Positions 1 through 64,000 of a stretch of DNA of 64,000 bases are shown here, in pieces (the first letter of the stretch is position 1; every line of letters begins with the position of its first letter). The notes below the pieces were generated by a model. It did not search any database. It worked only from the letters and a program-made list of their open reading frames with translations, and had not been told where the DNA came from. This stretch comes from Flavihumibacter petaseus NBRC 106054 (GTDB lineage: Bacteria > Bacteroidota > Bacteroidia > Chitinophagales > Chitinophagaceae), in NCBI RefSeq assembly GCF_000974785.1, contig NZ_BBWV01000002.1:248001-312000 (forward strand), given 5' to 3'. The position numbers and the translations under genes are program-made.

Positions 1-1
1 T

Positions 2-1954
2 ACCAACAACTGGATTTTCAGGGGAGGAGGTAAACTGGCAAATGACGAAGGTGATTACGGCGTGATGGGTGTGCCTGCCGCTTCCAACTTCCCCAGGGCA
101 AGGGCAGAGGCGGCCAGCTGGAAAGACAGGTCAGGCAAATTCTGGTTATTCGGTGGTGAAGCTAGTGGAGACTATGGCAGGGCAAAGCTGGATGATATCT
201 GGCGTTTCGATCCGACTACAGGGCTGTGGACCTGGATGGATGGGCGCACCGGGATTAATAACGCGCCGGTTTTCGGTACGCGTGGAGTTCCGCATCCCGC
301 CAATTCACCGGGTGGCAGAAGTTACACGGCTAAATGGTCTGATGCAGCAGGGAATTTATGGGTCTTCGGCGGCACGGATCATAGTGGGATGCACGGCGGT
401 GGTAGTTACAGTGACCTTTGGAAATATGATATTACAACTGGCAACTGGACCTGGATGACTGGCCCGAATACCCTCGATGTGCCCGGTGTTTTCGGAACAA
501 TGGGTGTTGCTGCGACAACAAACAATCCGCCACCACGGGAAGGCGGTACCACCTGGACCGACAATGACGGCAAGCTCTGGCTGATGGGTGGTGATGGTCT
601 TGGATTCGCTAATTTCCTGCACGACATGTGGTGTTATGATCCTGCTACCAATCTCTGGACATGGGTGAAGGGAACCAGTGAACGTTTTGTGAATCCAGAG
701 TACGGAACAATTGATGTGCCCGACCCGGCGGACTTTCCCGGAGGAAGAATCGGCGCTTTAACCTGGACGGACGCGAATGGCGATCTCATTTTGTATGGCG
801 GATTTATTTACGATGGGGGACAAGGTTGGAATTTTCTCAGCGATCTCTGGAAATATAACAAGGTTACGAATATCTGGACCTGGATTAAAGGAGACAATGA
901 AGTGCAGGTGTTCGGCGACTACCTGGGTCAACATGGTGTAACTGTTGAAAAGCCCGGAGGTAGGGCTTATGCAACCACCTGGAAAGATAACCTGGGCGCA
1001 TTGTGGTTTTTCGGCGGACAGGGGTATACTTCCAATGAAGGTCCATTGGGTACCAATGACATGTGGCGATTAACGCCGGCAGACCTGCTGACCTGTTACC
1101 GGGACAATGACGGCGATGGGCATGGCGATGCAGCCAGAACCAGCGAAGGGTATAGTTGTCCTGCCGGATATGTGTCCAGCAACGATGACTGTAATGATAA
1201 CAACAATACGATCTACCCCGGAGCGGTTGAGATCTGTGGCAATGGAATAGATGAGAACTGCAGCGGTAAAACTGATGATGATCCCTGTATGATCACGCCG
1301 GAAATGCTGTTGCCGGTCGTGAGGGTGCCGGAAGCTGTTGCCCAGGCGGTTCTTACCGTTACACTCAACCGGACAAGTGACAAAGACGTGATGGTGGAAT
1401 TTATCACGATAGACGGCAGTGCCCTGAGTAAGAAGGTAAATGGTCAGCCTGCGGATTACGAAGCGACATTCGGGAAGTTGCAGATCAAAGCCGGCAGCTC
1501 TTCAGGCAAGATTGTTATTCCAGTATATAAGGATGGAGTTAAAGAGGCCGAGGAATATTTTAAAGTGTTGTTCAGCAACCCGCAGCATGTGAAGTTGAAG
1601 ACGGATATCGTTGAGGTGTTTATTGTTGACGATGGTGCGGGGCAAAAGAATGCTGCAGGTGTAACAAGCCAGGTGGGTGTGGCAAAAGAAGCTTCAGAAA
1701 AAGGGAATGACAATTTGTTTGAAGTGATGATATCGCCTAATCCGAGCAATAATATGTTTACGGTACAATTGCGGGGTAATAATCAAGAGCCGATGTCAGT
1801 GCAGGTGTTTGATGTAAATGGAAAATTGAAGGAGAAGCTGGCAGTTGCTGCAAATAGTGTGATTCAGGTGGGAGGGTTGTATCCTGCTGGGGTCTATGTT
1901 ATTAATGTTGTGCAGGGGAAAGAACAACGGGTGGTAAAGGTGGTGAAGCAGTAA
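2..1954 (+). CDS. Kelch-repeat / Calx-beta surface protein with T9SS sorting domain (5' truncated by window)
   Basis: The reading frame is open from base 2, so the gene starts to the left of the window; 650 residues are visible. Residues 1-350 hold several kelch-like repeats with recurring W-T-W-M/I and GG motifs, expected to form a beta-propeller. Around residue 364 there is a short Cys- and Asp-rich segment (DNDGDGHGD, then CNDNNNTIYPGA and CGNGIDENC) of the MopE-like metal-binding type. Residues 440-545 look like a Calx-beta domain ending in VFIVDDG. The last 75 residues (ISPNPSNN, then LYPAGVYVINV) form a type A C-terminal sorting domain, so the protein is probably secreted by the type IX system and anchored on the cell surface. 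Ligand unknown. A perfect hairpin follows at 2177-2213. Confidence 0.9.
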   Translation, partial: TNNWIFRGGGKLANDEGDYGVMGVPAASNFPRARAEAASWKDRSGKFWLFGGEASGDYGRAKLDDIWRFDPTTGLWTWMDGRTGINNAPVFGTRGVPHPANSPGGRSYTAKWSDAAGNLWVFGGTDHSGMHGGGSYSDLWKYDITTGNWTWMTGPNTLDVPGVFGTMGVAATTNNPPPREGGTTWTDNDGKLWLMGGDGLGFANFLHDMWCYDPATNLWTWVKGTSERFVNPEYGTIDVPDPADFPGGRIGALTWTDANGDLILYGGFIYDGGQGWNFLSDLWKYNKVTNIWTWIKGDNEVQVFGDYLGQHGVTVEKPGGRAYATTWKDNLGALWFFGGQGYTSNEGPLGTNDMWRLTPADLLTCYRDNDGDGHGDAARTSEGYSCPAGYVSSNDDCNDNNNTIYPGAVEICGNGIDENCSGKTDDDPCMITPEMLLPVVRVPEAVAQAVLTVTLNRTSDKDVMVEFITIDGSALSKKVNGQPADYEATFGKLQIKAGSSSGKIVIPVYKDGVKEAEEYFKVLFSNPQHVKLKTDIVEVFIVDDGAGQKNAAGVTSQVGVAKEASEKGNDNLFEVMISPNPSNNMFTVQLRGNNQEPMSVQVFDVNGKLKEKLAVAANSVIQVGGLYPAGVYVINVVQGKEQRVVKVVKQ

Positions 1955-2176
1955 AGGAATTACCTGGGAGGGAGTGGTGATTTAATCTTTTGCAGCGCTC
2001 TGTTTGCTTCAGCTAGTTTTCTCGCAGCACTTTCTGTTTTATTTGACAAAATTAAATAGTTTCTGCTCTCCAGATTTTTTCACGCAGGCTGCAGTGCAAA
2101 AGCCTTGCAGCCCAGGGTGACTGATTGTTCGTAAAGTATCTTTTCCTGTTCCCTGCTTTTCATCGAATACTTATTG

Positions 2177-2213
2177 ACAACATTTGGGCAGGCGCTGCCT
2201 GCCCAAATGTTGT
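2177..2213. terminator. Bidirectional hairpin terminator
   Basis: A perfect 17-bp stem (2177-2193 with 2197-2213) encloses a 3-base loop. It lies between the convergent kelch gene and the hydrolase gene and ends 13 bases before the hydrolase stop codon. No long T run is present on either side, so it is a strong hairpin rather than a textbook intrinsic terminator. Confidence 0.6.
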
Positions 2214-2225
2214 GATGTATTATTT

Positions 2226-3047
2226 TCAGGATTGAATAAATGCCAGGAGATCTTTATTAATGGTCTCTGCTTCTGTTACCGGCATTCCGTGTGGAAAACC
2301 AGGGTAAGATATGAGTTTGCCATTCTTCAATAATTTGACGGCTTTCCTGGCTGTCAGTTCAAACGGAACTATCTGATCATCTTCGCCATGCATTACCAGT
2401 ACAGGAAGATCAACAGCTTTCAGGTCTTCATTAAAATCGGTTTCGGAAAATACTTTGATACAATCATAATGAGCTTTGATGGCACCCATCATGCCCTGCC
2501 GCCACCAATTGTCCCGCACACCCTGCGATTCTTTTGATCCTTCCCGGTTATAGCCAAAAAAAGGAATGGTAAACTCTTTGAAGTATTCGGATCTCCTGGT
2601 GGCTGTGTTCACCCGGATATTGTCAAATACTTCCCTTGGCACACCTTCGGGGTTGCCGGCTGTTTTTACCATTAAGGGCGTAATAGCACTGATGAGCACG
2701 GCCTTTGCTACCCGGCCTTTCCCATGCCTGGCTACATAGCGGATCACTTCACCGCCCCCGGTAGAGTGGCCTACATGTATAGCGTCTTTCAGGTCAAGTG
2801 CTTTTGTCAGCTCTGCCACATCTGCCGCATAAGTATCCATGTCGTGTCCATCAGCTGTTTGCGAAGAGCGGCCATGACCTCTCCGGTCATGCGCAATGAC
2901 CCGGTAACCTTTGCTCAGGAAAAACAACATCTGTGTGTCCCAGTCGTCTGCCGACAGCGGCCACCCGTGGTGAAACACGATGGGTTGACCGCTTCCCCAG
3001 TCTTTGTAATAGATTTCTGTACCATCTTTCACTGTAATGCTGTTCAT
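2226..3047 (-). CDS. Alpha/beta hydrolase, non-heme chloroperoxidase-like
   Basis: A 273-residue cytoplasmic alpha/beta hydrolase with no signal peptide. The nucleophile is Ser95 in GHSTGG, the oxyanion-hole motif is HHGWPLSADDW (residues 26-36), and the acid and base are probably Asp224 (GEDDQ) and His253 (FPHGM). Length and motifs match the cofactor-free haloperoxidase/esterase group. These enzymes are usually esterases or perhydrolases in vivo; the natural substrate cannot be read from sequence. It lies 40 bases downstream of an HxlR regulator gene on the same strand and is probably co-transcribed with it. Confidence 0.85.
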   Translation of the reverse strand: MNSITVKDGTEIYYKDWGSGQPIVFHHGWPLSADDWDTQMLFFLSKGYRVIAHDRRGHGRSSQTADGHDMDTYAADVAELTKALDLKDAIHVGHSTGGGEVIRYVARHGKGRVAKAVLISAITPLMVKTAGNPEGVPREVFDNIRVNTATRRSEYFKEFTIPFFGYNREGSKESQGVRDNWWRQGMMGAIKAHYDCIKVFSETDFNEDLKAVDLPVLVMHGEDDQIVPFELTARKAVKLLKNGKLISYPGFPHGMPVTEAETINKDLLAFIQS

Positions 3048-3087
3048 GATTTTGGTTTTTGTGTTGAAGAAATTTTATTGCTTGCTA

Positions 3088-3474
3088 TTAGTACCCGTCC
3101 CGATTTGCTTCGGGCAACTTTGTTTCATTATTCAGGATAAGGTCACGTAACCTGGTTTCGTTTTCATCAGCCCATTTACCCAAAGCTCCAATGAGCGGGA
3201 TGATTGTTTTTCCAAAAGCAGTCAGTGAATATTCCACTTTGGGCGGAACGACCGCGTAAACTTTCTTCCTGATCAGGTCGTGCGCTTCAAGTTCATTTAA
3301 CTGTACTGTCAAGACCCTCCGTGAAGCGCCCGGGATTTTTCTGTGCAATTCACTTGGGCGTTTATGCCCTTCGCTGATAAACCAAAGTAACCGGATCTTC
3401 CATTTTCCATACAAAACCTCACCGATCAGGTCAAGACCGCAATTCAGGTTCAAAGGAATTTTTCTTTCGCGCAT
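3088..3474 (-). CDS. HxlR-family transcriptional regulator
   Basis: A 128-residue winged-helix protein of the HxlR type. It shows the family core: GKWKIRLLWF, then RPSELHRKIPGASRRVLTVQ for the recognition helix, then VEYSLTAFGKTI in the wing. It stands between the hydrolase gene, same strand and downstream, and an SDR dehydrogenase gene, divergent and 130 bases away. A role in controlling both is likely. HxlR proteins often respond to aldehydes, quinones or redox stress, but no ligand-sensing residue is evident here. Confidence 0.85.
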   Translation of the reverse strand: MRERKIPLNLNCGLDLIGEVLYGKWKIRLLWFISEGHKRPSELHRKIPGASRRVLTVQLNELEAHDLIRKKVYAVVPPKVEYSLTAFGKTIIPLIGALGKWADENETRLRDLILNNETKLPEANRDGY

Positions 3475-3603
3475 CCTATAAAATTAACCTATGTTCCTCT
3501 AAATGCAATATGGGACAAATTTAGCCCTATGCAATTCGATCATCCCTTATTGTTAAAGCTGCTCATACGTTTGAATTTCGCAGTATCATTTTAAAACGAA
3601 CGT

Positions 3604-4386
3604 ATGAATTACAACAATGAGTTACAGGGAAAAATAGCCCTGGTATCCGGAGGTACAAAGGGAGCAGGAAAAGCTATTGCAGAAAGGTTGCTGCATGCCG
3701 GCGCAACGGTGATCGTGACTGCGAGGAACACACCTGCTGATCTGGCCACGGGCCTGCAATTTATTCCCGCAGATTTGAGTACGGAATCAGGGACGCAAAA
3801 AGTGGTGGATGAAGTCTTGTCTGCGCATAAAAAAATTGACATCCTGGTAAACAACCTGGGAGCGTCGGAAACCCCCGGCGGTGGCTTTGCGGTGTTAACC
3901 GGTCAGGACTGGGAAAAAGCGCTGCAAACGAATTTATTGGCACCAGTAAGGCTGGACAGGGCATTTCTACCGGGAATGCTGGAACAGCAAAATGGGGTGA
4001 TCATTCACATTGCTTCTATCCAGGGGCGTCTTCCCCTGCATGATGCAACGCTACCATATGCGGCCGCCAAGGCCGGGCTGATCAACTACAGCAAAGGACT
4101 GTCTAAAGAGGTGGCTGCGAAAGGGGTACGGGTGTTGACGGTTTCTCCCGGATGGATCAGGACAGATAATGTAAAAACATTTTTGGAACGGATTGCCCGG
4201 AATGCCAATAGTTCTATCGAAGAAGCGCAACAAAGCGTTATGGATGCTTTGGGAGGAATACCCTTCGGAAGGCCCGCAGAGCCTGAAGAGGTGGCTGAGC
4301 TGGTTGGCTTCCTGGTTTCTCCCAGGGCAAAATATCTGACAGGAACAGAATTCGTTATCGATGGCGGCACTATTCCTACAATTTGA
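3604..4386 (+). CDS. Short-chain dehydrogenase/reductase (SDR)
   Basis: A 260-residue classical SDR. It has the Rossmann cofactor motif GGTKGAGKA (residues 16-24), the NNLG motif (83-86), the catalytic Ser138, Tyr152 and Lys156 (YAAAK) and a C-terminal SPGW/TDN segment. It is an NAD(P)-dependent oxidoreductase of unknown substrate. It diverges from the HxlR gene, and an NTF2-like gene follows after 16 bases, so the two form a short operon probably controlled by the HxlR protein. Confidence 0.9.
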   Translation: MNYNNELQGKIALVSGGTKGAGKAIAERLLHAGATVIVTARNTPADLATGLQFIPADLSTESGTQKVVDEVLSAHKKIDILVNNLGASETPGGGFAVLTGQDWEKALQTNLLAPVRLDRAFLPGMLEQQNGVIIHIASIQGRLPLHDATLPYAAAKAGLINYSKGLSKEVAAKGVRVLTVSPGWIRTDNVKTFLERIARNANSSIEEAQQSVMDALGGIPFGRPAEPEEVAELVGFLVSPRAKYLTGTEFVIDGGTIPTI

Positions 4387-4402
4387 AAATCAATAAACAA
4401 TC

Positions 4403-4726
4403 ATGAACTTACCTAAAGTATTAGCTGACCTCGTGACAGCACAGAACGAATTTAACAGTGTAGCTTATGCGAACTGTTTCTCAGAAACAGCCGAAGTGTT
4501 TGATGAGGGGAAAACGCATTCCGGAAGGAAAGCAATCGAAGTTTGGATCGATGATTCAAATAAAAAGTATCAATCTGTCATGGAGCCTCTTTCCATAACG
4601 CACGATGGTAGTACCAGCATTTTGTCTGCAAAGTGTTCAGGAAAGTTTGAGGGAAGTCCGTTAGTGCTGCAGTTTCATTTTGATATTGAAGACGGACTGA
4701 TTCAAAGATTGAGGGTGACGGGGTAG
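4403..4726 (+). CDS. NTF2-like (SnoaL-type) small protein
   Basis: A 107-residue protein with the look of a nuclear-transport-factor-2/SnoaL-like domain: an N-terminal helix (AQNEFNSVAYANCFSETAEV), then DEGKTHSGRKAIEVW, then alternating strands ending in GLIQRLRVTG. The usual function is a small cone-shaped ligand-binding or isomerase fold. It follows the SDR gene by 16 bases. No catalytic residues can be assigned with confidence. Confidence 0.75.
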   Translation: MNLPKVLADLVTAQNEFNSVAYANCFSETAEVFDEGKTHSGRKAIEVWIDDSNKKYQSVMEPLSITHDGSTSILSAKCSGKFEGSPLVLQFHFDIEDGLIQRLRVTG

Positions 4727-4860
4727 TGGTATTGGTTCGGTTTGAAAGTGAGTTGTAGGGGACTGGATTAATGTACCATTGATCCAGGTACTCCTGCGAG
4801 GGGCCTACCCAAAGGCCCCCGCGTCGCTATCGCGCCCGCGGCTTTCAACGCTGCCAAATA

Positions 4861-4884
4861 AAAAACCCCGACTTATCGTCGGGG
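4861..4884 (-). terminator. Intrinsic terminator of tRNA-Leu(GAG)
   Basis: On the minus strand a 7-bp stem (CCCCGAC / GTCGGGG, loop of 5) is followed by a T run. It lies 6 bases past the tRNA 3' end. Confidence 0.8.
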
Positions 4885-4890
4885 CCTTTG

Positions 4891-4974
4891 TGCCCAGGAC
4901 TGGATTCGAACCAGCACGCCGTTTCCAGCACCACCACCTCAAGGTGGCTTGTCTACCAGTTTCAACACCTGGGC
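4891..4974 (-). tRNA. tRNA-Leu (anticodon GAG)
   Basis: An 84-base cloverleaf on the minus strand. The acceptor stem is GCCCAGG / CCTGGGC with discriminator A. The D-arm contains AAACTGGTAGAC, the anticodon loop TTGAGGT is held by the CCACC / GGTGG stem, a variable arm follows, and the T-loop is GGTTCGAATCC. CCA is not encoded. A terminator follows directly. It is class II, as expected for Leu. Confidence 0.95.
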
Positions 4975-5074
4975 GCCTGCTTAAAGCGGATGCAAATGTA
5001 AGAATTTAGGAATTACTGCCAAGTAAAAATTGAAAGGGCTGAAAACAGTTGATTTTCAGCCCTTTCAATAATAA

Positions 5075-5962
5075 TTAAAACCTGATGGTATCCGGTAGGT
5101 ATTTGGCCACAAGGGCCTCGTAATATGGCTTCAACTCCGCCCAGTTTGGCGGAACCGGGTTCTTGGAATACAAATCATATGGATTAAACAACTTCACCCA
5201 GGGCAACATTTTGCGGTCATGATCATCCAGCAAATACTCATACTCGCCTTCGCGATGCCAGGCATAAAAGGAATGATACCGCAGCATATACAATCCCTCT
5301 TCCGGGATATGCCCCTTCAGCATCTGGTACACATATTCATCATGCCCCCAGGACATGTCCACATTTCTCAGCCCGCACCCCTTTTCATATACACCGAGCG
5401 GCGTATTGAACTTTTCATCGGTGTAATCCGGGTTATTGGCGAAGTATTCTGGATAAACAACTTTATTGGAATAGGCACAGCCAACAGGAAATGTATCGCC
5501 TACCACTGCCCACTGCGGCTCACCAAAAAGGCACAATACCTTGCCCATATCATGCATCAGGCCAACCAATACCATCCAGTCCGGATGTCCATCAGCCCTG
5601 ATCGCTTCCGAAGTCTGCAACAGGTGCTGGAACTGGTCCAGGTCCGTATCCGGATCTGAATCATCCACCAGCTGGTTCAGGAACTGGAATGCCTCCCAAA
5701 CCGGCATCTGTTTTTTATCAAACTTCAAATATTCCGCTTGCTTCTCTTTTACAAAGGCATGCGTCTGGTAGGTATGATTGAGCCGGTAGAATTCCCGCAC
5801 CGTATCGCGGCCGGGTTCTTCATAATTCCGGAACTCCTCTTTGGTTTTGGCAGGCTCGCCGGCAACAGGATATCTTTCCAGTACGGCTTCCTCCCATTGA
5901 TCCAGACTTTCTAAAGGATTGATCTCTTTTTCTGAGAACTGGTGGTGCTGAGGTGCAGACAT
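5075..5962 (-). CDS. Inositol oxygenase (MIOX family)
   Basis: A 295-residue protein of the myo-inositol oxygenase family, which uses a mixed-valent diiron centre to open myo-inositol with O2 to D-glucuronate. All six iron ligands can be matched to the family: His113 (QHLLQTSEAIR), His137-Asp138 (GLMHDMGK), His207 (SWGHDEY), His230 (RYHSFYAWH) and Asp263 (NPYDLY). Length matches the animal enzyme. It is cytosolic with no signal peptide. It diverges from a sodium/solute symporter gene (76 bases between starts), which suggests that uptake and oxidation of inositol are linked; the symporter substrate is inferred only from this. Confidence 0.93.
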   Translation of the reverse strand: MSAPQHHQFSEKEINPLESLDQWEEAVLERYPVAGEPAKTKEEFRNYEEPGRDTVREFYRLNHTYQTHAFVKEKQAEYLKFDKKQMPVWEAFQFLNQLVDDSDPDTDLDQFQHLLQTSEAIRADGHPDWMVLVGLMHDMGKVLCLFGEPQWAVVGDTFPVGCAYSNKVVYPEYFANNPDYTDEKFNTPLGVYEKGCGLRNVDMSWGHDEYVYQMLKGHIPEEGLYMLRYHSFYAWHREGEYEYLLDDHDRKMLPWVKLFNPYDLYSKNPVPPNWAELKPYYEALVAKYLPDTIRF

Positions 5963-6038
5963 AACAATCGTTTTTATAGCTTACTATCTGACCTAAAATA
6001 CTACTTTAATTGGATATATTAGCGATACAACGATTGTT

Positions 6039-7697
6039 ATGGACCTGAAAATGGCTGATTACTGCATCATCATCCTTTATTTTCTTTTTGTTATCGGGGT
6101 AGGCTTTGTAATTAAGAGAAAAATCAAATCCAGTAATGATTTCCTGGCCAGCAGCCGCACCATCCCGCTGTGGATCACCAGTCTCGCCTTTATTTCGGCT
6201 AACCTCGGCGCACAGGAGGTGATCGGCATGGTAGCCTCCGGTGCGAAATACGGCATCGTCACGGTCCACTTTTACTGGGTGGGCGCCATCTTTGCCATGA
6301 TCTTCCTGGGCGTATATATGATGCCCTTTTACTATGGCAGCAGGGCAAGAAGTGTTCCCGAATACCTGAAGCTGCGCTTCGATGAAAAAACAAGGGGACT
6401 GAATGCGATTTCCTTTGCCGTGATGACCGTTTTTTCTTCCGGCATCTCGTTGTACGCACTGGCGAAAATGCTGGAGATCATCCTCAAATGGAATTTTGAT
6501 ATCTCCATCTGGATCGCCGCGTGTATTGTGATGGTCTACATCTTCATGGGCGGCCTCACCAGTGCAGTGTACAACGAAGTGCTGCAATTTTTCCTGATTG
6601 TGCTGGGCTTTTCCCCACTGGTGATTGTAGCCCTGCAGGATGCCGGCGGATGGGCAGCCGTAAAAGCCAATCTCGCGCCCAATATGACGCACGCCTGGAA
6701 ATACATGGGCGATAAGGATGCCAACCCACTCGGACTGCATTTTATGTCGCTCATCTTTGGATTGGGCTTCGTTATGTCCTTCGGGTACTGGTGCACAGAC
6801 TTCCTCGTCATACAAAGGGCGATGATCGCCAAGAATATGCGGGAAGCGCGGCTTACCCCGATCGTTGCCGCAGTTCCGAAAATGCTGATGCCCCTGATCG
6901 TGGTTTTGCCGGGAATCGTAGCGATCGCCCTGATGCAGCCTGCATTGGCCAATGGTTATAAAATACCGGTGGATGAATCGGGACAACTGAACTATACCAT
7001 GACGCTGCCTTCCCTGATTGCCCACTACTATCCCAGCGGGTTGCTGGGCGTGGGCATTACCGCCCTGATGGCCTCCTTCATGAGCGGCATGGCGGGGAAC
7101 GTGACGGCATTCAATGCGGTATTTACTTTCGACATCTACCAACCCTATTTTGTAAAGAATAAATCGGACCGCCATTACCTCATCGTGGGAAAATGCGTGA
7201 CGGTGGTGGGCATCCTGATCTCAGTAATGACCGCCTATATCGCCAAAGGCTTCAATAATATCAATGACTTCCTGCAGCTGGTGTTCGGGTTTGTGAACGG
7301 GCCGCTCTTTGCTACTTTCCTGCTAGGCATGTTCTGGAAACGAACCACTGCCCATGGGGCTTTCTGGGGATTGCTCGCCGGTACGGTGGGTGCAGCGTTG
7401 ACGCACGGACTCACGATGGCAGAAGGGAAAGGCGGTTGGATAGCACCGTTATACGAAATCAAAAGCGGCATGGGCCAGGCCTTTATCGTGGCGCTGGTGA
7501 GTTGGATCGTAAACTTTTTCACCACCATCCTGGTGAGCCTTGTCACGAAACCGAAGTCCGATGAAGAACTGAAAGGGTTAGTGTATTCTCTCACCGAAAA
7601 GCAGGTGGACCATGGTGGCCCCTGGTATAAGCGGGTGACACCGGTTGCCCTGTTGCTGCTGCTGATTACGATTATCCTGAATATTATTTTCTTCTAA
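6039..7697 (+). CDS. Sodium/solute symporter (SSS family), possible inositol or uronate transporter
   Basis: A 552-residue inner-membrane protein with about 14 hydrophobic segments and the SSS/SLC5 signatures: SSNDFLASSRTIPLWITS near the N-terminus, SANLGAQEVIG in the first broken helix, and GGLTSAVYNEVLQFFLIVLG (the Na+/sugar symporter signature region). Family members import sugars, inositols or carboxylates with Na+. It is divergent from the inositol oxygenase gene, and a 60-residue membrane protein follows after 10 bases. A myo-inositol substrate is the simplest guess from context, not from sequence. Confidence 0.9.
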   Translation: MDLKMADYCIIILYFLFVIGVGFVIKRKIKSSNDFLASSRTIPLWITSLAFISANLGAQEVIGMVASGAKYGIVTVHFYWVGAIFAMIFLGVYMMPFYYGSRARSVPEYLKLRFDEKTRGLNAISFAVMTVFSSGISLYALAKMLEIILKWNFDISIWIAACIVMVYIFMGGLTSAVYNEVLQFFLIVLGFSPLVIVALQDAGGWAAVKANLAPNMTHAWKYMGDKDANPLGLHFMSLIFGLGFVMSFGYWCTDFLVIQRAMIAKNMREARLTPIVAAVPKMLMPLIVVLPGIVAIALMQPALANGYKIPVDESGQLNYTMTLPSLIAHYYPSGLLGVGITALMASFMSGMAGNVTAFNAVFTFDIYQPYFVKNKSDRHYLIVGKCVTVVGILISVMTAYIAKGFNNINDFLQLVFGFVNGPLFATFLLGMFWKRTTAHGAFWGLLAGTVGAALTHGLTMAEGKGGWIAPLYEIKSGMGQAFIVALVSWIVNFFTTILVSLVTKPKSDEELKGLVYSLTEKQVDHGGPWYKRVTPVALLLLLITIILNIIFF

Positions 7698-7707
7698 ATC
7701 GAAAGGG

Positions 7708-7890
7708 ATGCTGAAAAAATTCAATCAACTCAGTTTTGTGATCGGCGCCTTTTTTGCCATCACCGCGGTGATCCTTTTCGCCAATGAATTGCTGTCAGGA
7801 ATGGCAGAAAAGATCAACCTGTATTCGGCTGCAGCTTTCCTTGCCTTTGGTGTTTTTATGATTTATCTCAGCAGTAAGGAGGAAAGTTAA
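7708..7890 (+). CDS. Small two-helix membrane protein linked to the symporter
   Basis: A 60-residue protein with two predicted membrane helices (about residues 8-27 and 38-55) and little else. It starts 10 bases after the symporter stop, so it is almost surely co-translated. It may be a small accessory subunit or stabiliser of the transporter. The stop codon overlaps the stop of the convergent kinase gene by three bases. I do not recognise a named family. Confidence 0.7.
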   Translation: MLKKFNQLSFVIGAFFAITAVILFANELLSGMAEKINLYSAAAFLAFGVFMIYLSSKEES

Positions 7891-9044
7891 GCGGACGCCG
7901 TGGGCAACACTATCCTGAAAGTTGTGCCCTTGCCCGGTTCAGAATGTTTTACAAACAGTTCGCCGCCATGGTACTGTTCGATGATGCGTTTGGATAGGGA
8001 TAGTCCCAGTCCCCAGCCTCTTTTCTTGGTGGTAAATCCCGGCTGAAATACCCTTGCAAGGTTCGCGGACTGGATCCCTTTCCCGGTATCGGTCACATCG
8101 ATCTGGATGTTATGGTGGCTTTGTTTAATATCAATCTGGATCGTACCCGCGCCATCCATGGCATCGAGGGCATTCTTCAGCAGGTTTTCCATTACCCAGT
8201 CGAACAGTGTAGGGGAGAGGGGAAGAATCAGCGACCCGGCTGCTGGTGCTTGCAGGTCGAACTTTACGCGGCTGGGTGCACGGCGCTTAATATAGTCCAC
8301 CATGGCTTCCACTTGCGCCACCAGGTCGGCTGTTTCCAGGTGCGGCGTGCTGCCGATCTTGCTGAAGCGGTCGCTTACCAGTTTCAGGCGATCCACATCC
8401 TTTTCCAGCTCCCGCGTGATATTGTTTTCCTGTCCCGACTCCTTGAGCATTTCTACCCAACCCTGCAATGAGCTCAGTGGTGTGCCCAGCTGGTGTGCGG
8501 TTTCCTTGGCCATCCCGGCCCAGAGCTGGTTCTGTGTGGAGCGGTGTTGCGTGGTCAGCAGCAGCAGCAGCAACAGCAGGAGGAGGCCAACGATCACGAG
8601 CTGAACGATGGGGTAATACTGCACCTCATTGAGCAGCCGCGTATTGCCGTAGTAATAGCGGTTGGCGAGATAGGGGGTATCACTGAGCACCAGCACAAAG
8701 GGCTCATTGGCCCGTTTGAATTCGCGGAGCTTGCGGGGCAGGTAATCAGGATTGTTCAGGGCCTGTGCGGAATCGATGTTCACATAGCTGACGATGCTGT
8801 CGCGTTCATTCGTTTCGATGATGGGGATGGAGGTCTGGTCGTTCCGGATCATATTGGGCAGCGTAAGGGGTACATCCGGGTTGTCGAAGATGGCTTTGCT
8901 GGCGCTGACCCAGAGTTCCACCTTGTTGCGTTCTTCGAGGGCGATCTTACGGGCAAGGTAACGCGAATAGAAAATGGTGCCCGTTACGATACTGATCGCC
9001 ACGACGGCCAGCCATACCCGCCAGTTGGAAAGAAAGCCTATCAT
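7887..9044 (-). CDS. Membrane sensor histidine kinase
   Basis: A 385-residue sensor kinase. There is a membrane helix at about 10-27, an extracytoplasmic domain of about 110 residues, a second helix at about 146-164 that is almost pure Leu, then the phospho-acceptor His184 (AKETAHQLGTPLSSL). The ATPase domain carries the N box (ENLLKNALDAM), G1 (DTGKGI) and G2 (GWGLGLSLSKRI). No receiver domain is attached, and no response regulator gene is adjacent. The Leu run comes from a CAG/CAA-like tract around 8559-8581. The signal is unknown. Confidence 0.88.
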   Translation of the reverse strand: MIGFLSNWRVWLAVVAISIVTGTIFYSRYLARKIALEERNKVELWVSASKAIFDNPDVPLTLPNMIRNDQTSIPIIETNERDSIVSYVNIDSAQALNNPDYLPRKLREFKRANEPFVLVLSDTPYLANRYYYGNTRLLNEVQYYPIVQLVIVGLLLLLLLLLLTTQHRSTQNQLWAGMAKETAHQLGTPLSSLQGWVEMLKESGQENNITRELEKDVDRLKLVSDRFSKIGSTPHLETADLVAQVEAMVDYIKRRAPSRVKFDLQAPAAGSLILPLSPTLFDWVMENLLKNALDAMDGAGTIQIDIKQSHHNIQIDVTDTGKGIQSANLARVFQPGFTTKKRGWGLGLSLSKRIIEQYHGGELFVKHSEPGKGTTFRIVLPTASA

Positions 9045-9080
9045 CGGACTAATTTAGCTATTCGTATAGATCGGTTCCTG

Positions 9081-9088
9081 TATTTTTG
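9081..9088 (+). promoter_or_regulatory. Bacteroidetes -7 box for the glycosyltransferase gene
   Basis: TATTTTTG fits TAnnTTTG exactly. The transcript would begin near 9092, which excludes the TTG at 9086 as start codon and supports the TTG at 9113. A -33 element is not clear. Confidence 0.55.
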
Positions 9089-9112
9089 CCCACTAAATTC
9101 CATATACCCCTT

Positions 9113-10129
9113 TTGACGCCCCGTATCGCCATAGTAATCCTTAACTGGAACGGCCGCCGCCACCTGGAAAATTTTCTGCCCACTGTTATCCGCCATAGTC
9201 ATCCGCATGCTTCCATTATTGTGGCGGACAATGCCTCATCGGACGATTCCGTGCAGTGGTTGCAGGCGCATCACCCGGAAGTACGGGTTATTCAACTGGA
9301 TAAAAATTACGGCTTCGCGAAAGGATACAATGAAGCACTGAAACTGGTGGAGGCAGAGTTCTACCTGTTGCTCAATTCCGATGTGGAAGTGACACCGGGC
9401 TGGTTGGAGCCTTTGCTGGAAGGGATGGACAGCAATCCGTCTCTCGGTGCCTGTCAACCGAAAATGCATTTGTGGGCGGATAAAGCTTCCTTTGAATACG
9501 CAGGCGCTGCTGGTGGTTGGCTGGATAGTTTAGGTTATCCCTTTGCCCGCGGCAGGGTATTCGATTATTGTGAGCTGGATCACGGGCAGTATGATGATGC
9601 GATAAAAGTATTCTGGGCAAGTGGTGCGGCGTTGCTGGTGCGGGCGGAATTGTATCGTCGGCTCGGCGGACTGGATGAGTTTTTCTTTGCGCACCAGGAG
9701 GAGATTGATTTCTGCTGGCGGTTGCAGCTGGCGGGATTTGAAGTGATGGTATTTCCAAAATCACTGGTGTATCATGTGGGCGGCGGAACCTTGCCGAAGG
9801 GCAATGAGTGGAAGGTATTCCTGAATTTCCGGAACAACCTGATCATGCTGGCGAAAAATCTGCCGTGGTATGAAGTGGCGTGGAAATTACCGTTTCGCTT
9901 TGCCCTGGATGCGGTATCGGCATGGCGGAGTTTGTTTCATGGGCAGGGCATATATTTTAAAGCGATCCTGGAAGCACATATCGGCGTGATCGGATGGATC
10001 CTGATCAGGAGAAAGCAATCAGTTTTTCCGGTCAGCAGGAAAGGAAAAGTTCATGGATGGTATCACGGGAGTGTGATCTGGCAACATTTTATAAAAGGGA
10101 AGAAACAATTTTCGGAAATTGTAGGTTGA
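9113..10129 (+). CDS. Glycosyltransferase family 2
   Basis: A 338-residue GT-A fold transferase of the rhamnosyl/polysaccharide type. The nucleotide-sugar site begins IAIVILNWNGR, then VVADNASSDDS, and the metal-binding segment is LLNSDVEVTPGW. Later come FFAHQEEIDFCWR and the family's VYHVGGGT motif. No membrane helix is evident except a possible weak one near the C-terminus. The donor and acceptor are unknown; cell-surface polysaccharide synthesis is usual. No ATG is present upstream in frame. I chose TTG at 9113 because a -7 box covers the earlier TTG at 9086. Confidence 0.88.
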   Translation: MTPRIAIVILNWNGRRHLENFLPTVIRHSHPHASIIVADNASSDDSVQWLQAHHPEVRVIQLDKNYGFAKGYNEALKLVEAEFYLLLNSDVEVTPGWLEPLLEGMDSNPSLGACQPKMHLWADKASFEYAGAAGGWLDSLGYPFARGRVFDYCELDHGQYDDAIKVFWASGAALLVRAELYRRLGGLDEFFFAHQEEIDFCWRLQLAGFEVMVFPKSLVYHVGGGTLPKGNEWKVFLNFRNNLIMLAKNLPWYEVAWKLPFRFALDAVSAWRSLFHGQGIYFKAILEAHIGVIGWILIRRKQSVFPVSRKGKVHGWYHGSVIWQHFIKGKKQFSEIVG

Positions 10130-10133
10130 ACCC

Positions 10134-10141
10134 TATTTTTG
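10134..10141 (+). promoter_or_regulatory. Bacteroidetes -7 box before the 75-residue protein
   Basis: TATTTTTG fits TAnnTTTG exactly. It would place transcription start near 10145, 16 bases before the ATG at 10161. No convincing -33 element at 17-23 bases. Confidence 0.5.
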
Positions 10142-10160
10142 CAGGGCAATTAACAAAACT

Positions 10161-10388
10161 ATGGCGCACGAGCATACACATTCACATGCACAGGAGTGGG
10201 ACAATCCGGCCGAGAAGGATTTCAAGTACAGCTGGGTGAATTCTTCAACTTTCCTGTTTTACCTCCAGGTTTTCTGTATTCTTGCTTTTGTACTGGGTGG
10301 TTGCTATGGCTTGTATACGCACAAGTATAAGGGGCATCCGAAGGTGAATGTTCCCGGCAATACGCAGTATACCCCGAGCTATAAATAA
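10161..10388 (+). CDS. Small single-pass membrane protein with His-rich N-terminus
   Basis: A 75-residue protein. The first 14 residues contain five His (MAHEHTHSHAQEW), followed by a charged linker, one membrane helix at about 29-50 and a polar tail. It could bind metal through the His cluster, but the cluster is too short to assign a function. It has its own -7 box and stands alone between the glycosyltransferase and tRNA genes. Family not recognised. Confidence 0.7.
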   Translation: MAHEHTHSHAQEWDNPAEKDFKYSWVNSSTFLFYLQVFCILAFVLGGCYGLYTHKYKGHPKVNVPGNTQYTPSYK

Positions 10389-10503
10389 TTAGAAAAAAGG
10401 GGCCTGGAAATTTGGCAGGAAACGGAAACTCCTTATCTTTGCCATCCCAATTGAAAAACAGTTCTTTATAAAGCACCGGTACCCAGGTAGCGGTGTGATA
10501 AAT

Positions 10504-10579
<76 letters not shown>

Positions 10580-10581
10580 GG

Positions 10582-10612
10582 AAATTCCAAACTTTGTTTG
10601 GAATTTTTTTTT
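10582..10612 (+). terminator. Intrinsic terminator after tRNA-Gly
   Basis: An 11-bp stem (10582-10592 with 10596-10606), three-base loop, then a T run to 10612. It separates the two tRNA genes into different transcripts. Confidence 0.85.
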
Positions 10613-10634
10613 GCCAGACATTTGGCAACAGGAC

Positions 10635-10720
10635 ACCCGGGTGGTGGAACTGGTAGACACGCCGGACTTAAAATCCTGTGATCTGCAAAGGTCGTACGGG
10701 TTCAACTCCCGTCCCGGGTA
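10635..10720 (+). tRNA. tRNA-Leu (anticodon TAA)
   Basis: An 86-base class II tRNA. Acceptor stem ACCCGGG / CCCGGGT, discriminator A, D-loop AACTGGTAGAC, anticodon loop CTTAAAA, a variable arm, and T-loop GGGTTCAACTCCC. CCA is not encoded. A terminator follows. Confidence 0.95.
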
Positions 10721-10729
10721 CAGGAATAG

Positions 10730-10770
10730 ATGCCCGCATTGAACAAAAGTTTAATGCGGGCATTTTCATT
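10730..10770 (+). terminator. Intrinsic terminator after tRNA-Leu(TAA)
   Basis: An 11-bp stem ATGCCCGCATT / AATGCGGGCAT with a 12-base loop, then TTTCATTT. Confidence 0.8.
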
Positions 10771-10827
10771 TAGATTATCATCCGGATCTCTAAAAAAAGA
10801 GTAGTTTGGTGTCTAAAACCTTATCTC

Positions 10828-11622
10828 ATGACGCGCTTACACCTTGCCGTTGGCATGATGTTCTTTCTTGCCTTGACTTCCTGCAGCCACGATGACGACC
10901 CGGTACCGGAACCCGACAATACCCCGCTCCAGCTCGTAAAAAAGATTACCCGCCGCGAAATCGGAGGGTCACTTAAAACTGACTCAACAGCTTACACTTA
11001 CGATGCTGAAGCGCATCTCACCGCCGTGATCAATCTAAGCACGACCTGGCCGCTTCAGAAAATGCTCTATACGGGCGATAACATGACTGCCCTGATTACC
11101 TATATCAATGAGGTGCCTGATACCCTTGAAAACCCGGTATCCCTCAGCAATGGCGGAAATACTATTGTTGTTGACTTTACCCGTCCCGTTACCGCCGCTG
11201 TTACGGATACTACCCTTGTCACTTACCAATGGCAGGGTGACAAATTGCTGGAAAGTTCAACCTACCTGCATTTAGTGACGCCCCCGATGCAGAGTTTGCA
11301 AAGAAAAGTTTTTTCGCATGATGCAGCCGGAAATGAGACGGAGCAAACGACAATACCCGGAATTGGAGACCCGCAGGTAGATTGGAGAATACTGGAGTTT
11401 GACCAGCAGAAGAATTATTTCCATGATATTCCCCGTCTCAACTACATATTCGGGACATGGGGCTTCCCTTATGCCACGAGATCAATTAATAATCCTGTAA
11501 AGGCGGAGTTGTATGGCGAAGTGGTGGAGTATAGCTGGACCTATAACGCTGCCGGCTATCCGCTTACCATGAAGGTCAAAGGAAAAGACTATGTGGCGGC
11601 AGAGTTTTATTACAACAGGTAA
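10828..11622 (+). CDS. Hypothetical lipoprotein with YD-like repeats
   Basis: A 264-residue exported lipoprotein. The signal peptide ends in the lipobox LTSC (Cys at residue 19), followed by an Asp/Pro-rich tether. The mature part has motifs of the kind seen in Bacteroidetes proteins with scattered YD/RHS-like strands: AYTYDAEAHLTAV, MLYTGDNMTALI, and near the end YSWTYNAAGYPLTM. It is probably a beta-rich outer-membrane lipoprotein. Function unknown. The 288 bases after it hold only a 7-bp hairpin (11731-11747) and no gene. Confidence 0.75.
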   Translation: MTRLHLAVGMMFFLALTSCSHDDDPVPEPDNTPLQLVKKITRREIGGSLKTDSTAYTYDAEAHLTAVINLSTTWPLQKMLYTGDNMTALITYINEVPDTLENPVSLSNGGNTIVVDFTRPVTAAVTDTTLVTYQWQGDKLLESSTYLHLVTPPMQSLQRKVFSHDAAGNETEQTTIPGIGDPQVDWRILEFDQQKNYFHDIPRLNYIFGTWGFPYATRSINNPVKAELYGEVVEYSWTYNAAGYPLTMKVKGKDYVAAEFYYNR

Positions 11623-11910
11623 TGCAGCAGCCATTGGCGCTGAAATCCATATTTAAAAGAACTTCAGAAAAATTAGAAATCCGCCTGATCCGGAAAAGAA
11701 GTTTGGGACGAGGTTAGATGTCACGGTTTGACCTCGGAATCCGAGGTGTTTGCCTCAATGGCGCTGTAATAGAAAGCGAAGCCGTGATAGCAGCAGTGGA
11801 TTCAGCAAGTCAAGTACCGGTTGTCAGGCATCCCTAGAAAATGATTATTAATCGTCCATTTTTGATTGTCATTAAGCTTGTGAATAGCCCCAATGCTTAT
11901 TTTGTAGTTA

Positions 11911-12384
11911 ATGTGGAAAATGCTGAATTGCTTACGAAGAAGTAACAGGACATGGCTTTGCTCCCTGTTGTTGCTGGCAAGCTGTGGTTCCAGGCAAGAC
12001 AATGAAATTTCTCAGCCATTGTTACTGCTTGCAGACACTATCCGCCCGGAAAGCCGGTATTTCGGAACGTGGCACGCTTCATTCACCATTTGGGATAAAT
12101 CGGAATTGGTGTTGCAGGCGGATGGTACTTTCAGGTTAAAGAGCGGGGATTGTTTCGGTCAGCAATTCTCGGCCGGCCGATGGGTTTGCACCATGGGAAT
12201 GATCCGGTTAACCAGTTTCGAAGACTTCCGGCAGGCTTCGCCTATCGTCCTCCAACCAACGGATTCTGCCCGAATATACCTGGATAATGTTCTGTTGAAG
12301 TTAGATAGTGGCGCGCTTTTCTGTTTAACAGGCAATAGATATCTTCATTGCGGACCGTTACGCAAAATGAGAACAGGATTATGA
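11911..12384 (+). CDS. Hypothetical small lipoprotein, first gene of a three-gene cassette
   Basis: A 157-residue protein. The signal peptide ends in the lipobox LASC (Cys at residue 25). The mature part has a lipocalin-like opening (YFGTWHASFTIWDKSELVLQ) and a pattern of short strands (DGTFRLKSG, AGRWVCTMGMIRL). A META or lipocalin-like barrel is possible but not certain. Its stop overlaps the next start (ATGA at 12381-12384), so translation is coupled to the downstream gene. Confidence 0.65.
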   Translation: MWKMLNCLRRSNRTWLCSLLLLASCGSRQDNEISQPLLLLADTIRPESRYFGTWHASFTIWDKSELVLQADGTFRLKSGDCFGQQFSAGRWVCTMGMIRLTSFEDFRQASPIVLQPTDSARIYLDNVLLKLDSGALFCLTGNRYLHCGPLRKMRTGL

Positions 12385-12971
12385 ATTACTGGAAGCACAG
12401 CTTGTTGTCGAAGAAGAAATTTGGTGGTTCGGCTGATGACTACCTGCATATTCACAAATTTATTGACACCAGCAAGTTGTTTTACTTTGATTTCAAACAC
12501 AGGATACTGCTGCATCATACCTATGGTATCGATATTTGTATTCAGAAGTTTGGAGAACTGGTTGTCAATTCCGACAACCAGACAATCCTCGTTCGTGATA
12601 TCGCGGCTGAACACTGCAAGGAAGACCTGATGGGTGTAGTTCCCACCCTGAATAATTGGTTCAGGTATGTTGATGGCCGTGTGCTGGATCATATCAGACC
12701 GATTAATCCGTCGGATAGCCAATTGAAAGAATTCATACTCAGGCCAATGTTCCTTTCTGGCCTTAAATCAACACTGATTATCACCCACAGTAATTTTGGT
12801 ATTTTTCTGGTAAAGGAATTGCTGGGCCTGGAGTATGCGTTGGAACTTGTTAACTATTTGGAGGAAGCCAATGTGAATGAACTGCTGCAATATGTGAAAT
12901 TGAAGGAACGTTGGCAGTATACACCGGATGTAAATCAACTAAAACAGATCGATAATGGGATTAATCAGTAG
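12381..12971 (+). CDS. Hypothetical protein resembling the DUF6915 family
   Basis: A 196-residue cytoplasmic protein. The first 110 residues recall the DUF6915 family: a WKHSLLSKKKFGG start, then DYLHIHKFIDTSK, FKHRILLHHTYGI and ILVRDIAAEHCKEDL. Function of that family is unknown to me. The C-terminal 60 residues are mostly helical. The ATG at 12381 overlaps the previous stop, so the longer in-frame start at 12348 is less likely. It overlaps the next gene by 17 bases. Confidence 0.7.
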   Translation: MNYWKHSLLSKKKFGGSADDYLHIHKFIDTSKLFYFDFKHRILLHHTYGIDICIQKFGELVVNSDNQTILVRDIAAEHCKEDLMGVVPTLNNWFRYVDGRVLDHIRPINPSDSQLKEFILRPMFLSGLKSTLIITHSNFGIFLVKELLGLEYALELVNYLEEANVNELLQYVKLKERWQYTPDVNQLKQIDNGINQ

Positions 12972-13437
12972 TGTAATTAAGTTCATCTTCGGACAGCGAC
13001 AGCAGCAGGCAAATGGGAAAGTTCCGGTCAGTAACGGCTATTTATCCAGGTGGGAGAAGGAGCGCCAGGCAAGGATAGCGGCCGCTGAAGCACAGCTGAA
13101 ACCCTGGATTGGAGAAGTCTTAAAGGAAGAAGGGGAGCTGAGTTTTAGTTGGGAAAGCGGTAATGATGAAGCTTTTGTCACTTTTCAGAATAGCGATGAA
13201 GCCAGGGCAGATAATTTCGAAGATCTGGAGTTTTACATTATTGATAAGCTGGATATTCCCGATGCCGGTGAGTTTCAGATGAATGGCAGTGGTACGGTTT
13301 TTCTTGCAGGAAATTCTGTAAAAGTGAAATACAGCTCGATAATGAAAGAGGTAGTTGATTTTAATGAGGAAACTGAGGAAGAAATATATGGCGAGCAGAT
13401 TGTTGATGGCGACGAAATCGTGTTGTTTGTATTATGA
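12955..13437 (+). CDS. Hypothetical acidic protein, third gene of the cassette
   Basis: A 160-residue soluble protein. There is a short amphipathic or hydrophobic start (MGLISSVIKFIFGQ), a charged helix (WEKERQARIAAAEAQ), then an acidic, strand-rich body (FSWESGNDEAFVTF, DEIVLFVL at the end). It overlaps the DUF6915-like gene by 17 bases. Family not recognised. The cassette shows no toxin or nuclease motif that I can see. Confidence 0.65.
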   Translation: MGLISSVIKFIFGQRQQQANGKVPVSNGYLSRWEKERQARIAAAEAQLKPWIGEVLKEEGELSFSWESGNDEAFVTFQNSDEARADNFEDLEFYIIDKLDIPDAGEFQMNGSGTVFLAGNSVKVKYSSIMKEVVDFNEETEEEIYGEQIVDGDEIVLFVL

Positions 13438-13541
13438 TGAAACAAAGCCGGGGAGCACCTTCTGAAATCCTTCCACGCGGTGAAAGTGTTAGCGTTGTTG
13501 CACTCATTCCCCGCCTTCGGATATGCGGAAGCGGTAGGAGC

Positions 13542-13853
13542 TTAAGTCAGTTTTTCCAGTTGCCGCAAAACCGGGATCATAGCCATCCCTTTCTCCGTAA
13601 GGTGATATTCAATGTGTAAGGGCTTCTGCTGTATCACCGTTTTTTGGAGAAGTTCCGCTGATTCCATTTCCCTCAGCGCAACCGACAGCGCCTGTTTATT
13701 GGTTCCCTCCAGCTGACGCAGCAGGCTGTTGAACCGCAGTGGTGCTTTTTCCGCCAAACGAAGAATTTGTGGTTTCCATTTGCCGGACAATAATTTCAGT
13801 GCCTGTTGCGCCGGACAGGTTTCCCCGGCGTCTGTATTGTTTGGGGTAGTCAT
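13542..13853 (-). CDS. HxlR-family transcriptional regulator
   Basis: A 103-residue winged-helix regulator: CPAQQALKLLSGKWKPQIL, then RFNSLLRQLEGTNKQALS, then HIEYHLTEKGMAMIPVL. I chose the ATG at 13853 because it gives the normal family length and leaves a 72-base divergent promoter gap before the DsbA-like gene; a frame open to 14429 runs through that gene and is not real. It probably controls the divergent thioredoxin-fold gene, and Cys13 could be redox-active as in other HxlR proteins (inference). Confidence 0.88.
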   Translation of the reverse strand: MTTPNNTDAGETCPAQQALKLLSGKWKPQILRLAEKAPLRFNSLLRQLEGTNKQALSVALREMESAELLQKTVIQQKPLHIEYHLTEKGMAMIPVLRQLEKLT

Positions 13854-13925
13854 AAAAATGTGACTTATTGTGCAGCTGGTTACCGTTGGTGAATTTTGCG
13901 AAGTTAACCAATAGTACCCAGCAAT

Positions 13926-14858
13926 ATGGACAAGAAACATCCTGTGTTGTGTGATCCCGGCAGCGGAATCTGTGAACTGCCGGCAACCTCGTCTGCTATC
14001 CCTGTAATGTCTTCCGTTTCCAAAACGAAGCAATCCGTGACGAAGCCCCTGAAGCTCCTGTATTTCACAGATCCGATCTGTTCCTCCTGCTGGGGTATTG
14101 AAGCGCCCCTGCGTAAACTGAAACTTGCGTTTGGCCACTGCCTGGAAATTGAGTACAGGATGGGCGGCCTGCTGCCTGACTGGCGGTACAACAGCGGCGG
14201 GATCAGTAAACCTTCGGATGTTGCCGGCCATTGGGATGAAGTGAGCAATTATTACGATATGCCTATTGATGGAGATGTATGGCTGGAAGATCCGTTGCCC
14301 TCCTCCTTTCCGCCGTCGATTGCCTTCAAGGCCGCACAATTGCAGGATCCATTCAAGGCAGTGCAATGGCTTCGGGAGATCAGGGAAATGGTTTTCTTGC
14401 GCAAAAAGAATATCACCCGCTGGGAGCATCTATCCATGGCGGCGGTGATAGTTGGACTGGATGCAGTTCAGTTGAAGGAGGATTTTGCAGGAAAGGCTAA
14501 TGAGTTATTCCAGGATGACCTGAACCTCGCCAGGGCAATGGGGGTGCGCGGTTTTCCCACGATCTTCTTCAGCAACCCGGCAGGGGAGGTGGTTAAAGTA
14601 AATGGCGCAAAACCATATGCAGTATTTGAACAGGCTGTATTGAAGGTGTATCCTGCTGCAAAACCGAACCGATATGACCAGCAGGAAGTTGCCCTGTTTA
14701 CCCATTTCTCCAGCCTTACCGCAAGGGAATTTTCTGAACTGACTGATACGCCGCGGTTCGAGGCCGAGAGCCGGCTGAACGAACTTGTCGCACAGGGACA
14801 CCTGGAAAAGTTTGTAACGAAGAACGGCAGTATCTGGAATAGGGGCGCACGCCCGTGA
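13926..14858 (+). CDS. DsbA-family thioredoxin-fold protein (SpxH/FrnE-like)
   Basis: A 310-residue protein with no signal peptide, so cytosolic. The thioredoxin fold starts with LLYFTDPICSSCWGIEAP, giving a CxxC pair at Cys52 and Cys55. The cis-Pro loop is GVRGFPTIFF. A helical insertion lies between, and the last 60 residues (REFSELTDTPRFEAESRL) look like an added helical domain. It resembles the YjbH/SpxH and FrnE branch of DsbA proteins, with roles in redox control or as protease adaptors. It is divergent from an HxlR gene, in line with redox-responsive expression. Confidence 0.8.
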   Translation: MDKKHPVLCDPGSGICELPATSSAIPVMSSVSKTKQSVTKPLKLLYFTDPICSSCWGIEAPLRKLKLAFGHCLEIEYRMGGLLPDWRYNSGGISKPSDVAGHWDEVSNYYDMPIDGDVWLEDPLPSSFPPSIAFKAAQLQDPFKAVQWLREIREMVFLRKKNITRWEHLSMAAVIVGLDAVQLKEDFAGKANELFQDDLNLARAMGVRGFPTIFFSNPAGEVVKVNGAKPYAVFEQAVLKVYPAAKPNRYDQQEVALFTHFSSLTAREFSELTDTPRFEAESRLNELVAQGHLEKFVTKNGSIWNRGARP

Positions 14859-15386
14859 TCTGTGCGGCATCCGCACCTTCAAATACCTGTACACTTGGGC
14901 TCAGTCATTTCCAGGGACGCACTTTTATCTTAATCTACATAAACTCCGATGCAACCCTGTTGATAAGCTTGTGAAACCCCATTGATTCTCCGGGTTTTAC
15001 CCGGAATTGACCCGTTTTCCCTATGAAAACCAGGTAGAATCCGGGTAAAACCTGGATGCCCATCGGGTTACCAAAGGATAAACAAAGGATAGACAAAGGC
15101 GTGGTAACAGGGTTGCAGTGTAGTTGATTTATGGCTGAGCAGAAGTAGCAATGAAGTTGAATAGTGGTCACACTTTCCCGATCTGATACGGTGACCCCTG
15201 ACCTGAGCAATCCTGTCCACTCGTAAGCATATTTGCCATAGAAAGGATCATGCAGGTTATGGAATACGCTCCGGAAGTATTATTTTGGAGAGACTAAACC
15301 TTAATTCTCATGAAACATGTTCCATCTTACTTTCTTCAAAACAAATAACCCAATCATTTTTTGGATAAAATCGGAATAGCAATTGT
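14859..15386. other. 528-base intergenic stretch with hairpins and short direct repeats
   Basis: No convincing gene on either strand; a 91-codon minus-strand frame (14935-15210) lacks coding character. It contains a perfect 7-bp hairpin (TCCGGGT / ACCCGGA, 14989-15005), a second imperfect one around 15039-15054 built from the same CCGGGT word, and two copies of CAAAGGATA about 11 bases apart near 15072-15091. A small RNA or a decayed repeat element is possible. Confidence 0.4.
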
Positions 15387-15587
15387 GTGAAAAAAGCAGC
15401 ATCAACTATTTTATTCTTCATATTGACTTTCCAGGCTAATGCTCAGGATTACAAAACGGAGGTGAACAGGCAATTTGTAGATTTTTACAATTTATTTACT
15501 CAAAAGGATTTCGCCAACGCGGCAGAATACATTAATGAGGATTTTGTAAAACTTATTCGGGGAATTTCACGATATAAATTCGTGTAA
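15387..15587 (+). pseudogene. Truncated exported protein remnant
   Basis: A 66-codon frame starting at GTG. The first 20 residues are a good signal peptide ending ANAQ; the rest (TEVNRQFVDFYNLFTQKDFANAAEYI) looks like the start of a small periplasmic domain that breaks off at DFVKLIRG. The frame stops four bases before the next gene, so the 3' part seems to have been lost. It could still be a functional short protein. Confidence 0.45.
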
Positions 15588-15590
15588 CTA

Positions 15591-16199
15591 ATGTCTGTCT
15601 GGCAGAATTTTAAGGATACCGACCATAGTTTTGAAAAACTTTGTTTTAAATATCTGGCGTTTGGAGCGTTAGTTGCTTTGTGCTTATTCATAGGTATTAT
15701 GATTTTCAGTAAAATCCCAGCTGTCGGCAGATCGTTACTGGAGAATAGCGGCACCTTTCAAATGTTCCTGGTTGCTTTTATCCTTGTTTTATTGCTAACA
15801 GGAAAGTTGTATTGGATGTCGCTTGACTATTTAGATAGCGAAACACACAAAACCGGACTAGTTCTGAGAATTTGTATTGGGATCTGGGTAGCCTTCTGGA
15901 TTTGCTGGAGTGTGTTCTGTGCGCGGATGACTTTTGTGCCTGAGAAATGGACTAATTGGGAAAACCTGGCCATGTTGATCATCACTGTACTTCCAGGGTT
16001 TGGCGCATATCTGTTTGCAAGAAGTGTACGGTTGGATCAACTGAGGGAGAGGGACGCGTTTAAAAGACTGGCAGGGGATAAATGGAATGATTCGGGTTCA
16101 GATATATTGTACTCCGATAGAAAGTATTATTGCGGCTATTATGGACTAATTAGTCTGCCGGTCTACCTGGTATGTGTATTGGTGCATTACCTGCTCTGA
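15591..16199 (+). CDS. Hypothetical polytopic membrane protein
   Basis: A 202-residue inner-membrane protein with about five hydrophobic segments (approximately 23-41, 57-75, 88-110, 125-143 and 182-200) and a charged cytoplasmic loop between the last two (RLDQLRERDAFKRLAGDKW). No conserved enzymatic motif. It follows the truncated frame by three bases, so it may once have been the second gene of an operon. Family not recognised. Confidence 0.65.
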   Translation: MSVWQNFKDTDHSFEKLCFKYLAFGALVALCLFIGIMIFSKIPAVGRSLLENSGTFQMFLVAFILVLLLTGKLYWMSLDYLDSETHKTGLVLRICIGIWVAFWICWSVFCARMTFVPEKWTNWENLAMLIITVLPGFGAYLFARSVRLDQLRERDAFKRLAGDKWNDSGSDILYSDRKYYCGYYGLISLPVYLVCVLVHYLL

Positions 16200-16225
16200 A
16201 CCCTGACAAGGGTCGCACAGGTTCA

Positions 16226-17206
16226 TTACATATTACCCGAAGCATTATTGTATTTACTTCTATACTCCACCGGCGTAATTCCGGTAACACGCTTAAATAC
16301 TTCCCTGAACGCCTGGATGTCAACATAGCCCACCTCCAGCATAATTTCGGAGATCGACTTCCTTCCCATCTCCAGTTGCTTTTTGGCGGCTTCTATCTTC
16401 ACGCGTTGCATGTACTCACTGACGGTATGCCGTGTCGCCTTTTTGAACCTTCTTTCAAAGGTCCGTCGCGTCACAATGAATTTATCCGCCAGCTGATCCA
16501 CTGTCAGCTTTTCTGCATAATTCGCCTCGATGTACTGCTGGGCGCTTTTGATCACCTCGTCGTCATGGTCTTTCAACCCATTGAACACGATGAAGGGGGA
16601 CTGCATATCCTTATCGATATCCACCACGAAATACTTGGCCGCAAGAATGGCCATTTCGCGGCTGGTGAATTTCTCGATCAGGTGCAACAATAAATTCCAC
16701 CAGGCATTGTTGCCGCCGCTGGAATACAAGCCGTTCTGGTCGGTAATCATTTTTTCATCCACCAGGTTTACGGTAGGGTAGAGGTACGCAAACTCGTTGG
16801 CATATTGCCAGTGCGTGGTACATTGACGACCTTTCATCAAACCGGAAAAGGCCAGTAGAAAGGCCCCGGTGCACATGCTGGCGATTTCAGCACCGCCCTT
16901 ATATTGTTGTGCAATCCAATTGGCATATTCGCGGTTCACGTAGGTGGCGCCCAGCATATCCCCTGCCAGGGAAGGGATAATGACGAGATCGCTTTTGGGG
17001 GATCGATCCAGCGTGCTGTCAACATGAATGGAAATCCTGCCGCCCTGCAGGGGCACCACTTCGGTATCGGCAATGTATTGTACCACGAACCGGGGCGGCT
17101 GGTTGCGTGCCTTCAGGAAGTCATTGACTTTCTCAAAAGCATACCGGGCATCCGTTATTGCCGCCGGTACCGCATGGTTCAATACCAGGATCGAAATCGT
17201 CTTCAT
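16226..17206 (-). CDS. GlxA-type AraC-family transcriptional regulator
   Basis: A 326-residue regulator. Residues 1-185 form a DJ-1/PfpI-like amidotransferase-fold domain, with Cys in GGAEIASMCTGAFLLA at the nucleophile-elbow position. Residues 215-315 form the AraC DNA-binding domain with two helix-turn-helix units (LTVDQLADKFIVTRRTFERRF and ISEIMLEVGYVDIQAFREVF). The ATG at 17206 is preferred over the upstream in-frame start at 17245. The nearby divergent VOC-DoxX-DUF4287 genes are the obvious possible targets. The effector is unknown. Confidence 0.9.
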   Translation of the reverse strand: MKTISILVLNHAVPAAITDARYAFEKVNDFLKARNQPPRFVVQYIADTEVVPLQGGRISIHVDSTLDRSPKSDLVIIPSLAGDMLGATYVNREYANWIAQQYKGGAEIASMCTGAFLLAFSGLMKGRQCTTHWQYANEFAYLYPTVNLVDEKMITDQNGLYSSGGNNAWWNLLLHLIEKFTSREMAILAAKYFVVDIDKDMQSPFIVFNGLKDHDDEVIKSAQQYIEANYAEKLTVDQLADKFIVTRRTFERRFKKATRHTVSEYMQRVKIEAAKKQLEMGRKSISEIMLEVGYVDIQAFREVFKRVTGITPVEYRSKYNNASGNM

Positions 17207-17290
17207 AGGGTAAAGGTAAACGGAACAATTGTCGCAATCAACCACCCCAGAATGTCGTATTCACACACCATAACATTGAAATAGTGACAA

Positions 17291-17298
17291 TAACTTTG
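17291..17298 (+). promoter_or_regulatory. Bacteroidetes -7 box abutting the VOC gene start
   Basis: TAACTTTG fits TAnnTTTG exactly and ends four bases before the ATG at 17302. Transcription would start at or within a base or two of that ATG, which implies a leaderless mRNA. Confidence 0.5.
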
Positions 17299-17301
17299 GG
17301 T

Positions 17302-17727
17302 ATGATCAGTACAAATCCTTATCTGCATTTCGATGGCAACGCTGAAGCAGCCATGACCTTCTACAAGCGTGTATTGGGTGGATCGTTTACCATTTTCAGC
17401 CGGTATAAGGACATGCAGGGCAGTGAAAAATTGAGTGCTGACGACCAGCAGAGATTTGTCCACATCTCGTTAGCCGTCCGGGAAGGGGTGGTGATCATGG
17501 CAACAGACTCCCTGTCGTCCATGGGACAGAAGATTGTAACCGGCAATAATTATCACATTCATGTCCAGGCGGAGACCGGGGCTGAAGCGGACAGGATCTT
17601 TGAACAACTTGCCGAAGGCGGGAAAGTAGAGATGCCCATGAACATGACTTTCTGGGGCGCCTACTTCGGCATGTGCCAGGACAAATTCGGTGTGTACTGG
17701 ATGATCAACTTTTCTGAACAGCGATGA
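17302..17727 (+). CDS. VOC-family protein, PhnB-like
   Basis: A 141-residue glyoxalase-fold protein of the PhnB/YjdN type. It opens YLHFDGNAEAAMTFYKRVLGG and ends with MTFWGAYFGMCQDKFGVYWM, the typical pattern of this group, which rarely has a proven enzyme activity. ATG at 17302 is chosen; the GTG at 17284 would place the -7 box inside the gene. It leads a probable operon with the DoxX-like gene 31 bases downstream and the DUF4287 gene. Confidence 0.85.
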   Translation: MISTNPYLHFDGNAEAAMTFYKRVLGGSFTIFSRYKDMQGSEKLSADDQQRFVHISLAVREGVVIMATDSLSSMGQKIVTGNNYHIHVQAETGAEADRIFEQLAEGGKVEMPMNMTFWGAYFGMCQDKFGVYWMINFSEQR

Positions 17728-17758
17728 CCACTATTTAATCACCATAAAATCTTACCAG

Positions 17759-18148
17759 ATGGACAGTTCAGTTTCAACCACAGCCTTGTGGGCAGGCCGC
17801 ATATTGAAAATCCTGCTCTGCCTTTTTCTCGTGTTTGACAGCACGATGAAAATCATCCGCCATAGTACGTCAGTTGAAGGCACCAAACAGTTTGGCCTTC
17901 CAGATGCCAGCGTCAGGTTTCTGGGCATCTACCTGTTTGTCATAACGATCCTGTATATCGTTCCCAAAACGACCATTGCCGGTGTATTACTCCTTATTGC
18001 CTACCTGGGCAGCGCCACCGCCATCATGTACCAGCACCAACCGCAGGGATGGGGCTTCCTTTTCCCGGTAGTGTTTGCGATACTGATTGTAACAGCAGAA
18101 CACCTGCAGAATGCCAGTTTCAGAAATATACTTCACCTCAATCCATAA
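17759..18148 (+). CDS. DoxX-family membrane protein
   Basis: A 129-residue inner-membrane protein with four hydrophobic segments (about 10-28, 52-70, 76-94 and 99-117). The pattern ALWAGRILKILLCLFLVFDS, followed by KIIRHSTSVEGTKQFGLP and a LLLIAYLGSATAIMYQH segment, is typical of DoxX/YphA-like proteins. These are associated with redox or stress functions, but none is established for this group. Three bases separate it from the DUF4287 gene. Confidence 0.82.
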   Translation: MDSSVSTTALWAGRILKILLCLFLVFDSTMKIIRHSTSVEGTKQFGLPDASVRFLGIYLFVITILYIVPKTTIAGVLLLIAYLGSATAIMYQHQPQGWGFLFPVVFAILIVTAEHLQNASFRNILHLNP

Positions 18149-18151
18149 GTC

Positions 18152-18370
18152 ATGTCATTTCAGGCCTATATCGACAACATCAAACTGAAAACCGGTAAAT
18201 CACCGGCCGATTTCAGAAAGCTAGCTAAGAAGAAAGGATTCCTCGACAAAGCGGGAATCAAGGCAACCGTAAAGGCCACCCAGATCACGGATTGGCTGAA
18301 AGCGGATTTCCAGCTGGGGTCCGGTCATGCGATGGCCATCTACGCGACATTTAAGGGTAAGACGGAATAA
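18152..18370 (+). CDS. DUF4287-domain protein
   Basis: A 72-residue basic protein that matches DUF4287 as I know it: FQAYIDNIKLKTGKSPADF, then KATQITDWLKADFQLGSGHA and AIYATFKG. Many family members carry this unit fused to a DUF5655 domain; here it stands alone. Function unknown. It is the last gene of the VOC-DoxX run. Confidence 0.85.
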   Translation: MSFQAYIDNIKLKTGKSPADFRKLAKKKGFLDKAGIKATVKATQITDWLKADFQLGSGHAMAIYATFKGKTE

Positions 18371-18423
18371 GTTCCGGTGATCCCCGGTCGGAAAAGGCTT
18401 ATGTTCGCAGTATCGTTCTGAAA

Positions 18424-19455
18424 ATGAACCTTATGTTGAAAGGCTTGTCCCCCGACTGCTGCGGATCTGTAAAACGATTTATCACCATTTTTTTCTCCGT
18501 GCTTGTAACCTGTCTTAGTGGATGCTTCCTTGCTCCGGGGAGTTATCCCTATTCGGAAGATTATGAAATCGATTTACCGGAAGAAGATGTCATCAAAGCC
18601 ATTAAAGCATTTAAGACTGATAACCCTGAATTCGTAGTGCCCGGACCAGTGGGATACATGGATGGCAGGAAAGATAGCGCCGACTATTGGTACCATGCTT
18701 TTTTCTATTATTCAAAAGAGAACGTCATTGTCAATACCTGGACCCGACCAGTCAGCCGGTACAAAACAACTTTTGCATTTGTTGGTCTTAATAGTGGCCT
18801 TCAATTGGGCAACTGGAAACTGATCAATCACGATTTCGGCAGGTCTGAAAACAAGAGGCAGAAGAAATTGTTTGAAGAAAGAATTCTGAATGCGATCAAA
18901 AATACGACCATCAGCGAGGTGCCGTTATCAAAACACGGTTTGCCTTACGGCTACTACAGGCGTAAACCGCAAATGGAACAATACCTTAACCTGCACTCTC
19001 TTGAAAATGGCTTTGATTCATTGCAGATCAGGATCTGGTATAAATCTGGTGATTACGAAACCTCAAATCTCTTCGTTTTGAAAAGTCAGTCAGCGGAATG
19101 GCAAGCTGACCAATTTAACTGGACTTACCAGGAAAGTGTACATGGCGATTCGGTCTGGCCGGTTGGAATACAACATCGGCAGAGTGTGCCACGATCCGGT
19201 TGGCAAGTATTTATCGGAGAACTGAACGCGCTGGAGCTTACCACTTTACAGGACAGTCATTCCATTAAAGATTATCCGGATTTTGCTGATGGTAGCGGGG
19301 TGGTGGTGGAAGTAGCTTCCAAAAAACGCTACAGGATTTATTCCTATGCAGAACCAAAGCAAGCTGCAAAGAATGTACCGGAGGCTGCGCGTATTAATGC
19401 AGCATTGGAACTGATAGAGAATGAATTTGGGGAAATTGCAGGGTCTTCCCACTAA
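18424..19455 (+). CDS. Hypothetical lipoprotein
   Basis: A 343-residue protein with an unusually long N-region before the signal helix (about 18-31) and the lipobox LSGC (Cys at residue 34). The mature part starts EDYEIDLPEEDVIKAIKAFK and contains beta-rich stretches. Near the C-terminus is DFADGSGVVVEVASKKRYRIYSYAEP. Probably an outer-membrane lipoprotein. The start could be the in-frame ATG at 18436. Function unknown. Confidence 0.7.
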   Translation: MNLMLKGLSPDCCGSVKRFITIFFSVLVTCLSGCFLAPGSYPYSEDYEIDLPEEDVIKAIKAFKTDNPEFVVPGPVGYMDGRKDSADYWYHAFFYYSKENVIVNTWTRPVSRYKTTFAFVGLNSGLQLGNWKLINHDFGRSENKRQKKLFEERILNAIKNTTISEVPLSKHGLPYGYYRRKPQMEQYLNLHSLENGFDSLQIRIWYKSGDYETSNLFVLKSQSAEWQADQFNWTYQESVHGDSVWPVGIQHRQSVPRSGWQVFIGELNALELTTLQDSHSIKDYPDFADGSGVVVEVASKKRYRIYSYAEPKQAAKNVPEAARINAALELIENEFGEIAGSSH

Positions 19456-19668
19456 GGGAAACAGGGTTGCAACGTTTAAGGGCAGGATGTGGTAAGAAAT
19501 GCAGGGACAGGAGTGGTGCCAGGGAAGTGCAATGAAAGTGCTGTGTAAGGGCCAGGAATACGCTGCTGTAGTGCAGGAAAAGAGCCGGCCGGGTGCAGGA
19601 AATGCTATAGCGAAGTGCGGGAAATATGCCACGATCTGTTTTATCTTCATGTGTTAAATAGAAACACT

Positions 19669-20019
19669 ATGAAGGGACTGTTAACCGCCCTGTTTTTTTG
19701 CCTGGCGATAGGTAGCAGCAAAGCGCAGACCTCAAAAGAGCTTATTGGTAAATGGAAGCTGGTAAAAGAGACCAAAAATGGTAATGTCACCACGCCAAAA
19801 GACACCTACCAGGTATTTATGGAAGATGGGGTTTTCCATGGTATCAAAGAAGACAAAAGCAGAAAGGGGAAATGGAAATTGTCGGAGGATAATACAAAGC
19901 TTACCATCTCTATCAGCATTGTATCCATAAAATTCACTGTGGACTATTTTGATGCCAAAAAAAGGATCATCAGCAGCAGCGAAACCGGCACACTGGAGTA
20001 TGAGAAAGTGGAAGAATAG
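19669..20019 (+). CDS. Exported lipocalin-like protein
   Basis: A 116-residue protein with a signal peptide (MKGLLTALFFCLAIGSSKAQ) and a lipocalin-like domain opening ELIGKWKLVKETKNGNVTTP, with the G-x-W pair of this fold. Strand-rich middle (GKWKLSEDNTKLTISISIV). Periplasmic or surface-exposed. The ATG at 19669 is preferred because it starts directly at the signal peptide; a longer frame begins at 19615. It converges with the ABC permease gene. Confidence 0.8.
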   Translation: MKGLLTALFFCLAIGSSKAQTSKELIGKWKLVKETKNGNVTTPKDTYQVFMEDGVFHGIKEDKSRKGKWKLSEDNTKLTISISIVSIKFTVDYFDAKKRIISSSETGTLEYEKVEE

Positions 20020-20028
20020 TCCAGCAAA

Positions 20029-21153
20029 TCAGGAAGTCTTCCGGTAGTTATAAATCGCCAGGCCATTTAGCAGCAGGGCAAATCCGATCAGGTAATAGAG
20101 CTCCATGCGTACATGCTCCAGCCCGCTGCCTTTCAGCACGATCAACCGCACCACGGCAATGAAATGGGTGACCGGCGTCAGCACAGAGATCTGGCGCGCC
20201 CACGGCGGCATGCTGTCGATGCTGGTGAAGAACCCGCTCATCAGGGTGAAGATCATCATGAAGAAGAAGGCCACGAACATCGCCTGCAACTGGGTGTCGC
20301 TGAAAGTGGAAATCAATAATCCGAATCCCAGCAATGCCACCAGGTAAACTGCGCCAAACAGGTATAACACCGCAATGCTTCCCTTCGGAAAGATGCCATA
20401 CACCACGTACATCACGGTCAATCCGACCGTGAACACGATCATCCCTACGATCCAGAAGGGGATCAGCTTGCCCAGGATAAACTGCCATTTTTTGATCGGC
20501 GTTACATTGATCTGCTCGATGGTGCCGATCTCTTTTTCCTTCACAATATTCAGCGCTGTAATAAAACCCCCGATCATGGTCAGCAGCAATACCAGGATGC
20601 CGGGAACCATATAGTACTTGTATTCCTTCCGCGGGTTGAACCAGTCGGACCAGGTCACCTCAATCGGCGGCGCTTTCAGATCGGCGGTATTTTGCGGCAT
20701 CCGGGTGATCACATCCAATGAACTATTGAAATCGCCCAGTACCGCGGTAAGATAACCACCGCCAATGGAAGATTTCGTACCATTGATCGCATCCACGGTC
20801 ATGTTCACCTGCTGGCTGCCTTCCCGTACCAGGTTGCGTTCAAACCCCTGCGGAATCTCCAGTATCACATCGGCCTCATTCTTTTCCACCAGGTACAAGG
20901 CCTCACGATATCCCTGTTCATACCCCACGATCCGGAAATAACCGCTGGACGCGATCTTGTCCATCAGCCTCCGGGAATAGGTGCTATGGTCATGATCCAC
21001 AAATGCTACGTTGATGTTCTTTACTTCGAAATTGGCCGCCAGGGGCAGGATGACCATCTGGATGATCGGCAGCATGAACATCATCGCCAGTATCGTTCTG
21101 TCCCGGAAAATCTGCCGGAACTCCTTCTGCAGTATAAATCCCAGCCTTTTCAT
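20029..21153 (-). CDS. ABC-2 type permease, YbhR-like (last gene of efflux operon)
   Basis: A 374-residue inner-membrane permease. One N-terminal helix (about 23-41) is followed by a periplasmic domain of about 140 residues (NINVAFVDHDHSTYSRRL), then five C-terminal helices. The segment VKEKEIGTIEQINVTPI is the cytoplasmic coupling region typical of ABC-2 exporters. It starts inside the end of the paralogous permease gene (4-base overlap). With that partner it should form the channel of a tripartite drug or metabolite exporter. Confidence 0.9.
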   Translation of the reverse strand: MKRLGFILQKEFRQIFRDRTILAMMFMLPIIQMVILPLAANFEVKNINVAFVDHDHSTYSRRLMDKIASSGYFRIVGYEQGYREALYLVEKNEADVILEIPQGFERNLVREGSQQVNMTVDAINGTKSSIGGGYLTAVLGDFNSSLDVITRMPQNTADLKAPPIEVTWSDWFNPRKEYKYYMVPGILVLLLTMIGGFITALNIVKEKEIGTIEQINVTPIKKWQFILGKLIPFWIVGMIVFTVGLTVMYVVYGIFPKGSIAVLYLFGAVYLVALLGFGLLISTFSDTQLQAMFVAFFFMMIFTLMSGFFTSIDSMPPWARQISVLTPVTHFIAVVRLIVLKGSGLEHVRMELYYLIGFALLLNGLAIYNYRKTS

Positions 21154-22256
21154 GATAACCGCGTTTTGAATTTAGCCAGGGCAATTCCCAGCAGTCCGAC
21201 CGACATACACGCGAGCACGAGGGTCTCTTTCCAGATATAACTGAAGTCGAGCCCTTTCAGCATCACGGCCTTGATGATGATATAGTAGTACCGTGACGGC
21301 ACAATACGGGAGATGACCTGCAGGGGGATGGGCATATTCTCAATGGGGAACAGGAATCCGGTGAACAGCAGCGTCGGCAACATCATGCCCATCATGGAAA
21401 TCAGCATGGCTGTTTGCTGCGAGTTGGTCAGGTTGGAGATCAGCAGGCCCAGTGCGAGACAGGTAATGATGAAGAGCACACTTTCACCAAAGAGCAACAG
21501 GAAATTTCCCCGCACCTGAACATCCAGCAGGTAGACCGACAACAAAATAATCAGGATGAAGTTGATGATCGACAGCACCAGGTAAGGGATGGCTTTGGCC
21601 ACCAGCACCATAATGGGACTGAAAGGGGATACCAGCAGGACCTCCATCGTGCCCATTTCTTTTTCCCTTACGACGGATACGGAGGTCAGTGCGGTGCAGA
21701 CGATCATGAAGATGAGAGCAATCACTCCCGGTACAAAATTCAGCGAGCCATTTTGTTCTTCGTTGTACAGCAGGCGCAACTGGGGCAGAATCTGATAATT
21801 GAGGTGCGGCGCGGGCCGCGTTTGCTGCAGGTAACTGTTGACCATACCCGAAATATAATTCACCGCAATGGTGGCCGTATTGGGGTCGGAGGCATCCGCA
21901 ATCACCTGCACCTGGGCTTTGCCCGAGCGTTCCATATCAGCGGAAAAGTCTGCAGGAAAAACCAGGGCACACTTGATTTCTCCTTTCTTGAACCGCTCCT
22001 CTATTTCGGGATAGCTGTGAATGGCGGGTTTTACCAGGAAATAGCTGTTGGTCTGCAGGCGGTCGGTCAGCTGCCGGGAGTTGTTGTCCTGCGCATTGTC
22101 CAGCACGGCAATGCCGATATTCTTCACTTCGCTGCTGAGGGCAAAGCCAAAGAGGAGGATCTGCACCACGGGCAGGCCGAAGAGGATCAGCAGGGTGCGC
22201 TTGTCCCTGAACACGTGGTGAAATTCTTTCCGGATAAATGCCAGCAGTTGCTTCAT
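21150..22256 (-). CDS. ABC-2 type permease, YbhS-like
   Basis: A 368-residue paralogue of the next gene with the same layout: FIRKEFHHVFRDKRTLLILF before the first helix, a periplasmic domain (NIGIAVLDNAQDNNSRQL) and five C-terminal helices. The coupling motif is VVREKEMGTMEVLLVSPF. It lies 2 bases after the second ATPase gene and overlaps the following permease by 4 bases. The two permeases probably form a heterodimer. Confidence 0.9.
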   Translation of the reverse strand: MKQLLAFIRKEFHHVFRDKRTLLILFGLPVVQILLFGFALSSEVKNIGIAVLDNAQDNNSRQLTDRLQTNSYFLVKPAIHSYPEIEERFKKGEIKCALVFPADFSADMERSGKAQVQVIADASDPNTATIAVNYISGMVNSYLQQTRPAPHLNYQILPQLRLLYNEEQNGSLNFVPGVIALIFMIVCTALTSVSVVREKEMGTMEVLLVSPFSPIMVLVAKAIPYLVLSIINFILIILLSVYLLDVQVRGNFLLLFGESVLFIITCLALGLLISNLTNSQQTAMLISMMGMMLPTLLFTGFLFPIENMPIPLQVISRIVPSRYYYIIIKAVMLKGLDFSYIWKETLVLACMSVGLLGIALAKFKTRLS

Positions 22257-22258
22257 GA

Positions 22259-23002
22259 TCAGTCCGCGGTTCTTTGGGCACGGCGTGCCAGTTGATAAAA
22301 TACTTCATCCATGGTCTGCGCCTGGAAAGAGTGCTTGAGTTGTGTGGGCGTATCCAGTGCTTCCACGCGACCATCCACCATGATGGAAATGCGGTTGCAA
22401 TATTCCGCTTCATCCATGTAGTGCGTGGTCACAAATACGGTAATGCCATCGGCGGCTGCCGAGTAGATCAGGTCCCAGAACTGTCGCCGTGTCAACGGGT
22501 CGACGCCGCCAGTGGGTTCATCCAGGAACACGATCTTCGGCCGGTGAAAGATGGCCACTGAAAACGATAATTTCTGCTTCCAGCCGAGGGGCAATTCGCC
22601 CACCAGTTTTTTAGCTGATTGAGAAAGTCCCAGCATATCGATCATGTCGCCACCCCGTTTTTTGATTTCGGTTCGGGACAGTCCGTATACTCCCCCGTAG
22701 AATTCAATATTCTCGGTGACGGTCAGGTTTTCATACAGGGAAAATTTCTGGCTCATGTAGCCGATATTGGCCTTGATTTTTTCCTGCTGGTGGTACACAT
22801 CAAATCCCGCCACAGTGGCCTTGCCGGAAGTCGGGAAGGAGAGTCCGCAGAGCATACGCATGGCAGTTGTTTTTCCTGCACCATTGGCGCCGAGAAAGCC
22901 AAAGATCTCGCCCTGCTCCACCTCGAAGCTGATATGATCGACGGCTTTGAACGCGCCGAACTGTTTGGTGAGGTCCTGGCAGATGATGGCTTTATTGCTC
23001 AT
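22259..23002 (-). CDS. ABC transporter ATPase (second half of a split YbhF)
   Basis: A 247-residue nucleotide-binding protein: Walker A GANGAGKTT, Q-loop YMSQKFSLYENL, Walker B IVFLDEPTGGVD and a switch His (TTHYMDEAEY). The ABC signature is degenerate (ELPLGWKQKL instead of LSGGQ), as in the C-terminal domain of E. coli YbhF. In E. coli both ATPase domains are one polypeptide; here they are two genes with a 4-base overlap (22999-23002). The two products presumably form the asymmetric ATPase pair. Confidence 0.92.
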   Translation of the reverse strand: MSNKAIICQDLTKQFGAFKAVDHISFEVEQGEIFGFLGANGAGKTTAMRMLCGLSFPTSGKATVAGFDVYHQQEKIKANIGYMSQKFSLYENLTVTENIEFYGGVYGLSRTEIKKRGGDMIDMLGLSQSAKKLVGELPLGWKQKLSFSVAIFHRPKIVFLDEPTGGVDPLTRRQFWDLIYSAAADGITVFVTTHYMDEAEYCNRISIMVDGRVEALDTPTQLKHSFQAQTMDEVFYQLARRAQRTAD

Positions 23003-23922
23003 GGTATTGTTTGTTGCATCAGGCGGATAAAACTGTCTTCGATCGTGGGGACGGTCTTTTTATACTCAAATTCAGCAGGCTGGTATTTGTCGCGCAACTG
23101 CTGCATCAACTGGTCGCAGTTGCCGGCATCTTTGAACGTGAGGTGCAGGTATTCACCGAATGCATAACAGCTTTCGACCGCGGGGTCTGACCGGAAATCC
23201 TTCAGCAGCTGGTAAAAGTTTTTTGCCTTAGCGGCATACAACGGTGCGGGAAAATTGCTGATGATATTTTGCGGTGTATCCACCGACAGGATATTGCCAT
23301 TCTGGATGAGGGCGATGCGATCACATAAAGAAGCTTCATCCATATAGGGTGTGGAAACGAGAATGCTGATGCCCTGTTGTTTCAGTCTCTGCAACATCTC
23401 CCAGAATTCTTTCCGCGATACGGCATCAACACCCGTGGTGGGTTCGTCGAGGAACAGTACATCCGGTTTATGAATCAGCGCGCAGCATAGGGCGAGTTTC
23501 TGTTTCATACCGCCGGAGAGTTTTCCGGCCGGACGGTCGCTGAAGGGTTTGATCTGGTCGTAGATGTCTTTGATCAAATCATAATTCTCCTTGATGGATG
23601 TTTTGAATATCGTAGCAAAAAAAGTCAGGTTCTCCGAAACGGTGAGATCCTGGTACAGGGAAAACTTGCCGGGCATATAGCCGACCTTCCTGCGGATGGT
23701 TTTGAAGTCCTTCACCACATCCAGTCCTTCTACGGTTGCTTCCCCCTGGTCGGGCAGCAGTACCGTGGTCAGGATCCGGAAAATGGTAGTCTTGCCTGCA
23801 CCGTCGGGACCGATCAGTCCGAAGAGTTCGCCCTTGTTCACGTCAAAGGAGACACTGTTGACGGCTTTCACCGTTCCCTTGTTGTAGGTCTTGCTGATAT
23901 GTTGCAGGGATACCGCAGGCAT
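22999..23922 (-). CDS. ABC transporter ATPase (first half of a split YbhF)
   Basis: A 307-residue ATPase: Walker A GPDGAGKTT (residues 38-46), intact signature KLSGGMKQKLAL, Walker B VLFLDEPTTGVD, and STPYMDEASL where the switch His is replaced by Pro. The C-terminal 80 residues are an extra domain found in drug-export ATPases. The intact signature here complements the degenerate one in the partner, and the partner supplies the switch His. It starts 6 bases after the membrane-fusion gene. Confidence 0.92.
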   Translation of the reverse strand: MPAVSLQHISKTYNKGTVKAVNSVSFDVNKGELFGLIGPDGAGKTTIFRILTTVLLPDQGEATVEGLDVVKDFKTIRRKVGYMPGKFSLYQDLTVSENLTFFATIFKTSIKENYDLIKDIYDQIKPFSDRPAGKLSGGMKQKLALCCALIHKPDVLFLDEPTTGVDAVSRKEFWEMLQRLKQQGISILVSTPYMDEASLCDRIALIQNGNILSVDTPQNIISNFPAPLYAAKAKNFYQLLKDFRSDPAVESCYAFGEYLHLTFKDAGNCDQLMQQLRDKYQPAEFEYKKTVPTIEDSFIRLMQQTIP

Positions 23923-23928
23923 GACTGA

Positions 23929-24828
23929 TTATTTGAAAATGACTTCTCCGTACATGCCGATTTTCAGCAGGCCGTCATTGGGTACGCTGATTTTGGTGGC
24001 ATACACGAGGTTGGCTCTTTCATTTTTGGTCTGAATGGTTTTCGGGGTGAATTCAGATTTGTCGTTGATCCACGTGATCTCCCCCTGTGTCTGCCGGTAA
24101 CCGCCTTTGCCATCGTCGGTGCGGACGGTCACTTGCTGACCGATCTTAATCTGGGAAAGCTGGTCGCCGGTAACATAGGCGCGGAGGATCATTGTAGAAA
24201 GGTCAGCGATCTTATACAGCGGTTTACCAACCATGGCCATTTCGTGGGGTTCGGCATATTTGGTGAGCACCGTACCCTTCACCGGGTTGGTGATGGTGTA
24301 TTTGCGCAACTGATCATTGATTTCCCTGATCTGTGCATCTACAGTGCTGCCCTGTTCCGTGAGGGAAGCCGTGGTGGTTTGCAGTGAGCTTTGCAGGGCG
24401 CGGATCTGTGCCTGCAGGGTGGCGACTTTGGCGCTAGCATCATCCAGTTGCTTCTGGGAGGCAACACCGCCTTTTACGAGGTTTTCTGCGCGGTTGCGGT
24501 CGAGCGTGGCATTGACCAGTTCTTTCTGCAATGCTGCTACCTGCAAAGCTGTTTGCGGGCGGCCGCTGAGGATGGCTTTTTTATTTTGTGCCAGCTGGCT
24601 TTTGCTGAGATGCACCTGGGTACTGTCGATATAACCGATCACGGTTCCCGAATCGAGTTGCTGGCCTTCTTCGATGGCAAACTGCAGTAGTTTTCCATTG
24701 GCTTCAGCGGCGATGATCGTTTCTGTTGTTTCGAAGGAACCCGAAGCATCGTACCCTTTTTCTTTTTCCTTGCAGGCGGCGATGGCGAACAGCAACAATA
24801 GCAATGTGGCGATCCTGGTCTTTTCCAT
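23929..24828 (-). CDS. HlyD-family membrane fusion lipoprotein, YbhG-like
   Basis: A 299-residue periplasmic adaptor. The signal peptide ends in the lipobox IAAC (Cys at residue 19). A short biotinyl-like half (TIIAAEANGKLLQF) is followed by a coiled-coil hairpin (about 75-165, rich in Leu, Gln and Ala), the second half-motif (YTITNPVKGTVLTKYAEP) and a beta-barrel domain. It bridges the inner-membrane ABC permeases and the TolC-type channel whose gene is 10 bases upstream. Confidence 0.9.
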   Translation of the reverse strand: MEKTRIATLLLLLFAIAACKEKEKGYDASGSFETTETIIAAEANGKLLQFAIEEGQQLDSGTVIGYIDSTQVHLSKSQLAQNKKAILSGRPQTALQVAALQKELVNATLDRNRAENLVKGGVASQKQLDDASAKVATLQAQIRALQSSLQTTTASLTEQGSTVDAQIREINDQLRKYTITNPVKGTVLTKYAEPHEMAMVGKPLYKIADLSTMILRAYVTGDQLSQIKIGQQVTVRTDDGKGGYRQTQGEITWINDKSEFTPKTIQTKNERANLVYATKISVPNDGLLKIGMYGEVIFK

Positions 24829-24838
24829 GTTGGTATAA

Positions 24839-26077
24839 TTAGTTTCCGGAAATCGTTTTATAGTCGTAGATGGTCATGAGCAACTGCATTTCGTGCAGGG
24901 CTTTCAGGGCGCGGGCATCGAGTTCGCGCTGACCGGCATTGAGGAGGTCGATCACGGGACTGACGCCGTTGTCATATTTTACCTGGTAGCCTTCGCGAAT
25001 GGACCGTCGCAGGGCCACGATGGATTCGTCGTCGGTAAGAATAGCGCGTTGTTTGTCGATTGTGGCAGCCGATTGCGACAACTGCAGCCGGGTGTTGAAC
25101 AGGAAGGTAGCTTCCTGCACGTCAATCTTGTTCAGCTGCTGCGTGGTGAGCTGTTTGTCGTTGTTGTTTTTGTATAGGCCGTTGATGTTCCAGGAGGCAC
25201 TTACCCCGAGAACACCGAGACTCGACAGGGCAGTGGGGCCAAGATTGATGCCCGGGGCAAACAACACCCCTGCCCCCAGTACACCCAGCTTCGGGTAAAG
25301 ATTTACTTTCTGCATACCGGCCTGGGCAGTAGCGAGGTTGCGTTGCTGTTTGAACAGGTTGAGTTCCGGTCGCACAATGTCCATACCGGCATATTGGCCA
25401 GCCGGGAGGGGTTTGTCAAGTATAGCCTCGTTGTTGAGCGGGCGGGCAATCAGCAGGGAAAGTACTTTGATATAACCGCTGCGCGTATAACTGAATTCGG
25501 TGCGTTGCTGGTGGAGACGGAGCTGTTCTGCCCTGACCTCATCCACATCTGTTTTGTACGCGAGACCGTTATCGCTTTTCAGCTGCACCGCCCGGATATT
25601 GTTGTTGAGAATGGAGTCCTGGATGGCCAGCTGTTTGAGTTGTTCGTCCACCATCAATACGCCGAAATACAACTGGTTGACGCGGGAACGAATGTCATGA
25701 AGCGACACATCGACTGAGGCTTTGTCGGCTTCGGCGGAAGCTTCAATGATTTTCTTTTGCGTTTTCGTGGCTCCGCCATCCCAGACGGTCTGGTTCACCT
25801 GCGCCAGCCCGATGAATTTGAAATTGCTGCCACCGGATTCCGGGAAACCGCCGAACACATAGCCTTCAATGGCCGTGAGGCTCACCTGTGGCAGGTAGGC
25901 CTTGGCTGCATTGTTCAATGTGTAGTCGCGCGTTTTGTCGATGAGGGCGTATTGCCGGATCTGCGGATAGTTACGCAGGGCCATCGCGTAACAACTGTCG
26001 ATGGTGAGGGGTTGAGCTTTAGCCTGCGCAGCAGCTAACCCCATACAGGCGGCGATTTTAATCAGGTGTTTAAACAT
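24839..26077 (-). CDS. TolC-family outer-membrane efflux protein
   Basis: A 412-residue outer-membrane channel protein with a signal peptide (to about residue 22, AQAKAQ). It shows the two-fold helical repeat of the family, with long heptad segments and the beta-strand parts around AYLPQVSLTAIEGYVFGG and VNLYPKLGVLGAGVLFAP. It follows the TetR gene and precedes the adaptor gene, so all parts of a tripartite exporter are encoded together. Lipid attachment is not predicted. Confidence 0.9.
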   Translation of the reverse strand: MFKHLIKIAACMGLAAAQAKAQPLTIDSCYAMALRNYPQIRQYALIDKTRDYTLNNAAKAYLPQVSLTAIEGYVFGGFPESGGSNFKFIGLAQVNQTVWDGGATKTQKKIIEASAEADKASVDVSLHDIRSRVNQLYFGVLMVDEQLKQLAIQDSILNNNIRAVQLKSDNGLAYKTDVDEVRAEQLRLHQQRTEFSYTRSGYIKVLSLLIARPLNNEAILDKPLPAGQYAGMDIVRPELNLFKQQRNLATAQAGMQKVNLYPKLGVLGAGVLFAPGINLGPTALSSLGVLGVSASWNINGLYKNNNDKQLTTQQLNKIDVQEATFLFNTRLQLSQSAATIDKQRAILTDDESIVALRRSIREGYQVKYDNGVSPVIDLLNAGQRELDARALKALHEMQLLMTIYDYKTISGN

Positions 26078-26090
26078 CTCCCAAAAAAAT

Positions 26091-26801
26091 TTATTTCGCT
26101 TTCAGCATCGCTTTTACCCACACCGGTATGCGTTGCTTTCTTTCAAGCATGAGCTTTTCAAATTGTTTGTCGGATAGTTTGGCGATCGTTTTCACCATAG
26201 GGCTGGCGATAAAAGGGAACATAATCATACCGAGCAGGTTCAGCAGAAAATGCAGGGGATTGGGTTCGGTGATTTTTCCCTGCTTCACCGCTTCCTGGTA
26301 CTGGGAAACAAAGACAGTCTGCAGGATCGATTCCGGGCCTTTCAGCCTGGTCAGCAGGTTTTTGGCGCTGGTCCTGATCTCACTCATCATGAAAAGCGGT
26401 ACTTCCGGTTCGGTGATGATCAGGTCAATATATCCTTCCACGGCCAGTGTTATCTTTTTTTCCAGGGTGGTGCTTGTATCGTTGAACACCACCAACATGG
26501 TTCCGAAGAAGCCGGACAAGGTCTCTACCATGATGATCTGAAACAGGTTTTCCTTGCTTTTGAAATAATAGTTGAGCAGGGCCAGGTTCATGTTCGCTGC
26601 GGCTGCGATGTCACGGGTGCGGGTGGCGGCAAATCCTTTCTGGTGGAAAACCGTACGGGCTGCGGATTTGATAATGGATTCAGTGTTGGAGTCAAGGGGG
26701 CGCTTCGGTTTGGGCGAAACCTTTGCCTTTGCCGGTGCGGTAGTTTTCGCTGCCTGTGCGCTGTTGCGCTTACCTTTTGCGGAAGTGGCTTTGGTGGCCA
26801 T
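26091..26801 (-). CDS. TetR-family regulator of the efflux operon (CecR-like)
   Basis: A 236-residue regulator. The first 40 residues are a Lys/Ala/Pro-rich basic tail. The helix-turn-helix follows (IIKSAARTVFHQKGFAATRT then DIAAAANMNLALLNYYFKSK), the rest is a helical ligand domain. The ATG at 26801 is preferred; an upstream frame to 26840 would run into the operator region. It is the first gene of the operon, and the palindrome at 26845-26862 is its probable binding site, so autoregulation is likely. The inducer is unknown. Confidence 0.9.
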   Translation of the reverse strand: MATKATSAKGKRNSAQAAKTTAPAKAKVSPKPKRPLDSNTESIIKSAARTVFHQKGFAATRTRDIAAAANMNLALLNYYFKSKENLFQIIMVETLSGFFGTMLVVFNDTSTTLEKKITLAVEGYIDLIITEPEVPLFMMSEIRTSAKNLLTRLKGPESILQTVFVSQYQEAVKQGKITEPNPLHFLLNLLGMIMFPFIASPMVKTIAKLSDKQFEKLMLERKQRIPVWVKAMLKAK

Positions 26802-26844
26802 GACGTTCAGATAATGGGGCAAAGATAGGGGGTTAATCAAATAT

Positions 26845-26862
26845 TTTAATCAGATGATTAAA
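26845..26862. promoter_or_regulatory. Palindromic operator, probably for the TetR regulator
   Basis: TTTAATCA-GA-TGATTAAA is a perfect 8+8 inverted repeat 43 bases upstream of the regulator ATG. A further half-site TTAATCA lies at 26833-26839. Position, size and symmetry fit a TetR dimer site. Confidence 0.65.
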
Positions 26863-26917
26863 TTATTTTCTTCCGGAGAAATGTCGTATTATTAATAGGA
26901 TAAAATGAATCTTGAAC

Positions 26918-27787
26918 ATGACGGCAGTTCCGGATAAACAGTTTCATAAAGCAGTTGAAGCAATAGATGCCGGTGATATTATGGCCTTGCAATCCCTGCT
27001 GCAGGAATATCCGACATTAATCACCAAACGCCTGGAAACTGCGGAATCGGAAGGGTATTTCAAAGACCCTTACCTGATCTGGTATGTTGCAGACAATCCC
27101 ATCCGGCACGAAAAATTACCAGCCAATATAGTTGATGTGACGGAAGTGCTGATAGAAGCGCTGCAACAACAACAGGACGCCAATTATGCTTTCATCCTGA
27201 ACTATACACTGGGACTGGTAGCAACAGGTCGCATCCCAAAGGAGTGTGGTTTGCAGATTCCCCTGATGGAAATATTGATCGCGAAAGGAGCCAGTGTAAA
27301 CGGGAGTGTATTGGGACCCATCGGGCAACGAAATCTTGACGCTGCGAAATTCCTGCTCAGCAAAGGTGCCGGGTATAACCTGGCAACGGCCATTGCGCTT
27401 CAACAAACTGCCGATGCGAATAGATTACTGGCTACTGCAACACCCTCGGAATTATTTGTTGCCTTAACAGTGGCGGCTTTCTTTGGCGATGCACCAGCAA
27501 TTGACCTGCTGCTGCGAAATGGCGCCCAGGCTAACGGCAGTGGAAGCCTGTCGGACTTCGGGGGCTTCCATTCTCATGCAAGCCCCCTGCACCAGGCCGT
27601 ATTTTCCGGATCACTGGAAGCGGTAAAGCTGCTGGTGGATGCCGGTGCAGATCTTAATGCCCGCGATATGGCTTATGATGGAACGCCATTGAACTGGGCC
27701 GAATACATGCCGACAGAAGGAAAGGATGCCGCAGCGGTTGCCCGGTACAAGGCGATCGAAAAATATTTATCAGCGGTACAGCGGTAA
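26918..27787 (+). CDS. Ankyrin-repeat protein
   Basis: A 289-residue cytoplasmic protein of stacked helical repeats. Clear ankyrin units are found in the C-terminal half: APAIDLLLRNGAQANGSG, SPLHQAVFSGSLEAVKLLVD and AGADLNARDMAYDGTPLNWA. The N-terminal half has weaker repeats (GDIMALQSLLQEYP, LMEILIAKGASVNG). A protein-binding role is expected; no partner can be named. ATG at 26918 is used rather than the TTG two codons earlier. The 3' end overlaps the convergent glycosidase gene by 18 bases. Confidence 0.85.
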   Translation: MTAVPDKQFHKAVEAIDAGDIMALQSLLQEYPTLITKRLETAESEGYFKDPYLIWYVADNPIRHEKLPANIVDVTEVLIEALQQQQDANYAFILNYTLGLVATGRIPKECGLQIPLMEILIAKGASVNGSVLGPIGQRNLDAAKFLLSKGAGYNLATAIALQQTADANRLLATATPSELFVALTVAAFFGDAPAIDLLLRNGAQANGSGSLSDFGGFHSHASPLHQAVFSGSLEAVKLLVDAGADLNARDMAYDGTPLNWAEYMPTEGKDAAAVARYKAIEKYLSAVQR

Positions 27788-30148
27788 TGACGCTGTATCC
27801 CTGATGGTGATGGCCTCTTTCAGCCGGATGTCTTCGGAAGATGCTCCGATCATGATGTCAATAGTGCCAGCTTCTACCATTCTTTTCATTTCAGGGTTGA
27901 TCACGGACAGATCATAGTCACTCAAACGGAGGTTGACCTGGACGGTTTCACCTGCTTTTACCTGCAGCCGCCTGAATTGTTTCAGTTGTTTAATGGGTTG
28001 CACGGTTGAGGCTACATTGTGCCTGAGGTACAGTTGTACTACTTCCTCGCCATTGATGGTGCTGGTATTTTTAACAGCGAAGCTGATGGTAAAACCTTTG
28101 TCTGCGGGTTCAATTTTCAGATCGCTGTAAACGAAACTGGAAAAACTTTTACCATAGCCGAAAGCATACAAAGGCGTGGCCGGGCCCTCCACATAATCGT
28201 GGCCGCGGGGGATTTTTTTGTTATAATAAACCGGGAGTTGCCCGACGGAGCGCGGAACAGAGATCGGCAGACGGCCCGCAGGATTGTAATCACCAAAGAT
28301 CACATCAGCGATCGCATTGCCGCCTTCCTGTCCGGGGTACCAGGCTGTCAGCAGGGCGTCAGCATTTTCAGCAGCCCAGTTCATATTCAGCGGCCTTCCC
28401 TGGATATACACCACGATCAGGGGCTTACCCGTTGCCTTCACTGCTTTCAGCAATTCCAGCTGGTTGCCCATCAGATCGAGTGTGGACCGGTCAAAGCCTT
28501 CGCCGCTTTCCATATCGCTCACCGATTCGCCGGAGGCAGTGGCGGCACCGGTTTCTATGTATTCTGTTTTGAAATCACGGGCACTGGAACCGCCAACCAC
28601 AACAATGGCAACATCCGAATTCCGGGCGGCTTCCACAGCGTCCGGGATAGCGGTTTGTGTGGTATCGCGGATGGCAGTTCCTTTTACATACAATACTTCA
28701 GCATGGGGCAGCTTCGCCCTGGCACCATCAAGTACCGTGCTGATATTGGAACGATCCTGCGGTGCCGTATAGTCTCCCAGCTGGTTATAGTAGGTGTCTG
28801 CATTGGGGCCGATCACCGCAATTCTTTTGATGTTTTTGGACAAGGGTAGTGTGCCTTGTTTATTTTCCAGCAATACAACCGATTCACGGGCTGCTGTTCT
28901 GGCCAGAGTGATGTGTGCTGCAGTGCGAACACCCGTCTTAGCCTGTGCCGGATCCACATAGGGGTGTTCAAACAAACCCATTTCGAATTTCAGTCGCAGG
29001 ATCCGGAATACTGCAGTATCGATTACGCCAACTTTGATAGTGCCTTCTTTCACTGCCAGTGGCAGTTCAGAAAAAGGTCTGGCGCCAAGGTCGGCATCAA
29101 CGCCTGCCTTTAAAGCCATTGTTCCCGCCTCGCGGATGCTGCGGGCAACGCGGTGGCTGCCCATGAGTCCGTCAATACTGAAAAGATCAGACACTACAAA
29201 TCCATTGAATTTCCACGCACCGCGCAGTACATCATTGAGCAGGTAGCCATTTCCGGTACAGGGAATACCATCGATCGAATTGTATGCCGTCATGATGGAC
29301 AAGGCTCCTGCATCAACAGTGGCTTTGAACGGTGGCAGGAAAGATTCCTGTAGTTCGCGCGGACCAACAATGGAGGAATTGCCGTTGTGGCCACCTTCGG
29401 GAATGCCGTAGGCAATAAAATGTTTGATGGTGGTGATGGTGCTGAAGGGATTTTTAAGATTGCCACCACCAGCGCCCCTGGCAGAAGCGGCGCCCATAGC
29501 ACCACTGAGCACCGGGTCTTCGCCGTAGGTTTCCTCCACCCTCGACCAGCGGGGTTCGCGGGAAAGGTCCAGTACGGGACCATATCCGATATGGGCTCCC
29601 TGGAGACGGACTTCTTTAGCGATAGCCTGAAACACCTGCTCCTGCAGGGAAGTGTTCCAGGTTGATGCAAGACCGATGCCGACGGGGAAAACAGTGGTAC
29701 CTATGGCCATATGTCCGTGCGGGGCCTCTTCCGCAATAAAAACAGGGATACCCAGCCGCGTCTTTTCCATGGCATATTGTTGAAGGGCATTGGCAGCCTT
29801 TGCTGCCAGTTCAGGTGTCAGACCATTGGCCAGTGTTTTTTTCGTCCACGGATCAGCCCGGAACACGGCCCAGAACATGCCGACGTGCTGGGAGTCGATC
29901 AGCGCCTTATATTTTGCGGAATAGGTGACATCATTTCCTTTTCTTTCATACATCTCCCAGCCCATAGGGCAAAGGAGTTGTCCCACTTTTTCTTCCAGGG
30001 TCATCCGGCTGATCAGGTCGCGCGCCCGTTCAGAAGAAGACAGTTTGGGATTTTTATAGGGGAGTTTTTCCTGTGCGTGCAAAGGCTGAAGGAGCAGGAG
30101 GGCAATCAATGAAATTACAATAGCTGTTAAGGGTTGTCGTGCACGCAT
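27770..30148 (-). CDS. Glycoside hydrolase family 3 beta-glucosidase (BglX-like)
   Basis: A 792-residue exported enzyme with a signal peptide ending LHAQ (residue 26). Domain order is the usual one for BglX: the N-terminal TIM barrel with the catalytic nucleophile Asp321 in GFVVSDLFSIDG, the alpha/beta sandwich (from about 430, VVLLENKQGTLPL) and a C-terminal fibronectin type III-like domain (from about 680, VKNTSTINGEEVVQLYLR). It should remove terminal beta-glucosyl or xylosyl units in the periplasm. The GH9 glycanase at 41753 could supply substrates, but the genes are not linked. Confidence 0.93.
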   Translation of the reverse strand: MRARQPLTAIVISLIALLLLQPLHAQEKLPYKNPKLSSSERARDLISRMTLEEKVGQLLCPMGWEMYERKGNDVTYSAKYKALIDSQHVGMFWAVFRADPWTKKTLANGLTPELAAKAANALQQYAMEKTRLGIPVFIAEEAPHGHMAIGTTVFPVGIGLASTWNTSLQEQVFQAIAKEVRLQGAHIGYGPVLDLSREPRWSRVEETYGEDPVLSGAMGAASARGAGGGNLKNPFSTITTIKHFIAYGIPEGGHNGNSSIVGPRELQESFLPPFKATVDAGALSIMTAYNSIDGIPCTGNGYLLNDVLRGAWKFNGFVVSDLFSIDGLMGSHRVARSIREAGTMALKAGVDADLGARPFSELPLAVKEGTIKVGVIDTAVFRILRLKFEMGLFEHPYVDPAQAKTGVRTAAHITLARTAARESVVLLENKQGTLPLSKNIKRIAVIGPNADTYYNQLGDYTAPQDRSNISTVLDGARAKLPHAEVLYVKGTAIRDTTQTAIPDAVEAARNSDVAIVVVGGSSARDFKTEYIETGAATASGESVSDMESGEGFDRSTLDLMGNQLELLKAVKATGKPLIVVYIQGRPLNMNWAAENADALLTAWYPGQEGGNAIADVIFGDYNPAGRLPISVPRSVGQLPVYYNKKIPRGHDYVEGPATPLYAFGYGKSFSSFVYSDLKIEPADKGFTISFAVKNTSTINGEEVVQLYLRHNVASTVQPIKQLKQFRRLQVKAGETVQVNLRLSDYDLSVINPEMKRMVEAGTIDIMIGASSEDIRLKEAITIRDTASLPLYR

Positions 30149-30219
30149 ATACTATCCTTGACTAGGAAATCACGAAACTACATTGTTTTGGCTGCACCAA
30201 TACATTGTAAATTCGCTTC

Positions 30220-31284
30220 ATGTCCATCAGATCACTGGTATTTTTTGTATTCCTGGCAGCGGCTGTTCTTACTCCTGCAATTTCCTGGTCACAACAGGCA
30301 ACATCAGAAAACATGATTTCCGAAGAGAACTTTATTGCTATTAACGGCATCGAGCAGTGGGTGACCATAAAAGGCGATCGCAGCAAGCCGGTCATCCTTT
30401 TCCTGCATGGCGGTCCCGGTAGTGTAATGAGCCCCTATGCCGATCATATTTACAAGGACCTCGAAAAAGAATTCGTGCTGGTGCAGTGGGATCAGCGTGG
30501 TGCGGGAAGGACATATGGAAAAACTGCGCCGGATGAACTGACATCATCGTTTCTGCAGGCCAATCCGTTAACAATCGATCAAATGGCAGCGGATGGTATT
30601 ACCCTTGCGCAGTTTCTCTGTCAGTATCTGGGCAAACAAAAGATCATCCTTTTCGGAACATCCTGGGGGTCTGCGCTTGGCGTAACGATGGTTACCCGGC
30701 AGCCTGATCTCTTTTACGCCTGGGTAGGACATTCCCAGATCGTCAATCCTTCCAGTGATTCCCTGTTGTATGAAAAGGTCTTGACACTGGCAACGAGATC
30801 ACATGATACTGCATCGCTGAATAAGCTGAGGGAAATCGAAAAGCCGCCTTATAGCCGGGCAAGAACAGTGGGACAATTGTGGCGGATTGTCAAGAAATAT
30901 GAAAGGGAAAATTCAGCGCCTGCACCCAAAGGATGGTTTACAGAAATGCCCGGCTTTGATAACGCTAAGGATAGCCGGGACCGTGAAAATGGAGACGACT
31001 ATTCCTTTGTCAACTTTGTTGGCGATCAGCAATTGAAGGTATCGGCGATGCGCAGATCCATCAATTTTGCAGAGAATAACCTGGAATTCAAAGTGCCTGT
31101 TTACCTCATTCAGGGCGAAGCAGATCTGCTCACACCAGCGGCGTCAACCAGGCAGTATTTCGACAAGCTAAAAGCACCGCATAAGGAATATGTTCTTTTG
31201 CCCAATACGGCACATGGATTCAACCAGGCTGTTGTAGATGCACAGGTAAAGATTTTCAGGGGCATCAGGATCACTGATCATTAA
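30220..31284 (+). CDS. Exported alpha/beta hydrolase, proline iminopeptidase-like
   Basis: A 354-residue hydrolase with a signal peptide (to about residue 25). It carries the S33 family features: HGGPGSVMSPY (residues 63-73) for the oxyanion hole, WDQRGAGRT and the nucleophile Ser148 in FGTSWGSALG. The acid and base are probably the Asp in QGEADLLTP and the His in NTAHGF. Length is slightly above the usual 310-320 because of the signal peptide and an inserted cap. Periplasmic peptidase or esterase; substrate unknown. Confidence 0.85.
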   Translation: MSIRSLVFFVFLAAAVLTPAISWSQQATSENMISEENFIAINGIEQWVTIKGDRSKPVILFLHGGPGSVMSPYADHIYKDLEKEFVLVQWDQRGAGRTYGKTAPDELTSSFLQANPLTIDQMAADGITLAQFLCQYLGKQKIILFGTSWGSALGVTMVTRQPDLFYAWVGHSQIVNPSSDSLLYEKVLTLATRSHDTASLNKLREIEKPPYSRARTVGQLWRIVKKYERENSAPAPKGWFTEMPGFDNAKDSRDRENGDDYSFVNFVGDQQLKVSAMRRSINFAENNLEFKVPVYLIQGEADLLTPAASTRQYFDKLKAPHKEYVLLPNTAHGFNQAVVDAQVKIFRGIRITDH

Positions 31285-31290
31285 AGAAAT

Positions 31291-32283
31291 CTATTTCCAG
31301 TCGAACGCCATTTTACTGCCTCTCTCCGCGCCAATTCTTTCTCCCACATGTTGTGGATCAGCCAGGAAGTAGTATTGCATCTGTTGGTTTGCCGGTCGCT
31401 TACGGTCAACACAAAAAACGATATGTTGACCATCAGGGGACCAGGCACCTTCACCCGGACTGCCACTATCGAATGTGGTCTCAGTAACAATGTTCTTACC
31501 GTTAAAGTCCATCGAAATCAGTGCAGTCTTGTAGACATCGGGCCGCACCTGTAACACCATGATCCTGTAGTCAACCGGCGACAATGCAGTGATGATACAG
31601 TTGAAGGATTTATCCGTCAGCAATGTGCTTTCACCCGTGGCCACATCATACCGGTATACGCCGGTCAACAGGGAATCCTTGGTGGCAGTGTAAAAAATAT
31701 GTGCACCATCCCTTGACCACATCAGGTAGTTGTCGGTTATATTGTTGAGTTTGCCATTGTTCCACTGCGCCAGGGTTTTGCGTGTATTGTCGGGGTAAAG
31801 CAGATTGAGTTGCCATACTTTATAGTTGGATGCATTGATAAAAGCAACCAGTTTGCCATCGGGTGCGGGGCAGGCAATCTGTTCATTCGAATTTGGCGAA
31901 TTGGTCAGATTGGTAAGACCTGTTCCGTCGGCTTTGATGGAAAAGATATCATGGTTTGTCGTGCCTGTTTCGGGCCGGGCAGTAAAAATAATGCGATCCG
32001 AAGTCCTGTCGAACCGCGGAAAGCGGGCTAAGCAGTTGACAACTGTGTCGTTTTCAGGATAAAGGAGCCGCTCAGTTCCCGTTGCCATGTCAATGATGCC
32101 CACCCGGTCGGAAACCTGATATTGGCTTGACCGCTCTCCATAGACGATCAGCCCGGAATGATAGCCAGCGGTTGCAATGGAGTCTGTTGGCGGTTCATAT
32201 ACAGGAACTTCGGGAACCAGGGTGTCTTTGGAGCCACAGGAAAAAAGAGAGATGAGCAGAAATAGGGAAAGCATCTGTTTCAT
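31291..32283 (-). CDS. TolB-like beta-propeller lipoprotein
   Basis: A 330-residue lipoprotein. Signal peptide with the lipobox LFSC (Cys at residue 16), then a Pro-rich tether. The body is a six-bladed propeller of the TolB/WD40-like type, seen in FPRFDRTSDRIIFTARPE, DIFSIKADGTGLTNLTNSP, CPAPDGKLVAFINAS and GAWSPDGQHIVFCVD. Its own -7 box lies inside the upstream gene. Such proteins usually bind peptides or glycans at the outer membrane; target unknown. Confidence 0.82.
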   Translation of the reverse strand: MKQMLSLFLLISLFSCGSKDTLVPEVPVYEPPTDSIATAGYHSGLIVYGERSSQYQVSDRVGIIDMATGTERLLYPENDTVVNCLARFPRFDRTSDRIIFTARPETGTTNHDIFSIKADGTGLTNLTNSPNSNEQIACPAPDGKLVAFINASNYKVWQLNLLYPDNTRKTLAQWNNGKLNNITDNYLMWSRDGAHIFYTATKDSLLTGVYRYDVATGESTLLTDKSFNCIITALSPVDYRIMVLQVRPDVYKTALISMDFNGKNIVTETTFDSGSPGEGAWSPDGQHIVFCVDRKRPANQQMQYYFLADPQHVGERIGAERGSKMAFDWK

Positions 32284-32788
32284 AAGGAAAGGTTGTAGGC
32301 ATGCAAATATAGCTGCTGCCTGGTAAAGTCATAGAAAGAAAACAGGCGGCAAGAAGGGCAAATATGATCAGGTCGGTCCACATCGCAACCGCTTCATTAA
32401 TGCCTGTGGGTTTCTTAATAATGTGGAGCAATCCCGCAAGGCCATAGTATAAACCACTGGCAAATGCAGCCGGCATTCGCCAGTCTGGCCGCGAAATGGA
32501 GATGATGCCCATGAGTCCCAGGCAGATATTGGCAAATCCCAGTTCCCGGATCACGGCATAACTGTCGGTGCCGGTAAAATGGAAGATCTTATGTGCAGTA
32601 AAAGAAGGTTGCAGTGATTGCCTTAGCCCGGCGATAAAAAGGCGTAACCCTGCAGCGGAGAAAATAAACCATTTGCCAAATAGTTCGACAGTGAATGGAA
32701 TTTCTCGCCGGCTAAGTTCCAGGAATGTTCCGGTTACAGGAACAACCAAGATCAGTAACAACAGGCTGACGAGATAGGTCTTGTTCAT
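32195..32788 (-). CDS. Hypothetical membrane protein, DUF6790-like
   Basis: A 197-residue protein with about four hydrophobic segments. The sequence (FGKWFIFSAAGLRLFIAGL, then HKIFHFTGTDSYAVIRELGF and ANICLGLMGIISISRP) resembles a widespread family I recall as DUF6790. The last 45 residues lie after the final helix and overlap the propeller lipoprotein gene by 89 bases, so they are probably a read-on tail rather than a conserved part. ATG at 32788 chosen as the codon directly before the first helix. Function unknown. Confidence 0.65.
   Translation of the reverse strand: MNKTYLVSLLLLILVVPVTGTFLELSRREIPFTVELFGKWFIFSAAGLRLFIAGLRQSLQPSFTAHKIFHFTGTDSYAVIRELGFANICLGLMGIISISRPDWRMPAAFASGLYYGLAGLLHIIKKPTGINEAVAMWTDLIIFALLAACFLSMTLPGSSYICMPTTFPYETDAFPISAHLSFFLWLQRHPGSRSSCI
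32304..32311 (-). promoter_or_regulatory. Bacteroidetes -7 box for the propeller lipoprotein gene
   Basis: On the minus strand TATATTTG fits TAnnTTTG exactly; transcription would begin near 32300, 17 bases before the ATG. It lies within the 3' part of the upstream membrane-protein gene. No clear -33 element. Confidence 0.5.
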
Positions 32789-32842
32789 GCAGATACCCTG
32801 CACTGTTCAGGGGACTGCTGAAGATACTTCTAATTACCGGAA

Positions 32843-33004
32843 TTACTTGCGGCTGCGCCCGATCACGATCATAATCAATGCTATCAGCCCAACTACCAGG
32901 ATAATACCGAACCACATGCCTCCTTTGAAAATAGTGCCGATCGCTTCGCAACCGGAGAATACTGCAGCCATGGCGAGTAACGAAACAGGAATGGTCTTAT
33001 TCAT
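32843..33004 (-). CDS. Small lipoprotein with one membrane helix (53 residues)
   Basis: A short gene with a complete, well-formed product. The signal region MNKTIPVSLLAMAAVFSGC gives a lipobox FSGC (Cys at residue 19), followed by EAIGTIFKGGMWFGI, a hydrophobic stretch (LVVGLIALIMIVI) and a basic end GRSRK. Very similar small proteins are common in Bacteroidetes, some of them mislabelled phosphatidate cytidylyltransferase in databases (recall). Role unknown. Confidence 0.8.
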   Translation of the reverse strand: MNKTIPVSLLAMAAVFSGCEAIGTIFKGGMWFGIILVVGLIALIMIVIGRSRK

Positions 33005-33084
33005 ACGGGTTATTTGGTACACAGGCTATTCAAAAGCTATGCCCGTCAATCCCCAAAAACCGCTACCTTCAACACCTACACGCC

Positions 33085-35565
33085 ATGGCAGTAGCAATCA
33101 ACAAGTATACATTTCTGGAAGGTGGTGGAGAACTGGGCGAACTGGTCAGAAATTTCGACTGGTCTTCAACAGCCGTAGGGTCAGTAGAAGAATGGCCACC
33201 TGCGCTGCGTACCACCGTCGGCATTATCCTGCATTCAGGCTTTCCCATGTTTCTTTGGTGGGGAGATGAGATGATCCAGTTTTACAACGATGCTTACCGG
33301 CCAAGTCTCGGCGAAAATGGCAAACACCCCATAGCGTTGGGTCAGCACGCCCGTGATTGCTGGCCAGAAATCTGGGAAATTATCTACCCGTTGATCCGGA
33401 AGGTCAGGACGACCGGGGAATCATTTTTCCTCGAAGACCAGCTGGTTCCTATTTACCGCAATGGTAAGATCGAAGATGTTTACTGGACCTTCAGTTACAG
33501 CGCTGTTTTTGACGAAGACGAGATTGGGGGCGTATTGGTGGTTTGTCATGAAACCACCAATAAAGTGGAAACGATCAGGAAGCTGGAGAATGCGCAGATT
33601 GCGCTGCAACGCAGCGAGGTGAATCTGCAAAATATGATCCAGCAGGCACCCGTTGCAATCAGCATTCTGAAAGGACCCGATCATATTGTAGAAATCGCCA
33701 ATGACCGGATGTTTGAACTCTGGGGCAAACCGAGGTCGCAGATGATGGGCAAGCCCGTATTTGATGAACTGGTGGAAGCCAGGAAAGAAGGTTTTGAAGC
33801 GTTGCTGGATTCTGTCTATCAATCCGGACTGACCTATACCGCCTATGGCGCTCCTGTTACCCTTTACAGGAACGGTGGAACCCAACTGGCCTATGTGCAT
33901 TTTGTATATGAAGCTTTCCGCGATGGCGAAGGTAATATCACGGGTGTGATGGTGGTAGCAGTGGATGTGACGCAGGAAATGATCGTGCGCCAGAAACTGG
34001 AGCAAAGCGAAAACAAGATCCGCTCACTGGTAGAAGGTGCGCCGTTCCCGATCGGCGTTTACGAGGGTCCGGAAATGACCATTACCATGCTGAACCAGGC
34101 CATCATGACCGTTTGGGGAAAGGGCCATGATCTTATCGGTAAAACCTATATGGAAGTGTTGCCCGAACTGGAGAGCCAGGATATTTACCCGCAGCTGACA
34201 AATGTGTTCAAAACCGGCAAGGCATTTCATGCAAGGAACCAGAAGGTTGACCTGGTTGTCAATGGAAAACCGGATTCCTTCTTTTTTAATTACAGCTTCA
34301 CGCCGTTGCTGGATAGCCGGGGCAATGTTTATGGAATCCTGAACACGGCTGCCGATGTGACCGATCTTAATCTTGCCAAATTGCAGGTGGAACAGAGTGA
34401 AAGTAATTTCCGGCAGATGGTGAAGCAGGCGCCGGTCGCCATGTGCATCCTGCTGGGCCCTGATCATGTGGTAGAGCTTGCCAATGATATGATGCTGGAA
34501 CTCTGGGGGAAGCCTGTGGAATCGGTCATGCAACGGCCCATCTTTGAAGGCCTGCCTGATGCGCGCAACCAGGGCCTGGAAGACCTGCTGGATAATGTTT
34601 ACCAGACCGGCGCGCCTTTTGTGGCCTATGAAATGCCCGTCCAACTGGTGCGGAACGGTATTGCTGAAACGGTCTTCCAGAATTTTGTGTACGAACCTTA
34701 CCGCGATGCCAATGGCGTGGTAATCGGGGTGCTGGCGATTACGAACGATGTAACACCACAGGTTCTGGCACGCCATAAGATTGAAGAGATTGTTCAGGAG
34801 CGTACGGAAAGCCTGGAAAGAAAAAATGCGGAGTTGTCGCAGTTCGCATACATCTCCTCTCATGACCTGCAGGAGCCGGCGCGTAAGATCAGCATCTTCA
34901 TCGATGCATTGAAGAACCTGCTGGCTGACTCCCATGATCCCAAGGTTAATAGCTATATCGAGAAAATCAGCCGTTCTTCCTCCCGGATGCTGGCCCTGAT
35001 CCGCGACGTGCTGAGCATCTCGCAATTGTCGTCTCACCTGGAAAAATTTGAAAGGGTTGACCTCAATGAATTGCTGGCGGATGTCATCACTGATTATGAA
35101 CTGATGATCCAGGAGAAGCAGTGCACTATTGAAGTAAAGGGATCGTTGCCGGTGGTGGAAGCTATCCCTATCCAGATGAGCCAGGTATTTGGCAACCTGA
35201 TTTCGAATGCACTGAAATTCGCCAAAGCAGATGAGCCGCTGCGGATCGTCATCTCCCACCGGTTGCTTGATGCGGGCGAGCAGGTTGCGGCACACCTGAA
35301 GCCTGGTATTGCCTGCAGCCGGATTGATTTTTCTGATAATGGCATCGGCTTCCAGCAGGATTATGCCAACCAGATCTTCAATATTTTTCAGCGGCTGCAT
35401 GGCCGTACGGAATATGCCGGAAACGGGATCGGGCTGGCCATGTGTAAAAAGATCATGGAGAACCACAACGGCCAGATCTTCGCTACTGCAACACCCGGTG
35501 CAGGTGCTACATTCACCTTGCTGCTACCACACTTATTGCCTGCAGTACCTGCTGATCAGCTGTAA
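33085..35565 (+). CDS. Multi-PAS sensor histidine kinase
   Basis: An 826-residue kinase without membrane helices, so cytosolic. At least four PAS-type units: residues 20-165 (FPMFLWWGDEMIQFYNDAYR), about 185-305, 310-425 and 430-560; the second and fourth are close duplicates (MIQQAPVAISILKGPDHIVE and MVKQAPVAMCILLGPDHVVE). A coiled coil leads to the phospho-acceptor His593 (AYISSHDLQEPARKI), and the ATPase domain ends the protein (NLISNALKFAK, NGIGFQQDY, GNGIGLAMCKKIM). No receiver domain or adjacent regulator gene. It may sense a small ligand or redox cue. Confidence 0.92.
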   Translation: MAVAINKYTFLEGGGELGELVRNFDWSSTAVGSVEEWPPALRTTVGIILHSGFPMFLWWGDEMIQFYNDAYRPSLGENGKHPIALGQHARDCWPEIWEIIYPLIRKVRTTGESFFLEDQLVPIYRNGKIEDVYWTFSYSAVFDEDEIGGVLVVCHETTNKVETIRKLENAQIALQRSEVNLQNMIQQAPVAISILKGPDHIVEIANDRMFELWGKPRSQMMGKPVFDELVEARKEGFEALLDSVYQSGLTYTAYGAPVTLYRNGGTQLAYVHFVYEAFRDGEGNITGVMVVAVDVTQEMIVRQKLEQSENKIRSLVEGAPFPIGVYEGPEMTITMLNQAIMTVWGKGHDLIGKTYMEVLPELESQDIYPQLTNVFKTGKAFHARNQKVDLVVNGKPDSFFFNYSFTPLLDSRGNVYGILNTAADVTDLNLAKLQVEQSESNFRQMVKQAPVAMCILLGPDHVVELANDMMLELWGKPVESVMQRPIFEGLPDARNQGLEDLLDNVYQTGAPFVAYEMPVQLVRNGIAETVFQNFVYEPYRDANGVVIGVLAITNDVTPQVLARHKIEEIVQERTESLERKNAELSQFAYISSHDLQEPARKISIFIDALKNLLADSHDPKVNSYIEKISRSSSRMLALIRDVLSISQLSSHLEKFERVDLNELLADVITDYELMIQEKQCTIEVKGSLPVVEAIPIQMSQVFGNLISNALKFAKADEPLRIVISHRLLDAGEQVAAHLKPGIACSRIDFSDNGIGFQQDYANQIFNIFQRLHGRTEYAGNGIGLAMCKKIMENHNGQIFATATPGAGATFTLLLPHLLPAVPADQL

Positions 35566-35720
35566 TCTGATTTCCTGTGCTTTCCTGCCCTTTGCCCGTT
35601 TGCTGAATGTGTCGGATGAACTGTTGTGCCGGTTCATACAGGGAGTTTGCCAGTTCATCGGTCAGGCGTGGCTGTTACCCGCAGATTGTTATTATTTAGC
35701 GATGAACTAAAACACTTATT

Positions 35721-36467
35721 ATGCCTGCTCACACCGAATATGAATTGCTTCAGCAACAATTGCTGCAACAACGGAAGCGACTGAACCGCATCTCCTTCAT
35801 CGCCTCCTTCCTGGTACTCGCACTCTTCGCACAGGTTCTGGTTTCCTTTCGGGACAAGGGAGATAATGCAAAAGTTATCCGGGCAAAGGGGATCGTTATT
35901 GTAGATGACCAGGGACGCGAAAGGATCCTGATCGGCGCCCCGCTGCCACAGGCTTCCAACCGGGTGAGGACAGATACTGCCCGGGTAAGGGCTTTGTGGT
36001 CGAAGCGGTTTGGCAATGCCGACCAGTATATGAAATGGTACCGGGAGTACAATCACCAGGCGAACGGGATCCTGGTGCTGGATGAAAATGGATTTGATAA
36101 GGTTTGCCTTGGCGACGGCGTGCCTGATGCCAATATCGGCCAGCGGATCGGTAAGCAAACCGGGTTGATCTTTTGCGATCACGAAGGATTTGAGCGGGGT
36201 GGGATAGGGGTCATTCGTCTTGAGAACCAGCAAAACCGGGTGGTGATGGCACTGGATGGCGAAAACGGGACGGATGCAACCGGCATATCGGTGATGGAAG
36301 ACGGAGAGACTGGCTTTTTTGCCGGTGGAAAGGGATATCGCCTGTTCATGGGAGCTTCTCCCGCCGATGGGTATACGCCGGAGCCCTTGTTCGGAATGGT
36401 GGTCAACCAGAAGAAAAAGCAGCTGTACAAACTGAACCTGATGACAGATACCCTGTCGAAAAAGTAA
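35721..36467 (+). CDS. Hypothetical membrane-anchored protein
   Basis: A 248-residue protein with a Gln-rich N-terminal helix (EYELLQQQLLQQRKRLNR), one membrane helix (about 24-42) and an exported body of short repeated strand motifs: RAKGIVIVDDQGRERILIG, NGILVLDENGFDKVCLGD and TGISVMEDGETGFFAGG. The repeats of the form G-I-x-V-x-D-x-x-G suggest a beta-roll or right-handed beta fold. Family not recognised. Convergent with the following small gene. Confidence 0.7.
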   Translation: MPAHTEYELLQQQLLQQRKRLNRISFIASFLVLALFAQVLVSFRDKGDNAKVIRAKGIVIVDDQGRERILIGAPLPQASNRVRTDTARVRALWSKRFGNADQYMKWYREYNHQANGILVLDENGFDKVCLGDGVPDANIGQRIGKQTGLIFCDHEGFERGGIGVIRLENQQNRVVMALDGENGTDATGISVMEDGETGFFAGGKGYRLFMGASPADGYTPEPLFGMVVNQKKKQLYKLNLMTDTLSKK

Positions 36468-36489
36468 GGGCAGCATCGGTCATGCCGGC

Positions 36490-36744
36490 CTAGCCACGCA
36501 TCGGCCTGTATTTCCCCGGGCCCCTTCGTTGTGCCTGCTGTTGCTGGTATTCCTTCCACTTGGGACTGTTGCGGCTGATCATCATGCAATCGTAGTAACG
36601 GATCTGTTCGCGGCTGCCCATCGTTGCTGCGGCTTTGTTCAGGAAATGATTAAAGACAAAGTCCAGGTCATCGCTGGTGATCGCCCGCGCACCCTCCATT
36701 TTACGCCCGGAGGCGTCCACTATGGTGATCCAATACAGCCCCAT
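36490..36744 (-). CDS. Hypothetical 84-residue protein
   Basis: A small soluble protein (MGLYWITIVDASGRKMEGAR start, SREQIRYYDCMMISRNSPKW in the middle, and a Gln/Arg-rich end QQQQAQRRGPGKY). It has a plausible fold and a tidy ATG but no family that I know. The 3' end is 22 bases from the convergent membrane-anchored gene. Confidence 0.55.
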   Translation of the reverse strand: MGLYWITIVDASGRKMEGARAITSDDLDFVFNHFLNKAAATMGSREQIRYYDCMMISRNSPKWKEYQQQQAQRRGPGKYRPMRG

Positions 36745-36849
36745 GGAGCAAAGGTAATGCTAAAATAATTAGTAATTGTGCTCCGTAAAAATGTTCCGTT
36801 CCAATTGTCTAATTTGGTCCATCCAAAAACCAAAAGACGTTAACTATCA

Positions 36850-37323
36850 ATGCAAAACAGCATCAATAAAATCAGGCAGGTCAGGTTATTTATCCTCCGG
36901 CAACTCGATGGACTTTCCAATGAGCAACTGAACAGAATCCCGGAAGGTTTCAACAATAATATCATCTGGAACATTGCCCACCTGATTTGTGCGGGCCAGG
37001 GATTGAGTTACCTGCGTTCCGGGCTACCAGCGACCGTGGACCAGAAATACATCGTTCCCTTTCGGACTGGTACTAAGCCGGAAGGCATTATTGCTGATGC
37101 CGAAACAGATACGATCAAGGAACTCTTTATCAATTCCATCGATGACATGGAGCGTGACTATAACAACAGTATCTTTCAACAGCAAACCTATACACCATCG
37201 GAAGGCATCCAGAAAGGGTATGGCATCACCCTCAGTAATATTGACGATGCGCTGGATTTTCTGCTGTACCATGAAGGCCTGCACAGCGGTCAGATACTTG
37301 CGCTGAAGCGCCTGGTAGTGTAG
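36850..37323 (+). CDS. DinB-family protein
   Basis: A 157-residue four-helix-bundle protein of the DinB/DfsB type. The three His that bind metal in the family are present: His44 (NIAHLICAGQ), His141 and His145 (YHEGLHSGQIL). It may act as a thiol-dependent or metal-dependent transferase, or simply as a stress protein; no substrate is indicated. Confidence 0.9.
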   Translation: MQNSINKIRQVRLFILRQLDGLSNEQLNRIPEGFNNNIIWNIAHLICAGQGLSYLRSGLPATVDQKYIVPFRTGTKPEGIIADAETDTIKELFINSIDDMERDYNNSIFQQQTYTPSEGIQKGYGITLSNIDDALDFLLYHEGLHSGQILALKRLVV

Positions 37324-37325
37324 CT

Positions 37326-37333
37326 TATTTTTG
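37326..37333 (+). promoter_or_regulatory. Bacteroidetes -7 box before the frameshifted exported gene
   Basis: TATTTTTG fits TAnnTTTG exactly. A transcript from about 37337 excludes the ATG at 37335 and supports the ATG at 37371. Confidence 0.45.
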
Positions 37334-37370
37334 AATGGAAGACGCAGGCCTGAAGAAACCACTAACTGCG

Positions 37371-37759
37371 ATGACTGTACGTTTTACTGCAACTGCTGCT
37401 GTTTGTATTTCCTGCATTATAGGCTGCGCTGGAAAAGCTGTGGCCCAGGGTCATCCTGCTGAAAGGGCTGCAAAACCGTTGTTCGACAGTGTAAAAGTGC
37501 AGGACCTGCCAAGTGATGAACATGATCCGGCTGTTTTTAATGAAACCTCACTGCGATGGGATAAAGTCTTTGGGAAATCATTCGCGGTCAATATCAATGG
37601 CACTTACAGCATGGGAACAGACTGGTATGCAGACAGCAGCGGACCACACTGAAACACCGGGGGCCATCCATTGGAGGAGACTATTACAGTACCATAACCT
37701 GGAATGTTTTTTGGACGCTGCCCCGAATTGCATTAACACAGCAACAGAAACTTCAGTAA
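37371..37759 (+). pseudogene. Exported protein gene with an apparent frameshift
   Basis: From the ATG at 37371 there is a signal peptide (to about AVAQ, residue 26) and a short mature part that stops at 37652 after DWYADSSGPH. Just after that point another frame (about 37645-37759) continues with KHRGPSIGGDYYSTITWNVF and WTLPRIALTQQQKLQ, which reads like the natural C-terminus of the same protein. A single-base change near 37640-37655 would join the two, giving about 128 residues. This may be a real decay event or a sequencing error. Family not recognised. Confidence 0.5.
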
Positions 37760-37767
37760 ATTCTGGT

Positions 37768-38556
37768 ATGAAATTCAGGAAAGGAATTCCGATTTTGTAT
37801 TCCTCGGATGTGCTGCGCAGCGTGGCATATTACACCAGCGTGCTGGGCTTCGACAATCACTGGACCTGGGGCGATCCGCCAACATTTGCCGGCATCAGTA
37901 AAGATTCGTTCGAGATTTTTTTCTGTGAAAAGGGGCAGGGTAATCCCGGCACCTGGATGTCGGTTTTTGTGGACAAGGTGGACGAATATCATGACCTGAT
38001 CAAAAGCCGCGGTGCGCAGATCCTGGTACCGCCTGTCGACCGGGAGTGGGGCGTCCGGGAGATGCTGGTGCAGGACCCCGATGCGCACAAGATCCGATTC
38101 GGATGCGGCATCTCCATCCGCGACAAAAGTTCAGTCAGTTTACCTGAGCAGGTACGCATCGTCGTGAGAAAGCCCTCACTGGAAGAAGAGTTGTCATTAG
38201 TTGCTTCAGTTGGCTGGACTGCCACCGGCGGGGTAGCTGACCAGCAGCGTCTCAATCAGTTGGTTTTCTCTGTTGTGGCAGAAGACACCCAGACAGGAAC
38301 AGCTATTGGCTGTGCCGAAGTGGCCAGCGATCTTGCCAGTATCTATTACATCAAAAATGTAATCGTTCGTCCAGAATGGCAGAACCAGCGGATCGGTGCA
38401 GCACTGATGCAGGCCGTCACCCACTGGATTGATGCGAACGCGCTGGAAGATGCCCTTGTAACCCTCTTCACCGGCGAAAACCTTGCGCCTTTTTACCGGC
38501 AGTTCGGTTTCAATCCCGGCTACGGCATGACCAGGAAGCCGGGCAACAAAAAGTAG
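37768..38556 (+). CDS. VOC (glyoxalase-fold) - GNAT acetyltransferase fusion
   Basis: A 262-residue two-domain protein. Residues 1-115 form a glyoxalase/bleomycin-resistance-like domain (IPILYSSDVLRSVAYYTSVL, then MLVQDPDAHKIRFG). Residues 125-262 form a GNAT domain with a good acetyl-CoA motif (IKNVIVRPEWQNQRIGAALM, Gln207 to Ala212) and a family-typical end (PFYRQFGFNPGYGM). This order of domains suggests binding and acetylation of a small molecule, such as an antibiotic or metabolite (inference). The ATG at 37768 is chosen at the natural domain start; a longer frame extends to 37513. Confidence 0.8.
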   Translation: MKFRKGIPILYSSDVLRSVAYYTSVLGFDNHWTWGDPPTFAGISKDSFEIFFCEKGQGNPGTWMSVFVDKVDEYHDLIKSRGAQILVPPVDREWGVREMLVQDPDAHKIRFGCGISIRDKSSVSLPEQVRIVVRKPSLEEELSLVASVGWTATGGVADQQRLNQLVFSVVAEDTQTGTAIGCAEVASDLASIYYIKNVIVRPEWQNQRIGAALMQAVTHWIDANALEDALVTLFTGENLAPFYRQFGFNPGYGMTRKPGNKK

Positions 38557-38572
38557 AGTTGGTTGTCGGGGA

Positions 38573-38770
38573 TTAATTTAAAGCAATCATTGCAAGCTTG
38601 TAAAGTCCGAAACAGGTGAGGATAATACCGGCGATGAGAAAGAGGTTGAGCAGTGTTTTGACTAGGCCGGAAACGCTCCTTTTTGTAATAACCAGCCAAT
38701 AGACTGGTGGACGCCCGACGGGGTATTCGGTGTTGTTGTTTGAAGGGTCTCTTTCAAAATACCTTAGGCT
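38573..38770 (-). pseudogene. Start-less remnant of a small membrane protein gene
   Basis: A 65-codon minus-strand frame with clear protein character but no ATG, GTG or TTG at its 5' end; an in-frame stop lies at 38771-38773. The product would read SLRYFERDPSNNN, then EYPVGRPPVYWLVITKR, then a hydrophobic helix (LLNLFLIAGIILTCFGLY) and the end KLAMIALN. It looks like the C-terminal part of a single-pass membrane protein whose start was lost. Family not recognised. Confidence 0.45.
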
Positions 38771-39013
38771 TTATGGCAAATGATAACGTGAATATCGTTG
38801 ATTAGGTCAGCATTGATGCTGATGGCAGGAGACAACTGCATCGATGTTTACTTTAAATATGCGCCCAAAACAATAGCCATGGAATTTCCGGCACATGTGA
38901 AATCATTCCTTCACGATAATGGCTACTTATTTCGGCGGAAAGTGCTTGACATGCGCGACTGATTTTTACCAATCCTGCTCTCTGACACCACTTCGAATTT
39001 TTTATAAAAAACC

Positions 39014-39073
39014 ATTGCGCCTTTGCTCCTCTGCGGGGAGCGTAGCGACCTTGCGAGAAAAAACCTTTGCGGG
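39014..39073. repeat. Single arm of the CGCAAAGG-word intergenic repeat
   Basis: The stretch contains TTGCGCCTTTGC (39015-39026), CCTTGCGAGA and CCTTTGCGGG in the same order as the right arm of the copy at 50787-50830. No matching left arm is visible upstream. The gap 38771-39276 has no gene besides this arm and a hairpin terminator. Confidence 0.55.
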
Positions 39074-39082
39074 CTTTTCCCC

Positions 39083-39112
39083 AAAAAAACAGCAGCGTGA
39101 AACACGCTGCTG
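39083..39112 (-). terminator. Intrinsic terminator for the Gfo/Idh gene
   Basis: On the minus strand a 10-bp stem (CAGCAGCGTG / CACGCTGCTG, three-base loop) is followed by seven T. It lies about 165 bases past the stop at 39277. Confidence 0.75.
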
Positions 39113-39276
39113 CCGTTGTGAAATGACCCTCGCGCTTACGCGAAAGGATTTTACACAGTTGGCGGATATTCGTATCGCTACAAAGACGCCATCCTGGTTC
39201 ATTAAAGAGTCTTTCAACTTTGTTTTCAAGGTACGGGTACAGCCTACATTAAAAAAACATCGTGCCAGCAACGTTA

Positions 39277-40389
39277 TCAGAGTTTCACTTTCTGTCCCGA
39301 CGCCGCTGAACGCGTAGCAGCATCAAGAATCTTCACCACGATCAGGTTGTTCTCGAGGGAAGAAAGATCCACACCGGGGGCAACTTCTCCCCGGAGATAA
39401 GCCTGCAGGTACTGAATATTGTCTGTGTATTTGGTGATCGGGGGATTCAACTGCTGATAAGTGTCCTTGCTTCGCTGCCTTACCCGGTTGCCATCCTGGG
39501 CCTGGAGGTAACCTTTCACGCCAAAAACTTCCAGGTCTTTGATGGAATAGGGCCAGTTCCAGGAGGCTTCGATGATGCCAATGGCATCGGGGTATTCCAG
39601 CACGATCACAGCATCGTCATCCACTTTGGGATAAACATTCGGCTTAATGCGTTTGATGGTGGCAGTTACCGAAATGGGTGCCCTTCCGTCCATCAGCCAG
39701 GTCATCAGGTTTGCGCCGTAACAACCAAAATCCCGGGAGGCGCCGCCACCATTGCCAACAGGGTCGGTCAGCCAGTTCAGGAATTCGGCACTGCAGCCGA
39801 TTTCTTTCGGTCCCTCGTGCCCATCATGGGCTACCATCTTCCGGATGGCACCGATCGATCCCTTGTTCTTCACCTCGCTGTATACAAACTGGTTGCTGTT
39901 GTACCAGGTGGTTTCGTAGTTCGTGAGAACCGGTACCTTATGTTTGCGGGAAAGCGTAGCGATCTTGTCGGCATCCACCATGGTGGTGGCAAGCGGTTTC
40001 TCCACCATTACAGGAACACCCTTCGGAATGCAGGCCTCCACAACGGCCAGGTGTTCATTGATCGCATTGTAGGCGAGCACGGCATCCGGCTTTTTATTCA
40101 TGATCAGCGTCGTGAGGTCATTATAGAACAGGCTGTCCGGCAAGTCATAGGTTTTTTTGTAACGCTCCACCAGCAGGTGATCCCGCTCCACGATGCCTAC
40201 AATTTCCACCAGGCTTTTTTTGAATTGCGACATTACCTGGTGGGCATGATCATGGGAGAGTCCGGCCACACCGACGCGCAGGAGGGCCTGCTTTTGCGCT
40301 GCTGCGGGCAGGTTGGCAAGTGTGGCTGTCAAAAGGCAGAAAACAGCCAGTAAATGTGGTACCAGGCGCATGGGGGAGAACTTCTGCAT
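39277..40389 (-). CDS. Exported Gfo/Idh/MocA-family oxidoreductase
   Basis: A 370-residue protein with a signal peptide (to about residue 32, PAAAQ), so periplasmic. The nucleotide-binding start is LRVGVAGLSHDHAHQ, where the canonical GxGxxG is altered. The EKP motif is intact (VMVEKPLATT), and the C-terminal domain has ASRDFGCYGANLMTWLM. Exported members of this family act on sugars or glycoconjugates with a bound cofactor. The substrate is unknown; it stands alone in its transcription unit. Confidence 0.85.
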   Translation of the reverse strand: MQKFSPMRLVPHLLAVFCLLTATLANLPAAAQKQALLRVGVAGLSHDHAHQVMSQFKKSLVEIVGIVERDHLLVERYKKTYDLPDSLFYNDLTTLIMNKKPDAVLAYNAINEHLAVVEACIPKGVPVMVEKPLATTMVDADKIATLSRKHKVPVLTNYETTWYNSNQFVYSEVKNKGSIGAIRKMVAHDGHEGPKEIGCSAEFLNWLTDPVGNGGGASRDFGCYGANLMTWLMDGRAPISVTATIKRIKPNVYPKVDDDAVIVLEYPDAIGIIEASWNWPYSIKDLEVFGVKGYLQAQDGNRVRQRSKDTYQQLNPPITKYTDNIQYLQAYLRGEVAPGVDLSSLENNLIVVKILDAATRSAASGQKVKL

Positions 40390-40435
40390 GGGTCCGTTTG
40401 TTTTATCATCCTAAGCTATTACTAAAACCATTACA

Positions 40436-41425
40436 ATGATCCAACATCTTCCACTCGGCAGCCAGGGACTCGTGACGTCCCGCCTTGGTCTCGGCTGCAT
40501 GGGCATGAGCGAATTTTACGGACAAACCGATGACGGGGAGAGCCTCCGTGTACTGGACCGCGCGGTGGAGCTGGGTGTCCATTTCTGGGATACGGCCGAT
40601 ATGTACGGTCCCTATACCAATGAGGTCCTGGTCGGCAAAGCGCTCAGAAAGCACCGGCAGGCGATCACGCTGGCCACCAAATTCGGGATTGTGCGGCAGC
40701 CCGGTGCGCCGCAAAGTCGCGGGGTGAACGGGCGGCCGGAGTATGTCCGGGAATCCTGTGAGGGTAGTCTTCAGCGGCTGGGCATCGACGTGATCGACCT
40801 GTATTATGTACATCGCAGGGATCGCAATGTACCGGTCGCGGAAACGATCGGTGCGATGGCTGACCTGGTAAAAGAAGGCAAGATCCGGGCGATCGGTCTT
40901 AGTGAAGTATCCGTGGAGACGCTTCGGGAAGCGCATAAGGTGCACCCGGTAACAGCGGTGCAAAGCGAATATTCCCTATGGAGCCGCGAACCGGAAGATG
41001 GCATGCTGCAGGCCTGTAAGGAACTCGGAGTCGCGTTTGTGGCCTACAGTCCTTTGGGTAGAGGTTTCCTGACGGGACAGATCAAAACACCCGAAGACCT
41101 TGCAGCTGATGATTACCGCCGGCATAGTCCCCGTTTCCAGGGAGATAATTTTTACCGGAACCTTGAACTCGTCAGGGCAGTGGAAGAGATCGCGCTGGCC
41201 AAAGCCACGACCACCGCAAGGGTTGCCCTGGCTTGGGTGCTTGCCCAGGGGGAGCATGTTTTTCCGATCCCGGGAACCAAAAAAATGAAATATCTTGAAG
41301 ACAACGCTGCTGCGGTCAAACTTGAACTGACACCCGAAGAACTGGACAAATTGAGTGAAATTTTCCGCAATGGTGCAACGGGAACACGTTACCCGGAGTC
41401 ATCGATGGGTTCACTAAATGGCTAA
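40436..41425 (+). CDS. Aldo/keto reductase
   Basis: A 329-residue TIM-barrel oxidoreductase of the AKR13-like group. The catalytic tetrad is Asp52, Tyr57 (FWDTADMYGPYTNE), Lys82 (TKFG) and His126 (YYVHRRD). The NADPH site shows VAYSPLGRGFLTGQI and FPIPGTKKMKYLEDNA. It reduces aldehydes or ketones in the cytosol; substrate unknown. Its stop codon overlaps the next ATG by one base. Confidence 0.92.
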   Translation: MIQHLPLGSQGLVTSRLGLGCMGMSEFYGQTDDGESLRVLDRAVELGVHFWDTADMYGPYTNEVLVGKALRKHRQAITLATKFGIVRQPGAPQSRGVNGRPEYVRESCEGSLQRLGIDVIDLYYVHRRDRNVPVAETIGAMADLVKEGKIRAIGLSEVSVETLREAHKVHPVTAVQSEYSLWSREPEDGMLQACKELGVAFVAYSPLGRGFLTGQIKTPEDLAADDYRRHSPRFQGDNFYRNLELVRAVEEIALAKATTTARVALAWVLAQGEHVFPIPGTKKMKYLEDNAAAVKLELTPEELDKLSEIFRNGATGTRYPESSMGSLNG

Positions 41426-41733
41426 TGATGAGGAGAGGACTGGCCACTATGGCCGCATGCTGTTTTTTAATAGGAATGCTGACTGCGTGTACACACCGTG
41501 ACGGTTTTGCCGTTACCGCGAAAGTTATGAAAGTAATGCCCGGTGGAAAAGACGGGTATACTGCCGAGATCCAGGATGCGGACGGCAAGACTTATCACGC
41601 TGTGATCAGTCGTGTCAATATGGCCGTAGCAGGTATTTACCGTGAACTGAAAGTAGGAGAGGAAGCGCTATTTTTTGGAGACTCCACCCAACTCGAAAAT
41701 GGCATCAGTATCAGGGTGCTGAAATTGCATTAA
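41425..41733 (+). CDS. Small lipoprotein, translationally coupled to the aldo/keto reductase
   Basis: A 102-residue lipoprotein with the lipobox LTAC (Cys at residue 22). The mature 80 residues form a compact strand-rich domain (VTAKVMKVMPGGKDGYTAEI, GISIRVLKLH). The TAATG overlap with the preceding gene suggests coupled translation. A second ATG directly follows, so the start could be 41428. Family not recognised. Confidence 0.7.
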   Translation: MMRRGLATMAACCFLIGMLTACTHRDGFAVTAKVMKVMPGGKDGYTAEIQDADGKTYHAVISRVNMAVAGIYRELKVGEEALFFGDSTQLENGISIRVLKLH

Positions 41734-41752
41734 ATTCCCGGGAAAATCCCTG

Positions 41753-43609
41753 ATGAACTTTCACCGGTCTTTTAGCTCACAGGAAAAGCTTCATGTTGTT
41801 CTGTTGCTGTTGGCGTTGATGGCGGGCATTATGTCGCTGCGGGCGCAGCAGGAACGCTGGCTGACCAATCATGTTGGATATGATATGCGCGGCGCCAAAA
41901 ATGCACTGCTGCAGGCAGACAAAACCGTTGCCCAGCCCACCTGGGAACTAATCAGCACCGCCGATGGTAAACTGATTCAAAGCGGTCCGCTCGTTTCCAG
42001 GGGAGGTATTGCGGGATGGGATAAACACATTTATTATACGGCTGACTTCAGCAACGTTCGCCAGGCGGGTACTTTTCAGTTGCGGTTGGCCGGCACCGGT
42101 ATACTGTCGCATCCTTTTCAGATCGACAGCCAGTTGCTGGAAAAGGCTACACTTTCAGATCTCACTTATTATTTCAAGGGCCAGCGCTCCACCGGCCTTT
42201 TTGATGCCGCAGATCACCATTTGGCAATGAAAGCCTTCCCTGACAATAATATTGATGCCCATGGGGGCTGGTATGATGCCACGGGTGACTATGGAAAGCA
42301 CCTGTCGCACCTGTCTTTTTCCAGTTATTTTAACCCGCAGCAGATTTCATTGACTGCATACAGCCTTTTCAAAGCTTATGAAGGATTCCGTAAGCGACCC
42401 GGAACTGATTTCCGGCAGATCAACCGCCGCCTTTTTGATGAAGCGCTTTATGGTGCGGACTATCTCGTTCGGATCCAGGTGAAAGGCGGATCCTTTTACC
42501 GGTCTGTACAGGCGCCGGGACCCGGGAAACTGGCAAAGGACCGTGTGATCGCCCCGGAGAGTTCTGGTTATGCCATTAAAAAAACAAAAGACCAGTCATT
42601 TGGCGGCGGTGCAGAAGGGAAGGATCCATTGGGCTACCAGGTGAGTTTTCGTTCCGGCGGGGGACTGTCCATCGCTGCGCTCGCCATGGCGGCGGGATAT
42701 GATACCAGCGGTGAGTTTACCCGGAAGGATTATCTCGACGCAGCTGTGCGCGCTTTCGATTTTCTCGAAGCCAACAATGCCCGCCTGACCAATGACGGCA
42801 AGGAAAATATCCTGGACGATTACTGTGCGCTGACAGCCGCAACTGAATTGTACCGTACCACCAAACACACGAAATACAAGGCAGTCGCCAACAGGCGGGC
42901 CGGTGCGCTGCTGACACGCCTGCAGACTTCCTGGAAAAAGTACCAGTATTATTGGCGGGCAGATGATGCGGACCGGCCATTTTTTCATCCTTCGGATGCC
43001 GGGTTGCCCGTGGTTGCCTTACTGGAATGGTTGCCAATGGCAGATGCGGCACAGGCTGCAGCGATCAAAAAAGCAGTTGGCGTTTCATTGCGTTTCGAAA
43101 TGACTATTACCCGTGAAGTCAATAACCCGTTCGGGTATGCAAGGCAGTTGGTGCAGGATACAGCCGGCCGGCGGTGGACATCCTTTTTCTTTCCCCACGG
43201 TTCAGAAGCTGCGCCCTGGTGGCAGGGAGAGAATGCCCGTCTCGGTTCGCTGGCCACTGCCGCGAGAATGGGCGCTGCTGTATTTGCCGGCGAGCGGGCT
43301 TTTGCGGACAGCCTGCAGGCATACGCAGCTGACCAGCTGAACTGGATCCTGGGATTGAACCCCTACGATGCCTCCATGTTGCAGGGCACCGGCTATAATA
43401 ATCCCGCCTATGGCTTCTTCGGTACTTTTGAGTATAACAATGCGCCTGGCGGCATCGTCAACGGAATCACCAGTGGTGTGGAAAATGAGGCCGGCATCGA
43501 TTTTAATCTCTCCTATGCGCAAACCGGAAAAGATATTGACTGGCGTTGGGCAGAGCAATGGTTGCCGCACGCAGCCTGGTACCTGATGGCGCTCGCCGCC
43601 GGGCGATGA
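41753..43609 (+). CDS. Glycoside hydrolase family 9 (endoglucanase-like)
   Basis: A 618-residue exported enzyme. Signal peptide to about residue 32 (LRAQ), an N-terminal Ig-like (CelD_N) domain (about 36-125, TNHVGYDMRGAKNALLQ), then the (alpha/alpha)6 catalytic barrel. The catalytic base aspartates are Asp175 and Asp179 (GGWYDATGDYGKH), and the acid is probably Glu579 (ENEAGIDFNL). The NPYDASMLQGTGYNNPAYGF region matches the family's C-terminal metal or substrate loop. Acts on beta-1,4-glucans or related polymers. It lies 19 bases after the small lipoprotein gene. Confidence 0.92.
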   Translation: MNFHRSFSSQEKLHVVLLLLALMAGIMSLRAQQERWLTNHVGYDMRGAKNALLQADKTVAQPTWELISTADGKLIQSGPLVSRGGIAGWDKHIYYTADFSNVRQAGTFQLRLAGTGILSHPFQIDSQLLEKATLSDLTYYFKGQRSTGLFDAADHHLAMKAFPDNNIDAHGGWYDATGDYGKHLSHLSFSSYFNPQQISLTAYSLFKAYEGFRKRPGTDFRQINRRLFDEALYGADYLVRIQVKGGSFYRSVQAPGPGKLAKDRVIAPESSGYAIKKTKDQSFGGGAEGKDPLGYQVSFRSGGGLSIAALAMAAGYDTSGEFTRKDYLDAAVRAFDFLEANNARLTNDGKENILDDYCALTAATELYRTTKHTKYKAVANRRAGALLTRLQTSWKKYQYYWRADDADRPFFHPSDAGLPVVALLEWLPMADAAQAAAIKKAVGVSLRFEMTITREVNNPFGYARQLVQDTAGRRWTSFFFPHGSEAAPWWQGENARLGSLATAARMGAAVFAGERAFADSLQAYAADQLNWILGLNPYDASMLQGTGYNNPAYGFFGTFEYNNAPGGIVNGITSGVENEAGIDFNLSYAQTGKDIDWRWAEQWLPHAAWYLMALAAGR

Positions 43610-43947
43610 ATGGCTCGCGGTCGCATCAGGCACTGCCAGACAGTTGAAGCACTTGCCATAATGAATGAGCCCTGGGTAATGGGAGGTGGGTTTCTAAAAA
43701 TTGGTAATTTATTAATTGCTCTGAAATCCGCTACCAGACTTCGTTTCAGAAAATCAGACGCTTTAATACTTCTTCTGCCAGAATAACGCTCCTGGCAGAT
43801 TTATGGTAAGTGGGGCTTTTTCTGATCCTTGACGCCTGACGAACCTGAGGCTTTGGCCGATTAATCGTGCAATACAGCTTTCCACAAGCATCGCTGCAAC
43901 TAATAAACTTCTAAACTCCTCAACTTCTAAACTCCTCAACCTTCTCC
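43610..43947. other. 338-base intergenic stretch with a hairpin and a tandem repeat
   Basis: No gene seen. An 8-bp hairpin (TCTGCCAG / CTGGCAGA, 43774-43799) could end the GH9 transcript. A 16-base unit AACTTCTAAACTCCTC is repeated twice in tandem at 43906-43937, just after the end of the convergent gene's stop codon region. Confidence 0.5.
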
Positions 43948-44775
43948 TCACTTCGAATAACTATACACCACTTTCCCCAGCAACTCCTGCTGTTTGTTAT
44001 AGCACAGATCCATTTTCTTCAGGCCATTCTGCTCATATTGGTAGTACCATACCTGGTAGTCACTTGTGCCGGCAGGCACCAGGGTCATCTTTTTCAGTTG
44101 TCCCTCTGGACTGTATTCAAACATATAGTAGGGAAGGAGCCGACTGGCACGCGGATTAAAACGCACAACGTCGGTCAGTCTCCCGGAAGCATCGTGGTAG
44201 TAATAGAATGCCGGAACGGGAATGGCAGATTTTATTGTCTTTTCTTCACCCACCAGCCCCTTCTCATCCGGCAGAAACTCGATCAGGGAAGTATCGGAAT
44301 TGTTCCTGATCCGCGTCATGTTTTTGGGGGTGCCATCAGGATTATACTGGTAGGTGTGGGTTTCTGAATTGGTGATATTGTCTGACTTGCTGTTACTGGT
44401 CAGCCGGGTCAGCCGGCCTTCTGCATCATATTCATACGCTGTTTTGGTAACGGCTTCCTGCGTGCTGTCGTTGGTGCTGATCAACTGTCCGTTAGCGTTA
44501 TAGGTAGCCAGCACAAAAGAATTTCCGATAACGGCAGTTGTAGTCGTGCTGAGGATGGTCCGTTTGGCCGGATCGATTGTTTGTCCCGCGCTGAAACCCG
44601 CAGTCTCATTGGAATTGCCGTCAAAGCTGGCAAGTTCCACTTTGCGCACACCGGCAGCGGTGAGCTGTGCGTATTGGCGGTTCGTCTCCCGGGTGGTAAC
44701 GATATCCTTATAATAGTATTGGGAATAAGCGAATTGAAAGGGCAGGACAAATAGGCCGAATAGGATATTTTTCAT
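43948..44775 (-). CDS. Hypothetical exported protein with YD-like repeats
   Basis: A 275-residue protein with a signal peptide (MKNILFGLFVLPFQFAYSQ). The body is made of repeated strand motifs of the YD/RHS type: VLATYNANGQLIS, AYEYDAEGRLTRL, TYQYNPDGTPKNM, YYYHDASGRLTDV and MFEYSPEGQLKKM. It is too short to form a full RHS cage and carries no toxin domain. It is probably a periplasmic or surface protein. Diverges from the DUF3667 gene 26 bases away. Confidence 0.75.
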   Translation of the reverse strand: MKNILFGLFVLPFQFAYSQYYYKDIVTTRETNRQYAQLTAAGVRKVELASFDGNSNETAGFSAGQTIDPAKRTILSTTTTAVIGNSFVLATYNANGQLISTNDSTQEAVTKTAYEYDAEGRLTRLTSNSKSDNITNSETHTYQYNPDGTPKNMTRIRNNSDTSLIEFLPDEKGLVGEEKTIKSAIPVPAFYYYHDASGRLTDVVRFNPRASRLLPYYMFEYSPEGQLKKMTLVPAGTSDYQVWYYQYEQNGLKKMDLCYNKQQELLGKVVYSYSK

Positions 44776-44800
44776 CTATTTTTATTCAAATTTCAGGAAA

Positions 44801-46042
44801 GTGTCGCATTATCCCCAAAGAACGGAAAAAGATTGTTTGAATTGCGGAACCATTGTAGAAGGTCATTATTGCCAGCATTGCGGACAGGAAAATATCGTAC
44901 CCAAAGAGACATTCTGGGGCCTGCTGACGCACTTTGTGTATGATATCACCCATTTCGATGGAAAGTTTTTCAGCACGATCAGGCTGTTGCTCACGAAGCC
45001 GGGATTCCTGTCAAAGGAGTATATCCGCGGTCGCCGTGCCAGTTACCTGCATCCTATCCGGATGTATGTATTCACTTCGGCTATTTTTTTCATATTCTTC
45101 TTCATGCTTTTCAATGCAAAGAATATGATCACTTCCACGAAAGAAAAGCGGGAAGCCCAACTGACACAGGTTAACCAGGCGATCGATAACCTGGAAGAAA
45201 CCTTACCTAAACAACAGGATAGTGTTCGTCGCCAGGCGGTGGTGAAAGCGATGGCTACCCTGGAAGCGGAGAAGCTGGCGCTGGAAAAGAAAATAGCGGC
45301 AGATTCCACGAAGATTACCGATAATGAGGAAGCTGATAAGGCAATAAAATCAGTATCTGATTCCCTCGCCAGAAAAGGCGTGGAGGTGCCGGATATGATG
45401 AAGCCCAGAAAAGTATGGAATGCAGATACGTCAAAGTCTTCCACAGGTTTCAATGAAGAGGTTACAAAATACAACCTGCATTCTGTGCTGGCTTACCAGC
45501 ACATTCAACAGGCATTACCGAAGGCAGAAAGGGATGGCTTTCTCAAACGGAACCTCGCTGTACTGGTGGTGCGCGCAGTGGAAGATGGTCATAACCAGGG
45601 CAGTAAGGCATACCTGAAAAATTTTGTCGATAACCTGCTGCATCAGTTTCCCAAAATGCTGTTCGTGTCGTTACCCCTGTATGCACTGATCCTTCAACTG
45701 CTGTATGTGCGGAACAAGAACCTATTTTATGCTGATCACGCCATTTATACCATTCACCTGTATTGTGCCACTTTTATCTTCCTGTTGCTGTGGTTTGTTT
45801 TCCTGAAACTGAACGAAAGGTCAGGGTCTGCAATTTTACCCATTTTGCAGTTCCTGCTGATGACGGGGATCTATTTTTACCAGTACAAGAGCATGCGGAA
45901 GTTTTACGGACAGCGACGCGGTAAAACCATTCTTAAATTTATTTTGTTGAATTGGTTAAGCCTCGTAATGATGGTATTCCTGGTGGTTGTATTTACAGCG
46001 CTCAGTGTAACGATGATGGGAGGTTCCGGAGGAGGACATTAA
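44801..46042 (+). CDS. DUF3667-domain membrane protein with N-terminal zinc ribbon
   Basis: A 413-residue protein starting at GTG. The zinc ribbon has Cys12, Cys15, Cys24 and Cys27 (CLNC, CQHC). Next comes the DUF3667 core (ITHFDGKFFSTIRLLLTKPG, GRRASYLHPIRMYVFTSAIF), the first membrane helix, a long coiled-coil periplasmic or cytosolic segment (about 105-190), and four C-terminal helices. DUF3667 is a family of unknown function common in Bacteroidetes. The mazG gene follows after 11 bases. A weak -7 box TATTTTTA lies at 44777-44784. Confidence 0.88.
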   Translation: MSHYPQRTEKDCLNCGTIVEGHYCQHCGQENIVPKETFWGLLTHFVYDITHFDGKFFSTIRLLLTKPGFLSKEYIRGRRASYLHPIRMYVFTSAIFFIFFFMLFNAKNMITSTKEKREAQLTQVNQAIDNLEETLPKQQDSVRRQAVVKAMATLEAEKLALEKKIAADSTKITDNEEADKAIKSVSDSLARKGVEVPDMMKPRKVWNADTSKSSTGFNEEVTKYNLHSVLAYQHIQQALPKAERDGFLKRNLAVLVVRAVEDGHNQGSKAYLKNFVDNLLHQFPKMLFVSLPLYALILQLLYVRNKNLFYADHAIYTIHLYCATFIFLLLWFVFLKLNERSGSAILPILQFLLMTGIYFYQYKSMRKFYGQRRGKTILKFILLNWLSLVMMVFLVVVFTALSVTMMGGSGGGH

Positions 46043-46053
46043 AAAAATATTTT

Positions 46054-46839
46054 ATGGCAGCAAGTGAGCAGGCTACAACCGCATTTGGCCAGTTGGTTCA
46101 GATCATGGAGGAGTTGCGGGAACAATGCCCCTGGGATAGAAAGCAGACTATTCATACGTTGCGGCAGCAGTCCATCGAAGAATTGTATGAACTGGCGGAC
46201 GCCATATCCACATCCGACTGGAAAGGCATTAAAGAGGAATTGGGCGATCTTTTCCTTCACCTGGTTTTCTATGCAAAGATCGGAACAGAACAGAACCAGT
46301 TCACCCTGGACGAGGTGCTCAATGGAATCTGCGAGAAACTGATCCGGAGACATCCGCATATTTATGGCGATGTGGAAGTGAAAGATGCAGAGGAGGTGAA
46401 GAAGAACTGGGAACAGCTGAAGTTAAAGGAAGGCAAAACTTCTGTGTTAAGTGGCGTACCGCAATCACTTCCTGCTACGGTGAAAGCGATGCGGTTACAG
46501 GAAAAGGCCAAACAGGTGGGCTTTGAGTGGGACAACCGCGAGCAGGTCTGGGATAAAGTGGAGGAAGAAATGCAGGAATTGCATGCTGCAGTGGCCAGTG
46601 GTGACCAGGAGCATGCGGAAGAAGAGTTTGGGGATCTGGTATTTTCCCTGATCAATTATGCACGGTTTTTGCACCTCGATGCCGAAAATGCCCTGGAACG
46701 GACCAATCGAAAATTCATCCACCGGTTTACGGCGATGGAAGCCCGGGCGGCAGCACTGGGAAAATCATTAAGAGATATGACACTGACGGAAATGGATGCG
46801 CTCTGGAATGATATCAAAGCTGAAAAACGGATTACTTGA
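46054..46839 (+). CDS. mazG: Nucleoside triphosphate pyrophosphohydrolase MazG
   Basis: A 261-residue cytosolic enzyme that hydrolyses NTPs and dNTPs to NMPs and pyrophosphate, for example to remove damaged nucleotides or lower (p)ppGpp. Both MazG repeats are present: the first with SIEELYELADAI and KEELGDLFLHLVFYAKI, the second with HAEEEFGDLVFSLINYARFL. The ATG at 46054 gives the normal family length. The stop overlaps the kinase start by 4 bases (TTGA), so the three genes from 44801 to 50594 form one operon. Confidence 0.95.
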   Translation: MAASEQATTAFGQLVQIMEELREQCPWDRKQTIHTLRQQSIEELYELADAISTSDWKGIKEELGDLFLHLVFYAKIGTEQNQFTLDEVLNGICEKLIRRHPHIYGDVEVKDAEEVKKNWEQLKLKEGKTSVLSGVPQSLPATVKAMRLQEKAKQVGFEWDNREQVWDKVEEEMQELHAAVASGDQEHAEEEFGDLVFSLINYARFLHLDAENALERTNRKFIHRFTAMEARAAALGKSLRDMTLTEMDALWNDIKAEKRIT

Positions 46840-49800
46840 GAAAGTTTGCCCTGCTCATATTAAACCGTAATGCCTATTTTCTCCTGGCTTCGGCCTGGCT
46901 GTTCACCATTGCGTTTATCATCAATAATTACTATTCCGGCGCCTCCAGTGCCCCTTATCTCCAGTCAGCCATACAGAAACGGATCCGCCAGCTGGAAACC
47001 CAGATCGACGTGGTCGCCAGGGATACTGTTCAGTTGAAGGTCTTTTCTGAAGGTACCTATACAGAACAACAACTCCGCAAACTAATAGACCTCGATTTCG
47101 GCATTTACCTGTATAAACCCGCGCCCTACCAGAACTGGAGCCTTGCATTCTGGAGCAACCAGCAGTCCGAGCCAAACGCTGAAGTCATTTATGCGCCGGA
47201 TACACGGCGGCTGGTCAGTCTGCGCAACGGACAATATGAATACGTCCGGAAACTGGTGCCGCTTGCCCGGGATTCCTTGCTGCTGATTGCTCTCGTTCCG
47301 ATCCGCACGGAGTATTTTATCCAGAACAGCAACCTGCAGAAGCAATTTGTCAATTTTCCGCAGGCGGAAAACAGTGTATCCCTGCTCGAAACAGAAACGC
47401 AATATCCCGTTCGTTCAATAGATGGCAGTGCACTCTTTTACCTCGAACCCAAGAACCGCTACGCCGGTCAGTCCGCCAATGAATGGGCCCTGCTGCTGGA
47501 GGTGCTTGGTGTTATCCTGCTCCTGATCATCATCCACAATATTGCCACCGCCATTTGTGAAACATATGGCGTTTTGCGGGGGATCCTGTTCCTGATGGTT
47601 ACCATCTTCTTCTTGCGTGCGATGACGTACTGGTTCAAGGAAGGGTTGAGCTGGCGGGCATATGACCTGTTTGATCCTTCTATCTACAGTTCGAATGCCA
47701 TCAACTCGTCCCTCGGTGATCTCCTGATCAATGCCTTTCTGTTTTCCTGGCTGCTCTTTTTCGTGAACCGCAAGACGTATCGTTTTTCGCTCGCGGAATG
47801 GAGAGGGAAATTGCTGCACTGGCCAATCGTTGCCGCCGGGGCACTGATGATGGTAGTCATCACATTTGTACTTGCCGCCGTGGTGCAGAGCCTTATTGCC
47901 GACGCGCGCATATCCTTTAACGTCACGAACTTTTTCAGCCTTGACCGCTACAGTTTCTTCGGCTTTGTAGTGCTGGCTATGCTGGCGCTGAGTTATTTCC
48001 TCGCCTCCACGGTGATCATGCGGTTGCTGCAACCCCTGCTGAAAGGCCGGTCAATCGTGTTTTATGCGCTCATGGCCCTGTTCGGGCTGATGATGATCAC
48101 TTTCATTGAGGGCAGTTCTCTGGTGGAATTAAATATTTATGTGCTGCTATGGCTGATCGGGTACATCTGGCTGATGCGCCTCCCTGTGGTGAGTTCGGTA
48201 GACAGCCGCTGGTCGATCTCCGTGCTGTTGCTGTGGATCTTCCTGTACTCGGTTTCGATTTCCCTGATCATCATTGCCGAGAATAGCCGCATTGAACTGG
48301 AACAACGGAAGCGGACAGCCGAAAAACTTTCGTTGCAGGCTGACCCGACCAGCGAAAGACTGCTCAGTATTGCGCTGACCTATTTCGACAACGATTTTCT
48401 TTACGCCAATTTTGACCGCTTCCGGGTAGAGTCCAGCAACCATTACCTGAAAGACAGTCTCATTAATAAGAATTTCAGCGCCTACCTCAATAAATACGAC
48501 ACACGGATCTACACCTTTGATGCCGCTGAAAAACCGCTGTATAATGATAATTCAGTCAGTTACGATACCCTGAACACCATCTTCCGGATAGAAGGCAAGC
48601 CGACCAATGTGGCCGACATGCGCTACTTTGAAAAGTCCTTCGACAAATTTTCCTACATCTCCCGCAAGATGATCACTGACTCTGCGGGGGTGGCCGTAGG
48701 ATTTATGTTTGTTTTATCTGAGCCCAAAAAATACAAGAGCGATGCGCTCGTACCGGAACTGTTCCGCGCCCGCAAAGACTTTCTGCCGGATGAGTATTCG
48801 CCCATCTACAGCTACGCCATCTATAACAACCGCGAGCTGGTGGACTATTATAATGATTATGCCTTTCCCACCCGGCTGTCACCGGCACAGGTTCCGAAAG
48901 CCAGTTTCACGAGGCGCCAATCCTATAATTATGATGAACTCTGGTATCGTGATGATGCCAAGGTGGTGGTGATCGCCCGCCGCGATAACCTCTGGCTGGA
49001 ATCCATGACCCTTGTGGCTTACCTGTTTACCACATTCCTCGTGCTTCTTGGACTTTTCCGCCTGGCCGCCATGCTCGTCCGTTCGCGCCTGCGGCTCAGC
49101 CTCATCCGCAAGGAAATGCAGCTCAACCTGCGCACCCAGGTGCATGGCACGATCATCTTCATCAGTCTTTTCTCCTTCCTGGTGATCGGTGCGGCTACGA
49201 TCTTTTTCTTCATCAACCGATATAACAAGAACAAGCAGGATCAGCTCAGCAAGGCCATCCAGATCATGACAAATGAAGTGCAGTCAAAGATCAGCAGCCG
49301 TACTTTCTTTGATTATATGCTGAAGTTGTATGAAGAGGGGCAGAATGAAATTCTGGAAAGCCTGGTGCAGGAAGTATCTGAGATCCACGGTACCGATATC
49401 AATATTTATGATACCAACGGTGAATTGCGCCTTTCTTCCAATCCTTTTATATATGACAAGGGCATCCTGAGTGTGCGCATGAATCCGGAGGCTTATTTCA
49501 TGATTCACCGGAAGCGGCTCGTGCAGGTGACCACGGAAGAACAGATGGGTGGCATCAGTTACCAGAGTATCTATTCGCCCGTTCGGGACGACCAGGGCAA
49601 CGCCTATGCCTACCTGAATATGCCTTCTTTTGACTCCCAGGTAGAACTGAAAAAAGAGATCTCCAACTTTCTTGTGACCATCATCAACCTGAATGCCTTT
49701 ATCTTCCTGTTTGCCGGTGTGATCGCGCTCTTCATTACCAACCGGATCACGTCATCTTTTTCGCTGATCAGTGAAAAGATGCGGGCAGTGAGTCTTGGAC

Positions 49801-50594
49801 AGCACAACGATGAGATCGAATGGCACCGTGATGATGAAATCGGTGAGCTGGTGACGGAATACAACAAGATGGTATTGAAACTGGAAGAAAGTGCTGCGGC
49901 ACTAGCCAAGAGTGAAAGGGAAGGGGCCTGGCGGGAGATGGCCCGGCAGGTGGCGCATGAGATCAAGAATCCGCTGACGCCGATGAAGCTGAGTATCCAG
50001 TACCTGCAGAAAGCTACAGACGCCAATACCGGTGATGTGAAGCAGCTGACGGCCAATGTCGCCCGCACCCTGGTGGAGCAGATCGACCACCTTTCCAAGA
50101 TTGCCAGTGAATTCTCCCAGTTTGCCAATATCAGCATGGCTACCAATGAAGTCTTTGATCTCCACGAAATTCTCTATTCGCTTTCACACCTGTATAACGC
50201 CAGCGAACAGGTTCGTTTCAGCTGGATTCCGGTCAACCATAAACTGATGGTAAATGCGGACCGTACACAACTAAACCGCCTGTTCACCAACCTGCTGCAG
50301 AATGCCGTGGAAGCTACCATCAATGATGATGACCGTATGGTGCGGGTGCTGGAAGAAGCGGAAGATCATAAAGTGCTGGTGAGCATTTCTGACAATGGCC
50401 ACGGCATTCCCGAGGCGATGCGCTCCAAGATCTTCACCCCGAATTTCACTACGAAAAGTTCAGGTACCGGCCTGGGGCTCGCCATGAGCAAGGGCATCGT
50501 GGAGCAGGCCAAGGGGCGCATCTGGTTCGAGACCAGCGAAGGGCAGGGGACCACCTTCTTCGTGGAATTACCGCTGATCAACGAACAGGCCTAA
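46836..50594 (+). CDS. Very large membrane sensor histidine kinase (NtrY-like C-terminus)
   Basis: A 1252-residue kinase from a TTG start. One N-terminal helix, a first extracytoplasmic domain (about 30-215), a block of about eight membrane helices (about 220-490), a second large extracytoplasmic domain (about 500-730), two more helices (about 735 and 770), a third sensor region, another helix (about 950) and a HAMP unit. The kinase core has His1041 (MARQVAHEIKNPLTPMKL), N box (FTNLLQNAVEA), DNGHGIP and GTGLGLAMSKGI. No regulator gene is adjacent. Co-transcription with mazG suggests a stress role (inference). Confidence 0.9.
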   Translation: MRKFALLILNRNAYFLLASAWLFTIAFIINNYYSGASSAPYLQSAIQKRIRQLETQIDVVARDTVQLKVFSEGTYTEQQLRKLIDLDFGIYLYKPAPYQNWSLAFWSNQQSEPNAEVIYAPDTRRLVSLRNGQYEYVRKLVPLARDSLLLIALVPIRTEYFIQNSNLQKQFVNFPQAENSVSLLETETQYPVRSIDGSALFYLEPKNRYAGQSANEWALLLEVLGVILLLIIIHNIATAICETYGVLRGILFLMVTIFFLRAMTYWFKEGLSWRAYDLFDPSIYSSNAINSSLGDLLINAFLFSWLLFFVNRKTYRFSLAEWRGKLLHWPIVAAGALMMVVITFVLAAVVQSLIADARISFNVTNFFSLDRYSFFGFVVLAMLALSYFLASTVIMRLLQPLLKGRSIVFYALMALFGLMMITFIEGSSLVELNIYVLLWLIGYIWLMRLPVVSSVDSRWSISVLLLWIFLYSVSISLIIIAENSRIELEQRKRTAEKLSLQADPTSERLLSIALTYFDNDFLYANFDRFRVESSNHYLKDSLINKNFSAYLNKYDTRIYTFDAAEKPLYNDNSVSYDTLNTIFRIEGKPTNVADMRYFEKSFDKFSYISRKMITDSAGVAVGFMFVLSEPKKYKSDALVPELFRARKDFLPDEYSPIYSYAIYNNRELVDYYNDYAFPTRLSPAQVPKASFTRRQSYNYDELWYRDDAKVVVIARRDNLWLESMTLVAYLFTTFLVLLGLFRLAAMLVRSRLRLSLIRKEMQLNLRTQVHGTIIFISLFSFLVIGAATIFFFINRYNKNKQDQLSKAIQIMTNEVQSKISSRTFFDYMLKLYEEGQNEILESLVQEVSEIHGTDINIYDTNGELRLSSNPFIYDKGILSVRMNPEAYFMIHRKRLVQVTTEEQMGGISYQSIYSPVRDDQGNAYAYLNMPSFDSQVELKKEISNFLVTIINLNAFIFLFAGVIALFITNRITSSFSLISEKMRAVSLGQHNDEIEWHRDDEIGELVTEYNKMVLKLEESAAALAKSEREGAWREMARQVAHEIKNPLTPMKLSIQYLQKATDANTGDVKQLTANVARTLVEQIDHLSKIASEFSQFANISMATNEVFDLHEILYSLSHLYNASEQVRFSWIPVNHKLMVNADRTQLNRLFTNLLQNAVEATINDDDRMVRVLEEAEDHKVLVSISDNGHGIPEAMRSKIFTPNFTTKSSGTGLGLAMSKGIVEQAKGRIWFETSEGQGTTFFVELPLINEQA

Positions 50595-50671
50595 GCGCGC
50601 AAAGATTTTACGCAGGAATTTTTGGGTTTTGAGTCATGCACGGGCGGCGCTGCGCGCCTTTTTTTGTTTCG

Positions 50672-50815
50672 CGCAAAGCACGCCAGGGTGCAAAGGCGCA
50701 AAATAGAAGTATGGTTGAAATTGATTGCTGCTTCCCGAGTATAAAATTTTTCGGGCCCAACAAAGTTACTCTCAGATACATTTCCCTTGCGCCTTTGCAC
50801 CTTGGCGTCTTTGCG
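50672..50815. repeat. Inverted-repeat element, copy upstream of polX
   Basis: The left arm (50672-50701) and right arm (50787-50815) are complementary over about 29 bases with one mismatch (which would be a G-U pair in RNA) and one extra base. The spacer is 85 bases. Related words extend to either side: GCGCAAAG at 50595-50602, and CTTTGCGGG and CCTTTGCCGG at about 50823-50845. Confidence 0.75.
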
Positions 50816-50847
50816 AGAGCCCCTTTGCGGGAAAATCCTTTGCCGGC

Positions 50848-50881
50848 TTTGCTGCCCTGCCGGTTGAGTTGCCTACATTTG
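50848..50881 (+). promoter_or_regulatory. Promoter of polX
   Basis: TTTG (50848-50851), 22 bases, then TACATTTG (50874-50881), a full Bacteroidetes sigma-A promoter. Transcription would begin near 50885, 15 bases before the ATG at 50900. Confidence 0.7.
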
Positions 50882-50899
50882 ACTTTCCAAGCTACCATC

Positions 50900-52564
50900 A
50901 TGCTCGACAACTACGCCATAGCCGACCAGTTTTCGCTTCTGTCAAAACTCATGGATATTCATGGGGAGAATTCCTTCAAATCGAAATCTTACAGTGTAGC
51001 GGCATTCAATATTGAAAAGCTTCCGCTGCAACTGGCAGACACACCTTCCGAAAAGATCGCCGGACTGAAAGGAATAGGCGACAGCACGTCAAAGAAGATA
51101 ATAGAACTGTTGGAAACCGGTCGCCTCAAAGTGCTGGATGATCTTGTTACGCAAACACCCACAGGCATTCTCGAGATGATGCAAATCAAGGGGCTTGGCC
51201 CCAAAAAGATCGCAACCATCTGGAAGGAGATGGGGCTGGAATCATTGGGAGAATTGCTGTATGCCTGCGATGAGAACCGCCTGTTGCTGTACAAGGGTTT
51301 CGGCGAGAAGACACAGGAAAGTGTAAAGCAATCCATTCATTTTTACTTCACCAATAAAGGGCATTTCCTTTATGCGGAGATCGAAAGTTTTGCGCTGCAG
51401 TTAATCGGCAGCCTTCAGAAAGCTTTCCCTGAACAGCAGGTTTCCCTGGCAGGAGAGGCACTTCGCCAGAGCAATATTGTCAGCCAGCTCGAAGTGTTGA
51501 GTACGGTTCCCGTAGGAGAATTGCAATCCTTTCTCGAGGCAGCGTCATTTACGATCACTCAACAAACACCGGAAAGTCTTCTTGCCGGAAGCAGTCAGCA
51601 TATCCAGGTGTTGTTTACTACCTGCACCACCAGCCAGTTTGTGGTCAAACGTTTTGTTTCCTCATGCAGTGAATTATTCCTGAATACGTTTCAGCAGAAA
51701 GGATTTTCACCTGGAACGACCTATGCGTCTGAAGCTGAAATTTTTGAACAGGCCGGGGTGCATGGAATCCCGGTGAATCAGCGTGAATTACCCGAAACCA
51801 TTCAACAGGCAACCAGCGGTCCACTGGCCCCAGTGATCCAGGTAGACGACATTAAAGGGATCATCCACTCTCACAGTACATGGAGCGACGGGTTACACGA
51901 CCTGGAAACAATGGCGAAAGCCTGTATTGCCAAAGGGTTGGAATACCTGGTGATCAGCGATCACAGCCGCACAGCTTTTTATGCCAACGGACTTTCTGTT
52001 GAGCGCGTACGCGAGCAGCATGCACAGATCGATGAACTCAACCGGAAACTGGCACCTTTCCGCATCTATAAAAGCATCGAGTCAGATATCCTGAATGACG
52101 GCAGCCTCGACTATCCGGATGAGATCCTGGCGAGTTTTGATCTTGTAATTGCCTCTGTGCACAGTAACCTGAAGATGACGGAAGAAAAGGCAATGATGCG
52201 GCTGCTGAATGCAATCCGTAATCCATATACCCGCATCCTCGGTCACATGACAGGCAGACTGCTGCTTAGCCGTCCCGGTTACCCCGTCGACCATCATGCG
52301 ATCATAAATGCCTGCGTGGAAAATAAGGTAGTCATTGAGATCAATGCGCATCCCCGGCGACTCGATATCGACTGGAGCTGGATCCCCTACGCCATGGAAA
52401 AAGGTTGCCTGTTGTCCATTGATCCTGATGCGCACCAGGTGGAAGGTTTTGACGATATCCGGTATGGCGTGATCAGCGCGCAAAAGGGTGGCCTTACTGC
52501 TTCCCGCAATCTCAGTAGTTTTTCGCGCGAAGCTTTCGACACCTGGCTCGCGAAGTTAAAGTGA
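50900..52564 (+). CDS. polX: PolX-family protein: HhH / degenerate Pol-beta / PHP phosphoesterase
   Basis: A 554-residue DNA-repair protein. Two helix-hairpin-helix motifs (GLKGIGDSTSKKI and IKGLGPKKIATIW) bind DNA. The polymerase beta-like region has lost its metal-binding residues: where active enzymes have GDxDxL, this one has Gln196 and Glu198 in SQLEVL. The PHP domain is intact: His323 and His325 (IIHSHSTWSDG), ISDHSRTAFY, SVHS, LGHMTGRLL, EINAHPRRLD and DPDAH. It is therefore probably an exonuclease or AP-site phosphoesterase rather than a polymerase. ATG at 50900 fits the promoter; the open frame runs back to 50636. Confidence 0.93.
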   Translation: MLDNYAIADQFSLLSKLMDIHGENSFKSKSYSVAAFNIEKLPLQLADTPSEKIAGLKGIGDSTSKKIIELLETGRLKVLDDLVTQTPTGILEMMQIKGLGPKKIATIWKEMGLESLGELLYACDENRLLLYKGFGEKTQESVKQSIHFYFTNKGHFLYAEIESFALQLIGSLQKAFPEQQVSLAGEALRQSNIVSQLEVLSTVPVGELQSFLEAASFTITQQTPESLLAGSSQHIQVLFTTCTTSQFVVKRFVSSCSELFLNTFQQKGFSPGTTYASEAEIFEQAGVHGIPVNQRELPETIQQATSGPLAPVIQVDDIKGIIHSHSTWSDGLHDLETMAKACIAKGLEYLVISDHSRTAFYANGLSVERVREQHAQIDELNRKLAPFRIYKSIESDILNDGSLDYPDEILASFDLVIASVHSNLKMTEEKAMMRLLNAIRNPYTRILGHMTGRLLLSRPGYPVDHHAIINACVENKVVIEINAHPRRLDIDWSWIPYAMEKGCLLSIDPDAHQVEGFDDIRYGVISAQKGGLTASRNLSSFSREAFDTWLAKLK

Positions 52565-52655
52565 GTGGTGGTGATAGGGGTATTCACATGCGGTGTGTTT
52601 CCCGTAAGTATTGATTGACTATGTAATGCTGCGCATTTGGCGGCTCTGTTGCATT

Positions 52656-52923
52656 TTTTTCACGCCAGGTCGCAAAGGAGCAAAGGCGCAAATTTATTAG
52701 GAGTTGCGGCGTTGTTTCGGTTTGTTTGGGAACGGGTAAATGCGAAGGGTCAAACTTTGGTTATTGGGTAGTCATGTTAGAATTTTGTTCCATTTCAATG
52801 CCGGCGGATCGGCAACCCGACAAGAGATTCGGCCCACTACGGTCAGCCCGGGTAGAAATTAGGAAACCTTTTTTTTACACCTATCCTTTGCGATTTTGCT
52901 CCTTTGCGACCTGGCGTGAAAAA
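52656..52923. repeat. Inverted-repeat element with perfect 28-bp arms
   Basis: Left arm 52656-52683 and right arm 52896-52923 are perfect reverse complements (28 of 28): TTTTTCACGCCAGGTCGCAA at the start of the left arm. The spacer is 212 bases and holds no credible gene. The rest of the gap 52565-53050 is otherwise empty. Confidence 0.85.
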
Positions 52924-53050
52924 CGTGCAACCAGGTCTGAAAACTGAGACTAAAGCCACACATTCCCTGCGTGAAGCCAGGGTACTGGAGCAGAAGGAAT
53001 AACATTTAATAGCGGGAAGTGAAGGGGGAAGCGCAAATTGCGGCCTTTTT

Positions 53051-53081
53051 CAAAAAGAAAAGTCCCGGTAAAACCGGGACT
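53051..53081 (-). terminator. Intrinsic terminator of the Lys/Ala-repeat gene
   Basis: On the minus strand a 9-bp stem (AGTCCCGGT / ACCGGGACT, three-base loop) is followed by TTTCTTTTT. It starts 31 bases past the stop codon. Confidence 0.85.
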
Positions 53082-53111
53082 TCAGTATCATTAAACTGCG
53101 AGCAATTTGGC

Positions 53112-53360
53112 TTATTTGCCAGCTGCTTTCTTAGCGATAGCTTTACGAACAACAGCTCTCTTGATAGCTTTCTTAACGACAGCCTTCTTGATTGCTTTTT
53201 TAACGACTGCTTTCTTAACTGCTTTTTTAACAGCAGCTTTCTTAACAGCCTTTTTAACTACGGCTTTCTTAACAGCTTTTTTAACTACAGCTTTTTTAAC
53301 GGCTTTCTTAACAGCCTTTTTTGCTACAGCTTTTTTAACGGCTTTTTTTGCAGTTGCCAT
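53112..53360 (-). CDS. Lys/Ala-repeat protein, histone H1-like
   Basis: An 82-residue protein made almost only of Lys, Ala, Val and a few Ile/Arg, in tandem units of the form VVKKAVKKA and KKAIKKA. Predicted pI is extreme. This composition is like the basic tail of histone H1 and of bacterial nucleoid proteins such as chlamydial HC2 and the AlgP/H1-like proteins. Binding to DNA or RNA in the nucleoid is likely but inferred from composition. It stands 99 bases after rpmA and has its own terminator. Confidence 0.8.
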   Translation of the reverse strand: MATAKKAVKKAVAKKAVKKAVKKAVVKKAVKKAVVKKAVKKAAVKKAVKKAVVKKAIKKAVVKKAIKRAVVRKAIAKKAAGK

Positions 53361-53459
53361 TTTTTTAGAATTTAATGATTAGTAAATGGGTTATTACACC
53401 GTAAAAATATAAACTAATCTGAAACTGCAAAATTTTTTTTGCCGTTTAATCGGAATTGA

Positions 53460-53726
53460 TTAAGCGACAACTTCAACGGGAGTAACCGAAATAACAGTTT
53501 TATCACCCCTGGTTTTGCGGAACTCCACTACGCCGTCAATGTCAGCGAAGAGGGTGAAATCGCGGCCAACAGAAACGTTCTTACCAGGATGATAAGTTGT
53601 TCCGCGCTGACGCACGATGATGTTGCCGGCAATAGCTGGCTGACCACCGAAGATCTTTACTCCGAGACGCTTGCTTTGTGAATCGCGACCGTTCTTTACG
53701 CTGCCTTCACCTTTTTTGTGTGCCAT
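53460..53726 (-). CDS. rpmA: 50S ribosomal protein L27
   Basis: An 88-residue ribosomal protein: [20 protein letters not shown], then [20 protein letters not shown], then [10 protein letters not shown]. It sits near the peptidyl-transferase centre and helps position the tRNA acceptor end. The N-terminus starts directly MAHKKG, so there is no long cleavable extension as in Firmicutes. It follows rplU by 32 bases, the usual order. Confidence 0.98.
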
Positions 53727-53758
53727 GATCTATGAATTTTTGCGGACGTTATCCGCGG

Positions 53759-54061
53759 TTACGCGATTTCGCTGATCCTGATTTTGGTGTAGTGATTACG
53801 ATGACCAAGTTTCTTGCGGAAACCTTTCCTTCTCTTCATCTTGAAGGCGATCACTTTGTCACCCTGCAGGTGATCAACGATCTCAGCTTTTACCACTGTC
53901 TTTACATCAGCACCAGCAGTAAGGCTGCCGTTGTTGTCAACCAGCAACACTTCAGAAAATTCTACTTTGTCGCCGGCGTTTCCTGCAATCTGAGGAACGT
54001 ACAAAGTCTGGTCTTTTTCAACCTTGAATTGCTGTCCGGCTATTTTAACAACTGCAAACAT
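53759..54061 (-). CDS. rplU: 50S ribosomal protein L21
   Basis: A 100-residue ribosomal protein: MFAVVKIAGQQFKVEKDQTL start, then the signature KMKRRKGFRKKLGHRNHYTK. It binds 23S rRNA in the large subunit. First gene of the rplU-rpmA operon, 22 bases downstream of the -7 box of a good promoter. Confidence 0.98.
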   Translation of the reverse strand: MFAVVKIAGQQFKVEKDQTLYVPQIAGNAGDKVEFSEVLLVDNNGSLTAGADVKTVVKAEIVDHLQGDKVIAFKMKRRKGFRKKLGHRNHYTKIRISEIA

Positions 54062-54082
54062 AACTTACCAAAATTAGGAGTG

Positions 54083-54113
54083 CAAAGGTAAGGAGATTTT
54101 TGGTAGCTCCCAA
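54083..54113 (-). promoter_or_regulatory. Promoter of rplU-rpmA
   Basis: On the minus strand TTG (54113-54111), 20 bases, then TACCTTTG (54090-54083). Transcription would start near 54079, 18 bases before the rplU ATG. Confidence 0.75.
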
Positions 54114-54168
54114 CCCTTTTTCAGAAATAATTACCCCAAATTTACGGGGCAGGAAGCAAATGGTCACC

Positions 54169-54176
54169 TAAATTTG
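54169..54176 (+). promoter_or_regulatory. Bacteroidetes -7 box of the adenylating enzyme gene
   Basis: TAAATTTG fits TAnnTTTG exactly. It overlaps the in-frame TTG at 54174, so the ATG at 54201 is the real start, about 21 bases after the predicted transcription start. Confidence 0.6.
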
Positions 54177-54200
54177 TCGGCGTTCATCGAACACAGTACC

Positions 54201-55697
54201 ATGAAATTCAAGTCTTTTCTTGCCAAACCGTTTGCGGCATACGTGGTAAAACAGATCCGGCGGTCCATGCAACAGGCAGTTCCCGACCAGGAAGCTATCT
54301 TTCAGGATCTCCTTAAAACCGGCGCCCATACTCAATTTGGCAAGGATCACCGGCTCGAAGAGGGCATGTCCCTGGCAGCCTACCGCCAGGCGGTCCCCAT
54401 CCGCGACTACGAATCCCTGAAGCCTTATATCAACCAGATCAAGGAAGGGAAGCATAATATATTATGGAAAGGTCAGCCGCTTTACCTGGCCAAAACCTCC
54501 GGAACCACTTCCGGCGTCAAATACATTCCCATTTCCAAAGAATCCATGCCCAACCATTTCAATACGGGCAGAAATGCAGTTTTCTGCAACCTCACCGAAA
54601 TGGGCAGCACCCGGGTCTTTGACGGGAAAATGATCTTTTTATCGGGGTCCCCGGAACTCGAAAGGGTAGGGGGCATCCCCACCGGACGCCTCAGCGGCAT
54701 CGTTAATCACCAGATTCCCAGTTACCTGCGTACCAACCAGCTACCCACCTACGAGACGAACTGTATCGACGAATGGGAGACCAAACTCGACCGGATCGTA
54801 GAGGAGACCATCGATCAGAACATGACCCTGATCAGTGGTATCCCGCCATGGATGCAGATGTATTTTGACCGCCTGACCCAACGCAGCGGTAAAAAAGTGG
54901 GTGACCTGTTCCCCGAATTCTCCGTGCTGGTTCACGGCGGCGTTAATTTCGAACCCTACCGTGCCCGCCTGCTGGAGACCATCGGCCGCCCCGTTGCCAC
55001 CATTGAAACTTTCCCGGCTTCTGAAGGCTTTTTCGCTTTCCAGGATTCACAACTATCAGAAGGCCTGTTGCTGAATACCAACAGCGGCATATTCTTCGAA
55101 TTCGTACCGGTAGGTGAGATCTTCTCTGAAAACCCCACCCGTCTTTCCCTGCCGGAGGTGAAAACAGGAGAGAATTACGCACTCATCATCAACAGTAACG
55201 CCGGGCTCTGGAGTTATAATATTGGTGATACCGTACGATTCGTTTCCCTGAATCCCTACCGGATCGTCGTTACCGGGCGCATCAAACATTTCATCTCCGC
55301 TTTCGGCGAACATGTGATTGGTGAAGAAGTGGAATACAGCCTCATGAAAGCCGCCACCGAGTCGGGTGTTCATATCACAGAATTTACTGTAGCACCCATG
55401 ATTTCGCAACAGGAAGGCAAAAGCTACCATGAGTGGTTCGTGGAGTTCGATCACGCACCCGATGACCTGGAAGCCTTTGCCGGCAAAGTGGATGGGAACC
55501 TCCGCAATAAGAACATCTATTATGACGACCTGATCACCGGCAATATCCTTCTGCCCCTGAAAATCAGGCCTGTCCGCCGCAACGGCTTTATCGAATACAT
55601 GAAAGCACAGGGTAAACTCGGTGGTCAGAATAAAGTTCCGCGCCTGAGCAACGACAGAAGCCTGGCAACTGCGCTGGAGTCTTTTGTGGAACAATAA
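54201..55697 (+). CDS. GH3-family acyl-adenylating protein (auxin-responsive GH3 homologue)
   Basis: A 498-residue member of the ANL-like GH3 family, named after plant hormone-conjugating enzymes. The ATP-binding P-loop-like motif is LAKTSGTTSGVKYIP. Later come the ETFPASEGFFAF segment and the C-terminal hinge RIVVTGRIKHFISAFGEHV. In bacteria the acyl acid and acceptor are unknown; an amide or thioester synthesis is likely. No linked pathway genes. The start is fixed by the -7 box at 54169-54176. Confidence 0.88.
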   Translation: MKFKSFLAKPFAAYVVKQIRRSMQQAVPDQEAIFQDLLKTGAHTQFGKDHRLEEGMSLAAYRQAVPIRDYESLKPYINQIKEGKHNILWKGQPLYLAKTSGTTSGVKYIPISKESMPNHFNTGRNAVFCNLTEMGSTRVFDGKMIFLSGSPELERVGGIPTGRLSGIVNHQIPSYLRTNQLPTYETNCIDEWETKLDRIVEETIDQNMTLISGIPPWMQMYFDRLTQRSGKKVGDLFPEFSVLVHGGVNFEPYRARLLETIGRPVATIETFPASEGFFAFQDSQLSEGLLLNTNSGIFFEFVPVGEIFSENPTRLSLPEVKTGENYALIINSNAGLWSYNIGDTVRFVSLNPYRIVVTGRIKHFISAFGEHVIGEEVEYSLMKAATESGVHITEFTVAPMISQQEGKSYHEWFVEFDHAPDDLEAFAGKVDGNLRNKNIYYDDLITGNILLPLKIRPVRRNGFIEYMKAQGKLGGQNKVPRLSNDRSLATALESFVEQ

Positions 55698-55726
55698 TCC
55701 TGCCCCCAGGCTAAATCTCTGCAAGC

Positions 55727-56050
55727 AGTGTTTTTCACGCAGTGTTTTTCACGCAATGGCGCCTTTGGCACCAAGCAAAGGGGCAAAGGCGCAAAGATTT
55801 TTTGAAATTGGTGATAGTATGGATGCTGCAAGCATTGCGATTTCCAAATTATTGCGCGGGGCACATAACCTGTTAAGCACACCTCAAGAATTTTCGCGGA
55901 TCCAACCCGCCATTACGAAGCGAACCTTTGCGATCTTCCAGCCGCAGGCTGGTAAACTTTCGGGTGTAAAACCCTCCGTATGTTGCATCGCTATCAGCTC
56001 CATTGTCTGCAAATTCTTTGCGGCTTTGCCCCTTAGCGTGCTTTGCGTGA
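55727..56050. repeat. Inverted-repeat element upstream of the arginine promoter
   Basis: The inner arms 55778-55797 and 56015-56034 match in 19 of 20 positions as reverse complements. The outer ends also pair (TTTTCACGCAA near 55747-55757 with TTGCGTGAAAA near 56043-56053). The left arm begins with a tandem duplication of the 14-base unit AGTGTTTTTCACGC (55727-55754). The 217-base spacer has no credible gene. It ends about 75 bases before the arginine promoter. Confidence 0.75.
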
Positions 56051-56124
56051 AAACAAAAACGCCCTGCGTGAAACCCGTAAAGCTTACGCTTGTTAGCCTC
56101 AGCCGCTGAGTTTTATATATTTTT

Positions 56125-56158
56125 TTTGCCTGCATTCCGGCAAAATCGTATAATTTTG
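56125..56158 (+). promoter_or_regulatory. Promoter of the arginine operon
   Basis: TTTG (56125-56128), 22 bases, then TAATTTTG (56151-56158), a full Bacteroidetes promoter. Transcription would start near 56162, giving a leader of about 240 bases before the first enzyme gene. Confidence 0.75.
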
Positions 56159-56187
56159 GCGAGCAAATTAAAAACACTGGCGTAAAG

Positions 56188-56295
56188 ATGAAAGCATTCC
56201 AACAACATAGTGCCCCTGTTCAGATGAACGGCCTGGTTGTATTCTCCCCGGAAGCTACCCTTTGTTTGTACCCGCGACCGCGACGTGGTTGCTGA
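56188..56295 (+). CDS. Putative arginine leader peptide (35 residues)
   Basis: A short frame beginning at ATG 26 bases after the predicted transcription start. The peptide starts MKAFQQHSAPVQMNG and ends CLYPRPRRGC, with three Arg codons (CGA, CGA, CGT at 56275-56286) among the last five. The stop codon TGA (56293-56295) lies in the 5' arm of a hairpin. Position upstream of a complete arginine operon and clustering of Arg codons just before a hairpin are the marks of ribosome-mediated attenuation. It is too short to be a typical enzyme or domain. No homologue was searched. Confidence 0.65.
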   Translation: MKAFQQHSAPVQMNGLVVFSPEATLCLYPRPRRGC

Positions 56296-56366
56296 TAGGA
56301 CGAGCCCTTTGCACCGGCCCCTATCAGTGAAAAAAGCCCCGAGACTTTTTTACACACCACTGGTGT
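56292..56366 (+). promoter_or_regulatory. Candidate attenuator of the arginine operon
   Basis: Three hairpins follow the Arg codons. First, CTGATAGG / CCTATCAG (56292-56299 with 56320-56327), which includes the leader stop. Second, an A/T stem AAAAAAG / CTTTTTT (56330-56336 with 56345-56351) that ends in a T tract. Third, ACACC / GGTGT (about 56354-56366). The loop of the first (56311-56317) can also pair with 56360-56366 (7 bp, two G-U), which would exclude the third. A GC-rich canonical terminator is not evident, so the exact mechanism is uncertain. Confidence 0.5.
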
Positions 56367-56404
56367 ACCGCTAAAAACATCTTCTGATCCTTAATTTATT
56401 GCCG

Positions 56405-57133
56405 TTGGAAACAACATCCATTATCGTGAGGGTAGCCACTCCCGATGATATCCATTTTGCATCCACCATCACTGATGAGATGGAATCTTCCGCAAAAGCG
56501 AGGGGAACCGGTATCGCTAAAAGATCGCCGGACTATATCGCTGAAAAAATGCGCGAAGGAAAGGCAGTGATCGCCCTGACTGACACCGGAACATGGGTAG
56601 GCTTCTGTTATATCGAAACCTGGAGCCATGGAGAATATGTGGCGAATTCCGGGCTGATCGTATCCCCAAATTTCAGGAAGAGCGGTGTAGCCAAACGCAT
56701 TAAGGAATGCACCTTCAAATTGTCGCGGGAAAAATTCCCGAATGCCAAACTGTTCGGTCTCACCACCGGCCTCGCCGTCATGAAGATCAACAGCGACCTG
56801 GGATACGAACCGGTGACCTATTCCGAACTCACGCAGGACGAAGCCTTCTGGGCCGGCTGCAAAAGCTGTGTCAACTTTGACATCCTTACCAGCAAGGAAA
56901 GAAAAAACTGCCTCTGCACCGCCATGCTCTACGATCCCAAAGATCATTACAAGCCCGAGGAAACTGCTGAAGATTTCAAGCAGCATTCCAAAGCCTATGA
57001 GCGCCTGCTGCGGTTCAAACAATCCCGCTTCCTCAAGGTCTTCAAGAAAAAGCAGGCCCAGGAAAATGCCGGAGGCGGTGATGCCGGTAAGAAAAAAATG
57101 TTCGCTGCACTTAGCTCCCTTTTTCATTTTTAA
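56405..57133 (+). CDS. GNAT-family acyltransferase, probable N-acylglutamate synthase of the arginine pathway
   Basis: A 242-residue GNAT protein, first gene of the arginine operon. It has the acyl-CoA motif (VSPNFRKSGVAKRIKE) and the ARGTGIAKRSPDYI segment seen in Bacteroidetes homologues that sit in front of arg genes. I recall that a Bacteroides thetaiotaomicron homologue (BT3761) was assigned as N-succinylglutamate synthase from mutant fitness data. A Cys cluster (CKSC, then NCLC) follows the catalytic core; it may bind metal. The last 40 residues are basic. No ATG is available at the 5' end; TTG at 56405 fits the homologues, TTG at 56399 is possible. Confidence 0.8.
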   Translation: METTSIIVRVATPDDIHFASTITDEMESSAKARGTGIAKRSPDYIAEKMREGKAVIALTDTGTWVGFCYIETWSHGEYVANSGLIVSPNFRKSGVAKRIKECTFKLSREKFPNAKLFGLTTGLAVMKINSDLGYEPVTYSELTQDEAFWAGCKSCVNFDILTSKERKNCLCTAMLYDPKDHYKPEETAEDFKQHSKAYERLLRFKQSRFLKVFKKKQAQENAGGGDAGKKKMFAALSSLFHF

Positions 57134-57151
57134 AACTGTTCAATCGTCAAC

Positions 57152-58357
57152 ATGGCCAAAAAAGTAGTACTTGGATTCAGTGGTGGTCTCGATACAACCT
57201 TCTGTGTAAAATACCTCAGCGAAGACCGCGGATTTGAAGTGCATTCCATCATTGTGAATACTGGTGGTTTCACCAAAGAAGAACTGGACCAGATCGAGCA
57301 GCACGCGTATAAACTGGGCGTGAAAAGCCACACCACAGTAGATGCCGTCAAAGGATACTATGACCGGATCATCCGGTACCTCATATATGGTAATGTCCTC
57401 AAGAATAATACCTATCCCCTGAGTGTAAGCGCCGAGCGGCTCAGCCAGGCGATCCATATCGCCGAGCATGTGAAAAAGCTCAATGCCGATGCCGTAGCGC
57501 ACGGCAGCACCGGCGCCGGCAATGACCAGGTACGGTTCGATATGGTATTCCATATCATGATCCCCGGCGTGGAGATCATCACCCCCATCCGCGATCTGAA
57601 ACTCAGCCGGGAAGCAGAAATTGAATACCTGAAAAGCAAAGGCGTGAATATGAACGCCGAAAAAGCCAAATACAGTATCAATAAAGGTCTTTGGGGTACC
57701 AGCGTCGGCGGCAAAGAAACCCTTTCTTCCAATGGCATGCTGCCCGAATCCGCGTGGCCAACACAGGTAACCAAAACCACCGGCGAACAGGTGAAAGTTC
57801 ACTTTGAAAAAGGTGAGCTCACCGGCATTAATGACCGCACCTTCGATCACCCTTCCGATGCGATCCTCTTCCTGCAAAGCATTGCCGGTCCCTTTGGTAT
57901 CGGCCGTGACATTCATATCGGTGATACGATCATCGGCATCAAAGGGCGTGTGGGCTTTGAAGCTGCCGCGCCGATGGTGATCCTCAAAGCGCACCATGCG
58001 CTCGAAAAACATGTGCTTACCAAATGGCAGCTGAACTGGAAAGATCAGTTGGCACAGTTTTATGGCAACTGGTTGCATGAGGGGCAGATCCTCGACCCGG
58101 TAATGCGGGATATCGAAGCCTTCCTCGCCAATAGTCAGCAACAGGTGACCGGTGATGTATTTGTGGAACTGATGCCATACCGTTTCCAGGTGACCGGCAT
58201 CGAATCAGCCTTTGACCTGATGTCTTCCAGATTCGGCAAGTACGGTGAGATGAACAATGGCTGGTCAGGTGATGACGTAAGAGGCTTCAGTAAAATCTTT
58301 GGCAACCAGACTGCGATCTGGAACAGTGTGAACGAAGAGGCCAACAGCAAAAAGTAA
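57152..58357 (+). CDS. argG: Argininosuccinate synthase
   Basis: A 401-residue cytosolic enzyme that joins citrulline and aspartate with ATP to argininosuccinate. The ATP pyrophosphatase loop is GFSGGLDTTFC (residues 8-18). Other family regions are AVAHGSTGAGNDQVRFD and GRVGFEAAAPMVIL. It lies 18 bases after the GNAT gene and 18 bases before argC. Placement of argG ahead of argC is typical for Bacteroidetes arg clusters. Confidence 0.96.
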   Translation: MAKKVVLGFSGGLDTTFCVKYLSEDRGFEVHSIIVNTGGFTKEELDQIEQHAYKLGVKSHTTVDAVKGYYDRIIRYLIYGNVLKNNTYPLSVSAERLSQAIHIAEHVKKLNADAVAHGSTGAGNDQVRFDMVFHIMIPGVEIITPIRDLKLSREAEIEYLKSKGVNMNAEKAKYSINKGLWGTSVGGKETLSSNGMLPESAWPTQVTKTTGEQVKVHFEKGELTGINDRTFDHPSDAILFLQSIAGPFGIGRDIHIGDTIIGIKGRVGFEAAAPMVILKAHHALEKHVLTKWQLNWKDQLAQFYGNWLHEGQILDPVMRDIEAFLANSQQQVTGDVFVELMPYRFQVTGIESAFDLMSSRFGKYGEMNNGWSGDDVRGFSKIFGNQTAIWNSVNEEANSKK

Positions 58358-58375
58358 CATTCTAAACAGAAACAA

Positions 58376-59389
58376 GTGATCAAGGTCGGCATAATAGGAG
58401 GAGCAGGGTATACGGGCGGAGAACTGATCCGGCTGCTGGTACACCATCCCGCTGCTGAGATAACATTCGTACACAGCAAGAGCAGCGCTGGAAAACCTTT
58501 ATACAGCATTCACCATGACCTGCTGGGAGAAACAGAACAACTGTTCACCGGTGAGCTCAGCACGGATATTGATGTGTTATTTCTCTGTACCGGGCATGGC
58601 GAAGCGCGAAAATTCCTGGAAGCAAATACTTTTCCGGCAGGCGTGAAGATCATTGATCTGTCCAACGATTTCCGGCTGCAGGCAGGCAACAGCCTGGGCG
58701 ACCTGCAATTCGTTTACGGCCTTCCGGAACTGAACCGCGACAGGATCGCAGGCACTAACGGGCATGCCCCGGCGCAGGCGATTGCCAATCCGGGTTGCTT
58801 CGCTACGGCCATCCAGCTGGGGCTTTTACCACTGGCACATGCCGGGTTGCTGGATGAGATCTATACTACCGGCATCACCGGATCCACCGGGGCAGGACAA
58901 TCGCTCGCAGCTACTTCTCATTTCAGCTGGAGAGCCAATAATATCCAGGCGTACAAAACGCTGTCGCACCAGCACCTGGGAGAGATCGGCGAATCCCTGC
59001 AGCAATTACAGTCCGCCACGGTCAACGCGATTCCCGACAAGGCGATCGGTCTTCATTTTGTGCCCTGGCGCGGTGATTTTACAAGAGGGATATTTATCAG
59101 CTCCACCCTCACGCTCGACCGCCCGATCCGCGACCTGGTGGCCCTTTATAAAGAATTTTACAAAGGACATCCGTTTACGCATGTCGCCGACGATACCATT
59201 TTTCTCAAGCAGGTGGTGAACACCAACAAAGCGGTGATCCACCTGGAAAAAGCCGGAACCAAACTCGTTGTGCACAGCGCGATCGACAATCTCCTGAAAG
59301 GAGCCAGCGGTCAGGCCGTGCAGAACATGAACCTGCTGTTCGGTGTTCCCGAAACAACAGGCCTCCAGCTGAAAGCAAACTATTTTTAA
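58376..59389 (+). CDS. argC: N-acyl-gamma-glutamyl-phosphate reductase
   Basis: A 337-residue NADPH-dependent reductase from a GTG start. The nucleotide site is GIIGGAGYTGGELIRLL (residues 6-22), and the catalytic Cys141 lies in AIANPGCFATAIQ. It reduces N-acylglutamyl phosphate to the semialdehyde. Gap to argD is 18 bases. Confidence 0.96.
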   Translation: MIKVGIIGGAGYTGGELIRLLVHHPAAEITFVHSKSSAGKPLYSIHHDLLGETEQLFTGELSTDIDVLFLCTGHGEARKFLEANTFPAGVKIIDLSNDFRLQAGNSLGDLQFVYGLPELNRDRIAGTNGHAPAQAIANPGCFATAIQLGLLPLAHAGLLDEIYTTGITGSTGAGQSLAATSHFSWRANNIQAYKTLSHQHLGEIGESLQQLQSATVNAIPDKAIGLHFVPWRGDFTRGIFISSTLTLDRPIRDLVALYKEFYKGHPFTHVADDTIFLKQVVNTNKAVIHLEKAGTKLVVHSAIDNLLKGASGQAVQNMNLLFGVPETTGLQLKANYF

Positions 59390-59407
59390 ACCGATAAAAG
59401 ACGCCAG

Positions 59408-60571
59408 ATGAAATTATTCGACGTTTATCCCCTGAACAACATCACCATCGAAAAGGCCAGTGGCTCCAGAGTATGGGATGACCAGGGAAATGCCTACCTG
59501 GACATGTACGGCGGTCATGCCGTAATCTCTATTGGTCATACCCATCCGCACTGGGTTAAACGAATCGAAGATCAGCTGGAACGCATCGCGTTTTATTCCA
59601 ACTCCGTACTCATCCCGCAACAGCGGGAACTGGCGGAAAAACTCGGCCATCTTTCCGGAAAGGAGAACTACCAGTTATTCCTTTGCAATTCCGGTGCGGA
59701 AGCCAATGAAAATGCCCTGAAACTCGCATCATTTCATACCGGCCGTAAAAAGGTCATTGCCTTCCGGAAATCCTTCCACGGAAGAACTTCCCTGGCCGTT
59801 GCCGCTACTGACAACCCGGCCATCGTGGCACCGGTAAACCAGACCGCTAATATCATCTTCCTTCCCTTCAACGATACGGATTCCCTCAAAGCCTGTTTCA
59901 AGGCACAGGGATCAGAGATCGCTGCAGTGATCGTGGAAGGTATCCAGGGTGTAGGTGGAATCAATGTGGCTACTGCGGAGTTCCTGCAGGCCATCCGTTC
60001 CTGCTGCGATGAATATGGTGCGGTGTATATCGCCGACAGTGTGCAGTGCGGTTACGGAAGAACCGGTAAGTTCTATTCTCACGATCATGCCGGTGTAGAC
60101 GCTGATATCTATTCTATGGCAAAGGGCATGGGCAACGGTTTCCCGGTAGCCGGTATTTCCATTGCACCGCACCTCCAGCCCAAATATGGTATGCTGGGCA
60201 CTACATTTGGTGGCAACCAGCTGGCCTGCGCTGCTGCATTGGCCGTGTTGGAAGTAATGGAAGCTGAAGACCTGATGGAAAAAGCGGCTGAAACCGGCGA
60301 ATACCTGATGGAAGCCCTGCGGCAATTACCCGGCATTTCCAATGTGCGGGGCGTGGGACTAATGATTGGTTTCGATGTTCCGGATAACCTGAAAGACCTG
60401 AAGAAGAACCTGCTCAGCAAACACCATATTTTCACCGGTGAAGCCAAACCCAATGTGATCCGCCTGCTGCCTTCCCTTGCGCTCAGCAAAGAAGAAGCAG
60501 ATGAGTTCCTGGAAGCGATCCGGGCAGAAATCACCACCCTTGAATTGTCGTCCACCCCAATTACCGCATAA
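59408..60571 (+). CDS. argD: N-acylornithine aminotransferase
   Basis: A 387-residue class III PLP aminotransferase that transfers the amino group of glutamate to N-acylglutamate semialdehyde. The Schiff-base Lys239 is in SMAKGMGNGFP, and the phosphate-binding segment is NSGAEANENALKLA. Asp210 pairs with the cofactor ring (IADSVQCGYGRTGKFY); the usual Glu after this Asp is Ser. The stop codon and the argF' start overlap by one base (TAATG). Confidence 0.93.
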   Translation: MKLFDVYPLNNITIEKASGSRVWDDQGNAYLDMYGGHAVISIGHTHPHWVKRIEDQLERIAFYSNSVLIPQQRELAEKLGHLSGKENYQLFLCNSGAEANENALKLASFHTGRKKVIAFRKSFHGRTSLAVAATDNPAIVAPVNQTANIIFLPFNDTDSLKACFKAQGSEIAAVIVEGIQGVGGINVATAEFLQAIRSCCDEYGAVYIADSVQCGYGRTGKFYSHDHAGVDADIYSMAKGMGNGFPVAGISIAPHLQPKYGMLGTTFGGNQLACAAALAVLEVMEAEDLMEKAAETGEYLMEALRQLPGISNVRGVGLMIGFDVPDNLKDLKKNLLSKHHIFTGEAKPNVIRLLPSLALSKEEADEFLEAIRAEITTLELSSTPITA

Positions 60572-61557
60572 TGAATCATTTTGTTTCCGTTGCTGACGTA
60601 CCGGACATCCCGGCACTGGTCAGTAGGGCTTTAGCTTATAAGAACGACCCATACCAGGATGTGACCCTCGGTGAACGCAGGCGAATCGGCATGCTGTTCC
60701 TGAATCCTAGTATGCGGACGCGCCTCAGTACCCAGGTGGCAGCGCAACAGCTCGGCATGGAAGCCGTAGTGTTCAATGTGGGCAGTGAAGGCTGGGCCCT
60801 GGAATTCGAAGAGGAAGCAATTATGAGCGGCAACACAGTAGAACACGTGAAAGACGCAGCGCCGATCATGGGCAAATATTTTGACATCCTCTGCATCCGC
60901 ACCTTTCCATCCCTGAAGAACCGTGAAGACGATTACAGCGAACTGTATATTAACCAGTTTATCAAATACGCCGGCATTCCCATCGTGAGCCTGGAAAGCG
61001 CGACACTGCATCCGTTGCAGAGCTTTACCGATATCATCACGATCACAGAACAACTGGCACTGCAGGGCAAACTCGATACCGCTACCGGCAAGCCCGCACG
61101 GAAGCCGAAGATTGTGCTGACCTGGGCACCACATGTGAAGCCACTGCCGCAATGCGTAGCCAACAGCTTTGCTCAATGGGTGAATGCCTGGGGGGAAGCA
61201 GATTTCGTGATTACTCACCCTGAAGATTATGAACTCGAACCTTCCTTTACAAAGGGAGCTACCATCACACACGACCAGGATGAAGCACTGAAGGATGCAG
61301 ACTTCGTGTATGTTAAGAACTGGAGCACCTTCAACGACTACGGCAAGATCTATGTAAATGATCCCGAATGGATGCTCACCAACGAAAAACTGGCACTCAC
61401 CAACAATGCGAAAGTGATGCATTGCCTCCCGGTACGCCGTAATGTGGAACTCAGCGATGAGATTCTCGACGGACCGAACAGCATCGTGACTACACAGGCA
61501 GGTAACCGGGTGTGGGCAGCACAGGCCGTATTGTCGGAACTAATCCGCCGTAAATGA
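60571..61557 (+). CDS. argF': N-succinyl/acetylornithine transcarbamylase ArgF'
   Basis: A 328-residue transcarbamylase of the ArgF' type that uses N-acylornithine instead of ornithine. The carbamoyl-phosphate loop is NPSMRTRLS, with SATLHPLQSFTD and the C-terminal HCLPVRRNVE as further motifs. The specificity position (Pro90 in the Bacteroides fragilis succinylornithine enzyme, Glu92 in the Xanthomonas acetylornithine enzyme) is Val90 here (SGNTVEHV). Replacement of that Glu by Val, Pro, Ala or Ser is known to shift preference to the succinyl substrate (recall), so a succinylornithine transcarbamylase is likely. Stop overlaps argB by 4 bases. Confidence 0.93.
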   Translation: MNHFVSVADVPDIPALVSRALAYKNDPYQDVTLGERRRIGMLFLNPSMRTRLSTQVAAQQLGMEAVVFNVGSEGWALEFEEEAIMSGNTVEHVKDAAPIMGKYFDILCIRTFPSLKNREDDYSELYINQFIKYAGIPIVSLESATLHPLQSFTDIITITEQLALQGKLDTATGKPARKPKIVLTWAPHVKPLPQCVANSFAQWVNAWGEADFVITHPEDYELEPSFTKGATITHDQDEALKDADFVYVKNWSTFNDYGKIYVNDPEWMLTNEKLALTNNAKVMHCLPVRRNVELSDEILDGPNSIVTTQAGNRVWAAQAVLSELIRRK

Positions 61558-62345
61558 AACAGGTATTTGTCATCAAGATCGGCGGCAATGTGATCGATGA
61601 TCCCGAAGCGCTAAACAGTTTCCTGGAAGATTTCCACCGGATCGACTCCCCGAAAGTGCTGGTGCATGGCGGGGGCAAGATCGCCTCGAGGCTTGGCGAC
61701 CAGCTGGGCATCAAATCCAACTATGTTGACGGCAGGCGCATCACCGATGATGCTACCATTGACCTGGTAACAATGGTCTACGGCGGGCTTGTCAACAAGC
61801 AGGTCGTAGCGCAGCTGCAATCACTCGGATGCAATGCCATCGGTATCACGGGTGCTGATGCGAACCTGTTACCTGCCATTAAACGGCCCGTAAAAACCAT
61901 CGACTTTGGTTGGGTGGGCGATGTGGAAGCCGGAAAGATCCCTGTGAATCGCTGGCAGGTTTTGCTGGACAATGACTTTATTCCCGTACTCGCACCACTC
62001 ACCCACGATGGGCAGGGGCACATGCTCAATACGAATGCCGATACCATGGCTGCTGTGATCGCCGAAGCACTGAGTGTACAATACAATGTTCGCCTGCTGT
62101 ATTGTTTCGAGAAAAAAGGTATCCTGGAAGATGTCAATAATGACGCCTCCGTGATCACGCACCTTGACAGGAACAGCTATGCGACACTCCGGCAGGAAGG
62201 AAAATTGTTTGCCGGTATCCTGCCGAAACTCGATAACGCCTTCGCAGCGATCGACGCCGGCGTAAAGGAAGTACTGATCGGACACGCTGAAGACCTCCTT
62301 CAGAACACTACCACAAAAACCACCGGAACCCTCATCACCGCATGA
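61554..62345 (+). CDS. argB: N-acylglutamate kinase
   Basis: A 263-residue amino-acid kinase that phosphorylates N-acylglutamate. Family motifs: VIKIGGNVID (ATP site), VLVHGGGKIASRL, ITGADANLL and MLNTNADTMAAVIAEAL. It is on the short side, with no N-terminal extension of the arginine-inhibited hexameric form, so feedback inhibition by arginine through that helix is not expected (inference). ATGA overlaps link it to argF' before and argE after. Confidence 0.95.
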   Translation: MKQVFVIKIGGNVIDDPEALNSFLEDFHRIDSPKVLVHGGGKIASRLGDQLGIKSNYVDGRRITDDATIDLVTMVYGGLVNKQVVAQLQSLGCNAIGITGADANLLPAIKRPVKTIDFGWVGDVEAGKIPVNRWQVLLDNDFIPVLAPLTHDGQGHMLNTNADTMAAVIAEALSVQYNVRLLYCFEKKGILEDVNNDASVITHLDRNSYATLRQEGKLFAGILPKLDNAFAAIDAGVKEVLIGHAEDLLQNTTTKTTGTLITA

Positions 62346-63472
62346 GTCAAACGCAACTATATGCAGCAGCTATTGACCTGTTGCAGGAACTGATTCGCAT
62401 ACCCTCCCTCAGCAGGGAAGAAGAAGGAACGGCCACCGCTTTGGTGCAGTTCCTGGAGCGGCAGGGCGTAACAGCGCGGCGCAGCGGTAATAATGTCTGG
62501 GCATTCCCCCGGCATTTTGATCCCCGGAAACCCAGCCTGCTGCTGAACTCCCACCATGATACCGTGAAGCCCAATCCGCAATATACACGCCTGCCATTCG
62601 TACCGCAGGTGGAAGATGGCCGCCTCTATGGACTGGGATCCAATGATGCGGGCGGGCCACTGGTGGCGCTGATCGCCGCATTCCTGTTTTTCTATACGCA
62701 GCATGATCTTCCCTGGAATATTGTGCTGGCTGCGACCGCTGAAGAAGAGATCAGCGGTCTCAATGGGATCGAAGCGCTGCTGAAAGATGAAGCGTTTCTT
62801 GAGGCTGCCCGCACCAGCGATGGTGAAACTTTCCGTTTATGGTCGGCCATCGTAGGAGAGCCCACCCAGATGGAAATGGCGGTTTCCGAGAAAGGATTAC
62901 TGGTACTGGATGGCGTGGCAACCGGTAAAGCCGGGCACGCTGCGAGGGAAGAAGGCCTGAATGCACTTTACCTCGCCCTTAACGATATCAACTGGATCCG
63001 GAATTTTCAGTTTCCCGAAGTATCGCCAACACTGGGGCCGGTAAAGATGACCGTAACCGTGATCCAGACGGAGAATAATGCGCATAATGTTGTGCCGGCA
63101 GATTGCCGGTTCACCGTTGATATCCGGGTGACGGATAGTTATGCGCATGAAGAGATCCTTGAGATGGTTCGGAAGTCAGTCAGTTCCGTAATGACGCCGC
63201 GCAGTATGCGCCTGCGGGCAACGGCCATCGCAACGGACCATCCGCTGGTAGCAGCGGGGATTTCAATGGGAAAAGGATATTACGGGTCACCCACCAGTTC
63301 CGATAAAGCCCTCATGCCTTTCCCGGCACTCAAGTGTGGTCCCGGTGACAGCGCCCGGAGCCATACCGCCGATGAATTCATCTACCTTAGCGAAATCGAA
63401 AAAGGCATCGACGATTATATCACCCTCATTGGAAAAGCGATGACACTTCCTTTTCCGACAAGCGCTGCATAA
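62342..63472 (+). CDS. argE: M20-family N-acylornithine/N-acylcitrulline deacylase
   Basis: A 376-residue zinc hydrolase of the M20 family. The first metal-binding motif is NSHHDTVKP (His71, Asp73), then GSNDAGGPLVALIAA, then the catalytic Glu in AATAEEEISG. The dimerisation domain (about 185-295) is inserted as usual. With ArgF' in the pathway its natural substrate should be an N-acylcitrulline, cleaved to citrulline for ArgG. Its start overlaps argB by 4 bases; argH follows after 10 bases. Confidence 0.92.
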   Translation: MSQTQLYAAAIDLLQELIRIPSLSREEEGTATALVQFLERQGVTARRSGNNVWAFPRHFDPRKPSLLLNSHHDTVKPNPQYTRLPFVPQVEDGRLYGLGSNDAGGPLVALIAAFLFFYTQHDLPWNIVLAATAEEEISGLNGIEALLKDEAFLEAARTSDGETFRLWSAIVGEPTQMEMAVSEKGLLVLDGVATGKAGHAAREEGLNALYLALNDINWIRNFQFPEVSPTLGPVKMTVTVIQTENNAHNVVPADCRFTVDIRVTDSYAHEEILEMVRKSVSSVMTPRSMRLRATAIATDHPLVAAGISMGKGYYGSPTSSDKALMPFPALKCGPGDSARSHTADEFIYLSEIEKGIDDYITLIGKAMTLPFPTSAA

Positions 63473-63482
63473 AACCATTCAC

Positions 63483-64000
63483 ATGAAGCTCTGGCAGAAA
63501 AATACCGACTCCCTTAAAGAAGTGGAACAGTTTACGGTTGGCCGCGACCGTGAATTCGATACCATGATGGCCCGGCAGGATGTTCTGGGAAATATGGCAC
63601 ACGCTATCATGCTTTCCGAGATCGGGCTGCTTACCGCAGCGGAATGCCGTCAGTTACTCGATGCGCTCAGGGATATCTATGCCACCATCCAAAACGGCAA
63701 CTTCCGCATACAGGATGGCGTGGAAGATGTCCATTCACAGGTTGAATTTTTACTCACCGAAAAACTCGGCGACACCGGTAAGAAGATCCATGCCGCACGC
63801 AGCCGCAATGACCAGGTGCTGGTTGACCTGAAACTGTTTCTGCGTGACGAATTGCAGTCGCTCACGGAAGCTGTACAGCCATTTTTCACGCTGTTGCAGT
63901 CGCTCAGTGAATTGCATAAAGACAAATTGCTGCCAGGTTACACGCACTTGCAGCTGGCCATGCCTTCTTCCTTCGGGCTTTGGTTCGGTGCTTACGCAGA
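63483..64000 (+). CDS. argH: Argininosuccinate lyase (3' truncated by window end)
   Basis: The first 172 codons of argH, open to the window end. Matches the lyase family: MKLWQKNTD start, FDTMMARQDVLGNMAHAIML, then ARSRNDQVLVDLKLF and the substrate-binding LLPGYTHLQLAMPSSFG. It releases arginine and fumarate in the last step. It is the final arg gene visible; the full operon may extend beyond. Confidence 0.96.
   Translation, partial: MKLWQKNTDSLKEVEQFTVGRDREFDTMMARQDVLGNMAHAIMLSEIGLLTAAECRQLLDALRDIYATIQNGNFRIQDGVEDVHSQVEFLLTEKLGDTGKKIHAARSRNDQVLVDLKLFLRDELQSLTEAVQPFFTLLQSLSELHKDKLLPGYTHLQLAMPSSFGLWFGAYA

Follow-up and report, generated by a model that had tools for sequence, protein, structure and literature searches.

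The arginine operon of Flavihumibacter petaseus NBRC 106054 is preceded by a short leader frame with arginine codons near its end, and this leader is probably a cis-acting, ribosome-operated arginine sensor of that operon. Comparison of related sequences indicates that the leader is real and strongly conserved. It lies in the window, i.e. the whole stretch of 64,000 nucleotides analysed here, taken from a genome of 22 contigs which, together with its nearest relatives, we take to belong to the Chitinophagaceae. The features of the locus are the following.

56125..56158, forward strand: promoter, TTTG-N22-TAATTTTG (sequence; alignment of relatives)
56188..56295, forward strand: leader peptide frame, MKAFQQHSAPVQMNGLVVFSPEATLCLYPRPRRGC and stop (list of open reading frames; leader classes in relatives)
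56275..56286, forward strand: regulatory codons CGA-CCG-CGA-CGT, Arg-Pro-Arg-Arg (sequence; codon counts)
56405..57133, forward strand: GNAT-family N-acyltransferase gene, first structural gene of the operon (weak NCBIfam match; adjacency to argG)
57152..58357, forward strand: argG, argininosuccinate synthase (TIGR00032, 269.0 bits, above cut-off)
58376..63472, forward strand: argC, argD, N-acetylornithine carbamoyltransferase-type argF, argB and argE-type deacylase (open reading frames; NCBIfam)

The promoter, which we take to be of the Bacteroidota type, is composed of TTTG (56125-56128), a spacer of 22 nt and TAATTTTG (56151-56158), and the stretch TATAATTTTG in this region is unchanged in eight of the 11 nearest named relatives. 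The leader frame has 35 codons, with an ATG start and a TGA stop (56293-56295) situated in the 5' arm (56292-56299) of an 8-bp hairpin, the 3' arm of which is at 56320-56327; the distance from this stop to the GNAT start is 109 bases. The promoter, the 35-codon frame, the CGA-CCG-CGA-CGT run and the stop inside a hairpin arm had all been proposed in the original prediction, the coordinates of which are correct in the sequence. The operon extends from 56405 to 63472 in the order GNAT-argG-argC-argD-argF-argB-argE types. The NCBIfam N-acetyltransferase match of the GNAT gene is weak and under its cut-off, while argC and argB pass theirs and the argD, argF-type and argE-type genes remain below. 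GNAT adjoins argG on the same strand in all 59 loci tested, window included. For its start codon, TTG 56405 is preferred to TTG 56399, as the start codon of the relatives aligns with the former.

Of 244 family genomes, 194 have a GNAT homologue, and 110 upstream regions were examined, namely those of the 30 best matches and of 80 loci chosen by hand, mostly one per genus. A leader frame of one of three classes is present in 106 of the 110, with Arg codons near the end in each class. Class I (n=65) resembles the window, with the stop within a CTGAYAGG stem; class II (n=28) has a tail of RR, then P or Q, then R and one further residue; class III (n=13) has the tail VRR. The classes were set by regular expressions written after a first look, and the criterion for class I is the hairpin stem at the stop, not arginine. 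As regards the four unclassed loci, one is class II-like (L063), one includes an unread stretch (L076) and two are without a leader (L077 and L101). Class I-III leaders occur in 79 of 80 named loci (62, 9 and 8, respectively), and the 80th, Flavihumibacter solisilvae (L212), carries a class I leader in which TGA has become TGG and the next codon is TAG. It was also observed that the hairpin of this species retains a G-U pair at the site of the moved stop. By GNAT protein, the 11 nearest named loci include nine named Flavihumibacter, with F. solisilvae at 85% identity.

Arginine enrichment was assessed with a residue-blind test, requiring a frame of 20-60 aa, a stop 40-190 bases before the GNAT match and at least three copies of one residue in the last 10. 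The test set was formed by 109 of the 110 family loci (L076 was dropped for its unread bases) plus L147, and the thresholds were fixed after the Arg tails were known, which makes the test blind to the residue, not to the geometry. An Arg tail passes in 95 of 110 loci, whereas dinucleotide shuffles predict 2.6 and the reverse strand gives 3; arginine is by far the most enriched tail residue, followed by proline (9, with 3.7 expected) and valine (7, with 2.5 expected). All 65 class I leaders have at least one Arg within the last 12 codons, and in 57 of them an Arg stands at position -4 from the stop; two tails (L060 and L108) have one Arg only in the last 12 residues, that of L108 at -8. The proposal of an arginine-responsive leader peptide, with Arg codons just 5' of an RNA structure, is therefore well served by its relatives, where the frame, the Arg codons and the stop-overlapping hairpin are all kept. 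A lack of conservation in relatives, which the original prediction had named as its refutation, was looked for and was not seen.

On the broader scale of the class, GNAT was found in 116 of 345 genomes. The upstream regions from other Bacteroidia families, 64 of 109 GNAT genomes and 34 families, pass the Arg test in 30 cases against 2.0 expected, and the passes span 19 families, with endings such as YIRR, CPRR, FRRPSGV and RLRV directly before the stop. The strict test is failed by the other 34 loci, and neither the strict nor the relaxed test gave a leader match in families f12, f17, f23, f27, f34, f54, f55, f58, f61, f69 and f72.

The choice of arginine codon in these tails is strongly biased towards CGA, a rare codon. 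Among the final nine codons of the 106 leaders there are 327 for Arg, and 166 of them are CGA; the corresponding counts are 12 of 295 in the GNAT stretches of 28 family loci and 5 of 146 across nine window genes. In class II, codons -5 and -4 are both CGA in 28 of 28 leaders, with later Pro, Arg and Ile codons varying synonymously, and in class III the pair CGA-CGT is found in 13 of 13. Since tRNA-Arg genes with anticodons ACG, CCG, TCT and CCT were found and none with TCG among the 40 resolved of 41 tRNA matches, CGA should be readable only by the inosine-34 tRNA-Arg(ICG) among the tRNA-Arg genes found. Decoding of CGA by inosine involves a slow I:A wobble, and such heavy use of this codon makes a theory of leader codon choice directly testable.

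Around and beyond the stop codon, the following RNA elements were considered.

56213..56244, forward strand: hairpin and U-rich stretch inside the frame, candidate RNA polymerase pause (fold, -5.9 kcal/mol)
56274..56292, forward strand: hairpin over the Arg codons, GCGACCGC with GUGGUUGC (fold)
56292..56327, forward strand: stop-codon hairpin P1, CUGAUAGG (ACGA) GCC ... GGC C CCUAUCAG (RNAalifold; shuffles)
56310..56317, forward strand: P1 loop strand UGCACCGG, possible partner of 56360-56367 (fold; covariation)
56330..56351, forward strand: A/T hairpin and T tract, probably not a working part (fold; relatives)
56354..56366, forward strand: third small hairpin, ACACC-ACU-GGUGU (alignment with 11 close relatives)
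56360..56367, forward strand: downstream strand CUGGUGUA, pairing with the P1 loop or locally in the third hairpin (folds; alignment of relatives)

In the window P1 folds at -12.5 kcal/mol, with 1 of 200 shuffles as good, and the leader folds with a z-score of -2.26 (5 of 200 as good); for positions 56265-56400 the z-score is -3.17 and 0 of 200 shuffles are as good. Applied to the 61 distinct class I sequences, RNAalifold returned a single hairpin, which is P1, with 11 pairs, three of which show compensatory changes (alignments A1 and A2 hold 61 and 59 distinct rows, respectively, from the 65 class I leaders). The consensus consists of eight outer pairs, CUGAYAGG with CCURUCAG, a 4-base bulge (mostly ACGA) and three inner pairs. 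The eight outer pairs are formed in 61 of 61 sequences, seven of them invariant and the eighth swapping between C-G and U-A, a two-sided change in 22 sequences, while two inner pairs have 19 and 10 two-sided changes. The covariation score of P1 was reached by 0 of 500 shuffles, and sliding the partners cuts pairing from 98% to about 40% or less; another measure, that of pairs with a change on both sides, is matched by most shuffles (422 of 500 in A1 and 336 of 500 in alignment A4, described below), and these shuffle tests ignore the relatedness of the sequences. Rfam registered only three tRNAs in the window at the gathering score, with no match in the leader, and three matches in eight relatives at E<=1 (in L008 and L024), none within the leader.

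The loop of P1 may in turn pair with the downstream strand, forming a pseudoknot. A class I loop motif U-N-A-C-C and a motif U-G-G-U-N, located 28-54 bases 3' of P1, are found in 85 of 128 sequences; of the remaining 43, 22 have ACC only and 21 have neither motif. In the window, the pairing of UGCACCGG with CUGGUGUA arises in the fold of 56300-56405, from which the P1 5' arm is omitted, and the fold as a whole does not surpass shuffles (54 of 200 as good). Alignment A4 was built from the 85 class I sequences (of 128) which have ACC in the loop and GGNNTGGT downstream, and it has 54 distinct rows; this selection fixes by construction three of the loop pairs and one side of another. A variable loop pair is formed in 34 of these 54 rows, against 19.4 in shuffles, with 0 of 2000 as high and five pair types; it is one of four variable loop pairs, of which one alone beats shuffles, and two-sided change occurs only at pair 21/97. 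When the loop and 3' strand of P1 were tested as a duplex with the downstream stretch, the native mean was -10.5 kcal/mol against -9.4 kcal/mol for shuffled or swapped partners, a modest effect, with 95% of shuffles beaten in 11 of 65 leaders. RNAalifold run without the 5' arm of P1 gave no conserved competing fold of its 3' arm.

The remaining hairpins are less general. That over the Arg codons (56274..56292) reaches -10.4 kcal/mol, with 4 of 200 shuffles as good, and did not return in RNAalifold on the relatives; it could form only where no ribosome is present. The third small hairpin, with arms 56354-56358 and 56362-56366, folds at -4.7 kcal/mol (23 of 200 shuffles as good), and its pairing is kept in close relatives despite stem changes, e.g. 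ACAGTT/AACTGT and ACAAC/GTTGT, with compensatory changes in L215 and L222. A local fold of -2 kcal/mol or lower is reached by 37% of the 65 class I leaders and by 29% of shuffles, and in alignment A4 the hairpin is no better than shuffles. Because it hardly surpasses shuffles across class I, this hairpin, which had been predicted for the window and is indeed present there, is proposed as a feature of the closest relatives alone.

Further evidence comes from copies of the stem at a different locus. A covariance model (R1) built on P1, the last seven sense codons and the stop matched 78 places in 76 of the 244 family genomes, under filters liable to miss weak matches. Of these places, 71 are found no more than 250 bases 5' of a listed GNAT match, two weak ones precede proC and five are unassigned. 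The proC-side matches, L305:1009-1104 and the matching stretch of L306, belong to two genomes of one genus, and both genes behind them exceed the curated proC cut-off. Their leaders are MTGYNFHNASFVPCPPPGC and MTDHLSHISFSFPSPAPGC, each terminated by a stop and then followed by CTGACAGG...CCTGTCAGTGAA, with the endings ...VPCPPPGC and ...FPSPAPGC. The P1 stem is kept in both, together with a different leader of 19 aa and without the ACGA bulge and the ACC loop. Because one stem is coupled to an Arg tail at the arg genes and to a Pro tail at proC, these copies, from two genomes of one genus, are the strongest single argument for the codons, i.e. the tRNA, as the sensor. A proline leader as a general feature of proC was rejected, the stem being present in 0 of 30 proC loci of other genera (300 bases upstream; the best 30 of 84 genomes with a match).

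A scheme can be proposed on these grounds. When charged tRNA-Arg(ICG) is scarce, the leader ribosome would slow at the CGA-rich Arg codons. Toeprint geometry places the front edge of the ribosome about 15 bases from the first base of the P site. This edge would be near 56288, leaving P1 (56292-56327) free, for a ribosome that has the first CGA in its A site, and near 56306, covering the whole 5' arm, for one that has the stop there; an Arg at -4, as in 57 of 65 class I leaders, would bring the edge just to the foot of P1. A ribosome held at an unread Arg codon would thus have its front edge at or before the P1 foot, and P1 would fold, its loop pairing with the downstream UGGU. Under plentiful arginine, the ribosome would reach the UGA in the 5' arm and hold P1 open, and the loop strand would be free to pair otherwise. 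The two RNA states would set the amount of full-length, translatable GNAT-argG-argCDFBE mRNA, which presumably is greater under starvation. Both the stalling and the direction of control are what we infer from this arrangement.

The leader frame appears to be translated, because it is conserved and because of its pN/pS values, obtained as simple Nei-Gojobori pairwise sums. In the class I-HTK branch (30 sequences) pN/pS is 0.30 with pS 0.65, which indicates that the peptide, N-terminal part included, is under purifying selection, and constraint is weaker in class II (0.70) and class III (0.79). Arrest peptides which sense a ligand include the fungal arginine attenuator peptide and TnaC, and the leader could belong to this category, with the nascent chain sensing free arginine from the exit tunnel and stalling the ribosome near its own end. 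The amino acids of class I-HTK, conserved despite much synonymous change, would fit such a mechanism, as would class II, which ends in R-R-P/Q-R plus Ile, Leu or Asn with synonymous changes in the last three codons. However, the conserved N-terminal stretch of the class I-HTK peptides is absent from the window's leader, the identity of CGA is conserved where a peptide mechanism has no need of it, and at proC the stem is joined to another leader, of 19 aa and with a Pro tail, so that an arrest peptide is considered unlikely. Since plain codon sensing has no need of the purifying selection seen in those 30 class I leaders, effects of the nascent chain may nevertheless add to it.

How the two states of an arginine-sensing leader would act on the operon relates to the question of a terminator. 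The A/T hairpin and T tract at 56330-56351, put forward as a terminator by the original prediction, fold at only -1.7 kcal/mol, with 64 of 200 shuffles as good, and where the window has seven unbroken pairs, none of the 11 nearest named relatives has more than 3 to 5, though the left half AAAAAAGCCC is kept. This element was rejected as a terminator in view of its weak fold and lack of conservation in the close relatives, which leaves termination at this position unsupported. More generally, a conserved intrinsic terminator 3' of the leader was not found in the three classes: of the 65 class I leaders only 4 have a site predicted more than 20 bases past the stop, and such sites are predicted for 4 of the 28 leaders in class II and for 5 of the 13 in class III. 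As P1 has no conserved intrinsic terminator after it, the final step may be Rho-dependent termination, RNA decay or translation start. The arg leader differs in this from the hisG leader of the same genome, which has a terminator-like site; at hisG (L292), a His leader MKSFMQHHHHHFLPSR and stop, then a strong terminator-like hairpin with a T run, were observed by eye. For an ilvB-type gene of the source genome no leader was found in the 500 bases upstream, mostly another coding region.

The lack of a conserved terminator would also suit a leader that senses nothing and acts by translational coupling only, delivering ribosomes to a weak GNAT start or keeping Rho off. GNAT starts, by alignment position, are GTG in 37, TTG in 25 and ATG in 3 of the 65 class I loci, which is in keeping with such a role. 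Nonetheless, coupling leaves the Arg tail, the CGA bias and the Pro tail at proC unexplained, and in the window the leader stop is 109 bases ahead of the GNAT start; we regard it as very improbable. An arginine riboswitch, in which P1 and the loop pairing are an arginine-binding aptamer and the frame is incidental, would account for the bulge, mostly ACGA, and for the covarying loop pair, but it is hardly credible given that Arg tails are kept in classes II and III without a P1 of such sequence, and that the proC leaders combine the stem with Pro tails but lack both the ACGA bulge and the ACC loop.

Synchrony of ribosome and polymerase is described as essential in a model of attenuation (available text of PMC1183508). 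In the leaders, hairpin and U stretches are more frequent than in shuffles, at 0.49 per sequence for class I (shuffles 0.21), 0.93 for class II (shuffles 0.04) and 2.0 for class III (shuffles 0.29), the control being 12 sequences per class, shuffled twice, and they are mostly inside the leader frame in all three classes. All 13 class III leaders have such a stretch, which ends 40-42 bases 5' of the last base of the stop. These elements may hold RNA polymerase until the ribosome arrives, synchronising the two in a ribosome-operated leader. Terminator-like hairpins with a U run, located within the frame and 5' of the Arg codons, were also noticed in class III (e.g. L088) and, by eye, in L163 and L168.

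In some other bacteria, the control of arginine synthesis is a task of the ArgR protein. The ArgR model TIGR01529 matched 0 of 98 sampled family genomes, source genome included, while 9 of 14 control genomes match, a Bacteroides among them. Among the 345 genomes of the class, 15 have a match, which is strong (E 4e-36 or better) in 13 and above the curated cut-off in three; one argR read as a frame (L308) reached 128.9 bits against a cut-off of 130.45. GNAT is also present in nine of the 13 genomes with a strong match. Each of these nine has argR on the GNAT strand, 34-154 bases before the GNAT match, at the place that the leader has in other genomes (L307, L308 and L309 are among them). Five argR-bearing upstream regions failed the leader test, as expected because they are mostly argR. 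If true, the sensor would explain the control of arginine synthesis in a family where no ArgR was found. A wider reading, to which we give about even chances, is that of a Bacteroidia-wide module with an interchangeable codon tail (for Arg before the arg genes and, in one genus, for Pro before proC) and a stop-codon hairpin with loop pseudoknot, without an intrinsic terminator, in which inosine-decoded CGA would serve as a hypersensitive gauge and which would have been swapped with argR at the operon head in the course of evolution.

The proposed sensor shares several traits with known leaders. Classical trp, his, leu and ilv attenuators operate through competing RNA folds. As described in the available text of PMC1183508, they also have, like the arg leader, end-product codons near the leader end and a biased codon choice. 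In contrast with them, the arg leader is without a conserved downstream intrinsic terminator, its stop lies within the hairpin, and the loop appears to pair as a pseudoknot. The orf34 leader of Salmonella is also named speFL. It precedes speF and, according to the available portions of PMC6386406, is likewise a short frame with consecutive Arg codons; a hairpin 'downstream of stop' forms there when ribosomes pause on the Arg codons, whereas a pause at the stop prevents it, which resembles the scheme proposed here, and a rho-independent terminator was not found there, as no conserved one was here. The same portions report that it controls ornithine decarboxylase rather than arginine synthesis, that its peptide belongs to a gammaproteobacterial family (DUF2618) with the sensing Arg pair early in the frame, and that its arginine regulation is independent of rare or frequent Arg codons, unlike the CGA bias seen here.

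The LEU element of actinobacterial leuA, in the available text of PMC1262725, similarly combines end-product codons in a leader peptide with a conserved pseudoknot; it differs, by its description, in responding to leucine and in having a run of Leu codons which pairs with the Shine-Dalgarno box. That survey of Actinobacteria, in the same text, found no RNA structure conserved ahead of arginine operons and mentions T-boxes for arginine elsewhere. In rbfL of S. aureus, rare Arg codons of a leader peptide also sense arginine limitation, but the peptide has 8 residues and under limitation blocks translation of a biofilm regulator, with a sign opposite to that inferred here (PMC13009471, available text).

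Within the same phylum, the transcriptome of Flavobacterium psychrophilum gives strong clues for leader-peptide attenuation before amino-acid biosynthesis operons, with no arginine leader named in the available text (PMC9723704), and long 5' UTRs with short frames reminiscent of leader peptides are reported for B. thetaiotaomicron in the available part of PMC7366714. The string 'bacteroid' has 0 occurrences in the available text of PMC8632094. No described arginine leader of Bacteroidota was found in the literature searched, mostly without subscription papers, where an earlier mention is possible, and for this reason the arg leader may be regarded as a new form of ribosome-mediated leader control. 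Bacteroidia are a large group in which the control of amino-acid synthesis is poorly known, and the loci described offer natural experiments, i.e. the swap from an Arg to a Pro tail beside one stem, the exchange of ArgR for the leader at one operon, and the one-codon shift of the stop in F. solisilvae.

Other elements of the window were observed in the vicinity of the operon. Just 5' of it, at 54204-55697, is a GH3-type gene resembling the lyso-ornithine lipid synthetase OlsH, with 406.7 bits against a cut-off of 620, i.e. below it. Recurring stretches at about 50640-50720, 52611-52960 and 55700-56100 have chance translations sharing words like 'FFHARSQRSKGAKAQ', and are possibly a dispersed repeat of the source genome. 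Finally, on the reverse strand at 53112-53360, an 82-aa frame is made up almost entirely of Ala/Lys/Val repeats and resembles a histone H1-type tail.
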